Positions 1-64,000 are shown, counted from the stretch's first letter. The stretch: DNA of 64,000 nucleotides from Candidatus Kapaibacterium sp. (GCA_015490805.1 WFXC01000014.1:62001-126000); one strand, 5' to 3'. Program-made: numbers and translations. Notes: generated by a model from the sequence alone, not told the origin.

Positions 1-88
1 GATCTGTTACCATCCCGTAATCCTGCACCAGCGGTAAGTACTGGGCAACACACGTTATGGGAAATACCAATATAATCCAGAATTTCAC
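1..88 (-). CDS. Partial secreted protein, N-terminus only
   Basis: Only the first 29 codons lie in the window; the gene runs off the left edge. A GTG start at 88-86 overlaps the TGA stop of the preceding minus-strand gene by four bases (GTGA), the usual sign of translational coupling. The peptide begins VKFWIILVFPITCVAQ: a charged residue, a hydrophobic core and a likely signal-peptidase site after CVA. The protein is therefore probably exported and co-transcribed with the barrel-like gene next to it. No function can be assigned from 29 residues. Confidence 0.6.
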   Translation of the reverse strand, partial: MKFWIILVFPITCVAQYLPLVQDYGMVTD

Positions 89-942
89 CGTGCCCATATG
101 TATTCAATGGCAACTTCCACAACTATTCCTAAGATTGGTTGGTAACTAACCACCATCTCGGCTATCGTACTGCCTGCTGGCACCGCTATACTAAACTCGG
201 CTGTTGCAGGAAAAAGCTGATATCCGATTCGTAGCGGTACACCAATCGCTGCTGTTTCAAACAAACCATACGCCGAAGGCGCTGCAAAGCTCCGAAGCAA
301 GACCCCTACTTCCATCGAAGCCTCTGGCTGATGCCAGCGCAAACTTGCTGTTACTTCGTAGATTGCTATGGAAGTTTGTGCACGACGGAAATGTGGAAAA
401 TTCTGGACCGTAGCTGCTACCGACCAGACAGTATCAATGCTAAACAGGACAGCAGTTGACCAGCTCCCATCCAGCCACGTTCGAAGCGATCCAAACTGCT
501 GATACCGAACTGCCAGCCGCCCTCCAATAAAAAAGGAGGGTAGCTCTGCATACCCAACCGATAGTGCTGTTTGGAGTTCTGTAAATTTCGCTCCTCCAGT
601 ACCGTGAATGATAACGCTCATCGGTAATCCCTGCACAACGGTTGGTAACAATATCCCAGTTGTTAACCGATTTAATGCTGATAGTCCAAATCGGGACGGC
701 TGTACTGCGAAAAAAACCCGATTTTGCACTTCAAGGGTATCCTGAAAATATGCCAGAGCAGCAGGATTGCGATCTACAACCCGAAACCAGGATAATAACG
801 TTCCACAATACGGCGATATCAGAGGAAATCGCTGCTGCGGCAAAGTTTGTCCTTTCCCATCCACGCTGCTACTCAACACTATCAAAAACACAATCCCCAG
901 AGCAGGAAGTCGTACATTGTTTTTTAAACAGGTGTGTGACAT
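85..942 (-). CDS. Signal-peptide outer-membrane barrel, PorV/PorQ-like
   Basis: The 285-residue protein has an N-terminal signal peptide (basic start, hydrophobic stretch about 12-25). The rest is mostly alternating hydrophobic and polar strands with aromatic ends, as in outer-membrane beta-barrels. The segment DRNPAALAY near residue 57 resembles the N-P-A motif near the N-terminus of the PorV/PorQ/UPF0164 barrels that serve T9SS and related export. Its start codon lies only 18 bases from the start of the divergent PorD-like gene, which supports a link to T9SS. Specific PorQ or PorV identity is not established; the family call is inference from pattern. Confidence 0.55.
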   Translation of the reverse strand: MSHTCLKNNVRLPALGIVFLIVLSSSVDGKGQTLPQQRFPLISPYCGTLLSWFRVVDRNPAALAYFQDTLEVQNRVFFAVQPSRFGLSALNRLTTGILLPTVVQGLPMSVIIHGTGGAKFTELQTALSVGYAELPSFFIGGRLAVRYQQFGSLRTWLDGSWSTAVLFSIDTVWSVAATVQNFPHFRRAQTSIAIYEVTASLRWHQPEASMEVGVLLRSFAAPSAYGLFETAAIGVPLRIGYQLFPATAEFSIAVPAGSTIAEMVVSYQPILGIVVEVAIEYIWAR

Positions 943-960
943 TAAATGAGTGATTTCTTT

Positions 961-1863
961 ATGCGACAGCGTTCAACTTCGTTACTTGTCCTCACACTGT
1001 CTATGCTGGCCTTCTGGCGTTCAACTGCCCAAGAAATTGAAGCAACTGTTACGCTCAATACGGAATTATTACCACCCGAAGAAGCGTTCAATTTAGAAAC
1101 TTTTCGCTCCGATCTGGAATACTATATTAACAATTCCCAATTTACTGACCAAGAGTGGGAAGGAGCAAAAATTCCTGTCACGATTACGGTTTATTTTACT
1201 GGCGGTAGTGACGGTCGGTACACTGCTCGCTTATCTATTGCGGCTGACCGTTATCTTGGCGGTAGCCTGGAACATCGATCCCCACTCTGCCGCATTGTTG
1301 ATCCCCAGTGGCACTTTTTCTACCGCCCCAATACTGTGTTAACCTATCAGCCAAACCGCTTTGATCCTCTGAGCTCGCTGATTGACTTCTATATGCTGCT
1401 GATCATTGGAATGGACGGAGACAGCTATGCTGAACTGGGAGGCAGTGCTGCCTATCAGGCAGCTTACCGCATCTGGGAACTGGGAAATGCGGCTCAATAC
1501 CCAGGATTTGAACGCTCGACGGAACCCGGAGAATACAGCAAATATCAAGTTATTGCTGAATTAACCTCTGCTGAATTTGAGGATTTTCGCCGCCTGATTT
1601 TCCAGTACTACGCTGACGGTCTGGATATCCTCGCAACCGATCCTACCACAGCTCAACAAACAGTAGATGCTCTCCTGTCAGAAATGGTACGCTGGAAGCA
1701 TCGTCTTGGCAAACCCAGTGTTTTGCTCCGGCTCTTTTTTGACACCAAAGTCAACGAGCTGATCGATCTCTTTCGCAACTATGAAAAGCGCCGGGAAGTT
1801 GTCCAAAAATTGCAATACTTAGATCCTGGGCATAGTCTTGATTATCAACAACTGCTCCGCTGA
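961..1863 (+). CDS. porD: PorD-like T9SS protein (DUF4835)
   Basis: The protein is about 300 residues, the length usual for DUF4835 (PorD), a periplasmic component needed for type IX secretion in Bacteroidota. After a signal peptide ending ...STAQ comes EIEATVTLNTE, matching the family's early strand, then a YRPNTVLTY segment and a helical C-terminal half. The ATG at 961 was chosen over the in-frame ATG at 946 because it gives a cleaner basic n-region (MRQRSTSL). The next gene, tadA, starts 12 bases after the stop. Family call is by recognition of sequence pattern; role is from family knowledge. Confidence 0.75.
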   Translation: MRQRSTSLLVLTLSMLAFWRSTAQEIEATVTLNTELLPPEEAFNLETFRSDLEYYINNSQFTDQEWEGAKIPVTITVYFTGGSDGRYTARLSIAADRYLGGSLEHRSPLCRIVDPQWHFFYRPNTVLTYQPNRFDPLSSLIDFYMLLIIGMDGDSYAELGGSAAYQAAYRIWELGNAAQYPGFERSTEPGEYSKYQVIAELTSAEFEDFRRLIFQYYADGLDILATDPTTAQQTVDALLSEMVRWKHRLGKPSVLLRLFFDTKVNELIDLFRNYEKRREVVQKLQYLDPGHSLDYQQLLR

Positions 1864-1875
1864 CCTTCTTGGAGT

Positions 1876-2391
1876 ATGGATATCGACCAATCTCAACACG
1901 CTCGCTGGATGTCCATTGCCTTAGAAGAAGCCCGTTTAGCCGCAGCAGAAGGAGAAATTCCAGTAGGATGTGTTATTGTGCACAATAACACTACTATTGC
2001 CCAGGAACACAATCGAGTAGAACAGCGGCAGGATCCAACCGCTCACGCCGAGCTTCTGGCAATTCAACAGGCAGCACGCGTGCTCCGCTCCCGCCGACTG
2101 ATCGATTGTACGCTCTATGTCACCTTAGAACCGTGTCCAATGTGCGCTGGGGCAATCATTCTCGCTCGAATTCCCGTGGTTGTTTTCGCCACCCCCGATC
2201 CAAAAGCCGGAGCAGTAACTTCTTTGTACACTCTCTTGAATGATTCCCGCCTCAATCACCGATGCGCGGTTGTGAGTGGCATTGCCCAAGACGAAGCTGC
2301 CAACCTTCTGAAGTCCTTCTTCCAGAGACTCCGACAGGATAAAAAAAGCGGTTCGAGGAAAGAGGGCGAGAACCTCGAACCGCCGGGGTGA
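1876..2391 (+). CDS. tadA: tRNA adenosine(34) deaminase TadA
   Basis: This zinc-dependent enzyme deaminates A34 to inosine in the anticodon wobble position of tRNA-Arg(ACG). Zinc ligands and the proton shuttle are visible: H57-A-E59 in a PTAHAE motif, then the PCPMCAGA motif with C87 and C90. Length is 171 residues, slightly longer than the typical 150-160, because a Lys/Glu-rich tail is encoded by a perfect inverted repeat just before the stop. It follows the PorD-like gene by 12 bases and precedes rsmI, so a small housekeeping operon is likely. Confidence 0.93.
   Translation: MDIDQSQHARWMSIALEEARLAAAEGEIPVGCVIVHNNTTIAQEHNRVEQRQDPTAHAELLAIQQAARVLRSRRLIDCTLYVTLEPCPMCAGAIILARIPVVVFATPDPKAGAVTSLYTLLNDSRLNHRCAVVSGIAQDEAANLLKSFFQRLRQDKKSGSRKEGENLEPPG
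2341..2383 (-). terminator. Inverted repeat with A-tract inside the tadA 3' end
   Basis: Perfect 11-bp arms GCGGTTCGAGG (2348-2358) and CCTCGAACCGC (2373-2383) flank a 14-base loop, with seven A residues at 2341-2347. Read on the minus strand this is a hairpin followed by a U-run, the form of an intrinsic terminator. On the plus strand no T-run follows, so it is not a classical terminator for tadA. No minus-strand gene lies nearby to need it; an anti-readthrough or mRNA 3'-end role is possible. Confidence 0.4.
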
Positions 2392-2464
2392 AGAATGGGG
2401 TTGGTTAGCTAACTGCTATGACGTGTATTATGTTAAGTTATTGCTGATAAAATTTTCAATACCA

Positions 2465-3175
2465 ATGGCAGGAACGCTCTACATTGTACCGGTACCCATT
2501 GGCAACCTGGGAGATATTACGCAACGTGCGCTTGCGGTTCTGGCACAGGTCGATATTATTGCCTGTGAAGATACTCGAACGACCCGACAACTGCTCAAAC
2601 TTTTGAACATCCAGCCCCGGCAATGCATTAGCTACCACGAGCACAATGAAAAGCAGCGAGCATCCCTGCTGATCCAGCGCCTTTTGCAGAACCTCAACGT
2701 TGCCTTAGTCAGTGATGCTGGAACTCCGATTCTTTCTGACCCCGGATACGTTCTGGTTACCCAAGCCATTGAGCACAACATTTCCGTTGTTCCTTTACCC
2801 GGTCCTACTGCTTTTGTGCCAGCCTTAATTGCCAGTGGACTTCCTCCTGTCCCTTTCGTTTTCGTTGGATTTCCGCCACACAAGAAGCGTCGAAAAAAAT
2901 TTCTCCAGTATATGCTCTCTTTCCCGGCAACGGTCGTTTGCTATGAATCTCCTCACCGTCTCCTCAAACTCCTTGCAGAACTGGAGCAACTGGATGCCGG
3001 CAATCGGCGTGCCTGCATTGCCCGGGAGTTGACAAAGTATCACGAAGAATTTCTTCGGGGATCTGTGAGTGAGCTGCATCTGTTACTTCAGCAACGCTCG
3101 ACTATCAAAGGAGAAGTTGTTGTTGTGTTGGAAGGAGCACCGAGCAAAGCAACTAATGAAGCTAATGTACCGTAA
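2465..3175 (+). CDS. rsmI: 16S rRNA (cytidine(1402)-2'-O)-methyltransferase RsmI
   Basis: RsmI is a tetrapyrrole-methylase-fold SAM enzyme that 2'-O-methylates C1402 in the ribosomal P site. Family signatures visible in order are GTLYIVPVPIGNLGDIT at the N-terminus, ACEDTRTTRQLL, LVSDAGTPILSDPG, LPGPTAFVPALIASGL, YESPHRL and ARELTKYHEE. The ATG at 2465 gives the family N-terminus (MAGTLYIVP); an upstream in-frame ATG at 2423 would add 14 atypical residues. No clear Shine-Dalgarno precedes it, which is common in this group. Length (236 residues) is normal. Confidence 0.93.
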   Translation: MAGTLYIVPVPIGNLGDITQRALAVLAQVDIIACEDTRTTRQLLKLLNIQPRQCISYHEHNEKQRASLLIQRLLQNLNVALVSDAGTPILSDPGYVLVTQAIEHNISVVPLPGPTAFVPALIASGLPPVPFVFVGFPPHKKRRKKFLQYMLSFPATVVCYESPHRLLKLLAELEQLDAGNRRACIARELTKYHEEFLRGSVSELHLLLQQRSTIKGEVVVVLEGAPSKATNEANVP

Positions 3176-3267
3176 ATTAGTACTCTTATCCATAGGTTTA
3201 AGCAATGCCGAATACAAATCCCGCAGCCGTTGCAATAGGTGCTGTGCTTATAGAAAGACCGCATTTA

Positions 3268-3298
3268 TTGGCTATTGCGCAGAAACTTCTTATATTTA
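3268..3298 (+). promoter_or_regulatory. Candidate Bacteroidota-type promoter for the FN3 lipoprotein
   Basis: TTG at 3268-3270 and TATATTTA at 3291-3298 are separated by 20 bases. This is a one-mismatch fit to the Bacteroidota consensus TTG-N19-TAnnTTTG. The element lies in the 186-base gap between rsmI and the lipoprotein gene, about 64 bases before its ATG. The gap shows no other recognisable feature. Confidence 0.35.
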
Positions 3299-3361
3299 CG
3301 ATGTTTTAACGTGGGATGCTTTCAAAAGAGGGCTTGTTAAACTAAAAAGAGGCATGGAACA

Positions 3362-4303
3362 ATGAAAGTTGCACACGGGCTATTCATTGTCCTCCTAAGC
3401 GCTGTTGTTGTCGGAACTTTTGGATGCGAAGGATTCACAACCAGCGAACCAACGCAAATTCTACTACCGGGACCTCCTCAAAATCTCCGCGCAACAGCTT
3501 TAGACACGAACACTATCAAATTCAAATGGGAAGTTTCTGCAGATGTCAGCGTTGTCAAATATTACGCCTATATTTTGCAGGACTCCAAATTCCGAACGGT
3601 TGACTCCGGAACGTTTGACCCAAATCAAACAGAATATGTCAAAAGCGATCTGAAACTTGGAGAAACTTACACATTAACAACCTATAGTGTCTCCAATGAC
3701 ACCATAGGACCGAAAGTCAAGCTGGGATGGGCACCGGCTTTTGTTTTTAAAGATATTGAAGGCGAACCAATTCGCCTTACGCCGGAACGCCCTGGGTTAA
3801 CCTTTTACAACGAGCTACTGGGCACTCCTGCTATTCTGGACACCAATGGGAAATTGGAATGGGATATTGCTATTGACTTTACGGATGATTCAACTTTTAA
3901 AGTTTTCCTGAGTTCACCGACTACTTATCCTCCATATGCTAAGGACTCAGCTCTTCAAGAGCAACTTCGATCTGCATCATTTGCGGAAGATGCAATTCTG
4001 GGAGCTGCCAGCGTAGATGAGATGTACAGCACCAAAGCACTCAACAATGCTATTTTCACTGGGAATCCTCAAGAGCTAACCAAATATAACTCCAACGTTG
4101 GCTTTATTGTCAAAATCACTTCGAAAGAAGGGAATCAAACCGTTGAACGCTACGCTAAAATTCTATTCAAGAGCGTGAACGGCTCTATTGTACAGGGAAG
4201 TGGTGACAATCGATACGTTGAATGCGAAGTTTCTTATCAACCAGTTTCCGGGCTCCCTTACGCTGGAACGAAAAAACTTGATGATTCATCTCCGAATCCA
4301 TAA
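3362..4303 (+). CDS. Probable lipoprotein with a fibronectin type III domain
   Basis: The N-terminus is a signal peptide ending in VGTFGC (Cys22), a plausible though not ideal lipobox, so the mature protein is probably lipid-anchored. Residues about 38-115 (PGPPQNLRATALDTNTIKF through TYTLTTYSVSND) look like an FN3 fold: proline-rich entry, 'L-A-x-x-x-T-I-x-F-x-W' strand and a closing Y-x-L-x-x-Y strand. The remaining 200 residues are unassigned. It sits alone between a candidate promoter upstream and a strong terminator downstream, so it is probably monocistronic. No catalytic motif is seen. Confidence 0.6.
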   Translation: MKVAHGLFIVLLSAVVVGTFGCEGFTTSEPTQILLPGPPQNLRATALDTNTIKFKWEVSADVSVVKYYAYILQDSKFRTVDSGTFDPNQTEYVKSDLKLGETYTLTTYSVSNDTIGPKVKLGWAPAFVFKDIEGEPIRLTPERPGLTFYNELLGTPAILDTNGKLEWDIAIDFTDDSTFKVFLSSPTTYPPYAKDSALQEQLRSASFAEDAILGAASVDEMYSTKALNNAIFTGNPQELTKYNSNVGFIVKITSKEGNQTVERYAKILFKSVNGSIVQGSGDNRYVECEVSYQPVSGLPYAGTKKLDDSSPNP

Positions 4304-4334
4304 AGTTTTGTTTTGACCCTGAAAGAATCGACAA

Positions 4335-4366
4335 AAAAGGCGCAGATCTTCTGCGCCTTTTCTTTT
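4335..4366 (+). terminator. Bidirectional intrinsic terminator after the FN3 lipoprotein gene
   Basis: Perfect 12-bp arms AAAAGGCGCAGA (4335-4346) and TCTGCGCCTTTT (4350-4361) surround a three-base loop and are followed by TCTTTTTC. It lies 31 bases after the lipoprotein stop and upstream of the ftsY start, which argues against the long N-terminal extension otherwise open in the ftsY frame. Confidence 0.85.
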
Positions 4367-4444
4367 TCTGCACCAACCCCTCCTTCTATGCGTCTTCACA
4401 ATTTTTTAAAGAATGTCTCACTCAGTCAGAGCAAATATTTGAAA

Positions 4445-5485
4445 ATGGGATGGTTTCGGAAGCTTAAAGAAAAAGTTACGCAGGCGACCGACACGGTGAA
4501 AGAAGCAGTCCGATTTGACCGCTTAAAACAGGGATTAGCAAAAACTCGATCTTCTCTGATCGGCACACTGGAAAATCTGCTGTGCCCAGGACGTCGGATC
4601 GATCCTGAGCTATTCGAAGAATTAGAGGCTACGCTGATCACTGCCGATATTGGGGTCAACCTCACAATGGAAATCTTAGAGCGGGTTGAGGCCGAAGCAA
4701 AGCGACAAAAGCTGGAGGATGCTTCTCAACTGCTCTCGTTACTCCACCAGGAAATTCTTCGCACTTTCACGCAAGTGCTTCAGGATCATACCCCCCTCAC
4801 CCAGCGGATTATCACCGGAGAAAAACCCTATGTCATCCTGGTTGTTGGCGTCAATGGTGTTGGAAAAACCACCACAATTGGCAAACTTGCCTATCAACTG
4901 AAACATATGGGGATGGAAGTGCTCATTGGAGCGGCTGACACATTCCGGGCGGCTGCTAATGAACAACTGGAAATTTGGGCACGCCGGGCTGGGGTGGATA
5001 TTATCCAGCAAAAGCAAGGAGCAGATCCTGCTGCTGTTGCTTTCGATACTCTCCAGGCAGCACAGCATCGCAAAGCGGACGTCGTCCTCATTGACACTGC
5101 CGGGCGACTTCACAACAAAGAAGGGTTGATGCGGGAACTATCCAAAATTTCCCGGGTATTGAAAAAACTGAAATCCTCTGCTCCGGACGACGTTCTATTG
5201 GTGTTGGACGCCACTATCGGCCAAAACGCATTACAACAAGCACGCACTTTCCAGCAATTTGTTCCCCTCACCGGGGTTATACTGACCAAATTAGATGGAA
5301 CCGCCAAAGGCGGCATTGTTGTTGCCGTCGCTCACGAATTGCAACTTCCGGTTGAATATGTTGGCGTTGGGGAAGGATTAGAAGACCTTCAGCCTTTCGA
5401 TCCAGAAGCATTTGTAGAAGCGCTCTTTGCTGAAACTGCTTCACCGCCTTCACCTTCGTCTTCGCCAGCGACCGCAGCGCATTAG
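4445..5485 (+). CDS. ftsY: Signal recognition particle receptor FtsY
   Basis: This SRP-family GTPase docks SRP-ribosome complexes at the inner membrane. It has a short A region, a helical N domain (about 25-110), then the NG GTPase core: P-loop GVNGVGKTT (about 135-143), insertion-box DTFRAAANEQL, DTAGR switch, and TKLDGTAKGG near the C-terminus. The start at 4445 gives MGWFRKLKEK, a typical short FtsY beginning; longer in-frame starts would cross the preceding terminator. The C-terminus ends in a Pro/Ser-rich tail (SPPSPSSSPATAAH). The gene converges with the PAP2 gene and the two stop codons overlap by four bases. Confidence 0.95.
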   Translation: MGWFRKLKEKVTQATDTVKEAVRFDRLKQGLAKTRSSLIGTLENLLCPGRRIDPELFEELEATLITADIGVNLTMEILERVEAEAKRQKLEDASQLLSLLHQEILRTFTQVLQDHTPLTQRIITGEKPYVILVVGVNGVGKTTTIGKLAYQLKHMGMEVLIGAADTFRAAANEQLEIWARRAGVDIIQQKQGADPAAVAFDTLQAAQHRKADVVLIDTAGRLHNKEGLMRELSKISRVLKKLKSSAPDDVLLVLDATIGQNALQQARTFQQFVPLTGVILTKLDGTAKGGIVVAVAHELQLPVEYVGVGEGLEDLQPFDPEAFVEALFAETASPPSPSSSPATAAH

Positions 5486-6378
5486 GCATTGGGAAACCCC
5501 CGCTGTCGAACCCACTGTCGGAGCCGTGGAGCGATCCAGAGTGTTATCAGGGCACATACAATGCCAGCCAGCACATCAACGACGTAATGATACCGCAAAT
5601 AAACGGTTGCCACTATTAAGCTACTTCCAACGACCAGGAAAAAGTACCGCAGATACGATCGATAGCGGAATGCCAGAACAATATTCATTAACGTCATCAT
5701 CGTATGCCCACTGGGCATACAATCTCGATTAACCACTGCCGCTGGATTCGGCGTACCCGCCGGAATGTTTCCCCCGGCATTGACAAACTCCCGCAATGTG
5801 CTGGTCAACCACACGCCCGGCAGCTCTTGATCGAGCAATTCGAAATTATGCAGTGTAAATCGCGGACCAATAGCTGGCATAAAAAAATACAACAGGTACG
5901 ACACGTAAAATCCAAATACAATGGTATAGGTAAATTCTTGCAAGGTTGCTTCCCGTTTCCGGAGCACCAGTTCGATGCCGTGAAGAATGGGCAAGAAGAA
6001 AAACGACATATAAGTCCATTGCAAGTATTCCGTCAGCAGGGGATGGGCAAACTGTGCAAGCCAGTGCGTTGGATGGACACCAAATAGGGAAAAATCCCAC
6101 TGGATTAGAACATCATCGTACAACCTGGGATTCACCAGCGGCACATAATAATGCACCTGGCGATAAATCAGGTAGATAATCGTAACCACATAGAACTGGT
6201 GAAACAGACGAAAAATCTTCCCTCCGTGCAGATAATCTGCTGCCGCAATTGCTAAAATTGCAATGCTAACCGCGGCATTAAACAGCAGCAATTGAGCAGC
6301 ATTCGGCAAATCGAAATAAAAGTACAAAGCAAAAACAGAGTACACTGCCAGAATGGCAATGGTGCACAGGTCCGTCAT
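5482..6378 (-). CDS. PAP2-superfamily membrane phosphatase (PAP2_3 type)
   Basis: About 298 residues with at least six hydrophobic segments. The phosphatase signature is present as CMPSGHTMM (second motif, catalytic-type His) and RYHYVVDVLAG (third motif with the second His). The first motif is of the divergent FMPAIGPRF kind found in inositol-phosphorylceramide-synthase-like PAP2_3 proteins rather than the classical KxxxxxxRP. It probably acts on lipid or undecaprenyl phosphates in the inner membrane. The open frame extends far into rsmA; the ATG at 6376-6378, after the rsmA stop, was chosen. It is the last gene of the HIT-rsmA-PAP2 run. Confidence 0.75.
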   Translation of the reverse strand: MTDLCTIAILAVYSVFALYFYFDLPNAAQLLLFNAAVSIAILAIAAADYLHGGKIFRLFHQFYVVTIIYLIYRQVHYYVPLVNPRLYDDVLIQWDFSLFGVHPTHWLAQFAHPLLTEYLQWTYMSFFFLPILHGIELVLRKREATLQEFTYTIVFGFYVSYLLYFFMPAIGPRFTLHNFELLDQELPGVWLTSTLREFVNAGGNIPAGTPNPAAVVNRDCMPSGHTMMTLMNIVLAFRYRSYLRYFFLVVGSSLIVATVYLRYHYVVDVLAGIVCALITLWIAPRLRQWVRQRGFPNA

Positions 6379-6418
6379 TGTCAATGCTTCCCGCAGATTA
6401 AAGGCAACGAACGGCTCC

Positions 6419-7252
6419 TTAACGCTCGAAAAGTTGCTGTAAGCCGGTAAGGATTCGGTGGTAGTCCTCTGGGGAAAGCTGCTCAGGACGCTTTGCCAGA
6501 AACGGGTGAAGCTGTGGGGGCCACTCTGCCATCCGCTGCCGAAATGATTGCCCATAGTGTTGCCGTACGTAATACTCCAGCGCGTTGAGCAGTTTTTTCC
6601 GACGATACTGGAACACCTGACGTACCAGCGGCTGAATACGCGCATAGGACTGCTCCTGCTGTTGAAACCGAAACAAAACAACGGATGACGAAACTTTTGG
6701 CGGCGGCGTAAAAGCAGAAGGAGGAACGTGTAAAAGAATCCTGACTTCTGCATAACTCTGCGCTGCTATGCTCAAAACTCCATACTGCTTTGATCCCACA
6801 GATGCAACGAGGCGCTCAGCAACTTCCCGCTGCACCATAACGACCGCCTGAGAAATTCTCCGGGATTGTCGGAACATCCAGAACAGAATTTCGCTGGACA
6901 GATAGTATGGCAAATTGCCGATCAGCTTCCACTGAGCGTCAGTCGCACCCAGGTGTGCAAGCTCAACGCTCAAAATATCCCGCTGTAGCAACTGCCGATC
7001 TGGAGTGTCGAAGCCAAAGTGCTGCCGCAGAAACTGCACACTCTCCGGATCAATTTCGACAGCGACAAACCTTCGTGGCTGAGCCTGCATCAGGAATTGG
7101 GTCAACACGCCGGTGCCGGGACCGATTTCCAGCACCATATCTTCTGAAGTCACGTCAGCAAATGCAACGATCCTGCGTGCTATGCGTAGATCCCGCAAGA
7201 AATGCTGTCCCCATCGCTTTTTCGGCTTGACCTTCCTTTTGCCAATGGCCAC
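6419..7252 (-). CDS. rsmA: 16S rRNA dimethyladenosine transferase RsmA (KsgA)
   Basis: RsmA dimethylates A1518 and A1519 in helix 45 of 16S rRNA, a late 30S checkpoint. Visible motifs: KKRWGQHFL (residues 11-19), SAM motif LEIGPGTGVLT (41-51), acidic VAVEID, and catalytic motif IV NLPYYLSSEI (113-122), followed by FTPPPKVSSSVV. A GTG start at 7252 is preferred: it lies just after the HIT gene stop and is preceded by AAGGAGCG. Length of 277 residues is normal. Upstream in-frame codons overlap the HIT gene and look like shadow coding. Confidence 0.92.
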   Translation of the reverse strand: MAIGKRKVKPKKRWGQHFLRDLRIARRIVAFADVTSEDMVLEIGPGTGVLTQFLMQAQPRRFVAVEIDPESVQFLRQHFGFDTPDRQLLQRDILSVELAHLGATDAQWKLIGNLPYYLSSEILFWMFRQSRRISQAVVMVQREVAERLVASVGSKQYGVLSIAAQSYAEVRILLHVPPSAFTPPPKVSSSVVLFRFQQQEQSYARIQPLVRQVFQYRRKKLLNALEYYVRQHYGQSFRQRMAEWPPQLHPFLAKRPEQLSPEDYHRILTGLQQLFER

Positions 7253-7263
7253 CTCTTCGCTCC

Positions 7264-7779
7264 TTATTGGCGATGATAATACCGCTGAAAAGCCTGATGG
7301 AGCCGGTGATAAATTTCCTCTAAGGACTGCGAAACAACCTTCGTATCTGCCAGGATGGGCATAAAGTTGGTATCTCCACTCCATCTTGGGACAATGTGAA
7401 AATGAACGTGATCGGGCAATCCTGCTCCTGCAACGCGCCCTAAATTAGCGCCAACATTAAACCCATCTGGATGAAATTCCTCCTTCAAAACCGCAATAGC
7501 ATCTCGTAACAGTGTACACAGCGATTGGTAGGCGTCCAGATCTAAATGCTCCAGCGCTGCAACGTGTTCATACGGCGCAACCATAATGTGTCCCCCGTTG
7601 TACGGATAGAGATTCAAAATGACAAAAGCTCCTTCTCCACGATACACCACATACCGCTGTGCATCCTGTTCCGGATGGCGCGCAGCAGCACAGAGGAAAC
7701 ACCCATTTTCCTCATTAACAACTGACTCTTCAAAACTTTTCAGGTATTGCGATCGCCACGGTGCCCACAATCGTTGCAT
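7264..7779 (-). CDS. HIT-family nucleotide hydrolase/phosphorylase
   Basis: The histidine-triad motif HVHFHIVPRW is present near residue 125, after the Gly/Asn-rich strand NLYPYNGGHIMVAPYEHV. The protein starts MQRLWAPWRSQYL, a recurrent N-terminus in bacterial HIT proteins of the FHIT/AP4A-phosphorylase type, so it probably acts on dinucleoside polyphosphates or adenylated nucleotides. An in-frame ATG at 7839 would place the start inside a terminator hairpin; 7779 follows a purine-rich GGGAAGTACGGAG. It leads the HIT-rsmA-PAP2 operon, 11 bases before rsmA. Confidence 0.85.
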   Translation of the reverse strand: MQRLWAPWRSQYLKSFEESVVNEENGCFLCAAARHPEQDAQRYVVYRGEGAFVILNLYPYNGGHIMVAPYEHVAALEHLDLDAYQSLCTLLRDAIAVLKEEFHPDGFNVGANLGRVAGAGLPDHVHFHIVPRWSGDTNFMPILADTKVVSQSLEEIYHRLHQAFQRYYHRQ

Positions 7780-7823
7780 ACTCCGTACTTCCCTTCCCTT
7801 TGCAAGAGATTGATTTAAAAACG

Positions 7824-7850
7824 AAAAAAGCCCATTCATAATGGGCTTTT
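7824..7850 (-). terminator. Intrinsic terminator after the 7.9-8.7 kb outer-membrane gene
   Basis: Arms AAAAGCCCATT (7826-7836) and AATGGGCTTTT (7840-7850) with a three-base loop, flanked by A and T runs, so it can act in both directions. On the minus strand it follows the barrel gene by 31 bases and separates it from the HIT operon. Confidence 0.8.
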
Positions 7851-7881
7851 CTCACAACACCGGCAAAAAAATTTCAAGTCG

Positions 7882-8736
7882 TTACAACGCCCACCGAATA
7901 TCAACACCCGCCTGAAAAGCGTTGACCCGCCAGTTTTCCACTGTCGTTATTTTCGTCAGTCCAGCATCAAACCAGATACCAGGAACAACCAGTGCTGGAG
8001 CAAATAAAAACTTGCGTAAATTCAATTCAAAGAACAGTCCTGCTTTAATTCCAAAGCGGAACGAAGATCGATTAGGAATATCTCCATCCACAAATACCAT
8101 CACCTGTGCATTATCTTCGTATCGGATGACAGAATTCGTTTTCCTTGTTGTATCGAACTGCGCATTGTTTGGTGACACAATTTCATAGGTTTGCTTTGCT
8201 GTTCCTACAATGACAAAATTAACGGTCGGACCAACTGCTACCCCAACCGGAATATCCCGACTGATCATAATCTTGTACAAAGCATCCAGACTGAGCAGCG
8301 AGTAATTAATTTCGGCGTGATGCTCTGTAGTAACATCAACAATCTCAGCCCGAGTGGTATCAATGACCGGTAACGTAGCAGTTCCTTCTTCCCGCACAGC
8401 AAACGTAACAGGACGTGAATCATAAGTCAAACGCAAGAGAATAGATGATGTCGCTTCCGAAGGATTCCCTAGGAGATACTCAAATGATCCACCAACGAAA
8501 AAGCCTGTAGCACTGGCAGCTTCAAAAACTGGACAGGCAGGGTCTCCTTTAAAGGAGCGAAATCCCCCTGAATGGAAATTTTGATTGAATCCCCCAATAG
8601 GACCAACGTAGATTCTGGGAGGTGCTGCTGCCGGTGCCAATGGGGTTGCTGCGCCTCCTTGAGCGTAACTTTCCCCAACACCAACAACCATCACAATCGC
8701 CAGCAGGCTACTGAAAAGCCGCAATCCGTATCTCAT
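7882..8736 (-). CDS. Outer-membrane beta-barrel-like protein
   Basis: The 284-residue protein has a clear signal peptide (MRYGLRLFSSLLAIVMVV...SYAQ), a short Ala/Pro linker, then alternating hydrophobic strands with Gly-rich turns and aromatic ends, ending in WRVNAFQAGVDIRWAL. This matches the PorT/OmpW-like small barrels of Bacteroidota, though no family-specific motif is recognised. The start at 8736 (GGGAAGAGCTCAATG) was chosen over 8772 because it places the signal peptide at the N-terminus. It is flanked by its own terminator and is probably monocistronic. Confidence 0.55.
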   Translation of the reverse strand: MRYGLRLFSSLLAIVMVVGVGESYAQGGAATPLAPAAAPPRIYVGPIGGFNQNFHSGGFRSFKGDPACPVFEAASATGFFVGGSFEYLLGNPSEATSSILLRLTYDSRPVTFAVREEGTATLPVIDTTRAEIVDVTTEHHAEINYSLLSLDALYKIMISRDIPVGVAVGPTVNFVIVGTAKQTYEIVSPNNAQFDTTRKTNSVIRYEDNAQVMVFVDGDIPNRSSFRFGIKAGLFFELNLRKFLFAPALVVPGIWFDAGLTKITTVENWRVNAFQAGVDIRWAL

Positions 8737-8837
8737 TGAGCTCTTCCCTTTTACCCAACCTATTTTCAACAAAATCCAATTTACAAAATTCTCTGGAATC
8801 AGCCAATAACTTTACTTTGAGAGAAATACCACGGGCT

Positions 8838-10073
8838 TTACAACACAATATTCAGATGCTGGTAGGAACGTCGGCGTATCCGCTCTTGCAATGTTCGCAC
8901 CTCCAATATCACCCTGCGAAATCCTATACGCTGGAGCCGCTGTTGAAGCTGTTCGCTGCGAGCTACGATAAGCTGCTGTGTTTTCGTATCTGCGGTCCAG
9001 AAGTGCAACGTTATCGCCTGTTTCACGACCATTCCCTCTACCACTACACTACCCAGCAAGGCTAAGTGGAGCTCAACAGAAAATGACACAGGACTGTCAA
9101 GATCACTTTGGCTCTGCCGTCGTTCAAAAGTTAAGCGTACCGGCAAATGCCGTTTTCCGCTCCACAGCACCCCGGTCCACTGTACCGGCAATCCCCGGCT
9201 CCATGCAAGCACATTGTAGGTCATTTCCGCCTGTAGGAACGCTTTGACCCGATCATAGACTGCGTCCGGAACCCTTTGCTCCCCCTCCATTACGGTAACA
9301 AGCTCTTGCAAGGAAAGGAGTTGCAATGGTGAAGGTGCTGTTTCCTCTGAGAGGACAGGCACGATAGTCTGTATCGTCTGGAATAGTGCTGATGGTTTTC
9401 CGCCCTCTTCGTGTTTTCCTCCTTTCAAATCTCTGGATCCGGTCATAGACTGAAGCACGGTGCGATACTGCAGTAACCACTGTGTTAACTCCGGTACAGA
9501 GAACCGGAGCAGTGGCAGCAACAGACTCACCAGTTCTGGTGTCGGGCGAACGTGCAGATATCCCAAAAGCTGGTACAATTCCACCAAAGCCCTGGGCGAT
9601 ATCTGCTCTCCAGCCGGCAACTGCTGCTGTACATACGCTGCTAACCGAAAGAGTTGCTGCAGGTCTCCCTTGAGCACAAAAGGCTGCATCTGCCGGAGAT
9701 TGTCCAGCAAGTGCTGGTACAGAGGCTCTACCGGCAATTCCAGTGCCTCCAGCATCTCCCGTGCACTGAGTGGAGCAGTACTGGTAATACCCGCCACGTG
9801 AAGCCAAAGATGCGCCCCCTCCTGCCGCTGTCTCACCTGAAACAACAAATCAACATTCGTTATAGGACGCATCCCTCCAATGTATGCCTTCTTTTTTCCC
9901 ATTGGAAGCTCTACTTCCGCTAATGAGCCACTCAGCAGGCGAAGAATACGTCCTCGTAGCAACGATGTACCCGAAGATTGTGTCAGTTGCTGCTTTCTAC
10001 CTCCACCGAGCGATTCTCCAACGGGGTGCTGTCGACTGTGCACCTGCTCAATATGCTGAAGAATATTCATCAT
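8838..10073 (-). CDS. Uncharacterised protein with FliK-like C-terminal domain
   Basis: The 411-residue protein has no signal peptide or membrane segment. Residues about 40-95 (GRILRLLSGSLAEVELPMG... LWLHVAG) form a small beta-rich segment like the N-terminal module of long FliK-like proteins. The middle is Leu/Gln-rich and helical. The C-terminal 100 residues (VSFSVELHLALLGSVVVEGM, then TLHFWTADTKTQQLIVARSE and LQQRLQRIGFRRVILEV) follow the pattern of the flagellar hook-length control domain: strand, Gly turn, V-strand, amphipathic helix, 'L..R...GF....L.V'. No other flagellar gene is present. It is divergent from a RodZ-like gene. The function is unknown; the FliK relation is inference from pattern. 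Confidence 0.45.
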   Translation of the reverse strand: MMNILQHIEQVHSRQHPVGESLGGGRKQQLTQSSGTSLLRGRILRLLSGSLAEVELPMGKKKAYIGGMRPITNVDLLFQVRQRQEGAHLWLHVAGITSTAPLSAREMLEALELPVEPLYQHLLDNLRQMQPFVLKGDLQQLFRLAAYVQQQLPAGEQISPRALVELYQLLGYLHVRPTPELVSLLLPLLRFSVPELTQWLLQYRTVLQSMTGSRDLKGGKHEEGGKPSALFQTIQTIVPVLSEETAPSPLQLLSLQELVTVMEGEQRVPDAVYDRVKAFLQAEMTYNVLAWSRGLPVQWTGVLWSGKRHLPVRLTFERRQSQSDLDSPVSFSVELHLALLGSVVVEGMVVKQAITLHFWTADTKTQQLIVARSEQLQQRLQRIGFRRVILEVRTLQERIRRRSYQHLNIVL

Positions 10074-10120
10074 ATTTCGCTACTACCGCTTCCTTTTTCC
10101 CTTTTTCGGCACTTCTTTTG

Positions 10121-10128
10121 TAATTTTG
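10121..10128 (+). promoter_or_regulatory. Candidate -7 box of the RodZ-like gene
   Basis: TAATTTTG is an exact match to the Bacteroidota -7 consensus TAnnTTTG. A -33 TTG is not obvious; a T-rich stretch lies in its place. It ends five bases before the proposed GTG start at 10134, so the transcript would be leaderless or nearly so. Confidence 0.4.
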
Positions 10129-10133
10129 AAGTT

Positions 10134-10931
10134 GTGTCAAACGAAGAGGCTCCAACCGTGCCTGAGGAACCGGAACAATCGCAATCAACTCCTGAGCATA
10201 TTGGCATCTGGCTACGCGCAGAACGGGAAAAGCGGCATCTCAGCATCGAAGCAATAGCGCAAGCTACGAAGATCCGCTCTACTACAATTAAAGCGCTGGA
10301 ATCCGGAGAATTTAGCCATTTACCACTACCGTATGTTCGGGCCTCTATCCGTACGATTGCACGGTTTTTCAAAATTCCATCCGAAGAAGTAAATCAAGTA
10401 TTGCAAGCATACCTACCTCCCGAAAGCACCTCGGTGCCAGCCGCTCCGGAATCTCCTTTCGCCCCTCCAGTGCGTTCTTCCCGATTGATCTGGATTACTC
10501 TTGGCGTTGTTTTCTCGCTCGGCATCCTTTTTCTCTGGTGGTACAATTCGGAAAACGCTCCTGTGTCTCCCTCATCAGCATCGCAAACTGGCGAAAACGA
10601 GAAATCCGCGGTCCGTGAAGTAGAATTTCCAGCAGCAACAGTGGCTCCGTCACCAACTACCAAACAGCGCACAGATACGCTTATTGTGGAAGCCATTACC
10701 ACCGACTCTGTTTGGGTCAGCCTCCTTTTTGATAACAATCGCCGATGGCAGGAACTTTTACCTCCCCGCAAGAAGCGGGTCTGGGGAGCAAAGCACTGGA
10801 TTCGCCTCTCCGTTGGGAATGCAGGGGGACTGCTGCTCATTGTGAATGGTGATACGCTCGGCCCCCTGGGGAAACCGGGCGTTGTACTGAAAAATATTAA
10901 AATCACTCCACGGGGTATCGAGCCCTTTTAA
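10134..10931 (+). CDS. RodZ-like membrane protein (HTH_25, TM helix, DUF4115)
   Basis: Layout is that of RodZ, which links MreB to the elongation machinery: a cytoplasmic Xre-like helix-turn-helix (residues about 22-90, with GIWLRAEREKRHLSIEAIAQ and TKIRSTTIKALESG), one transmembrane helix (about 118-137) and a periplasmic beta-domain with TLIVEAITTDSVWVSLLFD like DUF4115. The C-terminus ends at the inverted repeat 10911-10946. The start is uncertain: GTG at 10134 is the first start codon after a TAATTTTG -7 box and before the conserved region. mreBCD lies elsewhere in the window at 32.6-35 kb. Neighbour on the divergent side is the FliK-like gene. Confidence 0.75.
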   Translation: MSNEEAPTVPEEPEQSQSTPEHIGIWLRAEREKRHLSIEAIAQATKIRSTTIKALESGEFSHLPLPYVRASIRTIARFFKIPSEEVNQVLQAYLPPESTSVPAAPESPFAPPVRSSRLIWITLGVVFSLGILFLWWYNSENAPVSPSSASQTGENEKSAVREVEFPAATVAPSPTTKQRTDTLIVEAITTDSVWVSLLFDNNRRWQELLPPRKKRVWGAKHWIRLSVGNAGGLLLIVNGDTLGPLGKPGVVLKNIKITPRGIEPF

Positions 10932-10946
10932 GAAATCGATACCCCG
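10911..10946. terminator. Inverted repeat between convergent RodZ-like and bS22-like genes
   Basis: Perfect 10-bp arms CGGGGTATCG (10911-10920) and CGATACCCCG (10937-10946) with a 16-base loop. The left arm and loop include the last codons and stop of the RodZ-like gene. There is no T-run on either side, so it would be an atypical terminator; it may stop transcription from both sides or protect 3' ends. Confidence 0.45.
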
Positions 10947-10956
10947 GAAGGCCGCT

Positions 10957-11052
10957 TTACCGCTTCTTCTTCTTATGCCGCATTTTTTTCAATCGCTTCT
11001 TCCGCTTATGGGTTGCCATTTTCTTTCGCTTGCGCTTTCGCCCACAGGGCAT
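10957..11052 (-). CDS. 31-residue Lys/Arg-rich protein, bS22/mS38-like
   Basis: The peptide starts MPCGRKRKRKKMATHKRKKR and continues with a second basic half ending in RHKKKKR; it is almost entirely Lys, Arg and His. The R-K-x-K-M-x-x-H-K-R-K-K-R-x-K pattern matches the AURKAIP1/COX24 (mS38) C-terminal domain, whose bacterial forms are small ribosomal-subunit proteins (bS22). A good ribosome-binding site GGGAG lies eight bases upstream of the ATG. It follows a TPR gene by 35 bases on the same strand. Too short to be found by length-limited gene callers. Assignment is from motif pattern. Confidence 0.7.
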   Translation of the reverse strand: MPCGRKRKRKKMATHKRKKRLKKMRHKKKKR

Positions 11053-11087
11053 TACATAACTCCCGTCTTTTTCAACTCACTACTTTT

Positions 11088-11675
11088 CTATTGCGTACGC
11101 TCTTGTTCCGCCGACAACTGTTCCAACTGGTGGAGAAATCGTTGCGCTTCAACAACAATTATTGAATCAGGAGCGTAACGAATAGCTCGCTTCAGGTATT
11201 GTTTCGCTGAATCCAATTGTCCGATTTGCGCGTGGAGAACGGCAAAATTATACAGGGCAATGCTATGGGTAGAATCAATTTGCAAGACACGACGCAATTG
11301 CAAAACGCCCTCCATCGGCTTGCCTGTTTGCAACAGAGTATAGGCATAATCTGTACGCACATCGGTGTTCAGGGAGTCAAAATGTTGCAGATAGTATGCG
11401 TACCAGTGGGCAGCCTGGATGTAGTCACCAGCATCAAAGAGGGCGTTAGCATATTCCAGTACCAATGAATCTGCAGAAGGATTTGCTCGAACTGCCTCAG
11501 CCAGAATTTGCAGTTTTGCCTGCAATGCGGGGTCGATGGCCACCGTATCCTGGGATGCTTCTTTCGGCTCAGCCAGTTCTGGCAAAGAAGCACGATAAAG
11601 AGCAAAACTCACCCCTGCAATACCGACCATCAATCCCAGCGACAGCGCCAGCTTATGCCATATAGTTTTTTTCAT
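11088..11675 (-). CDS. Membrane-anchored tetratricopeptide protein
   Basis: Residues about 8-27 are an uncleaved-looking membrane anchor (WHKLALSLGLMVGIAGVSFAL). The C-terminal 130 residues show three to four TPR-like helical pairs, for example LEYANALFDAGDYIQAAHWY, YAYTLLQTGKPMEGVLQLRR and LYNFAVLHAQIGQLDSAKQY, with the TPR pattern of G/A at position 8 and A at 20. It probably scaffolds a periplasmic protein-protein interaction. The ATG overlaps the HU gene's TGA (ATGA), so the two are translationally coupled. Confidence 0.75.
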   Translation of the reverse strand: MKKTIWHKLALSLGLMVGIAGVSFALYRASLPELAEPKEASQDTVAIDPALQAKLQILAEAVRANPSADSLVLEYANALFDAGDYIQAAHWYAYYLQHFDSLNTDVRTDYAYTLLQTGKPMEGVLQLRRVLQIDSTHSIALYNFAVLHAQIGQLDSAKQYLKRAIRYAPDSIIVVEAQRFLHQLEQLSAEQERTQ

Positions 11676-11968
11676 TGTGACTCCGAGTTCCGAAGTTCCG
11701 CGATATACTGGCGAAAGCTGCTGGAAGGATGGAATACAGGCACATACGCTGGCGGTGCTTCCTCTGGCTTGCCAGTCTCTGGATGAATGTAGATCCGTGA
11801 AGGGCGATGCCGGAGAAAAAAGGAGCCAAACCCTTTAATGGTCACCCGCTCTCCTCGAGCGATATGGCGAGCAATAAGCTCCAGCCATGCATCCACAACC
11901 GTTTGTACTTCCAGTTGCGTAATGCCCGTTGCTTCAGCAATTGCCTTGATAAGATCATTCTTTCCCAT
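11672..11968 (-). CDS. HU/IHF-family DNA-binding protein
   Basis: The 98-residue protein begins MGKNDLIKAIAEATGITQ, the standard HU alpha-helical N-terminus, followed by RVTIKGFGSFFLRHRPSR and the arm IHPETGKP containing the DNA-intercalating proline, then FHPSSSFRQYI. It bends DNA and organises the nucleoid. The open frame extends 65 codons further upstream but that extension is atypical; 11968 gives the family start. The C-terminus is about eight residues longer than canonical HU. Coupled to the TPR gene by ATGA overlap. Confidence 0.9.
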   Translation of the reverse strand: MGKNDLIKAIAEATGITQLEVQTVVDAWLELIARHIARGERVTIKGFGSFFLRHRPSRIYIHPETGKPEEAPPAYVPVFHPSSSFRQYIAELRNSESQ

Positions 11969-12090
11969 GATTGCTGCCTGTTTTTGAAACGATTCTCCAG
12001 CATCACAAACGATCAGATTTGCTACACTATTGCTCAATCTGTGCGTCTTTTTTAGTTTGTGAGAATGCCTTACAAAAACAACTACCAGGT

Positions 12091-12600
12091 ATGGAATACC
12101 AGCAGGAACTGCTGTTCGATGAATGTCGTCAACTCCTTTGCCCCACTGATCCTTTTTTGACAAATGCCGCCAACTTTGCCGCCTGGATATTCCACCGCTT
12201 CTCCGATCTTAATTGGGCTGGGTTCTACCTTGCCCGTCCAGACGGGTTGTGGTTGGGTCCGTTTCAGGGGAAACCGGCTTGTACATTCATCAACTTTGGT
12301 CAGGGTGTCTGCGGTACTGCCGCGGTCCAGCTAAAACCCATCGTTGTACCGGACGTTGAAGCATTTCCCGGCCACATTGTATGCGATCCCGCTTCGCGCT
12401 CTGAAGCGGTCTTCCCTTTGATCCAGGACTCAGTACTCTGGGGAGTTTTTGACCTGGACAGCCCCGCATACCACCGCTTTGAGCCCATTGCATCCCTTCT
12501 CCACCAGTTGATGCGTATATTTGTAAATCGAGTAACGATGGACTTACCGTTTGGCATATCAATCGACGCTGTACATCAAAAAGGGAGCTCTAACAGATGA
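12091..12600 (+). CDS. Free methionine-(R)-sulfoxide reductase (GAF domain)
   Basis: The single GAF domain reduces free methionine-R-sulfoxide with thioredoxin as electron donor. Signatures: NWAGFYLARPDGLWLGPFQG, KPACTFINFGQGVCGTA with two cysteines spaced as in fRMsr, and FPGHIVCDPASRSEAVFPL with the catalytic third cysteine. Length of 169 residues fits the family. The ATG at 12091 was chosen because upstream in-frame codons look non-coding. Its stop overlaps the start of the next gene (ATGA), an odd pairing of an oxidative-repair enzyme with a T9SS cargo. Confidence 0.9.
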   Translation: MEYQQELLFDECRQLLCPTDPFLTNAANFAAWIFHRFSDLNWAGFYLARPDGLWLGPFQGKPACTFINFGQGVCGTAAVQLKPIVVPDVEAFPGHIVCDPASRSEAVFPLIQDSVLWGVFDLDSPAYHRFEPIASLLHQLMRIFVNRVTMDLPFGISIDAVHQKGSSNR

Positions 12601-13496
12601 AGCAATGGTTCCTGCGCAGCCTCCTGTGGCTCTTTCCTGCTTTCCTCTGTGCTCAACCGGGATTGATTCCTTACACACCGAAAGCGAATGGAGCACTGGA
12701 CAAAGTCTTCCAGACCCTGATCCAACAGGGAATGGAAAACCCTACACTTCAGGGCGTGCTGACCTTCTCTGGAAATTTCAACTTCCAGAACGCTGAGTTT
12801 TCCTTAGCCTTCGATCTGGAAACCGGAAAGGCACTGGTATGGGTTTATGCTGTTGCTGGCTCAATCAATGGCGCTGATTCCCTTGTGTTCTTTCCGATGA
12901 TCCAGTTACCTTTTGTCGGATTTACCCCTTTATCACTCCCCATCCCATCACTTCCTGCCCCATTTTCCAACGCTGTGGATCCTGAGTGGATGGATACCGA
13001 TGAAATGGTTCAATACCTCTCCCAGAACGGTGTTTATCAGGCATTCCACCAAGCGTATCCTGATTCTATCCCGGATCTGGTGTGGCTCAGCAAAGTGTTA
13101 GTCCCAATTCCATCCACCCAGTGGACGCTCCAGTGGATCGGGAGTGACCTGGCAACTTCCTTGCTCTGTCGCGTCAATGCGCTGACCGGCAATACGCAAT
13201 GTGTCGCCATTCCAGTCGGAGTTGATGCCGAAACGTACGAACAAAATCCCTTCGCTGTTTTCCCGAATCCTGCGCACGACGTTCTGCTGATCAAAGCACC
13301 TGTTCCCACTTCTGCTTCAACTTTCGATTTACAATTATTCAACGCACTGGGTGAACGGATTCTGAACTTTACACCGGTACCAAACGGTGCTCCTGGCGAA
13401 TTCTTAGCACCGGTTCGCCACCTTCCTCGTGGATTGTACTATCTGGTGCTTCGTTCTGCCAACCAGATCTACCAGTTGCCGGTGATTTTACAATAG
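12597..13496 (+). CDS. Secreted protein with T9SS C-terminal sorting domain
   Basis: Signal peptide MKQWFLRSLLWLFPAFLCAQ, a roughly 200-residue body of unknown function, then a typical T9SS type A sorting domain: FAVFPNPAHDVLLIKAP, LFNALGERI and LPRGLYYLVLRSANQ, ending in short strand residues. This domain directs export across the outer membrane by T9SS and anchoring or release by PorU. The body has strands rich in Pro and aromatic residues but no recognised enzyme motif. Translationally coupled to the fRMsr gene. Confidence 0.8.
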   Translation: MKQWFLRSLLWLFPAFLCAQPGLIPYTPKANGALDKVFQTLIQQGMENPTLQGVLTFSGNFNFQNAEFSLAFDLETGKALVWVYAVAGSINGADSLVFFPMIQLPFVGFTPLSLPIPSLPAPFSNAVDPEWMDTDEMVQYLSQNGVYQAFHQAYPDSIPDLVWLSKVLVPIPSTQWTLQWIGSDLATSLLCRVNALTGNTQCVAIPVGVDAETYEQNPFAVFPNPAHDVLLIKAPVPTSASTFDLQLFNALGERILNFTPVPNGAPGEFLAPVRHLPRGLYYLVLRSANQIYQLPVILQ

Positions 13497-13532
13497 CATT
13501 TTTTTTTTACAGAACAAAGAAAGGGACGGACT

Positions 13533-14954
13533 ATGTACTCGCACGTCCGGTCGACGGATCCGGAAATTTTCCGCGTCCTGATGGGCGAATTCCGGCGGCA
13601 GCGGGATCACTTAGAAATGATCGCCAGCGAGAATTACGCCTCACCCGCTGTTTTGGAAGCAATGGGCTCTGTGCTAACAAACAAATATGCCGAAGGATAT
13701 CCTGGCCGCCGCTATTATGGCGGTTGTGAATGGGTCGATCAAGCTGAAGAGCTGGCACGACAAAGGGCGCAGCAATTGTTTGGAGCCGCCTATGCCAATG
13801 TTCAACCGCATAGTGGCTCCTCCGCCAATATGGCAGCTTTCTTTACCTTTTTGAAACCTGGAGATACCATTTTGGGAATGGACTTAGCACACGGTGGACA
13901 CCTAACGCACGGTGCAAAGGTCAACTTTTCCGGTCAGCTTTATCACGCTGTTTCTTACGGTGTGGATCCGCAGACTGGGCACATCGACTACAATCAAGTG
14001 GAAGATTTAGCAAAAAGACATAAGCCCAAGCTGATCATTGTTGGCGCTTCTGCGTATCCCCGGGATTACGACTACGCAGCATTTCGTTCCATCGCCGATC
14101 AGGTTGGTGCTTTCTTAATGGCAGATATTGCCCATCCAGCAGGACTGATAGCCAAAGGGAAACTTAACAACCCGCTCCCCTATTGCGACATCGTGACCAG
14201 CACAACGCACAAGACCCTTCGAGGACCCCGTGGCGGGCTCATCTTGCTAGGACAGGATCGAGAGAATCCATTTGGGATCCGGGCACCCAAGTCCGGGCGA
14301 ATCAAAATGCTGAGCGAGGTGGTCGACGCCGTCGTCATGCCGGGACTTCAGGGGGGACCATTGATGCACGTGATCGCAGCTAAAGCGGTAGCTTTTCACG
14401 AAGCACTTAGCGAGGAATTCGACCAGTATGCGGAGCAGGTCATCCGCAATGCCAAGGCGCTGGCAGCAGCACTGTCTGCAAAAGGCTATCAATTGGTGAG
14501 TGGCGGCACCGACAACCATCTTCTGCTCATTGACCTCCGCAACAAGGGAATTACGGGCAAGCAAGCTGAACAGGTGCTGGACAGCGTCGGCATCACGTGC
14601 AACAAAAATATGGTGCCCTTTGACACTCAATCACCGTTTGTGACCAGCGGTATTCGTCTGGGAACGCCAGCAGTCACAACGCGTGGTATGACCGAAACGG
14701 ATATGGAAAAAATTGCTGACCTGATCGACTATACTCTCACCCACATTGATGATGCAAAAGCACATCAAGCAGTTCGTGAAGAAGTCGATCGCCTCTGTGC
14801 AGCATACCCGCTGTATCCGACGCTTCCCCGATTCTTAGAAGCAGGATTGCGCATTCTTGCAGAAGAAGGAATTTTGTTACTGGAAGATCTGGAAAGCTTT
14901 CTGGAAAGTGTCCGCGATGAGTTTCGACTGGTATTTGGCAAAGCAGAATCTTAA
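13533..14954 (+). CDS. glyA: Serine hydroxymethyltransferase GlyA
   Basis: GlyA is a PLP enzyme that interconverts serine and glycine and supplies methylene-tetrahydrofolate. Signatures are [57 protein letters not shown], and the Schiff-base lysine K227 in [14 protein letters not shown]. Length of 473 residues is longer than the 415-430 of most bacterial forms, in part because of an extended segment [20 protein letters not shown] after the PLP lysine. A Shine-Dalgarno AAAGGGA precedes the ATG. Adjacent genes are unrelated; the downstream tRNA-Leu lies on the other strand. Confidence 0.95.
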
Positions 14955-14958
14955 AAAG

Positions 14959-15042
14959 TGCCCGGGGCGGGATTCGAACCCGCACGTCCTTACGGACACT
15001 GCACCCTGAATACAGCGCGTCTCCCAGTTCCGCCACCCGGGC
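14959..15042 (-). tRNA. tRNA-Leu (anticodon CAG)
   Basis: The minus strand folds into a class II tRNA: acceptor GCCCGGG (15042-15036) pairs with CCCGGGC (14966-14960). The anticodon stem CTGTA/TGCAG encloses loop TTCAGGG with anticodon CAG. A long variable arm GTCCGTAAGGAC follows, then the T-arm GGGTTCGAATCCC. CCA is not encoded. A T5 run at 14957-14953 follows the 3' end and may terminate transcription. Confidence 0.95.
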
Positions 15043-15157
15043 ATTTTCAAATTAAATAAGAAGCTTTTGACGTGCCTTCATCAGCATTGTTGTTTTGTCA
15101 ACTCCGACTATGGTTTGACAAGCGTTAAGTTTTATGAACAAGGAGTCTTACCGAAGA

Positions 15158-16144
15158 ATGAAACTTTTATTTCTGACTCTGTTTTGTGTGACAACCTTTG
15201 CCTCGTATTCCCAAAAAAACAGTGTTGTTGACAAACAGGAACTGGAAAAGCTAAAAAAAGAAATGACAACGGTGCAAAAACCGGCGAGCGATACATTGCA
15301 GTGGAAACTCGGAGGCGTTGTGAGCGCCAATTTCTCTCAGGCAGCTTTTTCCAACTGGGCTGGTGGAGGTCAAAATGCTATATCACTGAGTACGCTGCTT
15401 TACCTTTTTGCTCATCACTTTGGCGAACATTTTATCTGGGAAAATCATCTCCGCATTGGATATGGCTTTCTCACGCAAGAGGAGACAGGTTTTCGCAAAA
15501 CAGATGACAAAATTGAATTTATTTCCAAATACGGACTAGATGCTTTTCAAAACTGGTTTTATAGTGGTCTCTTTCGATTCCGAACCCAATTAGCACCGGG
15601 CTACAACTACCCAAATGACAGCAATAAAATTTCTGATTTTTTGTCTCCTGCCTACATTACGACAGCAATTGGAATGAACTTTAAGCCAGAATTCCCTCTG
15701 GCGCTGTTCCTCTCCCCTTTCACAGGCAAAATAACCATTGTTCGGAATCAACAATTAGCAGATGCTGGCGCCTATGGAGTTGAACCTGCCGTTTACGATA
15801 GCAGTGGGAACAAAATTCGGGACGGTAAAAACTTCCGCGGGGAATTCGGTGGTTCATTGCAACTCAACTTCGCCGTTGATCTAATGGAAAATGTTCGATA
15901 TTCCACCATTCTCAATCTCTTCAGCAATTACCTGCACAATCCGCAAAACATTGACGTCCTGTGGGACAATTTGCTTAGCTTCAAGATCAACAGGTACCTG
16001 TCCGCTGTCATCAGTGTCAACATTGTATACGACGATGATATTCGCATTGCGGTCGACGAAGACGGCGATGGAACTATCGATGCAACCGGTCCCCGAACGC
16101 AAATCAAAGAAGTTTTGAGTTTAGGCTTTAGCTACCAATTCTGA
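15158..16144 (+). CDS. DUF3078 outer-membrane protein
   Basis: Signal peptide MKLLFLTLFCVTTFASYSQ, a short charged helix, then the DUF3078 signature: WKLGGVVSANFSQAAFSNWA followed by GGGQNAISLSTLL. The rest is a beta-barrel pattern ending in the aromatic LGFSYQF. DUF3078 proteins are Bacteroidota outer-membrane barrels of unknown role. The ATG at 15158 is preferred over 15134 because it starts the signal peptide directly and has an upstream AAGGAG. Acidic calcium-binding-like DEDGDGTID occurs near the C-terminus. Confidence 0.8.
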   Translation: MKLLFLTLFCVTTFASYSQKNSVVDKQELEKLKKEMTTVQKPASDTLQWKLGGVVSANFSQAAFSNWAGGGQNAISLSTLLYLFAHHFGEHFIWENHLRIGYGFLTQEETGFRKTDDKIEFISKYGLDAFQNWFYSGLFRFRTQLAPGYNYPNDSNKISDFLSPAYITTAIGMNFKPEFPLALFLSPFTGKITIVRNQQLADAGAYGVEPAVYDSSGNKIRDGKNFRGEFGGSLQLNFAVDLMENVRYSTILNLFSNYLHNPQNIDVLWDNLLSFKINRYLSAVISVNIVYDDDIRIAVDEDGDGTIDATGPRTQIKEVLSLGFSYQF

Positions 16145-16211
16145 GGGTACATATGGATGAGAGCGCCACAGAGGAGGGTCAAAACGTTGATTTGCAACGG
16201 TCCCACTCTTT

Positions 16212-16300
<89 letters not shown>

Positions 16301-16403
16301 CAAAGCTGGAAAGAAATGACGCAAAATCTTGGAGAATCGTGTCTGTTCTTGCACCGTTTCACTGCAACTTTCGTCTTTGTTCGATCCTTGCAGAGGTGAA
16401 CTA

Positions 16404-17603
16404 ATGGGAGTGTGCAATATGCAATCGGCTGCAGGATGGATTGAGTTAGGTAACCACGTATTTTTTCCTGTTTATTCTCGATTTCCCATTGTTGTAGATC
16501 GTGCAAAAGGGTGTATGCTCTATGATGTTGAGGGCAAATCCTATCTGGATTTCCTCAGTGGCATTGGTGTTAATGCTCTGGGATATGGTCACCCCAGGCT
16601 GATGGAAGCGCTCAAGGAACAAATTGATCGCTTTCTTCATCTTTCCAACTTCTTTTATCAGCCGCCACAGATCCTCTTAGCACAGAAGCTGCTTCAGCGG
16701 ATAGGAATGCAAAAAGTATTTTTTACCAACTCTGGAAGTGAAGCGATAGAAGCAGCGCTTAAGTTAGCTCGCCGCTGGGGCGCCCAAAACGGAAAAGGCG
16801 AAATCTTGGGATTCATTGGCGGATTCCACGGACGAACTTATGGTCCTCTTTCCATTATGCATCAAGCCCGCTTTCGCGAGCAAATGGGCCCCTTTTTACC
16901 CGATACCTTCGTTGCTCCATTCAACGATCCCGATACGCTGCCACAGTTCATCACAGAACAAACTGCAGCGGTCGTTTTAGAAATTATCCAAGGAGCAGGA
17001 GGCATCATTGAAGCAACTTCCGATTTCCTCCAAGCTCTTGCGGACCTACACCAAGATCTGGGATTTCTGCTGATTGTAGATGAAATCCAGACAGGATTTG
17101 GTCGTACTGGTTCGTGGTTTGCTGTGGATCATACCCCATTGCAACCAGATATGTTGACCATCGGAAAAGCTATTGGTGGAGGACTACCATTGGGTGCTTT
17201 GCTGGGGGGATCCAGAGTTGCAGATCTCTGGCAATTGGAACATCACGGCTCTACCTACGGCGGCAATGCCCTCGCTTGTGCCGCTGGCCTTGTTGTGCTG
17301 GAAGAACTGGAAAATGGACTGCTGGAGCATGTTCAGCAAATGGCAACTATTCTGGAAGAGCACCTACAACAACTCCACCAACAATTTCCACATTTGATTC
17401 GGGAACTCCGTGGACGGGGTCTGATGCGCGGTATCGTTCTCAATCAGCCAGCCGCCCCCTTAGCACAAGCCGCTGTTTATGAAGGACTCATCATCAACGC
17501 AACAGCTCGTATTGTCCTACGGCTGTTACCTCCCCTAATTATTTCCGAAGAGGAACTTATCACAGGAATTCGCATTCTTACCCGTCTTTTCGAGCGTATT
17601 TAA
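16404..17603 (+). CDS. Class III aminotransferase, acetylornithine-aminotransferase-like
   Basis: This PLP-dependent fold-type I enzyme shows VFFTNSGSEAIEAALKLARR, GFIGGFHGRTYGPLS, the metal-site-like LLIVDEIQTGFGRTG and the PLP lysine in MLTIGKAIGGGLPLGA, followed by HGSTYGGNALACAAG. These fit ArgD/RocD (acetylornithine or ornithine aminotransferase). The ATG at 16404 is preferred because GAGGTG lies just upstream. No arginine-biosynthesis neighbours occur in the window, so substrate is not fixed; lysine or GABA aminotransfer are alternatives. Confidence 0.8.
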   Translation: MGVCNMQSAAGWIELGNHVFFPVYSRFPIVVDRAKGCMLYDVEGKSYLDFLSGIGVNALGYGHPRLMEALKEQIDRFLHLSNFFYQPPQILLAQKLLQRIGMQKVFFTNSGSEAIEAALKLARRWGAQNGKGEILGFIGGFHGRTYGPLSIMHQARFREQMGPFLPDTFVAPFNDPDTLPQFITEQTAAVVLEIIQGAGGIIEATSDFLQALADLHQDLGFLLIVDEIQTGFGRTGSWFAVDHTPLQPDMLTIGKAIGGGLPLGALLGGSRVADLWQLEHHGSTYGGNALACAAGLVVLEELENGLLEHVQQMATILEEHLQQLHQQFPHLIRELRGRGLMRGIVLNQPAAPLAQAAVYEGLIINATARIVLRLLPPLIISEEELITGIRILTRLFERI

Positions 17604-17618
17604 ACAAGCTTTCGGGCA

Positions 17619-18059
17619 ATGAAGCAGAAACAACAGCAGAAGGACGCGAAATCTAAGCCAAAGAAACGAAGATTTATCAAAAAACCCACATATCCGGGTG
17701 GATCGAAAGCGCTGGAAGCGTTTATTATACAAAACCTTCGATACCCTGAAGAAGCGCTACGGAAGGGCATTGAAGGAAATGTTCAGGTAGAATATGAAGT
17801 CAACGAGGACGGGAAGGTTGTCCGCGCACGGGTTCTGCGGGGCATTGGATATGGCTGTGACGAAGAAGCGCTGCGTGTCGTTCGCCTTCTTCGTTATGAA
17901 GGAGTGCGCAATCGCCACATTCACGTTACAACCCGTTTTACCCTTGTAATCCGATTTCGCTTACCCCGGCAAACGCCGGCAGTACGGTATGAATATCGAC
18001 CAGCATCCGCTTCTTCGGAGCAGTCAGCATCAGTCTTTTCGTACAAGATCTCGGTTTGA
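17619..18059 (+). CDS. TonB C-terminal-domain protein without a membrane anchor
   Basis: Residues about 22-110 carry a TonB C-terminal domain: KPTYPGGSKALEAFIIQNLR, YPEEALRKGIEGNVQVEYEV, EDGKVVRARVLRG and CDEEALRVVRLL. Canonical TonB has an N-terminal transmembrane helix and a proline-rich spacer, both missing here. The N-terminus is instead a 20-residue Lys/Gln-rich stretch (MKQKQQQKDAKSKPKKRR). It could be a soluble partner, a truncated TonB, or a domain that acts with another anchor. The gene follows the aminotransferase by 15 bases and its stop lies about 57 bases before the next gene. Confidence 0.7.
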   Translation: MKQKQQQKDAKSKPKKRRFIKKPTYPGGSKALEAFIIQNLRYPEEALRKGIEGNVQVEYEVNEDGKVVRARVLRGIGYGCDEEALRVVRLLRYEGVRNRHIHVTTRFTLVIRFRLPRQTPAVRYEYRPASASSEQSASVFSYKISV

Positions 18060-18115
18060 CATTTGGCTTTGTGCTCCAAAAGCTGAGAAAGGATAAACAA
18101 AGCAAAGGAACAACG

Positions 18116-18706
18116 ATGAACGCTGTATTGTTGCACCTGAGCTCCAGTCACTTCGTAGTAGTCCTTCCCATCTTTGCGCTGGCATTCTTCATTGCTGCTT
18201 TGATCAAACGCAAACTTACTCTATACCGTATCGGCGCCGCTTTCTTGATCTTAGGAGCCTTACTGGTGGTTCCTCAATATCTAAGTGGCCAATCGGCAGC
18301 GGAAACGGCAGAACACGATGATGTGGCTCATAAGTATATGGAAACTCACGAGGAGTTAGCTACCATCACACTCTGGCTCTTTGTTGGCTCTGGTATCATT
18401 GCTTTATTGGGCATCTGGCAGGGACGTTCCGAAGACAAAGTACGCCCCTGGCTTATTCTGCTCTTCCTCCTCAGCTTAGCTAGTAGCATCTCTGTCGGAC
18501 TTACTGCCCACGAAGGGGGAATGATCCGGCACGCTGCGTTGCGGGGTGAAACCGAAGCATCAGCACCACCTGCTTCTGACCACGACCATAACAACGGACA
18601 CAACCACGATCATAACAATGGAGACCATAATCATAACAATGGGCAAGAGAACCACGATCATAATAATGGACACGAGCACGAAGGTGGCGCAGGACATGCA
18701 CATTAA
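18116..18706 (+). CDS. Four-helix membrane protein with His/Asn-rich metal-binding tail (DUF2231-like)
   Basis: The first 140 residues hold about four hydrophobic helices, starting with SSSHFVVVLPIFALAFFIAAL and ending LILLFLLSLASSISVGLTAH. The arrangement resembles DUF2231 membrane proteins. The last 45 residues are a low-complexity tail built from His, Asn, Asp and Gly (units like HDHNNG), well suited to binding Zn, Ni or Cu ions. The ATG at 18116 has AAAGGA upstream; an earlier in-frame ATG at 18056 overlaps the TonB-C gene. A metal-storage or sensing role is inference. Confidence 0.6.
   Translation: MNAVLLHLSSSHFVVVLPIFALAFFIAALIKRKLTLYRIGAAFLILGALLVVPQYLSGQSAAETAEHDDVAHKYMETHEELATITLWLFVGSGIIALLGIWQGRSEDKVRPWLILLFLLSLASSISVGLTAHEGGMIRHAALRGETEASAPPASDHDHNNGHNHDHNNGDHNHNNGQENHDHNNGHEHEGGAGHAH
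18579..18702 (+). repeat. Degenerate tandem repeat encoding the His/Asn tail
   Basis: Several imperfect copies of a short unit around 'CA(C/T)GA(C/T)CATAA(C/T)AA(C/T)GG' occur in a row, giving the HDHNNG-type residues. Copies differ at third positions, as expected when a coding repeat drifts under protein-level selection. Confidence 0.7.
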
Positions 18707-18788
18707 CGAAATTCAAAAAAGATATGGCTCTTCGTCTCGTTAACTTGCAGTAATACTACGCAATATCTCAAAAGTAGCACTCGCTGCT

Positions 18789-20921
18789 TTATGCAGCCGC
18801 TTCTTTCTCTTGTTGATGCTCTGCTATGAGTTTTTCCTGGAGATCGTGGGGAACAGGCACATATTCGGCAAAGCGGGCGCGGAAGGTTGCCCGTCCTTGC
18901 GTCATTGAGCGGAGTGCTGTTGCATACTTATCCAGTTCCGCTAGCGGCATCCGTGCCTTGATGACCTGGTAATGCCCTTCGGTATCAGCTCCCAGAATCA
19001 ATGCCCGACGCGCTGGTAGATCCCCCATAATATCTCCAACAAATTCTGAGGGGGCAATAACCTCTACTTCGTAGATCGGTTCCAGAATTCGGGGCGTGTC
19101 CGACAGAAACGCCTGTTTAAACGCCATCATCGCCGCAATCTTGAAGGAAATTTCATTCGAATCAACCGGGTGCATACTCCCATCGTAAATGCTGACCCGC
19201 ACATCCCGCACGGGCGCACCAATCAATGGTCCGTGTTGCATAATCTCCATAATCCCCTTCAAAATTGCCGGCATAAAGCGCTGATCAATCACCCCACCAA
19301 CAATGCAATTCTGGAAGACCAGCTTGCCGCCCCATGGCAGATCAATGTCCTCTGTAGCACGCAGTGTAACATTCGGTGTCGGCGGCATTCCCTCTTCGTA
19401 AGGTTCGAGAATCATATACACTTCACCATACTGTCCAGCTCCACCAGTTTGCTTTTTGTGCTTGTAATGCCCCTTGACCACCGATTGGATTGTTTCCCGA
19501 TACGGGATTTTTGCAGGTACAAAGTTCACTTTGACGCCAAACCGATTTTCCAGTCGCCACTTTGCAATATTCAGATGCAAATCCCCTTGTCCCTTCAAAA
19601 TGGATTGTTTCAACTCCGGCGAATATTCAACAATCAAGGTAGGATCCTCTTCGTGCAGTTGGTGCAACGCTGCTGCGATCTTCTCCTCATCTTTTTGATC
19701 GACTGGCTCCACACCGACCCGTACCTTCGGCTCCGGGAAAATTAACGGCGGAAAGGCATACGAAACCGAAGGATCGTGGAGCGTATCATTGACGTGTGTG
19801 TCCTTCAACTTGACCGTTGCCCCAATATCTCCTGCCTGTAAATTGCTCATTTCCACGCGATGTTTTCCATTGACCGCGTAAATACGCGTGAATCTCTCGG
19901 TATTCTGGGAACGGTGATTAATCAGATCCTGCCCTACCAACACTTTACCCGAATGCACTTTGAAATAGCACAGATCCCCAACGTGGGGTTCGGACAACAC
20001 TTTAAATACAAAGAGTGAAGCTGGAAGCCCAGGATCATACGGCACTTTTTCTCCCTCCACCGTTTCCACGGGCGGAACATCTGCCGGAGATGGAGCAACG
20101 TTATTGATAAAACCCAAAATCCGCCCGCTCCCCATATTTTTGACAGCCGAAACGCAAAAAACAGGAAAGATCTGCCGCTGCAGCAGCGCCAGCTTCAGCC
20201 CTTTGCGCATCTCCTCTTCATCCAGCTCACCTTTCTCAAAATAGAGCTCCATCAGGGTTTCGTCATTTTCCGCTACCGCTTCTACCAGCTCATTATGCAG
20301 TTGATCTGCTCGTTCTCGCTCACTGTCTGGAATTGGAAGCTTTTCTGGCTTTCCACCTTCAGGTGGGAATTTATACATTACCATTTTCAGCACATCGATA
20401 ATGGCATCAAAATCCTTGCCCTCGTTTACGGGATACTGAACGACCGTAACAGCGCGACCGAAGCGCTCCTTTGCCTGCTGGACTGTTTGCTCAAAATTCG
20501 ATTTTTCGTGATCAACCTTATTGACAACAAAAATGGTCGGCTTCTGCTCCCGCTCCAGATATTCCCAGATTAACTCCGTTCCCACCTGCACGCCATCCGG
20601 GGCACTCAGTACCACCAGTGCCGTATCGGCAACCCGCAGCGCAGCAATGACCTCTCCGACAAAATCATCATAACCCGGCGCATCCAGAATATTAATCTTG
20701 TGATCCCGCCATTCTACAAACAGCGGGGTTGTAAATACGGAAGATCCCCGATCCTGTTCCACCGGATGGTAATCCGAAGCAGTATTCCCATCTTCCACAC
20801 TCCCGCGGCGATTAATAACGCCCGCTTCAAACAACATCGTTTCTGCCAGTGTTGTCTTTCCAGATCCCGAATGTCCCAGAAGAGCAATGTTTCGAATGTG
20901 CTGTGGATCGTAGGCTTTCAT
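18789..20921 (-). CDS. EF-G paralogue (EF-G2-like translational GTPase)
   Basis: The 710-residue protein has the full EF-G layout: G domain, beta-barrel domain II, then domains III-V with TGGAGQYGEVYMILEPYEEG. The G domain is divergent. The P-loop is GHSGSGKTT instead of AHIDAGKTT, switch I reads DRGSSV instead of RGITI, and switch II reads DAPGYDDF instead of DTPGHVDF, so the catalytic His is Tyr. NKVD is intact. These are known traits of EF-G paralogues (for example EF-G2) that do not do bulk translocation. The ATG at 20921 follows GGGAAGGACTGGGAAA. Confidence 0.88.
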   Translation of the reverse strand: MKAYDPQHIRNIALLGHSGSGKTTLAETMLFEAGVINRRGSVEDGNTASDYHPVEQDRGSSVFTTPLFVEWRDHKINILDAPGYDDFVGEVIAALRVADTALVVLSAPDGVQVGTELIWEYLEREQKPTIFVVNKVDHEKSNFEQTVQQAKERFGRAVTVVQYPVNEGKDFDAIIDVLKMVMYKFPPEGGKPEKLPIPDSERERADQLHNELVEAVAENDETLMELYFEKGELDEEEMRKGLKLALLQRQIFPVFCVSAVKNMGSGRILGFINNVAPSPADVPPVETVEGEKVPYDPGLPASLFVFKVLSEPHVGDLCYFKVHSGKVLVGQDLINHRSQNTERFTRIYAVNGKHRVEMSNLQAGDIGATVKLKDTHVNDTLHDPSVSYAFPPLIFPEPKVRVGVEPVDQKDEEKIAAALHQLHEEDPTLIVEYSPELKQSILKGQGDLHLNIAKWRLENRFGVKVNFVPAKIPYRETIQSVVKGHYKHKKQTGGAGQYGEVYMILEPYEEGMPPTPNVTLRATEDIDLPWGGKLVFQNCIVGGVIDQRFMPAILKGIMEIMQHGPLIGAPVRDVRVSIYDGSMHPVDSNEISFKIAAMMAFKQAFLSDTPRILEPIYEVEVIAPSEFVGDIMGDLPARRALILGADTEGHYQVIKARMPLAELDKYATALRSMTQGRATFRARFAEYVPVPHDLQEKLIAEHQQEKEAAA

Positions 20922-21017
20922 TTTCCCAGTCCTTCCCGTTTGGTCGAACAACTACCCTTAGCGAAACTTCTATATTACAAAAATTTCGCTGAATAACCAG
21001 CAATCATCACTGCAATT

Positions 21018-21668
21018 TCAAAAACACTCTTCATATACCCACAACAACTCTGCCAGTACCATTGCTGTTGCTCCCCACAAAGGCACTCCTACAGGAGATT
21101 TCCAGTACGGATAACGTAATCGCTTCCCACTTTTCAGGGGTTGTTCCCCATACTGAATATTCTGCTTCTCCTGCAGCCAGACGATCGGCAGATAGAGAAT
21201 CCGTCGAACTTCATCGTTGGGATGGAATTCGGGCGGCTGCCATAACACCGCAACCACCGGCTGCATCCAATAAAAAGAAACAGGAATGTACAACCTCGAC
21301 AATCGCCCTACGAAGGACAGATGCCGGGGGGGATAATGTGGATCCACTTCCTCGTGAAACTCCCGCAACGCTGCTTCTTCATAATTTTCTCCCGCTTTTA
21401 CCCGTCCTCCGGGGAAACTGAGTTGCCCGGGATGATGCGCTAAGGTTGGAGATCGGAGCGTTAACAACACCGATAGTTTTCTGCACTCTGGATGCCGTCC
21501 TAAGGGCACTATAACGGCACTTTCACGGGTTGGCGTACCGGGAAGTGGCGCTATTTCCCGCCCTTCGGGCATCATCAACTGATGGGCACGCCTGCCGGGC
21601 AAGGGTTTCCGAAGCTGCTGTTGCAGACATTGAGCCAATCGTTCCAGTTCAGGATCCCTGTACTCCAT
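21018..21668 (-). CDS. Nudix hydrolase, coenzyme A pyrophosphatase-like
   Basis: The Nudix box GGRVKAGENYEEAALREF-HEEVD fits GX5EX7REUXEEXGU with a relaxed end, and is preceded by LLTLRSPTLAHHPGQLSFP. That extended LLTxRSxxLxxHxGQxxFPGG signature marks CoA diphosphatases (NUDT7-like). Predicted product is 3',5'-ADP plus 4'-phosphopantetheine. The start at 21668 was chosen because an upstream ATG would fall within the terminator at 21707-21737. It lies downstream of the PorV-like gene on the same strand. Confidence 0.85.
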   Translation of the reverse strand: MEYRDPELERLAQCLQQQLRKPLPGRRAHQLMMPEGREIAPLPGTPTRESAVIVPLGRHPECRKLSVLLTLRSPTLAHHPGQLSFPGGRVKAGENYEEAALREFHEEVDPHYPPRHLSFVGRLSRLYIPVSFYWMQPVVAVLWQPPEFHPNDEVRRILYLPIVWLQEKQNIQYGEQPLKSGKRLRYPYWKSPVGVPLWGATAMVLAELLWVYEECF

Positions 21669-21706
21669 CCCTTGCAATCCACTCTGCCGGCGCTTTATTG
21701 CAAAAT

Positions 21707-21737
21707 AAAAAAGCCCTGCCTCGAGCAGGGCTTTTTT
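21707..21737 (-). terminator. Intrinsic terminator after the PorV-like gene
   Basis: Perfect 13-bp arms AAAAAAGCCCTGC (21707-21719) and GCAGGGCTTTTTT (21725-21737) with a five-base loop. It sits 21 bases after the stop of the PorV-like gene and ends that transcription unit before the Nudix gene. Confidence 0.9.
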
Positions 21738-21758
21738 ATCGTACCAACGGCTCAATGC

Positions 21759-22802
21759 TTAGAAAGTACTAATCCGCACCGATATCCAATGTACCAAGCC
21801 CAAGTACTTCGTCTGAGCAAAAGCATAGTCAATAGCACCTCGCATATCACCGCCATCATACTTAATCCCCAGACCGGCTGCCAATCCAAACTGATCGTGT
21901 CCAAATCGATACCCACCACGGAGAAAAACCAGATTCTTCCAACTATATTCTGCGCCGACAAGAAACTGCTCTGGCGTGTCAGAAAACGTGATAAATTCCC
22001 CTGCTACCCGAAGAGAATGATCTTCCACTCCGTGCAATGCATCCAAAGAAATACCGCTACGTACATAGAGTGGCAAAGAATAAGGATTAGTCACCATTAC
22101 AGCATCAACGGGTCGATGTTTCAAGCCAGGCACTAAATCTGCTGTGATAACTAACTCTCCTCCTTCATACTGTAATTCAGGTCCCAGATTGCTCACCGCA
22201 AAACCAAATCGGAGATCGTTAAACTTACGCAATTGATACAAGGTTCCAACATCAAAAGCAATCCCATTAGCTTTCATTCCCCCAATAGCTTGAGAGATAT
22301 ATTTCATTGTCACTCCGAAAGAAAAATTCTCACTCAGATATCCTGCTACCGTCGCGTTGACAGCTAAATCACTGACCTCATAAAAAGCACCACTTCCCTT
22401 ATCATCAACCACCGTTGTTACAGGAATTAATCCGCTGGAAAAATTGATAACACTGAGTTCCACTGCATATCCTTCGGCTACCGGCAAAGCGACTCCAATG
22501 AAATTATGCGTATAATCTCCAATCCATCTTGTAGTTGCAAACATTCCCGATATACCTTCAATATCTGCAACACCTGCTGGATTCCAGTGTACTGCCGACA
22601 CTCCAGAACTCACCGCCGAAGCTGCTCCTCCCATACCGACTTCTCGGGCACCAACTCCTATCTTCAAAAACTGTGCACCTGCTCCTCCCACCTTCTTAAA
22701 ATCTCCCGGTCTTGCAGTCGATCCTACTAGTTGAGCACGAAGCGGTCCTATCCCGAAAACAACTAACATAACACTCATCCACAAAGTGACTAATCGCTTC
22801 AT
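21759..22802 (-). CDS. PorV/UPF0164-family outer-membrane protein
   Basis: The 347-residue protein has a signal peptide (MKRLVTLWMSVMLVVFGIG...RAQ) and the family signature GAQFLKIGVGAREVGMGGA followed by VHWNPAGVADIEG, then 12-14 predicted strands ending VHWISVRISTF. PorV is the T9SS outer-membrane shuttle that binds cargo sorting domains; UPF0164 members are close relatives. The ATG at 22802 has GGGGAAAACTTC upstream. Placement after the giant secreted protein suggests a dedicated partner, although a terminator lies between them. Confidence 0.8.
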   Translation of the reverse strand: MKRLVTLWMSVMLVVFGIGPLRAQLVGSTARPGDFKKVGGAGAQFLKIGVGAREVGMGGAASAVSSGVSAVHWNPAGVADIEGISGMFATTRWIGDYTHNFIGVALPVAEGYAVELSVINFSSGLIPVTTVVDDKGSGAFYEVSDLAVNATVAGYLSENFSFGVTMKYISQAIGGMKANGIAFDVGTLYQLRKFNDLRFGFAVSNLGPELQYEGGELVITADLVPGLKHRPVDAVMVTNPYSLPLYVRSGISLDALHGVEDHSLRVAGEFITFSDTPEQFLVGAEYSWKNLVFLRGGYRFGHDQFGLAAGLGIKYDGGDMRGAIDYAFAQTKYLGLVHWISVRISTF

Positions 22803-22849
22803 TGAAGTTTTCCCCACTTTTATCCAACAATTTTTTAATTACGATTGAC

Positions 22850-22885
22850 AAAAAAGGAAAGGACAGTTTATTCTCTGTCCTTTCC
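22850..22885 (-). terminator. Terminator or attenuator between the giant secreted protein and the PorV-like gene
   Basis: Arms GGAAAGGACAG (22856-22866) and CTGTCCTTTCC (22875-22885) with an eight-base loop, followed on the minus strand by a six-residue U-run. It would reduce or stop readthrough into the PorV-like gene. Confidence 0.8.
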
Positions 22886-22900
22886 CTATAAGGGTTACCA

Positions 22901-25900
22901 CTATCGTGCAACGTTTCGGAAGCCACCAGTTATGATAGAAAACTTCACTATCCCAACTTCCCCATTGGGAGTTTCGATAACTGCAAAGAAAGCTTGACTT
23001 TTCGCTTTCTGTCGCCAACTGCTTAAGAGATCCCAGACTGAAAGTGCCTGAATACCAGGTTGTGCTGGATCATCCTCATGTTCGATGGTTCGTACCAGTT
23101 GACCATTCAATGTATAAATTCGGATAGTGCACTTCCGCGGTAGCCGAGTAATATACAGTTTTGGCAAATCTGGTGTTTCCTGTCCCAAATGAGCAACGAT
23201 ATAGGGATTTGGTACCACCATTACACTATCCAAAAGATTTGATGTATAGTTCAGCACCGGCACGGTATCAGGTTGTATTTTAATACGAACCTTAAACCCT
23301 GGTTCAGGCCATCCCAAGGCTCCACCATATACCGGCAAATATACTTTGTCGCCTGGGCGAAAATCTACAGTCGGCATTGTATCTTGTTTGGGGATGAGTC
23401 GCTGATTGGATTTGCGCCCACGTTTATTGGCAAAGTCCAACAAGAATTGAGTACCTGAAGCCAAGAAGACATGGGTAAACTTCACAGTATCTGCACCGTT
23501 CACGGCCGTCAGATAATATCGGCCTTGTTTACCAACTGGCATCCCGTTATCCTTATTTGCTGCTTGGTTCCGACGATCTCGCAATTTATCACCGGACCCC
23601 GGATTTAACCACCCATACGCACTCAAGTTCCACTGTCCCATAGGAACTGCTTCAGGAATGGGCCAATCAGAAGGTCCACCAATCTGAGATCTACTTCCAA
23701 GATCAATCCACACCAATCCGCTCTCCGGATCTGGTACCTGGACCGGTAAACTCATCTCATAATGTGGTATCTCCTTCCCGTACGCCACCAGTACAGAATC
23801 ACCTTCGGGTGTTGGCCGCTTATACTGTGCCACATTCCGCACTTTGACATTAAGATATGGCACTGCAAATGTAACGCTCTTGGTGCGGGTTTCAATTGTA
23901 ATCGTATCAATACCACCCTCGGTAAATTCTAATTCATAGATGGCAGGTCCATTATTGAACCGAACATACCGTACAAGTCGCAGCACGTTCCCATCTGGAC
24001 GATATTCTCCTGCAACTAACTGGATCTTCCGATCCTGTGTTGGCTCAACCCGAACATTTGGCATTTCACCTGGATTCGCGGGTTCGATCCATGGGTCACC
24101 GGGACGCAGCTTGCCACCCCACTGCTGCAAATAATAGTCGAAGACAAACTCCAACGCTCCCATCAACGTTTGGTACGGGCGATTCAGTGGGGAGTTTGTG
24201 GTAAACGTTCCCCCACGTCCTTGTTTTAACTGGCTATCATACTCGCCCATTCCAAATTCATCGGATAGATTCCAGACATAGGCGTGTTCAGCAAAGGCTG
24301 TGATAGCCGAATTTGGCGCTGCTGGATTTGCCGGGAGGCTTGTTTGATAGCGGGCTAATTCCTGACCTGTTTCCACATCTCGTAGAATAATATCACAGGC
24401 GTAAATTCCGTAAACCCCAACGTTGCGCGGATCAGAAACAAAAGCATCGGACAAACTAATCGTTCCTGCTACTGCCGGGCGGAATTCTATCTCAAATTCT
24501 TTGCCTCCATATAACTGGTAGGCACGCTCTTTATTCAGAACCTTGAACTGGAAGTTGTAAAAACCACCCATTGCAGCAGAATCCTCAACGATCACTTCGG
24601 GTCTTACACCGAACCCTACCGGCGGACGCTGCGGAATAGCACGGGTCACGTTCCGCCCAATAATGCCTGTATTAACTAAGCCCCAATAACCTTGCAAAAT
24701 ATCTCCTTCATCGAAAGCCAGCAACCGATAATAATACGGGATGTTGTTGATAAGCTTCTCCGTTGTTCGCACATCCGGCGTTTCAGTTACTACCCCATCC
24801 CGATTATCATCCCCAATATCGGCAAACATTCGTTGTGTTGATTCCTTCATATACTTTAAGATAAACGCCCGAGCCAGTGGATGTTCCCCAATGTCTGGGA
24901 AATACGTAATAATCCTTTGAGTTGCAATGTAGCTGTACACGCTGTCCAAATTATCATTGACCAATTGAGCTTCTCCAACTTTTGCCCGATTGACAATAAT
25001 CGTGTCTACCAAATAGTATTCCACCTCTTCTGGAGACATCTGATCCCATACCCAATTCCACTCCGGATTCTTAAAACGCCGTAAAATTATCCGGAACGGA
25101 TCTCCGGGATCAGCTCCAATAATCTGAATGGAATCTACCATCAAGGGGACATCTCCACATCCCCCTGAAGGAACGACTTGATACTTCGCAGACTTTAAGA
25201 AAGCCGGCGGCATCGACCATCGAGCAATTTCCTTCCATCCAAAAGGTCCTCGCCCTTTCGGATATTCTTTTGTTGGTTGCCGTGTATCTACATCAAAGGT
25301 GTCCAGATCCGTTCGGCGAGCCCGATAGAGGATGTATCCCATAAAGTCCAATCCTGCTTCAACGTCATCGTAGGAAACTTCCGCCGTTGTATCCCAACGC
25401 ACAATGACACCATTATCTAATGGCTCCCACGTGACAAAAGAAGGATCTGGTGGCTGAGGAGTTTTGAAACACTGATCATAAACCTCTTGAGCGAATTTAT
25501 CCTTAGCCACTAAGTTCGCCAAGTCTTCCTGCGTTCCCAAAGGAACTGTCTTGAGTCCTTGTTCGGTAGCTGGCAGTGCCATAATCAGTCCAACCACGAC
25601 GCGAGCAGTATCCCCCGGTCGCATATGAAAAGGACCGGTTGCCATCAGAAAGCGCTTATCCCCAGGTCCTGCATCCCCTTCCTTTACACGTGCAGATACA
25701 AAGTCATAACGTTCTTCATCAGTTGAGGGATCGTTCTGAATCACCCAATTTCGAAATGTCTTCAATCCCAATTCTCCTTCTTTGGGCAAGCGATTTGCTA
25801 ATCGGCTTACAATAAAGCCATTCTCATCCACGACAGGACTCTCCATAAAATCAAAACCGATGTACCCAAACCCTTTGCCTTCTTCACCCAAATCTCCGTT

Positions 25901-26881
25901 GGTCCACTGGTATGCCAAATTCAGAGTTGTATCCCAAAAGTAGAAACTCACTCGATCATTAGCGTATCCCCCCGCTCCTCGGATAGTAAGATCCATATCC
26001 ATTGCTGGAGCCAACCAACAATTATACAGTGTATCATCAGATTGGTTGATCACCTGATAAATAATGAAGATGAAATCAGCATAATCCCCACATCCCCAAC
26101 TATGAATCATTTGCTGAATATCAACACCTAAGGGATATCCCAGTCGTGCTTTCTCTTCTGCTCCACCTTCATAAAACCTCAAATCCGTGTCTTTGTAGAT
26201 ACAAAAGATGTCTTCGTGTGAAATATATACCGGTCCCTTAGGATAAGTTGATAAATTTCGTTCTGAGACCTCATCAACGTAACTGCCATAGTATGGAACA
26301 AAAGCCTCCTGCCCCGAAGAATTATCAATACACTCCCCTGCTTGTAAGGTCGGATGCGTATCCCAAATGGGCCAGTTCTCATAGTCTTCTGGATTTGTAG
26401 GTGTCCCATCCGGTGAAAACTTCTTGGAGGAATATAAACGATATTTTTTCGCCAAGTCCTCTCGAACCTCCGGACCATCTTTGACACTGCCAGGGACCAT
26501 CCAGGAGTTCCCCGAATTGGGGTTGTAAGAAATCACACACAACTTGTTGAAAGCAACCCCTGTATCTGTTTTCACCTTTTTCATCGCAGCAAACCAGACG
26601 CCCCCACCAAAAATATACTGATTATTGCTACCACGCGGCCAATATCCTCCTCCAGAGTTTGCTGCAACATCCAACCCGAAAATACCATAGTTTGTCAACT
26701 TAAATTGAATAGCACTCACCTGATTTTCCCCCAATTCAAACACTGGAATTGGATCCTGCAACGTCCGCTGCGGAATTCGATTCCGCTTACTCCCTTCTTT
26801 AGTCCTTGCTCCCAGATCTCCTATCCCCCACAAAAGAACCATCACAGCTAAAAGCCATAAACCAAGATTTCTTTTCTTCAT
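22901..26881 (-). CDS. Giant secreted surface protein with C-terminal FlgD/T9SS-like domain
   Basis: The 1326-residue protein has a signal peptide (MKKRNLGLWLLAVMVLLWGI). The N-terminal 450 residues are Trp/Tyr/Gly-rich and include the recurring-looking MIHSWGCGDYADFIFIIYQV and LAPAMDMDLTIRGAGGYAND segments, with no enzyme motif. An FN3-like section (WEPLDNGVIVRWDTTAEVSY) follows near residue 520. The C-terminus has VMVVPNPYIVAHLG, LPRKCTIRIYTLNGQLVRT and a W-x-x-x-S strand, like FlgD-Ig/T9SS sorting-type ends. It lies 48 bases after the TonB receptor gene, so co-transcription is likely. Function unknown; export through T9SS is inference. Confidence 0.65.
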   Translation of the reverse strand: MKKRNLGLWLLAVMVLLWGIGDLGARTKEGSKRNRIPQRTLQDPIPVFELGENQVSAIQFKLTNYGIFGLDVAANSGGGYWPRGSNNQYIFGGGVWFAAMKKVKTDTGVAFNKLCVISYNPNSGNSWMVPGSVKDGPEVREDLAKKYRLYSSKKFSPDGTPTNPEDYENWPIWDTHPTLQAGECIDNSSGQEAFVPYYGSYVDEVSERNLSTYPKGPVYISHEDIFCIYKDTDLRFYEGGAEEKARLGYPLGVDIQQMIHSWGCGDYADFIFIIYQVINQSDDTLYNCWLAPAMDMDLTIRGAGGYANDRVSFYFWDTTLNLAYQWTNGDLGEEGKGFGYIGFDFMESPVVDENGFIVSRLANRLPKEGELGLKTFRNWVIQNDPSTDEERYDFVSARVKEGDAGPGDKRFLMATGPFHMRPGDTARVVVGLIMALPATEQGLKTVPLGTQEDLANLVAKDKFAQEVYDQCFKTPQPPDPSFVTWEPLDNGVIVRWDTTAEVSYDDVEAGLDFMGYILYRARRTDLDTFDVDTRQPTKEYPKGRGPFGWKEIARWSMPPAFLKSAKYQVVPSGGCGDVPLMVDSIQIIGADPGDPFRIILRRFKNPEWNWVWDQMSPEEVEYYLVDTIIVNRAKVGEAQLVNDNLDSVYSYIATQRIITYFPDIGEHPLARAFILKYMKESTQRMFADIGDDNRDGVVTETPDVRTTEKLINNIPYYYRLLAFDEGDILQGYWGLVNTGIIGRNVTRAIPQRPPVGFGVRPEVIVEDSAAMGGFYNFQFKVLNKERAYQLYGGKEFEIEFRPAVAGTISLSDAFVSDPRNVGVYGIYACDIILRDVETGQELARYQTSLPANPAAPNSAITAFAEHAYVWNLSDEFGMGEYDSQLKQGRGGTFTTNSPLNRPYQTLMGALEFVFDYYLQQWGGKLRPGDPWIEPANPGEMPNVRVEPTQDRKIQLVAGEYRPDGNVLRLVRYVRFNNGPAIYELEFTEGGIDTITIETRTKSVTFAVPYLNVKVRNVAQYKRPTPEGDSVLVAYGKEIPHYEMSLPVQVPDPESGLVWIDLGSRSQIGGPSDWPIPEAVPMGQWNLSAYGWLNPGSGDKLRDRRNQAANKDNGMPVGKQGRYYLTAVNGADTVKFTHVFLASGTQFLLDFANKRGRKSNQRLIPKQDTMPTVDFRPGDKVYLPVYGGALGWPEPGFKVRIKIQPDTVPVLNYTSNLLDSVMVVPNPYIVAHLGQETPDLPKLYITRLPRKCTIRIYTLNGQLVRTIEHEDDPAQPGIQALSVWDLLSSWRQKAKSQAFFAVIETPNGEVGIVKFSIITGGFRNVAR

Positions 26882-26929
26882 CTTACCCTTTCCCGCTTTT
26901 ATGTGACACATACTATTTCCTAACTTCCG

Positions 26930-29900
26930 TTAAAAGTTCACGGAAAATCCAAAGAAGACTTGGCGTGGAAACTGATAGTTCACGCGACGTGCAATAGCAT
27001 CTTGAACAAACTTCTGATATGCCTGGTACCGCTCTAATTGAGTGGTAATTCCATCATTATTGAAATCAACAGAGGCATTGTAAAGGCGTCTTCCGGCTCG
27101 GTCGTACTGATCAGGTCGGTACGTAATCGAATTATTAGGATCTCCGTCACGGTAATAATTAACTAATGGAAAATCTCCAATCCGGAGGTTAAAATTCTGA
27201 CCATCATAGTCTGGATTACCAGTACGAGCATATACAGCCACCGGCTCTGTACGATTCAGCAGATTAATTACATCAACAAAGAAACTAATTTGAGCATTAT
27301 CAGAGAAGATATCTCCGAATACTTCCTTTAGGCGGAAAGCCCGCTCAATCCGCATATCAACCCGCCAGTAATCCGGCTGTCGTTCACCATTATACTCCCC
27401 AATTTGATTCCCATTTTTATCCAATCGCGTATAAGGCAAGCCACTCTGATAGAATCCTGTGAAATTGATCAAAGTATTCTCTAATAGATAAATCCCCCCA
27501 ATTGAAGGTCCTTCATCATTGCCCCACACGAAGTTGAATACCGCATCGATTCGGTGTGGACGATCATAATCCAATGGATACTCTTGCAACGGAAAGACTC
27601 GCATCCCACCGGTAAAGGGATCTGTTGCTCCAACGATTACTAGAAAGTAATTTGATCCCGTGCTGGAGGCTGTCCCCTTCGCTTGAGAAAGGGAATATCC
27701 TAAGCGGAAACCGAAGTGATCTGACGATGTTGGTTGTTTCCGCAACTCGATCTCGATTCCCCGAGCATTACCATACTCACCAACCGTGACTAAGGAGTAT
27801 GGCGTGGGGACAGCAGGCACATAACTCAATCCTGTCAAGTTCAGCATATCTTTGTAATATGCCCGGATATCCAGTGCGAAGATATCGCTGAGCTGATTGC
27901 TATATCCTACCTCATACATCTTCACCGTTTGCGGCTGAATGTCGGGATCTCCAATAATTTGGTTTCCACGCAATCGATAGGTGTTAAAAGCATCATAGAA
28001 GTCATTGAACGGCGGACGGTCAAAGAGCATCGCATACGACACATTGAAATTCGATCGATCGGTCAGCGGATATGCGATGTACAGACGTGGACTGACCTGT
28101 ACTTTCACTGATGCCTGCTTAAACCAGCCAGCCGTGTCAAATTTCTGATACTGAATCGGAATAAAGGGATTTAGCACATTACGCGCCACTGAGTTCGGAT
28201 CGATAATATCAACTCGCAGTCCGGGAGTAATGATAATGCCACGATATTGTATTTGATCCTGCACATATATAGCTCCTTCTCGCGGGCGGAATGGTCGACT
28301 GGTCAATTCACGCGTTACTACATCATTAGGATCTGCATAGAGGTTTCCTCCCCATTGATCCGTATAGACATCAAAGAAGGGATTACCATCCCACGGCAGT
28401 GAATTATAATGTCGGTGCAGCTCATAAAATCGGGCCTCGAACCCCGTCTTCAATTGGTGCTTAAACTCTCCAGTTTCGAATAAGTTGTAGTAATAACCAT
28501 CGATCTGATAATAGCTCGACCATCGAAAATCGAATGTCCGCGTGTTTCCATGCTCTGCAAAGAAACTTTGCAAAGAGTACGGATTATCTGTGCTGGTCAC
28601 ATCAACCCCGCCTTCGATATAGCCAGTTAGAGGGCTGGGCGCAGGTCGGCTAGCAACTACTAAACCATCTTCTGTGGGAACTGGGGCCAAGTATTGATAG
28701 TAAGGATCCAATATCCTATCTCCCTCCGACAGCCGCGAGCCATCCGGCAGCAGAAATCCCTTATCAACCGGTTCCCAAACGGTAAATCCATTAATAAAAT
28801 CTGGATCCAAAGCTCCATCCGGGATAACCCATTGTTGCGCTTCCATATCCCAATAGATTTTCCGCTTTGAAGCCTCAAAGCGATTGTAGTTCCAAGAAAC
28901 TGTCAGTTCATAAAAACTGGAGGAAGTAAGAGTATGATTGATACGTGCTATCCATTGGGACAAATACTGATTAGCAACAGGACGCTTAGCTGCATATTCT
29001 GGCAGATTCAATTGTACGAAGCCACCACCTTGCTTATAACCCAATCCGGGATCGGTTGCATAAAGCCATCCCCAACTCATTGTTTCCAGCAAAGTGCGTC
29101 CATACTGTCCTCCAACAATCAAGTTAATGTTATCTGTAACACCAAACTTCAGGCGCCCTGTAATATTGCCGACCCATCGGCGGTTATTTGGCAATTGTCC
29201 AATGTTATTGCCCCAGGGATCAATCACCCCTAATCCATTGCCCCGAAACTGCTCATATTCGTGCCAGGCACTCAAATAGAAAGTAACAGGACGACCTAAA
29301 ACATCCTTGGACAGCAACGGACCGCCAATACCGAAATCAATACGGCGGCTACCAGATCCCTGGGCCTGAATGCCATTGTCCGCTTTCCCAAACAGTGCCG
29401 GAATATCCATCCGGTAGCGGAGAAACCCTTCATACCGATCAACACGCCCTGTCTTCGTCACCACATTGACAACACCTCCCAAAGAACCATATTCAGCAGC
29501 AAATCCCCCTTTAATTACCTGGACTTCTTCAGTCCCGAAGTTACTGGTAATAGGAAAATCGTTGAGTCCCACACTCCCAGTACCACCACGAAACTGATCG
29601 CTTAGATCCAACCCATCCACTCGAAACTCTGTATGGGTTGGACGGCCACCTCGAATATAAAATCCCGTCCCGGCTGCCAACACGCCCGGCGTCAAAATGA
29701 CGGTCGCCTGAACTGTCTCCCGCGGAATAGAAGTTAAATCTTCACTGGAAAAATCTGTCATTGCTCCAACGCGAGTATTATCAACTAGGCGTCGTGCAGT
29801 TACCACAACTTCCTTCGTTTGCAGCGCTTTCTCACGGAGTACAAAGTTCAGCTCTTCAATAGCGTCCGCTGAGATCCGGACTGTTTTTCGAGCTTCCTGT

Positions 29901-30142
29901 CGCCCAATCATCCGGGCAACAACCGTATAGGTTCCTGCGGGAATTTTGACAATACGATATGTTCCATCTGCTCGGGTCACGGCTCCCAAGCTGGTCCCTT
30001 CTAGCATTACCGTTGCCCCTGGCAATGGTTTGCCATTCTCATCAGTTACTTTGCCCGTTAAGGTCCCGTAGATTCCTGCCCAAAGGGCTGCGGGCATTAA
30101 GAAACCCAGTCCCACCAGAATCACAAACAATCGTTTCATCAT
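26930..30142 (-). CDS. TonB-dependent receptor with N-terminal carboxypeptidase-regulatory-like domain
   Basis: The 1070-residue protein begins with a signal peptide, then a CarboxypepD_reg-like beta-sandwich (GKVTDENGKPLPGATVMLEG, residues about 30-110), a plug domain (VVVTARR, then RGGRPTHTEFRVDGLDLSD and GGFAAEYGSLGGVVNVVTK) and a 22-strand-like barrel ending in FPRQVFFGFSVNF, whose terminal Phe is typical of outer-membrane proteins. It imports a large substrate or supports surface assembly using TonB energy. No SusD-like gene follows; the next gene is the giant secreted protein instead. Confidence 0.93.
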   Translation of the reverse strand: MMKRLFVILVGLGFLMPAALWAGIYGTLTGKVTDENGKPLPGATVMLEGTSLGAVTRADGTYRIVKIPAGTYTVVARMIGRQEARKTVRISADAIEELNFVLREKALQTKEVVVTARRLVDNTRVGAMTDFSSEDLTSIPRETVQATVILTPGVLAAGTGFYIRGGRPTHTEFRVDGLDLSDQFRGGTGSVGLNDFPITSNFGTEEVQVIKGGFAAEYGSLGGVVNVVTKTGRVDRYEGFLRYRMDIPALFGKADNGIQAQGSGSRRIDFGIGGPLLSKDVLGRPVTFYLSAWHEYEQFRGNGLGVIDPWGNNIGQLPNNRRWVGNITGRLKFGVTDNINLIVGGQYGRTLLETMSWGWLYATDPGLGYKQGGGFVQLNLPEYAAKRPVANQYLSQWIARINHTLTSSSFYELTVSWNYNRFEASKRKIYWDMEAQQWVIPDGALDPDFINGFTVWEPVDKGFLLPDGSRLSEGDRILDPYYQYLAPVPTEDGLVVASRPAPSPLTGYIEGGVDVTSTDNPYSLQSFFAEHGNTRTFDFRWSSYYQIDGYYYNLFETGEFKHQLKTGFEARFYELHRHYNSLPWDGNPFFDVYTDQWGGNLYADPNDVVTRELTSRPFRPREGAIYVQDQIQYRGIIITPGLRVDIIDPNSVARNVLNPFIPIQYQKFDTAGWFKQASVKVQVSPRLYIAYPLTDRSNFNVSYAMLFDRPPFNDFYDAFNTYRLRGNQIIGDPDIQPQTVKMYEVGYSNQLSDIFALDIRAYYKDMLNLTGLSYVPAVPTPYSLVTVGEYGNARGIEIELRKQPTSSDHFGFRLGYSLSQAKGTASSTGSNYFLVIVGATDPFTGGMRVFPLQEYPLDYDRPHRIDAVFNFVWGNDEGPSIGGIYLLENTLINFTGFYQSGLPYTRLDKNGNQIGEYNGERQPDYWRVDMRIERAFRLKEVFGDIFSDNAQISFFVDVINLLNRTEPVAVYARTGNPDYDGQNFNLRIGDFPLVNYYRDGDPNNSITYRPDQYDRAGRRLYNASVDFNNDGITTQLERYQAYQKFVQDAIARRVNYQFPRQVFFGFSVNF

Positions 30143-30326
30143 TCAGTCCCCGTTATTTATGGACAAACTCCTCTTATAACTTTCAGTCCACGTTATCAAA
30201 TGTTCAATTTTTTCAGAACCCCAATCGCAACACAGAACTTTTCCGACCTTTTTCTTTCCCCAAAAACCCTCTCACCACCCACCAAACGTTCCCTCTCTTT
30301 TCCGCTTTCAGCGCACCAGCATCACA

Positions 30327-30370
30327 ACAAAAAGGGGAAGGTAAGGACGCTTGTCCTTGACTTTCCCCTT
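30327..30370 (-). terminator. Terminator of the Asp-box propeller gene; describes the 30143-30436 gap
   Basis: Arms AAGGGGAAGGTAAGGAC (30332-30348 region) and GTCCTTGACTTTCCCCTT (30353-30370) pair with one bulge around a GCTT loop, followed on the minus strand by a U-run. It ends the upstream propeller gene. The rest of the 294-base gap up to the TonB receptor start holds no gene or clear promoter box that I can identify. Confidence 0.75.
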
Positions 30371-30436
30371 GCACTTCTGTTATATACTTCCGGTTGCCCT
30401 CACCGAGCACCTCCGAAGCTGCTGACGCAATCCGCT

Positions 30437-32401
30437 TTACCGCACAACCTTCAGAAGCAGCGTCACACTCCGCTGCCCTGCTGTAATCGTGCAATAGTAC
30501 GATCCAGTACCCATTTCATACTCTTGCGTCTTCAGCCACAGCAGATGCGTCCCCGGCGTTTGTACACCTTTGTCAAAGGTGGCAATGGTTCGACCCAGCA
30601 GATCGGAGATCCGAATTTGCACCGGCACCGTCTCATCCAAGGTGTAGTAAATCCGCACTGCTTCCTGCGCCGGATTCGGCGTTGCATAAGCACGCAATTT
30701 CAGATCAGCAGTTTCTTTCACATCACTCACACCTTTGAGGCTGCTTGTTGGGAAGGCCAAAAACATCACTTTAGTCGGCTGATCAGTTGGGTATCCACCA
30801 GTAATCAGTGTACCGGGTGCATCATCTGCTTGATAGCCGATATACAGATAATCCGTAACCATATTACCCAAGGTTCCATACAATGCATCGACACCATCCG
30901 GCGTCAATGGCGTTGGCTCACTCCACTGTCCAGCACTCGCATCGAAGTAGGTAGCATACAGATGACCATACAGATAGTTTGTCGTATCACCGGTTTGCTC
31001 ATCTACATATACTTTGACATCACCATTTTTCACCGAAGTGTACACGCAGTACACTGTGCCATCTTCTCCGAAACCTAACTGCGGGTAGCGTGACATCGAA
31101 AGCCACGGACCCCCGTAGAGAGGCCATGTTCCTTCACCATCCCACTGCCCTCCTGCTGGTGGTGCCATCGGAACAATCGCTTGGGTTCCCTCTTTGTAAT
31201 AGCCACAGCCGATCTGCAAAACGCCAGCACCGATATAAAACAACGTGTCAGTAGCCGGCACTTCATTCAACTGTCCATTCTGCCAGACCGCTCGTCCCTT
31301 AATGTAAGTGAAGACAATCTGAGCCACGTAATGAGCATTTCCATCAGCATCCAGCAACATATCGATGTCAATGCCAACTGACGGTACCGTATCGGTTACG
31401 TAAATAACCGTATCCGCATTTACTGTATCCACCACCGTAACCTGCTCACTGTACTGCGGACCAAAAATCGCCTGCGGTTCTCCCCAGGTTTCCCCATTAT
31501 CCGTAGAGCTGACCGTCCACAAAGTCGAGGTTTCATCGACCCACGCGACACGCACCAAATCGCCCTGCGCTTCCACAACATAGCAATCAGCAGAAATGAG
31601 CGCTGGCATATTGCCACCGTTGAAGATAACCTCATTATCCATCGACCAAGTTTGTCCACCATCCGTAGAACGGACATAACCCAATCGCATCACATTGGCA
31701 CCGCCATTGTAAGTATAAATGGCGTGCAAATATCCCTTGCCGTCAATTGCCAAGCGCGGCCACAAAGAGGGATTCCCATCTGCGTCTTGGGGGCCAGCCT
31801 GATATGTCGTCCATACATCAACCCCAATTTCATCATTCCGTGTGAAGATCACTGGGGCGTGGGACACTGTGCCAATTGCACCATTATCAAACTGGACAAT
31901 TTCTGGCCATCCTCTTCGTGCAGTCTCCATCCGCGTCCAGCCATTTTGTGTTTCTACTGGCACTGGCTCATCCCCACTGATGTCCACCAGCGCATAGTAA
32001 GTTCCCCGAGTATTTGTTTCCGGATCTACTGCTGCCATCCAGACCATCTGCGCTAACCCTTCATCGGGATAAATAACTACCCGATCTGGCATTGCATAAT
32101 TAGTTTGGTAGTCATAATACGTAAATCCAACAGAATCTCCCGGCGCCTGAAGAATCGCACTCCGCACCCCTTGAACCGAGATGCCAGGTTGCATCGCTCG
32201 ATGAATGGGCTCTGTTCCAACTAATGCTTTGGGTTGCAGTGGTTGTGCCTTGATATTCTTCGGGAACACTATCGGCTGTTGTAACTGCAACGTTGCTAAT
32301 GGCTTGATCTGTGGACGCAAACTACGCAATTGTGCTGTTTGTTGCGCCATCACTGGAACTGCCAGCAAAACTACTGCTAATACAAGAACCATTCGCTTCA
32401 T
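30437..32401 (-). CDS. T9SS-exported protein with Asp-box (BNR/sialidase-like) repeats
   Basis: The 654-residue protein has a signal peptide (MKRMVLVLAVVLLAVPVMAQ), then a beta-propeller-like region with at least two Asp-box motifs, STDGGQTWS and STDNGETWG, as found in sialidases and other six-bladed propellers. Sialidase catalytic residues are not recognised, so it may only be a propeller scaffold. The C-terminus is a T9SS type A sorting domain: YATPNPAQEAVRIYYTL, ISDLLGRTI, GTGSYYCTITAG, ending LLLKVVR. It has an excellent own promoter and terminator, so it is monocistronic. Confidence 0.8.
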   Translation of the reverse strand: MKRMVLVLAVVLLAVPVMAQQTAQLRSLRPQIKPLATLQLQQPIVFPKNIKAQPLQPKALVGTEPIHRAMQPGISVQGVRSAILQAPGDSVGFTYYDYQTNYAMPDRVVIYPDEGLAQMVWMAAVDPETNTRGTYYALVDISGDEPVPVETQNGWTRMETARRGWPEIVQFDNGAIGTVSHAPVIFTRNDEIGVDVWTTYQAGPQDADGNPSLWPRLAIDGKGYLHAIYTYNGGANVMRLGYVRSTDGGQTWSMDNEVIFNGGNMPALISADCYVVEAQGDLVRVAWVDETSTLWTVSSTDNGETWGEPQAIFGPQYSEQVTVVDTVNADTVIYVTDTVPSVGIDIDMLLDADGNAHYVAQIVFTYIKGRAVWQNGQLNEVPATDTLFYIGAGVLQIGCGYYKEGTQAIVPMAPPAGGQWDGEGTWPLYGGPWLSMSRYPQLGFGEDGTVYCVYTSVKNGDVKVYVDEQTGDTTNYLYGHLYATYFDASAGQWSEPTPLTPDGVDALYGTLGNMVTDYLYIGYQADDAPGTLITGGYPTDQPTKVMFLAFPTSSLKGVSDVKETADLKLRAYATPNPAQEAVRIYYTLDETVPVQIRISDLLGRTIATFDKGVQTPGTHLLWLKTQEYEMGTGSYYCTITAGQRSVTLLLKVVR

Positions 32402-32476
32402 CACGCGACTCCCATCTTTGTTAAACTTCAGCCTCAACAGTTTAAAGCTTCACCCCAGCTTCTTCTTTCGGGTTAG

Positions 32477-32507
32477 CAAAATTACGAAAAGTTTCGGAAA
32501 AGACAAA
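32477..32507 (-). promoter_or_regulatory. Bacteroidota-type promoter of the Asp-box propeller gene
   Basis: On the minus strand TTTG (32507-32504) is followed after exactly 19 bases by TAATTTTG (32484-32477). This is a full match to TTG-N19-TAnnTTTG. Transcription would begin near 32470, giving a leader of about 70 bases before the ATG at 32401. Confidence 0.75.
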
Positions 32508-32583
32508 ACCTCAACCATTTTTGCTCCTCAAAAATGTCAGCATTTAACACTTTTTCCTGAACAGGAAAAATGTCTTTTCATAG

Positions 32584-33132
32584 TTACCGATCGTATCGAC
32601 GAGCAACAATCATCCACGGAAATACTGCTATTCCAACAGTATACAGCACGTTCCCACCAAGTTCGATCGCGAAGTCTCCCGCAGCCAGAAGATTCGATGG
32701 ATGGAGGACAAACAGAGCAGCAATCAGGTTCTGGATGAGCGCTGCTAACAACACAATACCAAGGAACCGCGGTCGGGTCAAATTCAAATCGATAGAGCTT
32801 TCCGAATAAAAATATCCTGCTGCAAACGCTGCCAGCATCCACGCTAAGGCATCAATGCCCAGAATCTGCAAAGCCGCAAAATCATAGAGCAATCCAGCGA
32901 CAAATCCATACAGCAATCCCGCCATCTGTCCTTCCCGGAGTGCTATCATCACACAGAGAATGAGCGGTAAATTCGGGATAGCTGTACCGATGGCAATCAA
33001 CGGCACCAGCGCCACCTGTACAAAGACCAGCAGTAACACCCCAATAGCATAGAAAAGATGCCGCAATCGAGGATCGGTTGAAGCGGCAGGAAGTAATTCG
33101 ATGCGGGAAGATGTCGTGCGAAATATCGGCAT
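32584..33132 (-). CDS. mreD: Rod shape-determining protein MreD
   Basis: The 182-residue membrane protein has about five hydrophobic helices, starting with HLFYAIGVLLLVFVQVALVP and including LPLILCVMIALREGQMAGLLYGFVAGLLYDF, the MreD pattern. It works with MreB and MreC in the lateral cell-wall elongation complex. The longer frame overlaps mreC; the ATG at 33132, six bases after the mreC stop, was chosen. No canonical Shine-Dalgarno is seen. A weak hairpin (32551-32570, CCTG/CAGG core) lies downstream. Confidence 0.85.
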   Translation of the reverse strand: MPIFRTTSSRIELLPAASTDPRLRHLFYAIGVLLLVFVQVALVPLIAIGTAIPNLPLILCVMIALREGQMAGLLYGFVAGLLYDFAALQILGIDALAWMLAAFAAGYFYSESSIDLNLTRPRFLGIVLLAALIQNLIAALFVLHPSNLLAAGDFAIELGGNVLYTVGIAVFPWMIVARRYDR

Positions 33133-33137
33133 AGACG

Positions 33138-33971
33138 CTACGGGTGATCCTGATACTGCTGAAAAATCTCCTGCAACTCTGTAGCCATTCTCCACCGCAC
33201 TACGCCCACCCAGTGTAGCCGGTCGAAAGCCGCTAACGGCGCTAATTGAATCACATGATCCAGTCGATCTGGCGTATCCTGTACACGCTGTACTACTCCG
33301 ATCGGCAAATAGGGAGGATATCGCGTGCTCACAGGAGAAGTCACAACCCGATCTCCAATGTCAACTGGATATGACTGACTGACACCTTCAAGGTGTAGTT
33401 CTTGCTGATCATTCCAGACTACAATTCCCTGATACCGTGTGGATTCCAGCATTCCCGCGATCCGGGTTTTGCGATGAAGCAATGACCGAACGACGGCAAA
33501 ATGATCCGTCACTTCAATGATATGCCCTACCACACCGTCGGGCGAGAGCACACACATACCCGGCAACACACTATCGCTGCGTCCGACGTTGAGAACAAAT
33601 AACAAATTTCCGGGCACGCCTATCCGCCCCACAATTTCCGCCGGCTTCACCGGATATGGGGTTGCGTCCTTCAACTGCAATAATTGACGAAACTGCTGAT
33701 TTTCAATCACTGCCTGCCGCGCTCGCAGCGCCTGCTGCATCAATTGCAGGCTAATACGGCGCAAAGCAGCGTTTTCATTCTCCAAGCCCACAGGATTCGG
33801 GAAACTTCCCACGACCTGCTGCACTGCGGCTACACCACCAATGACGACACCGCGAAGATGGGAGAGATGGACAGCATCACTCAAACTCATCAGGGCAAAA
33901 GCAATAATGCTCAGCAGGATCAGCACAACATACTCCTTAAAACGCTCGATCCACTGGAGCAAAAGCCACAT
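33138..33971 (-). CDS. mreC: Rod shape-determining protein MreC
   Basis: One N-terminal transmembrane helix (YVVLILLSIIAFALMSL), a coiled coil (ENAALRRISLQLMQQALRAR) and a periplasmic beta-sandwich with AEIVGRIG, VLNVGRSDSVLPGMCVLSPD and GVVGHIIEVTDHFAVVRSL. MreC is the scaffold of the elongasome in the periplasm. Length of 277 residues is typical. It lies directly between mreB and mreD. Confidence 0.93.
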   Translation of the reverse strand: MWLLLQWIERFKEYVVLILLSIIAFALMSLSDAVHLSHLRGVVIGGVAAVQQVVGSFPNPVGLENENAALRRISLQLMQQALRARQAVIENQQFRQLLQLKDATPYPVKPAEIVGRIGVPGNLLFVLNVGRSDSVLPGMCVLSPDGVVGHIIEVTDHFAVVRSLLHRKTRIAGMLESTRYQGIVVWNDQQELHLEGVSQSYPVDIGDRVVTSPVSTRYPPYLPIGVVQRVQDTPDRLDHVIQLAPLAAFDRLHWVGVVRWRMATELQEIFQQYQDHP

Positions 33972-33981
33972 TGATCCGCTC

Positions 33982-35013
33982 TCAATATCGCTGGCTTTTC
34001 AGCAAGACTTTGGAATAGCTATACAAATTCTCCAGCACTTTCCCCGTTCCCCGCACCACCGCCGTCAGGGGGTCATCCGCCACGTGGACAGGAAGATCTG
34101 TTTCCAGCCGGATCCGTTCATCCAGTCCCTGCAGCAAAGCTCCACCTCCCGTCAGCATAATACCGCGATCGTAAATATCTGCTGCCAGCTCCGGCGGTGT
34201 CTTTTCCAGCAACGCCCGAATAGCTTCAATAATCATCCGAATTGAATCCCCAAGCGCTTCCCGCACATCCGTCGACGTTGCCCGCACCATCTTCGGCACT
34301 CCAGAAACTAAATCCCGTCCTTTGACCTCAATTTCCACCTCTGGATCCAGCGGCATTGCCGATCCAACGCGACATTTAATCGCCTCCGCCATTTGCTCCC
34401 CAATCAGCAAATTGAAGTTTTTCTTGAAATACTGAATGATGGCATTGGTCATCTCATCCCCTGCAATCCGAAGCGACTCCATTACAACAATGCCAGATAA
34501 AGCGATCACCGCAATCTCCGTCGTTCCTCCTCCAATATCCACAATCAGGTTACCTGCCGACTCTGTTACATCCAGCCCTATGCCAATAGCAGCCGCCATT
34601 GGTTCGGCGATTAAATGCACCTCTTTCGCTCCAGCGTGCTCCGCACTATCTCGCACAGCTCGTTTTTCCACTTCCGTAATCCCGGAAGGGACGCAAATAA
34701 CCACACGGCGGGCAGGTTGCCACGTTGGCGAGACCTTGCGAATAAAAGCTCGGAGCATTCCTTCAGCAATCTCAAAGTCGGCAATCACGCCATCTCGCAT
34801 AGGACGCATCGTCCGTAAATCGCGATGCGTCTTGCCAATCATCGCCTTGGCTGCATTCCCAATAGCAACAATCCTTTTGGTGGTCCGATCATAAGCGACA
34901 ACGGAGGGCTCGTTCAAAACAATCCCCTTTCCCTTCAGCCAGATCAGTGTGTTGGAAGTCCCCAGATCAACAGCAATGTCGTTCGATAAGGAAAAAAATC
35001 TCAAGAATTTCAT
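33982..35013 (-). CDS. mreB: Cell-shape actin homologue MreB
   Basis: The 343-residue protein has the actin-fold ATP-binding motifs: phosphate 1 DLGTSNTLIWLKGKGIVLNE, connect 1 GVIADFEIAEGMLRAF, phosphate 2 LIVDIGGGTTEIAVIAL and adenosine motif GIMLTGGGALLQGLD. It forms membrane-bound filaments that guide cell-wall synthesis. It leads the mreBCD operon; 219 bases separate it from the divergent MgtC-like gene and probably hold both promoters, although no exact TAnnTTTG box is visible there. Confidence 0.97.
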   Translation of the reverse strand: MKFLRFFSLSNDIAVDLGTSNTLIWLKGKGIVLNEPSVVAYDRTTKRIVAIGNAAKAMIGKTHRDLRTMRPMRDGVIADFEIAEGMLRAFIRKVSPTWQPARRVVICVPSGITEVEKRAVRDSAEHAGAKEVHLIAEPMAAAIGIGLDVTESAGNLIVDIGGGTTEIAVIALSGIVVMESLRIAGDEMTNAIIQYFKKNFNLLIGEQMAEAIKCRVGSAMPLDPEVEIEVKGRDLVSGVPKMVRATSTDVREALGDSIRMIIEAIRALLEKTPPELAADIYDRGIMLTGGGALLQGLDERIRLETDLPVHVADDPLTAVVRGTGKVLENLYSYSKVLLKSQRY

Positions 35014-35232
35014 AAGACACCGAAAAGTATTTTTATCATTGCTTCATTTTTACTGTCTGTGCCCGTTTCGTTTCGCCGGCAATACGCCCCCGCTTTTCTA
35101 AAAAGCTAACTAACGAACAATAGGTTAAAACAGTGAGTGAGCGATAAAAAGAATGAGCCCAGCGCAGCAAAAACACTATAGGCATCTGAAATTCGATCCC
35201 GTTGCGTAAGCAGTTCAATAACGATAGGACAG

Positions 35233-36516
35233 ATGGAAGAGCTGTTGCAACAACTTTCGCCGCCATTGAGCGATTTAGTGCGCATCATTATTACGGCTGC
35301 CATTGGATTGCTCATTGGACTGGAACGGGAGCAGGCACTCTTTGCCCGGGAAGAAGAACTCTTTGCTGGTGTCCGCACCTATCCGCTGATTACCCTGTTT
35401 GGATATTTAGCCGCAATGGTCGCTGCGAATACGCACCCCCTCATTTTCGCGCTGGGCTTTGCTGGGTTTCTTCTTTTCGTTACCGTTTCCTACTATCTGC
35501 TCGCGCAGCGTGGTGAAATCGGAGCCACTACCGAAATTTCTATTTTCATTGCTTTTTTGTTGGGAGCGCTGGTATACTTCCACTACACGCTTATCGCCAT
35601 TGCTGCAGCGGTCCTGATCACCCTGATTCTGTCGCTGAAACTTCAGTTCCAAACCCTTATCCAGAAATTGTCACGGGATGACATTTATGCTACACTCAAA
35701 TTTATCGTCATCACGGTTTTAATCCTGCCGCTGCTTCCCAGACAACCTATCGATCCCTATGATGCTTTGAGCCTACGCAATCTCTGGTATATGGTTATTC
35801 TGGTCTCTTCTCTGAGTTTTATCGGATATATCTTGCTACGATTTGGCAAGGCTCAGCGCGATATTTTACTCTTAGGCTTCATTGGAGGTATTGCTTCCAG
35901 CACCGCAACCAGTTGGGAATTTGCCCAGCGAAGTCGCGAGCTTCCGGAACTTACGGTGCAATATGCTGCCGGAATCATTTTGGCTTGTTACGTGATGTTC
36001 ATCCGTATTCTCCTGCTGGTCCTTGTCGTGTCTCCGCCGCTGGCGCAACAGTTAGTTCCGCCAACGCTTGTCGTATGCCTTGCTGGAGGGGGCATTAGCT
36101 ACCTTTTATTAGCCTCCCGACTACGCACCCAGAAAATTATGCCGCAACCTTTAATGAAACTCAAAAATCCTTTCCACTTAGGAAGTGCTCTTACCTTCGG
36201 CGTCATCTACGGCACCGTGTCTCTCATCGTTACGATCTTGCAAAAGCAAGTAGGACTGGAAGCGGTTTACCTGTTTTCGGGAATCTCCGGTTTTGCTGAA
36301 ACAGATGCTGTTGCTATTTCCCTGGCGAAACTTTCCCCACATTCCTTCCCGTTGTCTGAAGCCCGCAATGCTGTGTTCTTAGCTTTGCTGACCAACTCCA
36401 TCACCAAATATGCCATCACCCTCCTGCGAGGCTCGCGGATGTTGTTCCGCTACACCTCAATGGGTTTCATTCCAATGCTTCTGATTGGCTTTCTGTACCT
36501 GCTGTTCGCTCCGTAA
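35233..36516 (+). CDS. MgtC/SapB-DUF4010 membrane protein
   Basis: The 427-residue protein has 11-12 hydrophobic segments. The N-terminal part (GLLIGLEREQ, EELFAGVRTYPLITLFGYLA) is the MgtC/SapB domain, with the conserved R-T/Y stretch; the C-terminal part is DUF4010-like (SGFAETDAVAISLAKLS, NSITKYAITLLRGS). Such fusions are common in environmental bacteria and linked to magnesium homeostasis or unknown transport. AGGACAG precedes the ATG. It is divergent from mreB and convergent with coaD. Confidence 0.88.
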   Translation: MEELLQQLSPPLSDLVRIIITAAIGLLIGLEREQALFAREEELFAGVRTYPLITLFGYLAAMVAANTHPLIFALGFAGFLLFVTVSYYLLAQRGEIGATTEISIFIAFLLGALVYFHYTLIAIAAAVLITLILSLKLQFQTLIQKLSRDDIYATLKFIVITVLILPLLPRQPIDPYDALSLRNLWYMVILVSSLSFIGYILLRFGKAQRDILLLGFIGGIASSTATSWEFAQRSRELPELTVQYAAGIILACYVMFIRILLLVLVVSPPLAQQLVPPTLVVCLAGGGISYLLLASRLRTQKIMPQPLMKLKNPFHLGSALTFGVIYGTVSLIVTILQKQVGLEAVYLFSGISGFAETDAVAISLAKLSPHSFPLSEARNAVFLALLTNSITKYAITLLRGSRMLFRYTSMGFIPMLLIGFLYLLFAP

Positions 36517-36566
36517 TACATCAGCGAACGCTCGATAAGGTAATCGGGCAACACCAATGGATGCGA

Positions 36567-37070
36567 TCACGACGAAAAGGAAGCCTTTCGGAATTTTGCC
36601 TGCAACAGACGCCACACTACGGGCGGGACAAATTCCTGCACATCGCCACCATATCGTGCTACCTCCCGCACAATGGTCGAATTCAGATAGGTGTACTTTT
36701 CATTTGGCATCAAAAAGACCGTTGTGACCGACGGCGCCAACTTCCGGTTCATCAACGCCATCTGGAATTCATATTCGAAATCACTCACGGCGCGAAGCCC
36801 TCGAATGATCGCGCAGGCGTTTTGTCGCTGTACATAATCGACCAATAACCCGTCGAAGCTATCCACAGTAACATTGGGTAAATGTGCTGTGGCTTCCCGG
36901 ACCATTTGTAGACGCTCCTGCTCGGCAAACAGTGGCGATTTCGCCGGATTTTTGGCAATCAAAACGATAATCTCGTCAAAAATCTGGGCAGCACGCTCGA
37001 TCACATCCAGATGACCATTGGTAATTGGATCGAAAGTACCGGGATACACTGCTCGTTTAATTTTCATCAT
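36567..37070 (-). CDS. coaD: Phosphopantetheine adenylyltransferase CoaD
   Basis: CoaD transfers AMP to 4'-phosphopantetheine in the penultimate step of CoA synthesis. The nucleotidyltransferase motif appears as YPGTFDPITNGHLDVIERAA with the (H/T)xGH sequence TNGH, and the second motif YTYLNSTIVREVARYGGDVQ contains the ISSTxVR-like STIVRE. Length of 167 residues is normal. Two consecutive ATG codons lie at 37070 and 37067, overlapping the 3' end of rsmD, so the pair is translationally coupled. Confidence 0.95.
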   Translation of the reverse strand: MMKIKRAVYPGTFDPITNGHLDVIERAAQIFDEIIVLIAKNPAKSPLFAEQERLQMVREATAHLPNVTVDSFDGLLVDYVQRQNACAIIRGLRAVSDFEYEFQMALMNRKLAPSVTTVFLMPNEKYTYLNSTIVREVARYGGDVQEFVPPVVWRLLQAKFRKASFSS

Positions 37071-37641
37071 CTGATGCTTCCAATGCTTCTACAAGCCACA
37101 AATCAATCAGTGTGTCACCAAACTTCCGACTCCGATAGACAGTGCAATAGGGCGGCGGATCCAGCAAAGAGCGAGCACTGCGTTTCACGACGAAAATACT
37201 TCCCGGCTGCACATAGCCAGAGCGCAGCAGGGACGGAAAAACATCGCCATAGGACTGGTGATATGGAGGATCGTAAAAAACTATTTGAAATGCCGTAGGT
37301 GCAAACTGCTGTCGGGGAAGCTGCACAAACCGGCGGACGTTCATTCCAATGACCCGCGCGCGTTGCGCCGCTTGCAACTGCTTCAGGATTTCTTTCAAAA
37401 CTCGAACGTTCCCGCGATCCTGTTCCACAAACAGTGCAAAGGCAGCTCCTCGACTCAACGCCTCCAATCCAAAGCTTCCAGAGCCAGCGAACAAGTCCAG
37501 AACCAAAACGCCTTCGAAATCCAGAAGATTGCCCAGCATATTAAACACACTTTCCCGCTGCTGATCCGTTGCCGGTCGCACTTTTCGCAGCTTACTGGTA
37601 GGAAGTCGCCGGCTCCGCCACATACCCCCCGTAATTCTCAT
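37057..37641 (-). CDS. rsmD: 16S rRNA (guanine(966)-N2)-methyltransferase RsmD
   Basis: SAM-dependent Rossmann methyltransferase. The N-terminus MRITGGMWRSRRL is typical, followed by R-P-A-T-D-Q-Q-R-E-S-V-F-N, motif I VLDLFAGSGSFGLEALSRGA and catalytic motif IV FYDPPY. It modifies G966 in helix 31 of 16S rRNA. Stop and start overlaps on both sides with the PilM-like and coaD genes show an operon; this rsmD-coaD order is widely conserved. Confidence 0.94.
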   Translation of the reverse strand: MRITGGMWRSRRLPTSKLRKVRPATDQQRESVFNMLGNLLDFEGVLVLDLFAGSGSFGLEALSRGAAFALFVEQDRGNVRVLKEILKQLQAAQRARVIGMNVRRFVQLPRQQFAPTAFQIVFYDPPYHQSYGDVFPSLLRSGYVQPGSIFVVKRSARSLLDPPPYCTVYRSRKFGDTLIDLWLVEALEASDDEN

Positions 37642-38570
37642 ACCGTTGCAACTTCAGTTTCCTGGACCTGATCTGCCAGCGCAACGCCAATGCACGGGAC
37701 AAAGAGATGAGCAGTTCGGGCACAGTAAGCCCGCTCCCGATCTCCCAGGGTTGTCGTCAGTCGCCGAAAAGCATTGAGTCGAAATGCTCGAGCGCCCGGT
37801 GCCATATCGTGCACCAGTTGCTGCAACTGCGACAACAGACCTCGAGTAAGCTGTTCACCAAAAACCGCAACAGCATCCACAAAGGGGAGATACATCGAGA
37901 GCATTTCTTCCAGTACTGTCCGAATGCTCTCTACCGTTCGATCCACCTCTGCCTCCGCTTTCTGTAACTTGTAAATCACAGGCGTGCCCTGCCGAAGTGC
38001 GGTAATGTCCAGATACTCCTGCTGGATATGCACCACAACCACATTTTTTTCCCTGAGTTCTGGATAGTTAAACAGCAAAGCGCTATGAGCTGCATTCTGG
38101 GCAATGTCATACCGGACCAGCTTACCAAATGCCATTTCCGCAATCTGCTCCAGCACCTTTATCACTTCTTTTTCCAGAATAATGACTGCTACCAACCGCC
38201 GTTGATCAGATCGTGGTGCCAGCGGATAGATCCGTATCTCCAGATCCTTGCGATCATACTCAGCAAATTTGGTTTGTAATTCGGTTTCTACCAGCGTCTC
38301 CAGCGCTTCATCGGAGGCTTCTTCTGGATAGGGAAAATGATGAACGAAAGCATATTCCATCGGTAATGCGATTGCCACCTGCTCAGCCGCTCCCGCAATT
38401 TCCATCAATACTTCTTCCAGCCACTGCTTCCCCTGTAACTGTCCCTGATTGATGAAAACACTATCACTGGTAGCATTTACATACGCCAGCGAAGGATATG
38501 AATCCCCATCTTCTAAGAGAGCAACATACGTTCGAGAATGCCCTAAGAAGAGCGACAGTATCGGTTCCAT
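37638..38570 (-). CDS. DUF3822/PilM-like actin-fold protein
   Basis: The 310-residue protein has actin-fold features: an N-terminal strand with SLFLGHSRTYVALLE, then EEASDEALETLVETELQ and VVVVHIQQEYLDITALRQG as in PilM/FtsA-like ATPases, though phosphate loops are weak. In Bacteroidota a DUF3822 protein of this size sits directly upstream of rsmD-coaD, as here. PilM anchors type IV pilus assembly at the inner membrane; whether this protein binds ATP or a pilus partner is not known. ATG at 38570 was chosen over a TTG just before it; its stop overlaps the rsmD start. Confidence 0.65.
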   Translation of the reverse strand: MEPILSLFLGHSRTYVALLEDGDSYPSLAYVNATSDSVFINQGQLQGKQWLEEVLMEIAGAAEQVAIALPMEYAFVHHFPYPEEASDEALETLVETELQTKFAEYDRKDLEIRIYPLAPRSDQRRLVAVIILEKEVIKVLEQIAEMAFGKLVRYDIAQNAAHSALLFNYPELREKNVVVVHIQQEYLDITALRQGTPVIYKLQKAEAEVDRTVESIRTVLEEMLSMYLPFVDAVAVFGEQLTRGLLSQLQQLVHDMAPGARAFRLNAFRRLTTTLGDRERAYCARTAHLFVPCIGVALADQVQETEVATV

Positions 38571-38585
38571 CAAAACTTTTGCCTC

Positions 38586-39416
38586 TTATTTGTTCACAGT
38601 AATCCACGGTTTTAACTTTGCAAACTTCTTGGGTCCGATACCCTTGACCCGCTGAATTTCTTCAATGTTCCGAAACGGATGACGCTGCCGATACTCGATG
38701 ATGCGACGCGCCAGTACCGGTCCAATCCCAGGAAGGCGGATCAGCTCCTCTTCGGTCGCTGTATTCAGATCAACTTTCCGGGTGAGCATTTGCGACGGGG
38801 GTTTCTGTTCGCCAGAGCGTTCCGGAACATTTGCCCGGTTTCTCTCGCGACGCTCTTTGCTTCCACCATCTGCGGCTCCATTGCTTTTCCCAATGCTCCC
38901 GTTGGCTGCCTTTATCCCCTCCGTTTCTCCAACCGTAATGTACGGCCGCAATCGCTCAAAAGTTATCCGCCCGATGCCACGGACTCGCATAATTTCTTCG
39001 ATCCGGCGGAATGGATGACGGGAGCGATACTCGATGATACGACGCGCTAATGCCGGTCCAATCCGCGGGAGCTGCTGCAATTCTTCAAAGGAAGCAGTAT
39101 TCAAATTGATCTTCGTCGCTGGTAACTGCTTTTTTCGCCTGGTAGGGAACAAGCTTGCCTCCCGGAGCAGCGTATCTCCTGCCACCAGAGCAGCAACCCC
39201 TTTTCCTGCCGTATCAACTCCCACACTGTGAGTCAGAGTAACCGCTGCCACGCTATCGAAATACGCTTGAAGCCACGGCTGTGGTTGCTCTCCTGATCGA
39301 CTGCCTCGAAGAACCAGTCCCACCAATGCCCCTCCCAATAGCAACAGCGCTGCGATAGCTTCGGTGCGCGTCACCTTCAGCCACTGCTGTACCAGATTTA
39401 GCATAGAAAAGCGCAT
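38586..39416 (-). CDS. Double ComEA helix-hairpin-helix protein
   Basis: An N-terminal membrane helix (AIAALLLLGGALVGLVL) is followed by two ComEA-type helix-hairpin-helix modules separated by a Lys/Gly/Ser-rich linker. Copy 1 is INLNTASFEELQQLPRIGPA plus LARRIIEYRSRHPF; copy 2 is VDLNTATEEELIRLPGIGPV plus LARRIIEYRQRHPF. ComEA binds incoming DNA during transformation; one module is the rule, so two modules suggest stronger or bridging DNA binding. The start has GGAGAG upstream. The neighbouring PilM-like gene strengthens a competence/pilus reading. Confidence 0.82.
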   Translation of the reverse strand: MRFSMLNLVQQWLKVTRTEAIAALLLLGGALVGLVLRGSRSGEQPQPWLQAYFDSVAAVTLTHSVGVDTAGKGVAALVAGDTLLREASLFPTRRKKQLPATKINLNTASFEELQQLPRIGPALARRIIEYRSRHPFRRIEEIMRVRGIGRITFERLRPYITVGETEGIKAANGSIGKSNGAADGGSKERRERNRANVPERSGEQKPPSQMLTRKVDLNTATEEELIRLPGIGPVLARRIIEYRQRHPFRNIEEIQRVKGIGPKKFAKLKPWITVNK

Positions 39417-39438
39417 TAACGCTCTCCAAAAAGTTTTC

Positions 39439-39468
39439 TAAAAATACAAAACTTCCGGTGAATATCAA
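39439..39468 (-). promoter_or_regulatory. Candidate promoter of the double ComEA gene
   Basis: TTG (39468-39466) and TATTTTTA (39446-39439) on the minus strand are spaced by 19 bases: one mismatch to TTG-N19-TAnnTTTG. It lies 22 bases upstream of the start. Confidence 0.55.
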
Positions 39469-39546
39469 GGCAATATACAGTGCCCTATTGCTTATCCTCT
39501 GCAACGAGATGGAAATTGGCTGCTTCCCTCCACCAAAGAATGCTCA

Positions 39547-39576
39547 AAAGATCAAGAAAAAACCTCTTTGATCTTT
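39547..39576 (-). terminator. Palindrome overlapping the dnaJ stop codon
   Basis: Nine-bp arms AAAGATCAA (39547-39555) and TTGATCTTT (39568-39576) surround a 12-base loop; the arm includes the TGA stop. It has the size of a terminator stem but no following U-run. Confidence 0.4.
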
Positions 39577-40700
39577 CGGAAAAAGTCACGTGCTTTTTCC
39601 TGAAAGCTTTGCTGATTGGGGCGAATATGCTCGCATTTCTGAAGCTCTTTGAGCAGTGCTTTTTCACGAGCGCTCAACTGAGTTGGCACATAAACATTGA
39701 CCCGGATGTACATATCCCCAACACCACCTCCCTGTAGATGAGGAATCCCTTTGCCGCGCAGCCGCAGCAAAGTCCCCGGCTGCGTTCCGGGATCGAGATC
39801 CAGTTCAACCGTACCATAGAGGGTTGGAATTTCTAAGGTAGTACCCAGCGCTGCTTCCGGAAAACTGACGACCAGATCATAGAAAACATCATCACCATCC
39901 CGTTGAAAGAGAGGATGGGGTATTTCTTCAATGACGACATAAAGATCTCCACTTTCGCCGCCGTGCTTTCCTGCGTGTCCCTTCCCGCGCACAGGAATAT
40001 ACTGTCCAGACCGAATTCCTGCTGGAATCTTCACCGTAATGGTTGTTTTACCCCGAACTCGACCGGTACCTTCGCAGTGGCTGCACGGATCCCGGATAAC
40101 ACTGCCTGTACCCTGACATTGCGGACAAACCGTAATATTTACAAATCGACCAAAGATTGATTGGGACTCCGTTCGAACCTCACCGGTACCGTGACAGGTA
40201 GGACAGGTTGCATACCCGCCGCCTCGAGCGCCGCTTCCATAGCACTGCGGGCACACTTTCCACCGCTCGTACTCAATTGTTTTCTCTGTCCCCTGAGCAA
40301 TTTCCTCCAGTGTCAACTGTACTGTGACGCGCAGATCTTCCCCCGGCTCACCCATGGGCCGCGTCTGGCGCCGCTGCTGCTGGGTACCCTGGAAGAAATC
40401 CTCGAAAATCGTACCGCTAAAGATGTCAGAAAATGCAGAAAAGATATCATCCACTGTCTGGCGTTGCCCGAAGCGAGTTCCAGAGGTTCCAAACCGATCG
40501 TAACGGGCACGCTTCTCCGGATCACTCAACACTTCGTAGGCTTCCGTAATCTCTTTAAATTTCTCCTCTGCTGCCTTATCTCCCGGATTCCGATCGGGAT
40601 GATATTTGAGCGCCAAACGGCGATAAGCACGCTTGATTTCTTCCACCGTTGCCGTTCGGGAAACACCTAAAATAGCATAGTAGTCCTTGTATTCGGTCAT
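39552..40700 (-). CDS. dnaJ: Chaperone DnaJ
   Basis: Complete type I Hsp40: J domain with HPD ([20 protein letters not shown]), a Phe/Gly-rich linker, four zinc-binding CxxCxGxG repeats ([32 protein letters not shown]) and C-terminal substrate-binding domains. It stimulates DnaK ATPase. It lies six bases after grpE. A palindrome (AAAGATCAA/TTGATCTTT, 39547-39576) overlaps its stop codon. Confidence 0.97.
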
Positions 40701-40706
40701 CGATGC

Positions 40707-41354
40707 TTACGAATCCTGTTGCTCTGGCTGATCGTTCGACTTTTTCCCCGCCGAGGTAATGACCTTAGCGTGACGCAATACTTTATCCCCGTACATATAC
40801 CCGCGCTGAATTTCCTGCACAATCTGTCCTTCGGGAGCTTCGTGGGGTACGTGCATTAACGCTTCGTGGAGTTCAACGTCAAATTGTTTACCGACAGTCT
40901 CGATTGGACGCACACCCAATTGCTCCAGGATGCCCATCACTTTCGAGTAAATCAACTCAATGCCCTGAATCATTGCCTCAAAATTCTGCTGCTGTTTGCC
41001 ACTTTCTACCGCTCGGTGCAAATCATCGATAAACGGAAGTAATTCCAATAGCAGCTTCTCATTGGCATACCGCACAATTTGTTCTTTTTCCTTTTCAGCT
41101 CGCCGACGGAAATTTTCCAGCTCTGCTGCCCGGCGAATAGCCAGTTCTTTAAACTCTTCGACCTGCTGTCGAAGATGTTGATTTTCCTCTAATAACTTTA
41201 AAGCAGCCTGTCGCAATTCCTCGAGATCAGCCTGCTGAATCCATTGAGCATCAATGGATGTTTTTGCTTGCTCTGTTTGCTCTGATTCCATCGGTTCAAC
41301 TCCATAAGTTTCTTTCAAGGTTTCCTCAGAAATTGTCTTCGATGTTTGGTGCAT
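40707..41354 (-). CDS. grpE: Nucleotide exchange factor GrpE
   Basis: GrpE releases ADP from DnaK. The 215-residue protein has an acidic N-terminus, a long coiled coil (EELRQAALKLLEENQHLRQQ), a helical middle, and the C-terminal beta-domain signature GVRPIETVGKQFDVELHEAL-MHVPHEAPEGQIVQEIQRGY. The ATG at 41354 is preceded by GGGAGG and is preferred over a far-upstream in-frame ATG. grpE and dnaJ are six bases apart; dnaK is not in the window. Confidence 0.95.
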   Translation of the reverse strand: MHQTSKTISEETLKETYGVEPMESEQTEQAKTSIDAQWIQQADLEELRQAALKLLEENQHLRQQVEEFKELAIRRAAELENFRRRAEKEKEQIVRYANEKLLLELLPFIDDLHRAVESGKQQQNFEAMIQGIELIYSKVMGILEQLGVRPIETVGKQFDVELHEALMHVPHEAPEGQIVQEIQRGYMYGDKVLRHAKVITSAGKKSNDQPEQQDS

Positions 41355-41439
41355 TGTTCGCCTCCCTTTTGTTCCACCGCCCTTTGCAAGGCATACAACG
41401 TGAAAGGAAATGGCTTTATTTTCTGTCAACCGTTCACCG

Positions 41440-42000
41440 CTACACTTCCATCACTTCCGCTTCTTTCTTCTCAAGATATTCGTTGATTTTCTCGATATAT
41501 CGATCAGTCAACTTTTGTACCTGCTGCTCTGCCCGCCGCCGTTCATCCTCCGACATATGTTCTTCTTTTTCCAGCTTCCGCAATTGATCCAGCATATGGC
41601 GGCGAATATTCCGAACCGCAATGCGTGCTTCTTCTGCTAACTTCCGACACAGTTTGACAATTTCGTGCCGTCGCTCCTCCGTCAATGGTGGGATAGGAAC
41701 TCGAATAACCGTGCCGTCATTTGCGGGATTTAAGCCCAACTCCGATTCCAGAATTGCCTTTTCAATCGCTCCAAGGGAAGTCTTATCCCACGGCTGGATC
41801 AACAACGTATGAGGATCCGGTGCCGTAATGGTTGCTATCTGTTGCAACGGAACCTGGGTTCCATAATACTCTACCTTGAGCTCTTCCACTAATGCTGGAG
41901 TAGCACGCCCCGTCCGGATTTTCTGCAATTCCATATGGAAATGCTCGACGCTCTTGCGCATGTGATCTTCGCCAACCTGAAAAACTTCCTGTACTGGCAT
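41440..42000 (-). CDS. frr: Ribosome recycling factor Frr
   Basis: The 186-residue protein shows the RRF signature: KIRTGRATPALVEELKVEYY, GTQVPLQQIATITAPDPHTL, LIQPWDKTSLGAIEKAI and GTVIRVPIPPLTEERRHEIV, with a coiled-coil C-terminus. It splits post-termination ribosomes with EF-G. It follows pyrH, a conserved order. The presence of an EF-G paralogue elsewhere in the window is notable, because EF-G2 forms act with RRF in some bacteria. Confidence 0.97.
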   Translation of the reverse strand: MPVQEVFQVGEDHMRKSVEHFHMELQKIRTGRATPALVEELKVEYYGTQVPLQQIATITAPDPHTLLIQPWDKTSLGAIEKAILESELGLNPANDGTVIRVPIPPLTEERRHEIVKLCRKLAEEARIAVRNIRRHMLDQLRKLEKEEHMSEDERRRAEQQVQKLTDRYIEKINEYLEKKEAEVMEV

Positions 42001-42037
42001 TGGAATGTCTCCGCTTTTATCACACTTCTTTATCGGA

Positions 42038-42754
42038 CTACGCTGCTACAACGGTTGTACCTACAGACTCACCCTGCACTACTCGCAGAAGATCCCCGGG
42101 ATTTTGCAGATTGTAAACGACGATAGGAATGCCGTTCTCCTTTGCCAGCGTTATCGCTGTAAGATCCATCACCCGAAGTCCCAGCTTTAAAACCTCTTCA
42201 TACGTAATAGTGGCGAACTTCTTCGCTGTCGCAACCTTCAACGGATCAGCATCATAGACTCCATCGACTTTGGTGGCTTTAATAATGACTTCCGCATTAA
42301 TCTCGATAGCGCGAAGCGACGCCGCTGTATCGGTCGTAAAATAGGGGCTACCCGTCCCGGCACCGAATAATACAATGCGTCCTTTCTCCAGATGCCGAAT
42401 GGCACGCCGCCGAATAAAGGGTTCTGCTATCTGTTGCATCATAATCGCTGTCTGTAGACGGGTTGGGATCTGATGTTTTTCCAGAACGTTCTGCAATGCC
42501 AGTGCATTGATAACGGTCGCCAGCATTCCCATATAGTCACCCGTTACCTTGTCAATTCCCTGCTCCTTAGCGTGAATACCGCGATAAATATTCCCTCCAC
42601 CAATCACGATGCCAATTTGCACCCCCTGTTCATAGACTGCTTTAATCTCTCCTGCCAGGTACCGCAACATCTGCGGATCAATCCCATAATCTCGATTCCC
42701 CAATAATGCTTCCCCGCTCAGCTTGAGCAAAATTCTTCGGTATTTCATCGCCAT
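42038..42754 (-). CDS. pyrH: UMP kinase PyrH
   Basis: PyrH phosphorylates UMP to UDP in pyrimidine synthesis. Amino-acid-kinase-fold motifs are [42 protein letters not shown] and [20 protein letters not shown], followed by [13 protein letters not shown]. The start has AAGGAAAG six bases upstream. 238 residues is the normal length. A strong terminator separates it from tsf. Confidence 0.96.
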
Positions 42755-42776
42755 TGGACTTTCCTTCCGCTATTCA

Positions 42777-42815
42777 AACAAAAAAGCCTCAAAAGGAAAA
42801 CTCCTTTTGAGGCTT
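42777..42815 (-). terminator. Terminator between tsf and pyrH
   Basis: Perfect 14-bp arms AAGCCTCAAAAGGA (42784-42797) and TCCTTTTGAGGCTT (42802-42815) with a four-base AAAC loop, then an A-rich run that is a U-rich run on the minus strand. It ends the rplM-rpsI-rpsB-tsf unit. Confidence 0.85.
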
Positions 42816-42892
42816 ACTCTCTGCACCTTCTGCCGCTATTACTTGCCACAGTGCCCTGTCACTATCCATTTCCCCAAGGCACTCTGCCTCTG

Positions 42893-43771
42893 TTACTGTT
42901 CAACTGGTTGTTCCACCTGTTCACCTAACTGATACCGCCAGAACCGACGAATAGTGACCGGTGATCCTTGTTTTTCTGAAAGCTCTTCCAGATACTTTTG
43001 TACCGTGATGTCGGGATTTTTGACAAAGCTCTGTTCAATAAGCGCTACTTCCTGATAAAATTTGTTCATTTTCCCTTCGACAATGCGCTCTGCAATATGT
43101 TCCGGCTTTCCCTGCTGCTGTACCTGCTCCCGATAGACTGCTTTTTCTTTCTCCACAACTGCCGGATCCAGATCTTCCCGACCCACTGCTAACGGCGACA
43201 TCGCTGCAATTTGCATCGCAATATCCCGATATCCCTGCGCTACCTCGTCGCTGGCAGGAGCCTGGTTAAACTCAACCACAACGCCCAATCGATTACCGGG
43301 ATGAATATAGCTGGTTAAATAACCATCGGTCTCAATCACGGAAAAGCGTTTAATCACAATTTTCTCACCAAACTTTGCCAGCGTCTCATTCAGCGCATCT
43401 TCTACTGTCTTGCCATTGATGGACGCCTGCAATAATTCCTGCAGGGTTTGCGGCTTCTGCCGTAAAGCAGCTTCAGCAATCGCTCTGGCAAAGTCGGCAA
43501 ACTGCTCATTGCGTGCCACAAAGTCCGTTTCACAATTGACCTCGACCAGAGCAGCAGCCGTATGGTCGGGATTTTCTGCAATCCAGATCAATCCTTCATC
43601 AGCAGAACGATCCACCCGCTTTGCCGCAGCGGCTGCACCCTTTTTCCGGAGATATTCTACCGCAGCCTCCATATCGCCATTGGTTGCTTCCAGTGCTTTT
43701 TTGCAATCCGTCATTCCAGCACCTGTCAGTTCACGCAGCTTTTTAATCTGCTCCAGTGTTACCGCTGCCAT
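42893..43771 (-). CDS. tsf: Elongation factor Ts
   Basis: EF-Ts recharges EF-Tu with GTP. The N-terminal UBA-like domain VTLEQIKKLRELTGAGMTDC-KKAL and the coiled core VEVNCETDFVARNEQFADFA are textbook, followed by SYIHPGNRLGVVVEF. 292 residues is normal. It starts four bases after the rpsB stop. Confidence 0.97.
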   Translation of the reverse strand: MAAVTLEQIKKLRELTGAGMTDCKKALEATNGDMEAAVEYLRKKGAAAAAKRVDRSADEGLIWIAENPDHTAAALVEVNCETDFVARNEQFADFARAIAEAALRQKPQTLQELLQASINGKTVEDALNETLAKFGEKIVIKRFSVIETDGYLTSYIHPGNRLGVVVEFNQAPASDEVAQGYRDIAMQIAAMSPLAVGREDLDPAVVEKEKAVYREQVQQQGKPEHIAERIVEGKMNKFYQEVALIEQSFVKNPDITVQKYLEELSEKQGSPVTIRRFWRYQLGEQVEQPVEQ

Positions 43772-43774
43772 TGC

Positions 43775-44695
43775 TTATTCCTCCGTTTGTTCCTGTTGTT
43801 CACCCTGCGTCTCCGCTTCTACGGTTTTAGCCGGCTGATCCTCTGTATTCGGTGTTGAAACTGTCTGCTCTCCCGCCGACGCAGGAGTCTCTACCGCCCG
43901 CTTCCGCCGACGGCGCAAACGTGGCCGCTCGATTGGCTCTACCGAGACTTCCCCGGCAGGTACCGCCTGGGGCCCCGGCGTCACCGCCTGCTGAAGCTGG
44001 CGCTCTTTTGCGATATGCGAACCTTCTAAGATTGCATCGCCTATGGTTTTGGCAATAAGCTCAATGGTTTGTACTGAATCGTCATTGGCAGGGATCGGAT
44101 ACCGAATCAGCGTCGGATCGCAATTGGTGTCGACCAGCGCAATAATTGGAATATCCAGTTTCCGCGCCTCGGCTACGGCTAAGTGCTCCCGCTTGATATC
44201 CACAACGAACAGAGCACCGGGCAAGACATTCATATCCCGAATTCCTTCAAAGACTTTCAATAGTTTCTGCTTCTCTCGCTGCAGCATCAGCCGCTCTTTC
44301 TTCCGCAACTTTTCCAGCGTCCCATCCTCTTCCATCTTCTCAATAGTTTCCAGGCGCCGAATGCTGCTCCGAATCGTTACAAAATTCGTCAGCATACCAC
44401 CCAGCCATCGCTCAACAACGTAGTAAGCACCACACCGCTGGGCTTCACGACGGATGATCTCTTTTGCCTGCGGCTTCGTTCCTACGAACAAAAACTTCTT
44501 CCCTTCTGCTGCTAAATTCAATGCTGCATCGTAAGCAATATCCAGCAGCACCTTTGTTTTCCGAAGATCAATGATGTGAATCCCATTGCGCTCCATCAAA
44601 ATAAAAGGTTCCATCTTGGGATTCCATCGGCGGGTCAAGTGCCCAAAGTGGGCACCCACTTTCAACAAATCCTCAACTGTGACGGGAGATGGCAT
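43775..44695 (-). CDS. rpsB: 30S ribosomal protein uS2
   Basis: Residues 1-240 are a full uS2: VEDLLKVGAHFGHLTRRWNP, MEPFILMERNGIHIIDLRKT, ERWLGGMLTNFVTIRSSI and VDTNCDPTLIRYPIPANDDS. The last 60 residues form a basic/acidic extension (RPRLRRRRKRAVETPASAGE and a Glu/Gln-rich end), common in this phylum. AAAGGAG precedes the ATG. The order rplM-rpsI-rpsB-tsf is conserved. Confidence 0.97.
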   Translation of the reverse strand: MPSPVTVEDLLKVGAHFGHLTRRWNPKMEPFILMERNGIHIIDLRKTKVLLDIAYDAALNLAAEGKKFLFVGTKPQAKEIIRREAQRCGAYYVVERWLGGMLTNFVTIRSSIRRLETIEKMEEDGTLEKLRKKERLMLQREKQKLLKVFEGIRDMNVLPGALFVVDIKREHLAVAEARKLDIPIIALVDTNCDPTLIRYPIPANDDSVQTIELIAKTIGDAILEGSHIAKERQLQQAVTPGPQAVPAGEVSVEPIERPRLRRRRKRAVETPASAGEQTVSTPNTEDQPAKTVEAETQGEQQEQTEE

Positions 44696-44820
44696 TCTTG
44701 AAACTCCTTTGTTGTTTGTGTTATTCTACTGCACCCTTCATCTTATCCGACCAACACTACCAAACACCGGGTAGTGCCACACATCGGATAATCCAGGTGC
44801 ATGATTCGTTAAAAAAGATT

Positions 44821-45210
44821 TTATCGCTTCGAAAACTGGAATCGCTTTCGTGCTTTTTTGCGCCCGTATTTTTTCCGCTCTACCATCCGCGGATCTCGGG
44901 TCAATAACCCGGCAGGACGCAAAATCTCTTTTAGTGAAGCATCATAGCTCACCAGGGCACGTGCAATCGCCAGTCGCATGGCTTCTGCCTGCCCCGTCGT
45001 TCCTCCACCTCGTATCCGGGCTTTGATAGCAAAATTATTCATCAGATTCGTCAGCTTCAAAGGTTTCAGAATCTCGTCCCGCACAATGGCAATAGGAAAG
45101 TATGTTTCAAAGCTTTTTCCATTGACTTCTACCTGCAATTGATTGCTGGGACGCAACCATACGCTGGCTGTAGAGGTCTTTCTTCGCCCCGTTCCGTGAT
45201 ATTGCACCAT
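44821..45210 (-). CDS. rpsI: 30S ribosomal protein uS9
   Basis: uS9 binds the 3' major domain of 16S rRNA and reaches the P-site. It begins with YHGTGRRKTSTASVWLRPSN and ends with the conserved basic tail RMVERKKYGRKKARKRFQFSKR, whose last residues contact the P-site tRNA (Lys-Arg end). 129 residues is normal. It follows rplM by 36 bases. Confidence 0.97.
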   Translation of the reverse strand: MVQYHGTGRRKTSTASVWLRPSNQLQVEVNGKSFETYFPIAIVRDEILKPLKLTNLMNNFAIKARIRGGGTTGQAEAMRLAIARALVSYDASLKEILRPAGLLTRDPRMVERKKYGRKKARKRFQFSKR

Positions 45211-45246
45211 TACTCCGCTATCCTTTATTTCTCAACTTCCTGCTGA

Positions 45247-45717
45247 CTACGCCCGAAATGGCAATTCCAACTTCTCTGGTTTCTGCGCTGCGTGAGGATG
45301 CTCAGGACCTCGATATACTTTGAGCTTTTTCAACATCTTGCGCCCAAGGCGATTTTTGGGCAGCATTCCCCACACTGCCCGTTCAATGATCAGTTCTGGA
45401 TGACGACGGCGGAGGTGCAAAAAGCTCTCCGTTCGTAATCCTCCCGGATAGCCGGTGTATCGGGTATACACCTTCTGCTCCGCCCGCTTTGGCGCCAATG
45501 CTACTTTCTCAGCATTGATGACAATGACAAAATCTCCGCAATCCACATGCGGCGTGTAATATGGCTTATGCTTGCCCCGCAAAATGGCTGCCACCTGTGA
45601 TGCTAACCGTCCCAGTGTCTTCCCGGCGGCATCAACAACATACCAGCGCCGCTCTACATCCGTGGGACGAACAGCTTTTGTCATTCGATCGGTCGGATGC
45701 TGAATCTTTCGTGCCAT
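45247..45717 (-). CDS. rplM: 50S ribosomal protein uL13
   Basis: Signatures [48 protein letters not shown], then [10 protein letters not shown] and [20 protein letters not shown] identify uL13, an early-assembly protein of the large subunit. 156 residues is normal. It leads the rplM-rpsI-rpsB-tsf unit under a strong Bacteroidota-type promoter. Confidence 0.97.
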
Positions 45718-45749
45718 AGGTCACTACTTTTCCTTTGTTGCGAAATTTG

Positions 45750-45789
45750 CAAAGTTACAAATTTACGGAAAATCAATCAGAAAAACAAA
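45750..45789 (-). promoter_or_regulatory. Tandem -7 boxes: promoter of the rplM operon
   Basis: On the minus strand TTTG (45789-45786), then 20 bases, then TAAATTTG (45765-45758) directly followed by TAACTTTG (45757-45750). Both -7 boxes match TAnnTTTG exactly and abut without spacing. Only the first has a -33 element at ideal distance. Transcription would start near 45752-45745, about 30 bases before the ATG. Confidence 0.8.
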
Positions 45790-46007
45790 AGGCTTTCACG
45801 GATAAGCAGAACGGAAATTTTAAATCCCGGCGGAGCTATCCGCAACGATGTTCCTGACCTCCAAAGCTCCGATTATTCTTTGCATCTTCCCGGATTGCCG
45901 CAAACGACACAAGCACACGCTACATTACTCTGCGAAACATTCAGCAGCAATACCATTAGCAGCAAGATCGGGCGATAAGGAATATATCCGGATCTTAAAA
46001 CCCTGAC
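45790..46007. other. Gene-free gap between rplM promoter and peroxiredoxin stop
   Basis: About 220 bases without an assignable gene. Both strands contain short readable stretches. On the plus strand a frame ending at 45978 reads LHLPGLPQTTQAHATLLCET. On the minus strand a frame continuing past the peroxiredoxin stop reads LLLMVLLLNVSQSNVACACV and ends within 45873-45956. A short inverted repeat CGGAGCT/AGCTCCG is present near 45830-45870. It may be a decayed gene or a small RNA; nothing is firm. Confidence 0.3.
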
Positions 46008-46508
46008 TTATTGCGTCGCTTCCTTGAGATCCTCGACAACTTCCCGGATGCGCTGGAAATCAGGTAATTGTGTTGCATCTTCCAGTACTTCCGCATAACG
46101 AACAATGCCTTGAGCGTCAATCACAAAAGCCGAGCGCTTGGCAACCCCTTGAAAATCCAACACTCCGGGGAAAAAGTTATCGTAACAGGCACCATAAGCA
46201 CGGCATACTTCCCGGTTAAAATCTGACAGCAGTGGAATGGTAATCCCATTTTGCTTCGCCCACGCTTCCTGTGTGAAAGGGCTATCTACACTAATGCCCA
46301 ACACCGTTGCTCCTAAGGAAGCATACTGTTGATACTCGTTGCTCACCGTGCACATTTCCTGCGTACAGACATCGGTAAACGCCATTGGGAAAAACAGTAG
46401 AACGACTGTCTGCCCGCGATAATCCTGCAAATGTACAGTTTCGATGCCAGTTTCGGTTTTCCGTTTGAGTGCAAAATCTGGAGCTGGATGTCCAATCTGA
46501 ACTGCCAT
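46008..46508 (-). CDS. Peroxiredoxin, AhpE-like
   Basis: Thioredoxin-fold peroxidase that reduces peroxides. The active site FFPMAFTDVCTQEMC has the P-x3-T-x2-C motif with peroxidatic C48 and a second Cys at 53, as in AhpE/BCP-like 1-Cys or atypical 2-Cys types. DFALKRKTETG and LGISVDSPFTQEAWAKQNGI are family strands. 166 residues is normal. AAAGGA precedes the ATG. It is alone on its strand, divergent from the J-domain gene. Confidence 0.9.
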   Translation of the reverse strand: MAVQIGHPAPDFALKRKTETGIETVHLQDYRGQTVVLLFFPMAFTDVCTQEMCTVSNEYQQYASLGATVLGISVDSPFTQEAWAKQNGITIPLLSDFNREVCRAYGACYDNFFPGVLDFQGVAKRSAFVIDAQGIVRYAEVLEDATQLPDFQRIREVVEDLKEATQ

Positions 46509-46658
46509 TGTCTCATCCTTTCGTTACTTGCACGAAATTCACTCTGGATTTCGGACGCAATCACGTGTGGTCTCGATCTTTATTTTGCCCTTGCAATCTC
46601 ATATCAACGCTCCATTTAAACGTCAAACACCCTAAGGCGGCAACAAGGTTGGCAAAGA

Positions 46659-47525
46659 ATGAGCAATCTTTTACAGGATCCCCGCTATCAAAACCTGCGG
46701 ATGAAGCGGGATCAGTTGAGCGCTGAACTCAAGGTTCTTCTGGATGAGTGGTGCTGGATCACGAACGTCCTCAATCCTGCACTGCGCCGCCAATATGACC
46801 ATCTCTTTGGTGCGTTAGAGCGTCAACTTCAACATTACACGCTTCGATACCTTCGGCTTCAGCGCTTTGCTGAGTTGCTTCAGCAACATCTTGAACGTCA
46901 TACAGCGATCACCGCATCGCTGCTCCAGACGCTCCAGCGCTTTGCGCTCCAGTGTTATCCAGATCCTCAGCCATCAACCACTGGTGAACCACCTTCCCCT
47001 GAAGGCTCATCCGCTGAACACCACCGGCAACTGTATCTGGAACTGGTTAAGCGACTGCATCCCGACCGTACAGGTGTGGAAAGCGATGCTTACCGTAAAT
47101 ACTGGAACACGGTACAGTCCGCCTACCGAGACGGCAACACAGCGCTACTACGTACCATTCTGCAGCTTGTGGAAACGCCCTCGCTGCCAGATACCACTCT
47201 GTCCCTGGAAGAGTTGCAAACGGAAATTGCAACCCTGGAATGCCGGATTGCTTACCTGCGGAAAAAAGTGGAACAGCTCAAATCCGATGTTCCTTATCGA
47301 TGGAAGGACTGTATCAATGATCCTGAGTGGCAACAACAGCACCGAATCGCTCTCAGGGAAGAAATTGCAGAAGTGAAACGTCGTATCGTCCGGATACAGC
47401 AGCAACTGTACCAGTGGTTTGGGGATCCAGTGAGAGAATTTCTCCAATCCGAGGATATGGAAAGTCAAGAAGCGGCTTCAATCCAATCGCAATTTGTTTC
47501 AACAACATACTTTCGACACCGATGA
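46659..47525 (+). CDS. J-domain-like protein with long coiled coils
   Basis: A helical N-terminal half (RQYDHLFGALERQLQHYTLR) is followed by a central J-like segment RQLYLELVKRLHPDRTGVES with the HPD tripeptide, then DAYRKYWNTVQSAYRDGN, matching J-domain helices II-III. The C-terminal part is a coiled coil (LSLEELQTEIATLECRIAYL). The J-domain is expected to activate an Hsp70 partner; the coiled coils would set target choice. Its stop overlaps the M61 peptidase start (ATGA), so the two are coupled. Confidence 0.7.
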   Translation: MSNLLQDPRYQNLRMKRDQLSAELKVLLDEWCWITNVLNPALRRQYDHLFGALERQLQHYTLRYLRLQRFAELLQQHLERHTAITASLLQTLQRFALQCYPDPQPSTTGEPPSPEGSSAEHHRQLYLELVKRLHPDRTGVESDAYRKYWNTVQSAYRDGNTALLRTILQLVETPSLPDTTLSLEELQTEIATLECRIAYLRKKVEQLKSDVPYRWKDCINDPEWQQQHRIALREEIAEVKRRIVRIQQQLYQWFGDPVREFLQSEDMESQEAASIQSQFVSTTYFRHR

Positions 47526-49387
47526 AACGATATTCAATCGAGCAAAGTGACAAGCAACTGCTGGGCAGTTCTGCCAACATTCACTACGTTCTCCGTTTTG
47601 ATCGTGCTGCTGCCCACCTCATCGACATTCAGCTACGCATTGAAAATGTAGCGGGACCGATCGAGCTGTACCTTCCTGTCTGGACACCCGGTAGTTATAA
47701 AATTCGAGACTTCATCACCAATGTCGGAGATCTTTATGCTACCGATGGGAATGGCAAACCATTGCGCATTGAGTGGCTGAGTAAGAACCGCTTCCGGATT
47801 GAGCATACAAGCAGCAGTTCAACCGTTGAACTACGGTACTGTTACTTTGCCCACGAACGCTCTGTCCGTACTTCCTTCGTCAACCGGTGGCACGCCTTTT
47901 TGATGCCGGGGAACTTCTGCTTCGCCATCGCCGGCAGAGAGTACGAACCCTATCATCTCCATCTCCATCTGCCTCCTCACTGGCAATCGGTTGCCACCGC
48001 TCTTTCACCTGTTACTCCCAATAACACTGACATCCTTGGCGCTTTGAACTACGACATTCTGGTCGATTCGCCCATTCAAATCAGTCCTGATCCTGTGCAC
48101 CACTTTTCTGCTGCCGGCGTCTTGCACCAACTATCCATCTTAGGTGAGTCTCCCTTTACCATCCCCTGGCTTATTGAGCAACTGCAGCGCATTGTGGAAG
48201 TCGAAGCCCAGCTTTTCGGCGGTCTTCCCTACGATCGCTATGTCTTTATGCTCCACTTCTTTCCTGATAGTCGAGGCGGCCTGGAACACGCTCGTTCTTC
48301 CGTCTCTGGCTGGGATCCCGCCAGCCTCACGGATTCGGAAGAAATCCAGCGTTTCTTAACCCTGTTAGCTCACGAATTCTTCCACGTGTGGAACGGGAAA
48401 CGCATTCGCCCAATTGAACTGGGACCATTTGACTATAACCGGGAAAACTACACTTCAATGTTGTGGCTGGCAGAAGGGTTGACCTCTTACTACAACGATC
48501 TCTTCCTCTACCGCTGTGGGTTTGTATCGGAAAAGTCTTTCCTCCGCATCCTTGCTCAGGAGCGAATCCAGCGTTTTCTGGAACAGCCGGGACATCGGAA
48601 AATGTCCGTTGCGGATAGCAGCTTTCTTGCCTGGGTAAAGCTCTACCGATCTAACGCTGATTCGCCCAACCGATTTCCCTCCTACTATCTCAAAGGAAGT
48701 CTCATCTTCCTGCTGCTGGATCTCTTTCTTATCCAAAAGTCTGGTGGGAAAGTATCGCTGGATACCGTTGTGCAAGCGCTGTGGCAGCGGTATCAACAAA
48801 ATCCGGCAGAAGGTATTACGGAAGCAGAGTTCATTGCCATTGCCGAAGTCAGCACCGGGATTTCTGTCGAGTCTCTGCTGAGCCAATGGCTTCATACAAC
48901 GGATCCCCTGCCTTTTGAAGCGTTATTCAAAGGAATTGGGTTGCAACTGACCCAGCGTCCTGTGGAACCGGAAACTATTGAGCTGGGCGATACACACTTC
49001 ACTATGCCACCTGCTAAGGTATGGACCGGAATGACGCTCAAGGAAGGAAAAAATTCCGTCGTGGTTGAAAAAGTTATTGAAGGTTCTCCGGCAGATGTTG
49101 CTGGTATTGGGGTGGAAGATGCTATCATCACGATTGCTGGTCATCGAGTCTACACGCCAACTCAGGCAATTGCCCAATTTGCTCGCCATCTCCATCAACC
49201 AGTTTCCATTACAGGAAGCTGCGATGGGAAGCTATACACCACCCAATTGACACCGGAGCCAGCAACGGAATACTTTTTAGAACCGCTTTCCAATGCTCCT
49301 GATCAGGCACGGCACTGCTACCATCGCTGGCTGGAGCGTCCAGTACGACATACTCACTCTGGCACCGAGGTGCTTTTACGTTGTTGA
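47522..49387 (+). CDS. M61-family glycyl aminopeptidase-like metalloprotease with PDZ domain
   Basis: The 621-residue protein has the M61 N-terminal beta-domain (LYLPVWTPGSYKIRDFITNV), a thermolysin-like zinc site LLAHEFFHVWNGKRIRP (H284, H288) with downstream glutamate in MLWLAEGLTSYYNDL, GGLEHARSS of the family (G-G-x-E-H), and a C-terminal PDZ domain (VIEGSPADVAGIGVEDAIIT). No signal peptide is seen, so it is probably cytoplasmic. M61 enzymes remove N-terminal Gly or Ala. Coupled to the J-domain gene, which suggests a role in handling misfolded proteins. The frame extends upstream of 47522 but that part overlaps the J gene. Confidence 0.88.
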   Translation: MKRYSIEQSDKQLLGSSANIHYVLRFDRAAAHLIDIQLRIENVAGPIELYLPVWTPGSYKIRDFITNVGDLYATDGNGKPLRIEWLSKNRFRIEHTSSSSTVELRYCYFAHERSVRTSFVNRWHAFLMPGNFCFAIAGREYEPYHLHLHLPPHWQSVATALSPVTPNNTDILGALNYDILVDSPIQISPDPVHHFSAAGVLHQLSILGESPFTIPWLIEQLQRIVEVEAQLFGGLPYDRYVFMLHFFPDSRGGLEHARSSVSGWDPASLTDSEEIQRFLTLLAHEFFHVWNGKRIRPIELGPFDYNRENYTSMLWLAEGLTSYYNDLFLYRCGFVSEKSFLRILAQERIQRFLEQPGHRKMSVADSSFLAWVKLYRSNADSPNRFPSYYLKGSLIFLLLDLFLIQKSGGKVSLDTVVQALWQRYQQNPAEGITEAEFIAIAEVSTGISVESLLSQWLHTTDPLPFEALFKGIGLQLTQRPVEPETIELGDTHFTMPPAKVWTGMTLKEGKNSVVVEKVIEGSPADVAGIGVEDAIITIAGHRVYTPTQAIAQFARHLHQPVSITGSCDGKLYTTQLTPEPATEYFLEPLSNAPDQARHCYHRWLERPVRHTHSGTEVLLRC

Positions 49388-50449
49388 TCCCTCTTCGTCC
49401 AGATATAAAGCGTCCGTCTGGATAGGCTCGTTCCACCGGGTAAATCCGGGCAGCGTTTCAATGCGGTACCAGAATGAGCGATACCAGATTGTTCGGGGTG
49501 GTTGCTTCACGGGAGCAATCTGTGCTGCCAGAGTTTCAGAGTGGTAGGGCCAATTCATATAGTGGTTGAAATTGCGGATTATATCGGTCACCACGACGCC
49601 CAGATCATTCAGGAGAATGCGTTGAAACTCCTGCCAGCGAAAAATGGAAGCATCCCGCAGGGTTAAACCGAAATATCCGCTATATCCTTCGCCCCGCAGT
49701 GTTGCAATGCCACGTGCAACAAAAGCTCGAAAAGCACTATGTGTTTCCGGAGGATCGGTAATAAAAACATCGAAGGCACCAACCCATTCATCAGGCAACG
49801 GCTGTCGCAAATCGAAGACATGAGCCTCTGCGTTGGTTAATCCCAGTTCAGCTATGACGGTACGATCGAACTCGATTAAACGATCGTCGATATCCAGAAT
49901 CAGCACTCGCCGTGCCAGCTTCGTCATAGCAATTGCCAGTCCGGTCAGATCATCTTCAGCCCCCAGCACAATGATTTCCTTTTGGTGAAGATCGCCCAAA
50001 TGCTTCAACATCTGCACCCGGGCAACTGTGGTCTCCGGTGTTACTGATGCCTGATCATAATTCCGTAGAGGCTTGGGACGATCCTTAGCAATTTCAATGA
50101 ACCGCCGGTAGAATTCTTTGTCCAGCCAGTAGGCATACCCTCGCCCTTCACATGCCGGACAGTGCGCATTGACCGGTGCAACAAGATGAAATTTTTCAGC
50201 TAATTCTCTCCCCTGATCTGTGAGAAAAATGCCGTTTTCCGAATCTATGGTTACATACCCCTGTTGCTCCAGTCCCCGCACAATGAGAACACCGGTAGGA
50301 ACGGGAACATCTGCATAGTCGATCAATTGCCAGAAATCTGAAGTTGCCAACAGTGCTGAAAGAACTCGATAAACATTTTTCTCGTGCAACCGCAGCTTCT
50401 GTGCCGCTGCCTGCTGCTGCAAATGCGCTACAAGCTCCGACAACTCCAT
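49376..50449 (-). CDS. bpsA: Branched-chain polyamine synthase BpsA-like (DUF43/PF01861)
   Basis: The 357-residue protein has an N-terminal winged-helix-like domain, a Cys-pair segment AHCPACEGRGYAYWLDKEFY, then a Rossmann aminopropyltransferase core with VLGAEDDLTGLAIAMTKLAR, RVLILDIDDRLIEFDR and the catalytic-type FITDPPETHSAF. GxxDDLTS and DPPET are marks of N4-bis(aminopropyl)spermidine synthase, which makes branched polyamines in hyperthermophilic archaea and thermophilic bacteria. Its presence suggests a heat-adapted host. It has its own promoter and converges with the M61 gene with 12 bases of overlap. Confidence 0.88.
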   Translation of the reverse strand: MELSELVAHLQQQAAAQKLRLHEKNVYRVLSALLATSDFWQLIDYADVPVPTGVLIVRGLEQQGYVTIDSENGIFLTDQGRELAEKFHLVAPVNAHCPACEGRGYAYWLDKEFYRRFIEIAKDRPKPLRNYDQASVTPETTVARVQMLKHLGDLHQKEIIVLGAEDDLTGLAIAMTKLARRVLILDIDDRLIEFDRTVIAELGLTNAEAHVFDLRQPLPDEWVGAFDVFITDPPETHSAFRAFVARGIATLRGEGYSGYFGLTLRDASIFRWQEFQRILLNDLGVVVTDIIRNFNHYMNWPYHSETLAAQIAPVKQPPRTIWYRSFWYRIETLPGFTRWNEPIQTDALYLDEEGSTT

Positions 50450-50479
50450 AGTCTCTCCCTTCGCCAGTTAACAAAACGG

Positions 50480-50487
50480 CAAATATA
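50480..50487 (-). promoter_or_regulatory. -7 box of bpsA
   Basis: TATATTTG on the minus strand exactly matches TAnnTTTG, 30 bases before the bpsA ATG. A clear TTG at -33 is not seen at standard spacing (a TTG exists at 16 bases). The 50450-50682 gap holds this box and, presumably, the divergent lptD control region. Confidence 0.5.
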
Positions 50488-50682
50488 GCAAATTCAGTGA
50501 TCACAATTCCATTGCTCAGATGATCAAAGGATATACTTGCACTTGCTTCCTCTACAATTTCAGCGGGCGAGATTTGCTCTTAGGAGTGCAGTAGGACAGC
50601 CAAACAGTCTTGCCACATCGCAACATCTCCATCGCCATCATCCGTCAAACACCGGGAATGTGCAAACAAGAAAGCTTGGGAA

Positions 50683-53181
50683 CTGCGTCCAGCAAAATTC
50701 CATTGGTATCAGATTTTGGGACTGATTTTCTGCTTTTTTGCACCGCTGTTTGCCCAATCACCCAGCACCTCTTCAACGATATTGCCGGATACGGTGCGAC
50801 TTCGCTCTACCACCGCATCCTCTCGGAGAAGCATTGACACACTCATCACCTTTTTCGCCCAGGACACCAACCGATATGAGGTTTCATCCCAAACCCTTGT
50901 CCTGGTTGGAAACGCGTGGATCCAGTATCGTAACCAGCGACTGGAAGCACACCGGATCATTGTAAACTTTCAAACCGGCACCTTAATTGCTGAAGCAGAC
51001 TCAGGGGGTTCGGCAAGATTTCAAGAAGGATCTGAAACTTTCATTGGCAAGCGTATTGAATACAACTTTCGGACTCGTAAGGGACGAATCCTCATCGGAA
51101 AAACACAGCGCTCAGAAGGACGGTATGGCGGGTCTATCGTGAAGCAACTTTCTTCTGCCGACTATTTCGTCCAGAATGGCATTTTCACCACCTGCACCAA
51201 CCCTTTGCCACACTATGCATTCTTTGCCCCGAAGATGCGCGTTGAACGCAAACATAAAATATTTGTCGATCCCTTATTCCTCACCATTGAAGAGTTCCCA
51301 GTCTTCGGAATTCCCTTCGGTATTTTCATCGACGCACAGCGTGGCCGCCGATCCGGGTTTCTCATCCCATCCATTTTCTTCTCCAACGCTCCCGGATCGC
51401 TCAATCGCGGTACCATTATCGAAAACTTAGGGTATTACTGGGCAATCAATGATTATCTGGATGCCAGATTTGCATTCCGGCTTACCACCAAAGGAGGCTT
51501 TACTCTATTCCAGACAACTCGATACGCCGTTCGACGCTTGCTCAACGGTTCTGTACAGGCAGCATACGGCATTACCCGAACCTCTCCGACCCAGCCGTAC
51601 ACAACAGATTGGAATCTCCAGTGGCAGCACAAACAACAATTAGGAAAAACCTCCCGTCTGGACATCGCACTCCGCTTCAGCTCTTCCAATTTTTTCCAGA
51701 ATGTATCCACGGATTTACAGGAACGCGTGCAGCGTCAAATCCGCTCCGATGCTTCCTTCTATCACCAGTTTCCTGATGGGAGCAGCATTTCCCTCTATTA
51801 TCAACGAACGCAGGATCTGGCAACCGGAGCAGTTAACGAAACATTTCCCCAATTTACCTTCTCCCTGCCACAGTGGTATCCGCTCCGCTCTTTGACAACG
51901 CTGGATTGGCTTCGGAACTTCAACATTCGCTACACAGTCCGTGGCTTTCGGCAACGGTTTGACACGACAACAAAATTCCGGATTGAGCACCGACCTCGCA
52001 TTGCTTTGCGCCCCCGATTTCGCTTCTTTACCGTTATCCCCTCTGTTTCTTATTCAGAAAACTGGTACTTCCGGCGATTGATTCGAACGGTACGGAATGA
52101 TACAGCGGTTGTAGACTCGATGGAGTCCGGATTTTTCCGGGAATTCCAATACTCTCTGGGACTTTCCCTTTCCACCCGCCTTTACGGCGTTGCTTTCCTC
52201 CAATGGGGAAAGCTCGAAGCAGTTCGCCATATCCTGCAACCAACGATCACGTGGAATTATACTCCCGACTTCTCTGATCCTTCACTGGGAATGTATGGCA
52301 CATTTGTGGACCCTAAAACAGGACAACATGTGAAGTACTCCTACTTTACAAAAGACGGTGGTGGCGTTAATTCACAATTGCGTCAGTCTGTGCGGATCAC
52401 CCTCGACAATGTTTTTGAAGCAAAAATCTGGGCGAATGACACAACAACTCGCGTCATTCGGCTGCTCAATCTGGGTTTGAGCACAGCATATAACGCAGCG
52501 GCAGATTCACTGCAATGGTCCCCAATCACCATAACGGGACGAACCAGCATTGGACGTTTTTTCTCCTTCAGTGGCTCAGCCCGCTTCCTTCTGTACGATC
52601 AGGTTCCCGATGCTGACAATCCATTGACATATCGCACTATCAACCGCTTTTTGTGGACAACCGGGAAAGGTCTTGCACGACTCGTTAATGCCAACTTAAC
52701 AGCAACCCTGACCATAGGCAATCAATCCTCCGCACCTGCAGCAACAGAACGATCAGCAGACACAACGCTTTCAGCAGCACCAACAGAGAAGAAGCGCTAT
52801 GCGCTGGAAGACACTTTCTGGGGACAAAATGCTCCGGGCAGTATTCCATTAGCAATTCGCTGGCAGTTAACAGCAACGCTGCAACTGGCTTATGCTGCCC
52901 CCACACCTCGATCGGTGAGCCGGACAGCAGCGATCAGCCTGGCTGGCTCTTTTGCCATAGCTAATAGCTGGGCACTCTCTGGTGGACTGTCACTCGATCT
53001 GCTTACCGCAGCCATTAACGCCCCTTACCTTGAACTCCGCAAAGATCTCCACTGCTGGGATTTTTACCTGCGATGGTACCCAACGGGACTATCTCAGGGC
53101 ATTTATCTTCGAATCGGGATTAAAGCAGCACAATTGCGCGATATTAAGATTGAGAAGCGAACAGGCTCTGTTTATTTCTAA
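50683..53181 (+). CDS. lptD: LptD-like outer-membrane LPS assembly protein
   Basis: The N-terminal beta-jellyroll (OstA/LptA-like: YEVSSQTLVLVGNAWIQYRN, EAHRIIVNFQTGTLIAEADS) is followed by LFLTIEEFPVFGIPFGIFID and a C-terminal barrel of about 26 strands ending [15 protein letters not shown]. It inserts lipopolysaccharide into the outer leaflet. No ATG, GTG or TTG in frame gives a normal signal peptide. CTG at 50683 gives LRPAKFHWYQILGLIFCFF-APLFAQ, an ideal one; TTG at 50716 gives a signal without positive charge. The start is therefore uncertain. The stop overlaps the acyl-CoA dehydrogenase stop by four bases. Confidence 0.85.
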   Translation: MRPAKFHWYQILGLIFCFFAPLFAQSPSTSSTILPDTVRLRSTTASSRRSIDTLITFFAQDTNRYEVSSQTLVLVGNAWIQYRNQRLEAHRIIVNFQTGTLIAEADSGGSARFQEGSETFIGKRIEYNFRTRKGRILIGKTQRSEGRYGGSIVKQLSSADYFVQNGIFTTCTNPLPHYAFFAPKMRVERKHKIFVDPLFLTIEEFPVFGIPFGIFIDAQRGRRSGFLIPSIFFSNAPGSLNRGTIIENLGYYWAINDYLDARFAFRLTTKGGFTLFQTTRYAVRRLLNGSVQAAYGITRTSPTQPYTTDWNLQWQHKQQLGKTSRLDIALRFSSSNFFQNVSTDLQERVQRQIRSDASFYHQFPDGSSISLYYQRTQDLATGAVNETFPQFTFSLPQWYPLRSLTTLDWLRNFNIRYTVRGFRQRFDTTTKFRIEHRPRIALRPRFRFFTVIPSVSYSENWYFRRLIRTVRNDTAVVDSMESGFFREFQYSLGLSLSTRLYGVAFLQWGKLEAVRHILQPTITWNYTPDFSDPSLGMYGTFVDPKTGQHVKYSYFTKDGGGVNSQLRQSVRITLDNVFEAKIWANDTTTRVIRLLNLGLSTAYNAAADSLQWSPITITGRTSIGRFFSFSGSARFLLYDQVPDADNPLTYRTINRFLWTTGKGLARLVNANLTATLTIGNQSSAPAATERSADTTLSAAPTEKKRYALEDTFWGQNAPGSIPLAIRWQLTATLQLAYAAPTPRSVSRTAAISLAGSFAIANSWALSGGLSLDLLTAAINAPYLELRKDLHCWDFYLRWYPTGLSQGIYLRIGIKAAQLRDIKIEKRTGSVYF

Positions 53182-54353
53182 GACTGCCGCAACAGATTGC
53201 GCGCAATAACAATCCGTTGAACTTCAGATGTTCCCTCCCCAATAGTGAGCAGCTTTGCATCGCGATACAGTTTTTCAACAGGATACTCTTTGGTATAGCC
53301 ATAACCACCGTGGATCTGAACCGCTTCTTCAGCCGCTCGTACAGCCAGTTCACTGGCAAAAAGTTTTGCCTGAGCCGCTTCCAGGGTATAAGGCAATCCC
53401 TGATCCCGCCGCCACGCGGCTTTATAGGTTAGCAAACGTGCTGCTTCAATGTGCGTTGTCAGCGCTGCAAATTTAAACTGCGTCGCCTGAAATTCCGCTA
53501 TTGGTTGCCCAAATTGCTTGCGTTCAAACGCATACCGCATACTATGCTCTACGGCTGCTTCTGCTAATCCCAGACTCAAAGCAGCAATGGTAATACGTCC
53601 ACCATCCAGAATGCGCAATGCCTGAATAAACCCCTCCCCTTCTTCTCCTAATCGATGGGATACGGGAACCCGGACATTTTCAAAGACCAAACTGGCAGTA
53701 TCACTGGAACGCATGCCCAACTTGTTTTCCTTTTTAGCAGCATAAAATCCCGGCATAGATTTATCAACCACAAAAGCCGAAATTCCTTTTTTTCCTCGAT
53801 CTGGATCGGTTTTCGCCATTACTACCGCAATTTCTCCAACACTGCCGTGTGTAATGAAATTTTTTGTTCCGTTGAGAATGTAAAAATCGCCATCTCTTCG
53901 AGCAGTGGTCAACATTGCGCCAGCATCCGACCCAGATCCGGGTTCTGTAAGTGCCCACGCCCCCATCGTTTCACCCGTTGCCAGCCGTGGGAGATACTTT
54001 TGCTTGATTTCCTCACTTCCAAACTGGAGAATATGATTACTGCACAAGCCATTATGGGCTGCTACACCCAGCGCAATCGATGGACAGGCTCTGGCAATCT
54101 CTTCCACAATGAGAGCCAATTCTATGGCTCCCATTTCTGCCCCTCCGTATTCCGTCGGGACTAACACTCCCAAGAATCCCAGCTCTCCCATTTTGCGGAA
54201 CAATTCTGTGGGAAACTCCTGCGACTCATCATATTGCAGTGCCACAGGTGCAATCTCGTTTTGTGCAAAATTGCGAGCCAATTCCTGAATCGCCTGCTGC
54301 TCTTCGCTAAACTCCAACTGAAATCCTTCATCGTTGACTACATCTAACGGCAT
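53178..54353 (-). CDS. Acyl-CoA dehydrogenase
   Basis: The 391-residue FAD enzyme introduces the trans-2 double bond into acyl-CoA. Signatures are GWALTEPG-like [73 protein letters not shown] and the C-terminal [20 protein letters not shown] with the catalytic Glu in the EGTSE loop, as in short/medium-chain forms. A perfect GAGGAGG lies seven bases before the ATG at 54353. It has its own -7 box at 54409-54416. Confidence 0.94.
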
Positions 54354-54408
54354 CAACAATCCTCCTCAATGTTGTTTCTGTTCCAGCTTGCTTGTTTCTT
54401 TAAGCTTA

Positions 54409-54416
54409 CAAAAATA
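54409..54416 (-). promoter_or_regulatory. -7 box of the acyl-CoA dehydrogenase gene
   Basis: TATTTTTG on the minus strand exactly matches TAnnTTTG, 56 bases before the start. No well-spaced TTG is found at -33. Confidence 0.45.
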
Positions 54417-54566
54417 CAAAAATCCTCTGCAACCATCTATTCAAAAGGGAATCAAGGAAAGTGTGTAATGAGCAAAAACCTGCTGCTGGATCGCAACTTT
54501 CTGCCTTACCGCTCGTTTGTATGTGCACAGTAAGGGTAAGTAGTTCAAATCAACAAAGGAACAACG

Positions 54567-54752
54567 ATGGACTTCTGGAAAAATCTCTTGGCAGGATTTC
54601 TGGCAATCATTGTTGCCTTCATAGCATTCAAAGTTCTAATGTGGTTCTTAGGCTTTTTGTTTCACTTCACCTTAGGAGTGCTCGCATTGTTCATCATTGG
54701 TTTGTTCGCACTTCCGTTGTATTTCCACTTTCGGAAAATGCTCAGCCGATAA
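54567..54752 (+). CDS. Small two-helix membrane protein
   Basis: The 61-residue protein has two hydrophobic helices (LLAGFLAIIVAFIAFKVLMW and LGVLALFIIGLFALPLYF) with a short break and basic ends. The ATG has AAAGGA upstream; 16 bases CAAAGGAACAACGATG are identical to those before the His/Asn-tailed membrane protein at 18116. No family recognised. Its codon pattern and strong ribosome-binding site support a real gene. Confidence 0.65.
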   Translation: MDFWKNLLAGFLAIIVAFIAFKVLMWFLGFLFHFTLGVLALFIIGLFALPLYFHFRKMLSR

Positions 54753-54822
54753 CCTATGGTGTTCTTTGTGAGTTAGCTCCGGTTCTCAGAGCGTAGTCTT
54801 TATGATAAAGCTTCTGTCTCCA

Positions 54823-55635
54823 CTACTGTGTAATCTTGGCAGTTAAAGGTCCCCGCAATCCCCGATATCCAACCAACTCTGCATAAATACTGCCTATCAA
54901 CACTTTCGTCGAAACCTGTACTGGAATCTTGCGCTCATCATCACTGAGCCAGATCAGAATGCTGCCTTCGCTTTTAAACAATCCCCCTTCCTGAACCAAT
55001 GGTTCGATCACAATCGTTCGAAATCGTCCTGCTTCCACATCGACAATTTCACGTCCGCGAATGACAACTTTTAAGTCATACACTCGATCCTTGTAAAAAT
55101 TCTGGAGATACAAAGTATCTCCCGCCCGCATTGTATCCAGCGGCAACGTGCGAACATAGAAAAAGGCGGAAACCACATCGTGGACAAAAAGGGGAATCTG
55201 GTAAGCAGTATCTCCAACATAGACCAGGTTTCGATAATGGTCAAATGCTGCGCGAAAATCGCGTCGGTATCCACCTTCTCGAATATGCTGTTCAAAATAC
55301 CACGGGAACACCCCATCGACATCGACCAGCGTTCGATAATAATTGCGCACCCGATATAACCAATCCAAACTCTTCAAAGACCGAACGTAAAACCGAATAT
55401 CATAACACTGGCGACCGCTATCACACGACACAAGTTTAGGTAACACTTTGAAAGCTGCTTTGCCCGCAGTTACAAACTCATAGCGAATTTTGAAATACAG
55501 CTCCTCTCCGGCGCCAAAAGCAGTGTTCGACACGGTTCGCAATGGAGCACGTCGAATGCCATAACTGCTATCAGCAGCACTCCAGCACCAGACGCTGCCC
55601 ACCAGCCAGAGAATACTGGCTATGAGAATCCTCAC
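54823..55635 (-). CDS. DUF3108 secreted protein
   Basis: Signal peptide MRILIASILWLVGSVWCWSA, then the DUF3108 pattern GEELYFKIRYEFVTAGKAAF and long beta-strands (VDVDGVFPWYFEQHIREGGY, then FVHDVVSAFFYVRTLPLDTM, VEAGRFRTIVIEPLVQEGG). DUF3108 proteins are periplasmic in Bacteroidota and Proteobacteria, of unknown role; some are lipid-handling LolA/LolB-like folds. The gene follows the next gene upstream (55674) by 38 bases on the same strand. Confidence 0.8.
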   Translation of the reverse strand: MRILIASILWLVGSVWCWSAADSSYGIRRAPLRTVSNTAFGAGEELYFKIRYEFVTAGKAAFKVLPKLVSCDSGRQCYDIRFYVRSLKSLDWLYRVRNYYRTLVDVDGVFPWYFEQHIREGGYRRDFRAAFDHYRNLVYVGDTAYQIPLFVHDVVSAFFYVRTLPLDTMRAGDTLYLQNFYKDRVYDLKVVIRGREIVDVEAGRFRTIVIEPLVQEGGLFKSEGSILIWLSDDERKIPVQVSTKVLIGSIYAELVGYRGLRGPLTAKITQ

Positions 55636-55673
55636 CGTTTACTCCTTCCTTCAATTTCCAAACGAACTGTGGA

Positions 55674-56432
55674 TCAATAGATCAATAACAAAATCCCCTG
55701 CTGCTTTACAGAAAGAATGTACACACCTGAGAGATTCACCGATGGCAATTGCGCTTTCCCTTGCCGAAGAGGAATTTTTGCCACCAGCTGTCCGTTCAGG
55801 TCACGAAGCTCACCCTGGACAAAAGGAATCGACCGAAAATGCTGAATCTGTACCCATCGCCGTTCCCTGGGAACGAAAAGTGCTGGAAAAGAAGGAGAAG
55901 ACCGAGGATAATCAACAATCCGACTGACCGAGCTTCGATACCAGACTTGGAGTGACAATTCTTGAACAGCGTTATTATCGATCACTGCCGAATCCTCCTG
56001 GGTAAGATTATAAACATACACCTCGAACGGATCAGCCAGGCGTGCCGAATCCACAATACCTGCAACTGTCCACCGAATACGGAGTGGATATCCATCTCGC
56101 TGGATATGGATCTGATGTACAATGCTATCTGACGTCTGGGGCATAGGTCGGAAATCTTCCTGGCTCATAATAGGAACTCCCGTGATAGTATCCGTACAGG
56201 GCAATAAAAATACCGGAAACAATCCTTCGGGAGGCAACAAAGGAATTTCTGCTTCCAGTGCTGTATCCAGACAAATAGTCGCATCAAGAGCAACTCCCGC
56301 CCGGAGGATATACTGATAACTGTTTGGACGTTCACTGGCAAATTGTAATTCCACTCCTACTTGCTGAGCGAAGATGCTCCAGCTTCCTAAAAGGATGCAG
56401 ATTCCAGCAATATATCGGCCCTGTTTCCACAT
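55674..56432 (-). CDS. Secreted protein with short T9SS-like C-terminal domain
   Basis: Signal peptide ending SIFAQ, a body with beta-strands (VGVELQFASERPNSYQYILR, then DSIVHQIHIQRDGYPLRIRW) of unknown function, and a C-terminal stretch RDLNGQLVAKIPLRQ plus NLSGVYILSVKQQGILLLIY that resembles the last part of a T9SS sorting domain. The ATG at 56432 is preceded by GGGGAG. A terminator lies upstream, so it starts a new unit with the DUF3108 gene. Confidence 0.6.
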   Translation of the reverse strand: MWKQGRYIAGICILLGSWSIFAQQVGVELQFASERPNSYQYILRAGVALDATICLDTALEAEIPLLPPEGLFPVFLLPCTDTITGVPIMSQEDFRPMPQTSDSIVHQIHIQRDGYPLRIRWTVAGIVDSARLADPFEVYVYNLTQEDSAVIDNNAVQELSLQVWYRSSVSRIVDYPRSSPSFPALFVPRERRWVQIQHFRSIPFVQGELRDLNGQLVAKIPLRQGKAQLPSVNLSGVYILSVKQQGILLLIY

Positions 56433-56491
56433 TCTTCTCCCCAACCTTACTTTGCACTCCACTTTTCAAACAAGATTTTTGGCATACAAAC

Positions 56492-56529
56492 AAAAAAGGC
56501 AACCACCCTTACCCGGATGGTTGCCTTTT
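56492..56529 (-). terminator. Terminator of the 56.5-64 kb cargo cluster
   Basis: Arms AAAAGGCAACCA (56494-56505) and TGGTTGCCTTTT (56518-56529) with a 12-base loop, followed on the minus strand by a U-run (A-run at 56492-56497). It lies 32 bases after the stop of the 995-residue cargo gene. Confidence 0.85.
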
Positions 56530-56560
56530 CTCTACTTTGCAATTAAATTCTTGACAACCG

Positions 56561-59548
56561 CTACCGTGCAATGACTAACCGCTGGGTAAATTGCTTATCT
56601 CCCAGGCTGACTCGACACACATAAACTCCTTCGGGCAGATTCGCAACATTCAATTTTACGGTTTGGGTACCGCTATGCACGTCATACCGATAGCTTGCGA
56701 TTTTCTTCCCTAACACCGTGATAAGTTCCACCTGTGCCGGCTGATCTTCGCGGGCAGTAATTTCCACAAAGACATACTGTTGTGCTGGCGTCGGATAAAG
56801 AGCAATCCCTTCACCAGACACAACACCGATGCTCATCAACTGAACACTTTTCACCCGCGGATCTGTAATGACTACCGCCTCGGAACTTCCCTTATCAATT
56901 GTCCCCAGAACTTCGCCTGTAACAGGATTCACAACCTTGTAGGACTGGGAAGGATTCTCAATGGCAACCACGACCGGATATTGCACCCCCTGGAACTGAA
57001 CAACCGGACTATTAGCAGCACTTTCCACATAACTACCACTTCCAAAGCGGACATCGAACAATCCTGCCGGAGGAACTGGGGGCAATTCGAACCACTTGCT
57101 GATTCCGCTTTCTCGAGAGAGATATAGCCGACCAACGTGATGGGCTTGATCGCGAATAACTACCACATCGCTGCTTCGAAGGACATCCTGTTTCCGGTCA
57201 CGAACAACACCCGCAGCTTTCATTGCATCTAACCGGAGGTACCCCTCTTCATCGGTCTTCACCCAATATCCCTTTCCGGGTTCCATCACGCTGACTTCCT
57301 TATATCCCTCATCAGTCCTGTACCAATAGACACCCGAAACTCGTGTTGGAATTGGACTCACATCAGTTAACGGATCAAATTGGATGTTATCCACATTAAC
57401 CGGTACAGACAGTCCTCCGATCGTATTCCATCCTTTCCCCAATCGCACTTTATATTGAGTCTCCCGTCCGACACTGGTTACCCGGGCCCCAGCAATAATG
57501 CTATCCAGCAACGATCCATACTTCACAAAGTATCCCCGTCCTACCTGCAGATTGTCTTCCTGATAATAGGCACCTTCAAAGAAGTAACGCGGCTTATCCA
57601 ATGCGTTCGGAAACACCGTTTTCCAGAACGGATCTGCCGGACGAACGGGAAGCGACACCAGATTCCATCCTTTCTGGAGAAAAGTAAACCGCTCTACTCT
57701 TGGGGTCGCATACTCGATAATAAACGAAGTAATGCGCGCATCTCGAATCGTAAAGGAGTAAATGGTTCCCCCGACGTGTGTTGCGTTGCGCATATCGACA
57801 CCAAAAATGGAGCCATTCAAAGTATCACGGAGAAAGAGCCGGGCATTGGGCGGAAAGTCGCTTATATCCCAACTGATCACAATCGGATAATCACTTTGTT
57901 CGGCTTTAAAGCGACAGAGATAAATAATAGTGGTATCTGCGTGGGCATCTCGAATATCACGTGACAGTGAACGTCCGGTCAAATCTCCCATACGAATATC
58001 CGTTTCCGGCGGATACCATCGTGCCTCAAAGGGTACCAATGGATCGGTTTCTGCAACTTCACCAAACAGTGGATCGACACCATCAGAAGCAGATGCTCCA
58101 GTACCAAAGATCAGTGTTTGCTGTTGTCCTTGGGCACTTTCTAAGGTAATGCGAATACCGCGTCCTGTTACGTCTTGCTCTTCAACCAGAATTTCCTCAT
58201 TTGGCTCAATCGGATTCCGCCATATAATGAAGGTTACCCGCAATCGAACAGGACTTACCAGCATTGTGGGGGAATGGAATGTAATATAACCCACATACAC
58301 TCCCGCTGGTCCCGTCGCTCGTGAAGGATCACAAATGATCCGCAAGCGTAGGGTTGGATCACTTTGGGTTGGGTTCCCCAGGGGATCGTTAATATCCCCC
58401 AAAATCCCTTCATCGATATAGTCTACATATCCTTCTCGTGAAGGCTGGGGAATAGGATTTTTCTGCCCAACCGTCTGGAACAACAACCAAGGTTGATCGG
58501 ACTGAACAAATAAATCAGTAATCCGCGACTGATCGATAATATTCACAACATCCAATTCTCGAGTAACTACTTGAGGATCTTGTGAAGCAGAGTCAATTGT
58601 CAACGGATCAATCAATTCCCACAAGGCTTTGTCTGTTCCTGGAACTTCCCGCACCACAGCACTGGGTCCAATATCTGGCTTAAATCCAAGTTGCGGGATA
58701 CGGGTCAAACGCACGTATGCCATTCCCTTCAACGTGGGTTCTGTATTGAAAGTTAAAAGATTCTCATTGGTCAAACCACCGAAAGGCTCTGGTTGCGGCT
58801 GATTTGGTACTGCATCAGGTCCCGTTGTTGGGAATGGATATTGCCATGGATCTCGCTCATTCCATCGAATGGTATCCGCAGCAATGATCAAGGGAGTGTT
58901 GGAAGCTGTTACATCACTAATTGTATTCGTTCCATCATCCTGAATCATCACTTTGAATTTTACAAAAAGCAGGATCGCCCAGTCAAACTGCCCACGTTCT
59001 CCCGGAGTCGGATTTGTAAAGTTGGTTGGAGACAGAGGCTCCGAAGAGGTTCCTACAATCCGAATTCGCCGTCCATTAGGATCACCAGCGTTTCCCGGAA
59101 TACGAGTCTTATAAAGAGGATCTGGCCGATCATCCCACTGAATCTGGAACTGTTTAGCAATAGCGAAAGTATCACTACCCCGTGTCCCAATCATTTGCAC
59201 TCCGACCGCTCTCAGCGCTCGCTTATCATATCGAATACTAAACTGAAAACTCTTGATTGGTTCTGCTGAAGCCAAATTATTCGATAGCCACGGGTTCCGG
59301 ACATAGACTGGAACAATCAAATAATGATCTTCTTTACCCAAAGGCGCAATGGGATACCATATCCGCAATCCCGGATACCGAAATTGCATATTTTGCTGAT
59401 ACTCACCATAAGCTGGTTCTTGCAACACCAAACCAAGTTGCGGCAATGACGGTGGTTCCACCTGTGCTAAAACATTACTTACAGCAAACAAGGTTACAAC
59501 CAGCAATGCACTAAGCTTACGGACAAATGGAGAAAACTGTGCCATCAT
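56561..59548 (-). CDS. Large T9SS cargo with cohesin-like, 'GWNLVSLP' and repeated beta modules
   Basis: The 995-residue protein has a signal peptide, then a cohesin-like region (IKSFQFSIRYDKRALRAVGV). An 'FEARWYPPE' module with YPIVISWDISDFPP follows. The region QKGWNLVSLPVRPADPFW and a second copy GKGWNTIGGLSVPV is followed by GKGYWVKTDEEGYL. Then comes PPVPPAGLFDVRFGSGSYVE. A T9SS type A sorting domain ends it (LYPTPAQQYVFVEI, ELITVLGKKIASY, LPEGVYVCRVSLGDKQFTQR). Signal start chosen at 59548 after AAAGGAAACAGA. Function unknown; a multi-module surface protein or adhesin is the likely kind. Confidence 0.78.
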   Translation of the reverse strand: MMAQFSPFVRKLSALLVVTLFAVSNVLAQVEPPSLPQLGLVLQEPAYGEYQQNMQFRYPGLRIWYPIAPLGKEDHYLIVPVYVRNPWLSNNLASAEPIKSFQFSIRYDKRALRAVGVQMIGTRGSDTFAIAKQFQIQWDDRPDPLYKTRIPGNAGDPNGRRIRIVGTSSEPLSPTNFTNPTPGERGQFDWAILLFVKFKVMIQDDGTNTISDVTASNTPLIIAADTIRWNERDPWQYPFPTTGPDAVPNQPQPEPFGGLTNENLLTFNTEPTLKGMAYVRLTRIPQLGFKPDIGPSAVVREVPGTDKALWELIDPLTIDSASQDPQVVTRELDVVNIIDQSRITDLFVQSDQPWLLFQTVGQKNPIPQPSREGYVDYIDEGILGDINDPLGNPTQSDPTLRLRIICDPSRATGPAGVYVGYITFHSPTMLVSPVRLRVTFIIWRNPIEPNEEILVEEQDVTGRGIRITLESAQGQQQTLIFGTGASASDGVDPLFGEVAETDPLVPFEARWYPPETDIRMGDLTGRSLSRDIRDAHADTTIIYLCRFKAEQSDYPIVISWDISDFPPNARLFLRDTLNGSIFGVDMRNATHVGGTIYSFTIRDARITSFIIEYATPRVERFTFLQKGWNLVSLPVRPADPFWKTVFPNALDKPRYFFEGAYYQEDNLQVGRGYFVKYGSLLDSIIAGARVTSVGRETQYKVRLGKGWNTIGGLSVPVNVDNIQFDPLTDVSPIPTRVSGVYWYRTDEGYKEVSVMEPGKGYWVKTDEEGYLRLDAMKAAGVVRDRKQDVLRSSDVVVIRDQAHHVGRLYLSRESGISKWFELPPVPPAGLFDVRFGSGSYVESAANSPVVQFQGVQYPVVVAIENPSQSYKVVNPVTGEVLGTIDKGSSEAVVITDPRVKSVQLMSIGVVSGEGIALYPTPAQQYVFVEITAREDQPAQVELITVLGKKIASYRYDVHSGTQTVKLNVANLPEGVYVCRVSLGDKQFTQRLVIAR

Positions 59549-59588
59549 TCTGTTTCCTTTAGCTTTTATAAACATCCCTTTTTGTTTT

Positions 59589-60800
59589 CTATTTTTTGTA
59601 TATCCATCTCATATATCGCTCTTGTCCAGAGTAAAGAGCAATAACATACAACCCACGGCTCCAGGTGATTGTCGGAATCCGGTAGTACTGTGTTCTATCG
59701 TATACTGGAAGATCGAAAATTTTTCGTCCCATACTATCGTAAACCTCAATCTTCGTCATCGGTAACTTTGTTCGAACTACCACGCCATCCGTTCCTTCTA
59801 ATACTATCTTCCACCTCTTCACCCGCTCTGCTCCTACACTGCTTATTTGTTGCCATTTAATCATCACACGACCCGTATCAAACCGCGTAACACAATGACA
59901 ATCCGGCAATATCTGGAACATTCCCAGCGCAAAATTCATCGTATCTACTGTGGATGTGCTCAGCACCATTTGCATCGAAAACGATGTCGAGATCCAGTCG
60001 GAATCCCCATAACATCTCCACTCATACCGTTGCCGCTCTGCATTCCATCTCGGCTGATCGCACTGCAAACCATTTGCTGGGAATAATTGTACTCCCCGCA
60101 CATCACCGCTACCACTAAGCTGTCTGAAATACAATCCAACTGTATCAGCCTGATTGCTAAATACATTCTGGATCTTGACCGTTAACTGCAATGTATCCAC
60201 CGGCATTGTCAGCACGGTGTCATTTTGATCAACATTTAGCCGAGCTCGCCTACCAGGTTCATCCTCAACTATTAACACTACAGGATCAACATTCCCGATA
60301 GTACCTGACACATCCACAACAGTATTGTTGTCCACTTTGCCGAAAGTCACCCGGCGCAGTACAACATAACTCGTATCTGGACATCGGGATCCACGCACGT
60401 TTCCTGCAATTGCCACCAGCGCTTCCTGAGGTTTAGCATTGCGCAGAAAACGCTGGACATTACCACCTTCTACAACAACAACCCCATCCTCGACTGTACG
60501 CATTTGAACGAAATCCATCGACTCACCCAGCGTGTTCGTTTTTAACAGCGTTGTCAACGCAAACCTCGATGGATCGTATCCAATCTCGACTGCAAACGAT
60601 AGTAAACTATCTTGCAGGCGAATCGTACCAACGGTTACTACTAAAACCACCCGCTGCACCGAGCCACAAATATCCACAGGCTGACTCCGGATTCCAACCA
60701 CCTGAGCCGCCGTTGGGAAACTCCCATTAATCAAACTTAGGAGCAATCCCAACCACCTCAATTTCTCAAAGAACTCACAACAAAAAGCTTTCCCAGCCAC
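59589..60800 (-). CDS. Secreted protein with cohesin-like domain and T9SS C-terminal domain
   Basis: A GTG start gives a signal peptide ending TAAQ. Residues about 40-150 (RVVLVVTVGTIRLQDSLLSF, AVEIGYDPSRFALTTLLKTN, VAIAGNVRG) follow the cohesin pattern: paired strands, a 'YDPS' turn, and a later V-G-x-A segment. The C-terminus has KLPMTKIEVYDSMGRKIF, TITWSRGLYVIALYSGQERY, the T9SS sorting type. It lies 40 bases after the next gene upstream and 40 bases before the large cargo gene, so the three form one unit. Confidence 0.62.
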   Translation of the reverse strand: MAGKAFCCEFFEKLRWLGLLLSLINGSFPTAAQVVGIRSQPVDICGSVQRVVLVVTVGTIRLQDSLLSFAVEIGYDPSRFALTTLLKTNTLGESMDFVQMRTVEDGVVVVEGGNVQRFLRNAKPQEALVAIAGNVRGSRCPDTSYVVLRRVTFGKVDNNTVVDVSGTIGNVDPVVLIVEDEPGRRARLNVDQNDTVLTMPVDTLQLTVKIQNVFSNQADTVGLYFRQLSGSGDVRGVQLFPANGLQCDQPRWNAERQRYEWRCYGDSDWISTSFSMQMVLSTSTVDTMNFALGMFQILPDCHCVTRFDTGRVMIKWQQISSVGAERVKRWKIVLEGTDGVVVRTKLPMTKIEVYDSMGRKIFDLPVYDRTQYYRIPTITWSRGLYVIALYSGQERYMRWIYKK

Positions 60801-60839
60801 AGGCTTACAACTGCTTTCTCACGTTTTTCTCTATCACAA

Positions 60840-62861
60840 TTACTGCTTTGCTATTTGATAAATGTCAACGACCTGACCATCTCGGACAATCTGCCAGAAA
60901 TAGATACCCGATGCCACGGGATTTCCACTTTCATCTTTACCATTCCAACTCAACTGTTGCATTTGCCCAGCTTCTAAACGACCACTCCACAAGGTTCTGA
61001 CCTTTTGCCCTAATTCGTTGACAACCCGAATTGTGTAATGCCCCGACTCCGGAGTAACATATCTCATCTGAACTTCATTAACAAAGGGATTCGGGAAAAC
61101 CCGAAGCGCGGTCTGCTCCTTACCAGCACTCGCAATCATTAAGATCGCCCCTTTGCGCTGGACATCGTTAAACCGAAGATCTGATATCGTCACAGTGGTA
61201 CCTGCAGGACGAATAATCAAATACCCCACGATTCCGGGAGCAAAATCTCCAGTTCCTGCCACCGCCACACGGTTTCCACTCCATTGCGCGTACAATCTCT
61301 GATCCTGGTTAACAACACCAACAAATTCTTCAATGGTAGCATTGGAAACTGTAAAGGTAAATCCAACAGTAGAATGCACATATCCATTGAGCCGAACCGG
61401 AATGCTCACCATTCCATTGCCTATTGCTTCGGCTGTCCCAAACTCTACGGTTGTCGCTCGCATTAGCGCTGCTGCCTTCCCGTATCCCGGAATGGTATCC
61501 AGCAGCCAGGGCAGATCTGGCACTTTCCCGGCAATGTAGTTCAAAATCAAAGCAGCATCGTATTCATTTGCCTGGAAGTACAAGTTGTTTCGAGAATCAT
61601 CGGCAGGCAGATCATCATAAACCCCAGCGCTTTTTACTGGCCACTCCCGACGATAGACAACCAAGTTTCCATCTTGATCCAGGGAATCGCCGCTATTGTC
61701 CAGCTTCCGGGAAGAATACCAGAAACGCCCATTGTGATTCACATCTGCATGGTACGCCTGTCGGAACATCAAGCTATCTAGGGGTTGATTCTGCGCTACC
61801 GCCCGGAGAATGGTTAACACGTCATTGAGTGTCACATACCGATTCTGTGGCAATCCCGCATGCAATTGTCCGGGAATTTGAGACATATTGGCATCACCAT
61901 CCCCCCATCCAGCGATACCCGGTTTCGGCGTAGCGATAAATACAATAATGTTGTTATTTGCGCGAGACGGGGGCCAGATGCTGGTCAATCGCTGGCTCTT
62001 GATCACACTATCCTGCCCATCATATCCAGGAATGTAAGCACTGGAAGTGCTGTCTTCTATGAAAAGCCCATTCATAAAGGAGGTATTTCCTCCCTGAGTC
62101 AGTGATACTGACTCCAATCCTACCGAAGAACCACTAATCTTTGTAATACCTGGAATGCCACCAATGATTCCATAATGAAACTCAATATTCCCTTGATCGC
62201 CCGTTTTTGGCTCGCCAACAGCCGGTGACTCATAGATTTTCACCTGGAAATTGGCAATACTGGAAGGCTGCGGCGCCGGATTAGCTGCGTTGGGATTGTT
62301 AGGATCAGTCGGGTCAAAGAAATAATTCACGTTCAAATTCTTCCACTGAATGGTCAGCACCCGTGAACCGGGTTGTCCGGAAATGTAATAAGAAATTTCC
62401 GACGGCATAAATCCAATGTCGCTGGGCGTACGATAATAATGATCTCCCCAGAACGGAGCAATTACCCCATTAGGAGAGTTCTTGCTGAACATATTGTTGG
62501 GATCATTCGTCCCAAAAACGGCTGGCAAATCTCCGACCTGAACAAAACCATTAACATTGACCTGAATTCGGGTATATCGCTGTCCATCAAATTCAAATTC
62601 AAACGGCAACTCAATGCCGAATTCCTGTGTCACAGGATTATAATAAAATCCATCGTCCGGATCCAGAATACTCGAATTCAAAGGATCCCGAAAATCCTCA
62701 GCCGGGAGCACCACTCGATCTGTTGGTAATTCCTGATAGGGTGCATTCTCAATCGTATTGGTAAAGTAAGAATAAATCTGTGCAAAAGTGTTTGCTACAG
62801 GCAACAAAAGAAGCCCTACAGCAAATGCTGCCACAGAAAAAATCCGTTGCTGCAATTTCAT
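60840..62861 (-). CDS. Secreted protein with dockerin-like and cohesin-like segments and T9SS C-terminal domain
   Basis: The 673-residue protein has a clear signal peptide (MKLQQRIFSVAAFAVGLLLL) and GGGAAGAG before the ATG. The N-terminal 300 residues resemble surface globular domains: ELPFEFEFDGQRYTRIQVNV, NGFVQVGDLP and GVIAPFWGDHY. Next is a dockerin-like stretch, GDANMS...YVTLNDVLTILRAVAQN and HADVNHNGRF with YDAALILNYIAGKV, the F-hand pattern 'D-x-N-x-x-G...D-a-x-x-I-L-x-Y-I-a-G' with an insertion. A cohesin-like segment GFTFTVSNATIEEFVGVVNQ follows. The C-terminus (FPNPFVNEVQMRYVTPESGH, GIYFWQIVRDGQVVDIYQI) is FlgD/T9SS sorting type. Confidence 0.72.
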   Translation of the reverse strand: MKLQQRIFSVAAFAVGLLLLPVANTFAQIYSYFTNTIENAPYQELPTDRVVLPAEDFRDPLNSSILDPDDGFYYNPVTQEFGIELPFEFEFDGQRYTRIQVNVNGFVQVGDLPAVFGTNDPNNMFSKNSPNGVIAPFWGDHYYRTPSDIGFMPSEISYYISGQPGSRVLTIQWKNLNVNYFFDPTDPNNPNAANPAPQPSSIANFQVKIYESPAVGEPKTGDQGNIEFHYGIIGGIPGITKISGSSVGLESVSLTQGGNTSFMNGLFIEDSTSSAYIPGYDGQDSVIKSQRLTSIWPPSRANNNIIVFIATPKPGIAGWGDGDANMSQIPGQLHAGLPQNRYVTLNDVLTILRAVAQNQPLDSLMFRQAYHADVNHNGRFWYSSRKLDNSGDSLDQDGNLVVYRREWPVKSAGVYDDLPADDSRNNLYFQANEYDAALILNYIAGKVPDLPWLLDTIPGYGKAAALMRATTVEFGTAEAIGNGMVSIPVRLNGYVHSTVGFTFTVSNATIEEFVGVVNQDQRLYAQWSGNRVAVAGTGDFAPGIVGYLIIRPAGTTVTISDLRFNDVQRKGAILMIASAGKEQTALRVFPNPFVNEVQMRYVTPESGHYTIRVVNELGQKVRTLWSGRLEAGQMQQLSWNGKDESGNPVASGIYFWQIVRDGQVVDIYQIAKQ

Positions 62862-62915
62862 AACTCTTCCCTTTATGTTATTCCAACATTTTAACTGTCA
62901 CAGTTTTATCTGTTC

Positions 62916-62952
62916 TCCGGGAACTCCTTTTTATACCAAAGGAGCTCCCGGA
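62916..62952 (-). terminator. Large hairpin between two cargo genes
   Basis: Nearly perfect 15-bp arms TCCGGGAACTCCTTT (62916-62930) and AAAGGAGCTCCCGGA (62938-62952) with one A/C mismatch around a seven-base loop. No U-run follows on the minus strand, so readthrough to the next cargo gene is possible. It may stabilise processed 3' or 5' ends. Confidence 0.55.
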
Positions 62953-62968
62953 AACATTCTGCCGTACT

Positions 62969-64000
62969 TTACCGCACGACGGTCACCGGATAGAGCAACA
63001 CCTGTCCATCCAGCTCAATACGATAGAAGTACAATCCTGCTGCCACACGTTGCCCGGCCATATTCACAACATTCCACTCATATCGATAAGTACCAGCAGC
63101 AACTTTTGCCTGCCCAAGCACCTGCACGGTTTGTCCCATTACATCCACCACTTCAACTTTCAGATGAGTTGGATGATCCGTTGCCACAACTACCGTCGCT
63201 TGATCTTCTATCGGATTAGGATAGATACTAACCTGAACTCCGGATAGCTGATCGCCCTCTGCCACACTGACAGCAGTTGCAGAATCCTTCACAATTTCGA
63301 ACCCGGTAATCTTCGTATCGTAGACCGTGATTGTAATCTGCCCATTATCATCTTGAATATCAACGCCAGCCGATGCCCGATAATGACCGGTACGCATATT
63401 GACGTAAAACACATTCCCCTTAGAATTTGCATCTCGCATATACCAATCAATTCCGGGGAACGGCGATGGTACCGTATTCTTATCCCAGCTAATCGTCACT
63501 GGATAGAGTGCTCCCGATTGATCCCCATACCCTACCTGGAATCCTGCTTCCAGCGGGCGATCAGAGGCCTTCGGAACGATATTCCGCAGGATTCCTGTCC
63601 GTTCCGGAATCATCCACCGAGCATCGAAAATGTTTGCTGGCGGAATGGGCGGAATTTCAAATTCACAGTAATTGGAATCCAGCTTCCCAATACCACCCAG
63701 ATCTGCATCTTTTCCTGTTGTCGCGTTGATAGCTGTTCCCCATTCCAGAATCTGATAAGCACCTGCTGCATTTTCAATCCGAATCATGCTGACAAAATCA
63801 GTTTCTTCGGAAACCGCAATCCGATAGGTCAGAGTTGCTTGCTCACCCTCTTTATCCACCGCGACAATTTCAATTGTTACCGTTCCATCCGGATTACGCG
63901 GTGTATTGTTATCCACCGTTCCTGAGACCGTTACTACAACAGTATCAATTCCACTACCTGTGACAGTAGAAGGATCAACGGTAAATCCAGACGGTTGCGT
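62969..64000 (-). CDS. Partial T9SS cargo, C-terminal part (5' end beyond the window)
   Basis: The frame is open to the right edge of the window, giving 343 residues; the start lies outside. A GTG at 63916 is only an internal codon. Residues near the middle carry EIPPIPPANIFDARWMIPER, YPVTISWDKNTVPSPFPGID and TVYDTKITGFEIVK, the same kind of module as in the 995-residue cargo. The C-terminus is a T9SS type A sorting domain: VSIYPNPIEDQATVVVATDH, VVDVMGQTVQVLG, AGLYFYRIELDGQVLLYPVT. Function unknown. Confidence 0.8.
   Translation of the reverse strand, partial: TQPSGFTVDPSTVTGSGIDTVVVTVSGTVDNNTPRNPDGTVTIEIVAVDKEGEQATLTYRIAVSEETDFVSMIRIENAAGAYQILEWGTAINATTGKDADLGGIGKLDSNYCEFEIPPIPPANIFDARWMIPERTGILRNIVPKASDRPLEAGFQVGYGDQSGALYPVTISWDKNTVPSPFPGIDWYMRDANSKGNVFYVNMRTGHYRASAGVDIQDDNGQITITVYDTKITGFEIVKDSATAVSVAEGDQLSGVQVSIYPNPIEDQATVVVATDHPTHLKVEVVDVMGQTVQVLGQAKVAAGTYRYEWNVVNMAGQRVAAGLYFYRIELDGQVLLYPVTVVR

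Follow-up and report, generated by a model that had tools for sequence, protein, structure and literature searches.

Cohesin-like domains and a dockerin-like double F-hand encoded in a conserved operon of type IX-exported proteins in Kapabacteria

Results

A conserved operon encodes exported proteins

We analysed a stretch of 64,000 nucleotides (the window) from the 2.67 Mb genome of a Kapabacteria MAG, the closest named relatives of which are Candidatus Kapaibacterium MAGs with approximately 95% protein identity. Five successive open reading frames (ORFs) are located here on the minus strand and were termed P2 (55674-56462), P3 (56561-59575), P4 (59589-60800), P5 (60840-62861) and P6 (62969-64000, partial). 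The original prediction had described five consecutive minus-strand genes starting at 55674; these are present, and the peptides quoted for them are located at the positions given. P2 is a small exported protein of 262 amino acids with a sub-threshold C-terminal tail for the type IX secretion system (T9SS). P3 (1004 amino acids) has an N-terminal cohesin-like domain with insertions, more beta domains and a strong T9SS tail, and P4 (403 amino acids) consists of a signal peptide, two cohesin-like domains and a weak T9SS tail. In P5 (673 amino acids) the signal peptide is followed by a beta-rich N-terminal domain with weak NIDO-like matches, a dockerin-like double F-hand, a cohesin-like domain and a T9SS tail (60852-61100, minus strand). 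The window contains the C-terminal part of P6, a giant T9SS protein that continues beyond the window edge; the complete protein in the contig is 2226 amino acids long, running to about 69649, with a beta-helix (Chlam_PMP repeats), He_PIG Ig domains and a T9SS tail.

The genes follow each other in the same direction in the order TPR protein, P6, P5, P4, P3 and P2. The first of them encodes a protein of 246 amino acids in which TPR repeats (PF09976) are combined with a transmembrane segment, and this gene shares its last four bases with the beginning of the P6 gene. Gene order in relatives was determined using blastp against the ORFs from 20-kb regions, for which 33 loci were fetched. This co-directional operon is present in about 30 related genomes: order and direction of P6-P5-P4-P3 are kept in 29 of the 33 loci, and the TPR gene is kept as well in 26. 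Most loci with an incomplete cluster are cut off by the edge of a contig or region; one incomplete locus (L076) does contain P4, and its P3 is probably masked by a longer antisense ORF. The gaps between the genes are mostly tens of bases long and several genes overlap. An exported ORF similar in size to P2 also comes after P3 in some of the relatives inspected. Relatives from outside the genus share about 27-50% identity with the window proteins, and P4, the fast-evolving member, is recognised there by its position. The dockerin-like region of P5 was found in 71 of 294 genomes of the class, nearly always as one copy per genome. It occurs in the sampled families of its own order except one (f6; it is also absent in one f3 genome) and in two further families (f9 and f15); in a draw of 296 genomes from the phylum every match falls in the same class. 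The cluster is a lineage-core operon of the Kapabacteria and two related families.

The N-termini of all five proteins resemble signal peptides ending with AQ, as judged by inspection. At the C-termini, the tails of P3 and P6 passed the curated cut-off of PF18962 and the tail of P5 reached 24.9 bits with TIGR04183 (cut-off 23), whereas the tails of P2 and P4 stayed below threshold (16.9 and 16.4 bits, respectively). Among 32 relatives of P4, 15 match PF18962 (best E 3.2e-7). The genome encodes SprA (906 bits) and proteins of the PorV family, thus a T9SS exists in this organism, and 61 PF18962-like matches were found in the genome at E <= 0.1. Because of these tails in P3, P5 and P6, the matches of the P4 relatives, the secretion components and the many further tails in the genome, export of the cluster proteins via T9SS is well supported. 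The T9SS-type C-termini initially attributed to all five proteins were recovered accordingly, with P2 and P4 as the sub-threshold cases.

As expected from the original prediction, which had seen no obvious glycoside hydrolases, a Pfam search of the cluster proteins revealed neither glycoside hydrolases nor carbohydrate-binding modules (CBMs). A cellulosome was rejected for the cluster, within which neither dockerin-tagged glycoside hydrolases nor a scaffoldin with several cohesins and a CBM were found.

P3, P4 and P5 contain predicted cohesin-family domains

Three of the proteins had been suggested to contain cohesin-like strands. The Pfam Cohesin model (PF00963) did not match P3, P4 or P5 of the window up to E 10, and searches of the window proteins with Pfam and NCBIfam together reported neither cohesin nor dockerin. 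At the family level PF00963 was matched by seven of the 32 P4 relatives (best E 2.3e-12), and four of 31 P3 relatives gave a weak match (best E 0.02). The proposed Pfam check for cohesin (PF00963) and dockerin (PF00404) was thus negative for the window sequences and positive for cohesin in the P4 family. In addition, the profile of P4 domain 1 (about amino acids 34-185; 60246-60701, minus strand) matched the PDB cohesin 6kg8 with an E value of 2.3e-6.

A cohesin profile was derived from domains that Pfam recognises as cohesins in further proteins of the order, and hhalign was used to compare it with the cluster alignments. It aligned with P3 at about amino acids 88-235 with 94.6% (E 7e-8 on the domain alignment), which places a cohesin-like domain at about amino acids 84-240 (58856-59326, minus strand). 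For P4 the values were 90% for domain 1 and 81% for domain 2 (about amino acids 186-320; 59841-60245, minus strand), and for P5 88% at about amino acids 473-591, where the domain was assigned to about amino acids 470-580 (61122-61454, minus strand). In the two negative controls, the P5 dockerin region and P6 (2259 profile columns, with Ig-like domains among them), the profile gave 0.2% each. For P3 and P5 the homology to cohesins is visible in profile-profile comparison only (88-95%), and PDB profile searches with the alignments of the P3 domain and the P5 cohesin yielded no credible match. Direct comparison of the domains of P5, P4 and P3 with each other was convincing for the pair P4-P3 alone (81%). 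Since the pairs with P5 were unconvincing, assignment of the P5 cohesin rests on the cohesin profile and on structure comparison.

AlphaFold (AF2) models of P4 and P5 were generated from four-sequence alignments and have a low confidence (mean pLDDT 49-50) because these alignments are thin. Locally, pLDDT reached 65-83 in the cohesin part of P5 and was mostly 50-76 in P4 domain 1. Foldseek searches of the PDB with these low-confidence models returned cohesins first for both proteins: the best match for P4 was the type II cohesin dyad 3l8q (E 5e-6), which fits the two domains of P4, and for P5 it was the non-cellulosomal Archaeoglobus cohesin 2xdh (E 6e-4). The weight of each single match is limited by the model confidence; it is their consistency that counts. 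Profiles and predicted models together support cohesin-family folds in all three proteins, one in P3 (based on the profile), two in P4 and one in P5. That the regions might be ordinary Ig-like strands had been named as the outcome contradicting the prediction; for P4 and P5, the nearest folds of the individual low-confidence models are cohesins and not generic Ig domains.

P5 contains a dockerin-like double F-hand with interrupted loops

The dockerin-like region of P5 comprises amino acids 319-452 (61506-61907, minus strand). The first F-hand loop reads D323-x-N325-x-S327, continues after an insert with VT-x-N-D347 and is followed by a helix; the second reads D373-V-N375-H-N377-G378 and, after its insert, ends with D435 and a helix. 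Both loops are thus split between a D-x-N-x-N-G half and a V-T-x-x-D plus helix half by an insertion before position 8, which spans about 13-20 residues in hand 1 and 12-75 residues in hand 2. The region ends with an invariant LPW.

Pfam dockerin (PF00404) matched none of the 28 P5 relatives at E <= 0.1, because each F-hand loop is interrupted by the insertion. A PDB profile search with the region found no dockerin, and hhalign with other Kapabacterial dockerins aligned the second calcium loop alone and weakly (E 0.009-0.016). This part of P5 has a low confidence in the AlphaFold models, for which alignments of four sequences were used. The ligand positions themselves are conserved: D323, D347, D373, G378 and D435 are invariant in all 28 relatives, loop positions 3 and 5 carry an oxygen-bearing residue in every one of them, and in 28/28 the loop positions 1, 3, 5 and 12 of both F-hands are occupied by ligand residues. 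For scoring, a matrix was trained on the recognised dockerins of the order with insertions allowed, and the same optimisation was applied to shuffled sequences. With P5 of the window alone, one of 300 residue shuffles scored as well. Ten diverse relatives reached a mean two-F-hand score of 30.9, compared with 13.3 +/- 1.8 (maximum 18.9) for 200 column shuffles, none of which reached the observed value. The pattern originally noticed in 60840-62861 was therefore substantiated, and the observation is real and beyond chance. We conclude from the sequence that this part of P5 represents a dockerin-like double F-hand, and we infer that it binds calcium.

Cohesins, dockerins and tags in other proteins of the order

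PF00963 is present in 54 of 61 genomes of the order, where the position directly in front of the T9SS tail is commonly taken by a cohesin-like domain in many large, unrelated proteins. This frequency would suit a purely structural role, in which the modules are spacers: the cohesin-like domains would be Ig-like stalks and the F-hands a hinge, stiffened by calcium, close to the C-terminus that is anchored in the membrane. Every protein would then have a separate T9SS anchor, and no pairing would take place. A packed interdomain joint might also look like the dockerin-like block: no other part of P5 is as well conserved, and the invariant LPW comes next to it. The loop insertions are unlike canonical dockerins. 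However, dockerin-like and cohesin-like modules belong to a single operon which is conserved as a whole, every calcium position of P5 is preserved, and the closest structural matches are to cohesins and not to generic Ig folds. We regard a spacer function as the main alternative, even if we do not favour it.

C-terminal tags of the dockerin type (..RNNTFxVTQVP or NNRGRRSLVP) are found on at least six proteins encoded in the genome. Four of these proteins have sufficient length for a judgement, and none of the four has a T9SS tail in Pfam; they include one M12B metalloprotease and one giant CARDB/beta-helix protein. The T9SS-anchored cohesins of P4, P3 and a C39 protein of 1550 amino acids might therefore be receptors for dockerin-tagged exported proteins, resulting in a cellulosome-like display of the protease and the giant beta-helix proteins with P5 as one client or adaptor. 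A precedent is found in Ca. Stygibacter (Cloacimonadota), which is reported to have a T9SS-tailed scaffoldin and dockerin-tagged peptidases (PMC8542988). But the tags are missing from many genomes that carry the cluster, which excludes them as the partner conserved for P4 and P3, and the tag itself could be a secretion signal. Holding C-terminally tagged proteins was consequently rejected as the conserved role of P4 and P3, and a receptor function of this kind appears improbable.

Six genomes of the genera g3 and g12 (G017, G077, G091, G123, G133, G173) kept the P5 dockerin module, and neither PF00404 nor the tag profile detected any other dockerin in them. Where the loci of these genomes were read, P4 and P3 are retained beside P5. 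Any dockerin bound by the cluster cohesins in these genomes should thus be that of P5.

Discussion

A possible surface complex

We propose that the cluster proteins form a calcium-dependent surface complex through dockerin-cohesin pairing within the cluster, anchored by the T9SS tails; we give this reading a probability of roughly 45%. The proteins would be exported to the outer surface by Sec and the type IX system. P6 would be the giant beta-helix component, P5 an adaptor that carries a single dockerin-like module and a single cohesin-like module, P4 a two-cohesin protein and P3 a cohesin-bearing surface protein. The P5 dockerin might act as a plug, with a cohesin of P4, of P3 or of a second P5 as socket and contacts that depend on calcium. 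The product would be an adhesive or structural coat and not an enzyme complex. The step from carrying cohesin-like and dockerin-like modules to assembling through them is one that we infer.

Conservation of the modules is asymmetric. In diverged pairs the mean identity is about 42% for the P5 dockerin, 25% for the P5 cohesin, 20% and 14% for the two P4 domains and 32% for the P3 cohesin, a pattern unlike that expected if the interface with P4 were conserved and closely co-evolving. Furthermore, all of the proteins carry separate T9SS tails, the one of P4 being weak, and strictly no partner is required to keep any of them on the cell. The P5 dockerin could also pack onto the neighbouring cohesin of P5 itself as an intramolecular lock that serves in folding or calcium sensing. 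The module order of P5 is found again in a 2042 amino acid protein of the same genome (Pfam-level dockerin, cohesin, tail), and in a 496 amino acid protein the dockerin is followed by a domain that weakly resembles a cohesin. Neither covariation nor a confident structure speaks for such a lock, and the P5 cohesin is poorly conserved relative to the dockerin; we consider it to be improbable.

Pairing between the cluster proteins might be part of a larger system, a Gram-negative, type IX-secreted cohesin-dockerin assembly belonging to the Kapabacteria core. Here, the divergent split-loop dockerin on T9SS-anchored cohesins would hold a giant beta-helix coat and load dockerin-tagged proteins such as the protease and the giant beta-helix proteins. 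This wider version seems rather unlikely to us. The operon is compact, single-copy and conserved and every candidate partner is known, which makes the proposed pairing accessible to direct experiments on a small set of purified domains. If it holds true, T9SS bacteria would have a calcium-dependent route to multi-protein surface structures, using a divergent type of dockerin that is missed by current models.

Comparison with known cohesin-dockerin systems

Pairing of cohesins and dockerins is best known from the enzyme complexes of Clostridia. The clostridial anchoring scaffoldins OlpA and SdbA carry cohesins together with an SLH surface anchor, and by analogy the layout of P4 (cohesin, cohesin, surface anchor) would resemble theirs. 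P4 would then act as these anchored cohesins do in Clostridia with a T9SS tail in place of the cell-wall anchor; its anchor differs in being this (weak) tail and not SLH, and the cluster has no known enzyme cargo. P6 shares Chlam_PMP repeats of the right-handed beta-helix with the polymorphic membrane proteins of Chlamydia, but is exported via T9SS and is not an autotransporter.

Many copies of cohesin and dockerin modules also occur outside cellulosomes. Examples of the non-cellulosomal cohesin fold are the cohesins of Archaeoglobus fulgidus (2xdh) and of Clostridium perfringens GH84C (2jh2/2w1n), which are among the nearest Foldseek matches of the P5 and P4 models. The cluster differs from these in having T9SS-tailed proteins in one conserved operon, insertions in both dockerin loops and no enzyme attached. 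No publication dealing with the operon was found, and the literature search on type IX secretion in Kapabacteria yielded a single, unrelated paper.

Cohesins and dockerins have been reported together with T9SS in the cellulosome-like complex of Ca. Stygibacter, which has a cohesin scaffold that carries a T9SS-type CTD and dockerin proteins in the same organism (PMC8542988). That system has a large scaffoldin with tandem cohesins and CBM and dockerin-tagged glycoside hydrolases and peptidases (PMC8542988), whereas the Kapabacterial cluster combines small cohesin proteins with a beta-helix giant and encodes no CBM or glycoside hydrolase. Non-cellulosomal cohesin and dockerin modules were already known; what is new here is that modules of this type are encoded in a T9SS operon.

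Motif shared by P3 and P6

A conserved ELPPxPPxxxFDxRF/RW motif is common to two proteins of the minus-strand type IX secretion (T9SS) cluster, the cohesin-like surface protein P3 (56561-59575) and the giant beta-helix protein P6 (62969-64000), and is located ahead of the C-terminal domains in both. Because both carry this motif, their sequences suggest that P3 and P6 have an unnamed surface domain in common. Downstream of the cluster, at a distance of a few genes, lies the gene for LptD (PF19838; 50716-53181). Elsewhere in the window (21759-30142), the gene for a PorV-family protein (PF19572) adjoins those for a 1336-aa protein, for which a Pfam search returned no matches, and a TonB-dependent receptor.

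Dockerin-type tags

The genome from which the window comes encodes six or more proteins or fragments of exported type with a dockerin-type tag at their C-terminal end, including four longer proteins (L003, L005, L006 and L007 on contigs C4, C16, C31 and C32, respectively) and two fragments (L002 on C41 and L004 on C23). One M12B metalloprotease and one giant beta-helix/CARDB protein are among the four longer proteins. The tagged proteins terminate at the stop codon in one of two forms, DRTxIRNNTFxVTQVP or NNRGRRSLVP, and Pfam detected no T9SS tail in the four longer ones. It is possible that these tags mark cohesin cargo or constitute a new C-terminal sorting tag.

In family f6, single chains combine the order cohesin-dockerin-cohesin (modules at Pfam level) with a T9SS tail (loci L084, L086, L089, L114, L115 and L118; genomes G168, G172 and G183). 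In family f11 of the window's class (G070, G097, G193, G205, G210 and others), the profile of the C-terminal dockerin tag gave approximately 17-33 matches per genome, a number far above that in the order to which the window belongs. This abundance could reflect a dockerin-rich surface system or a cellulosome-like one.
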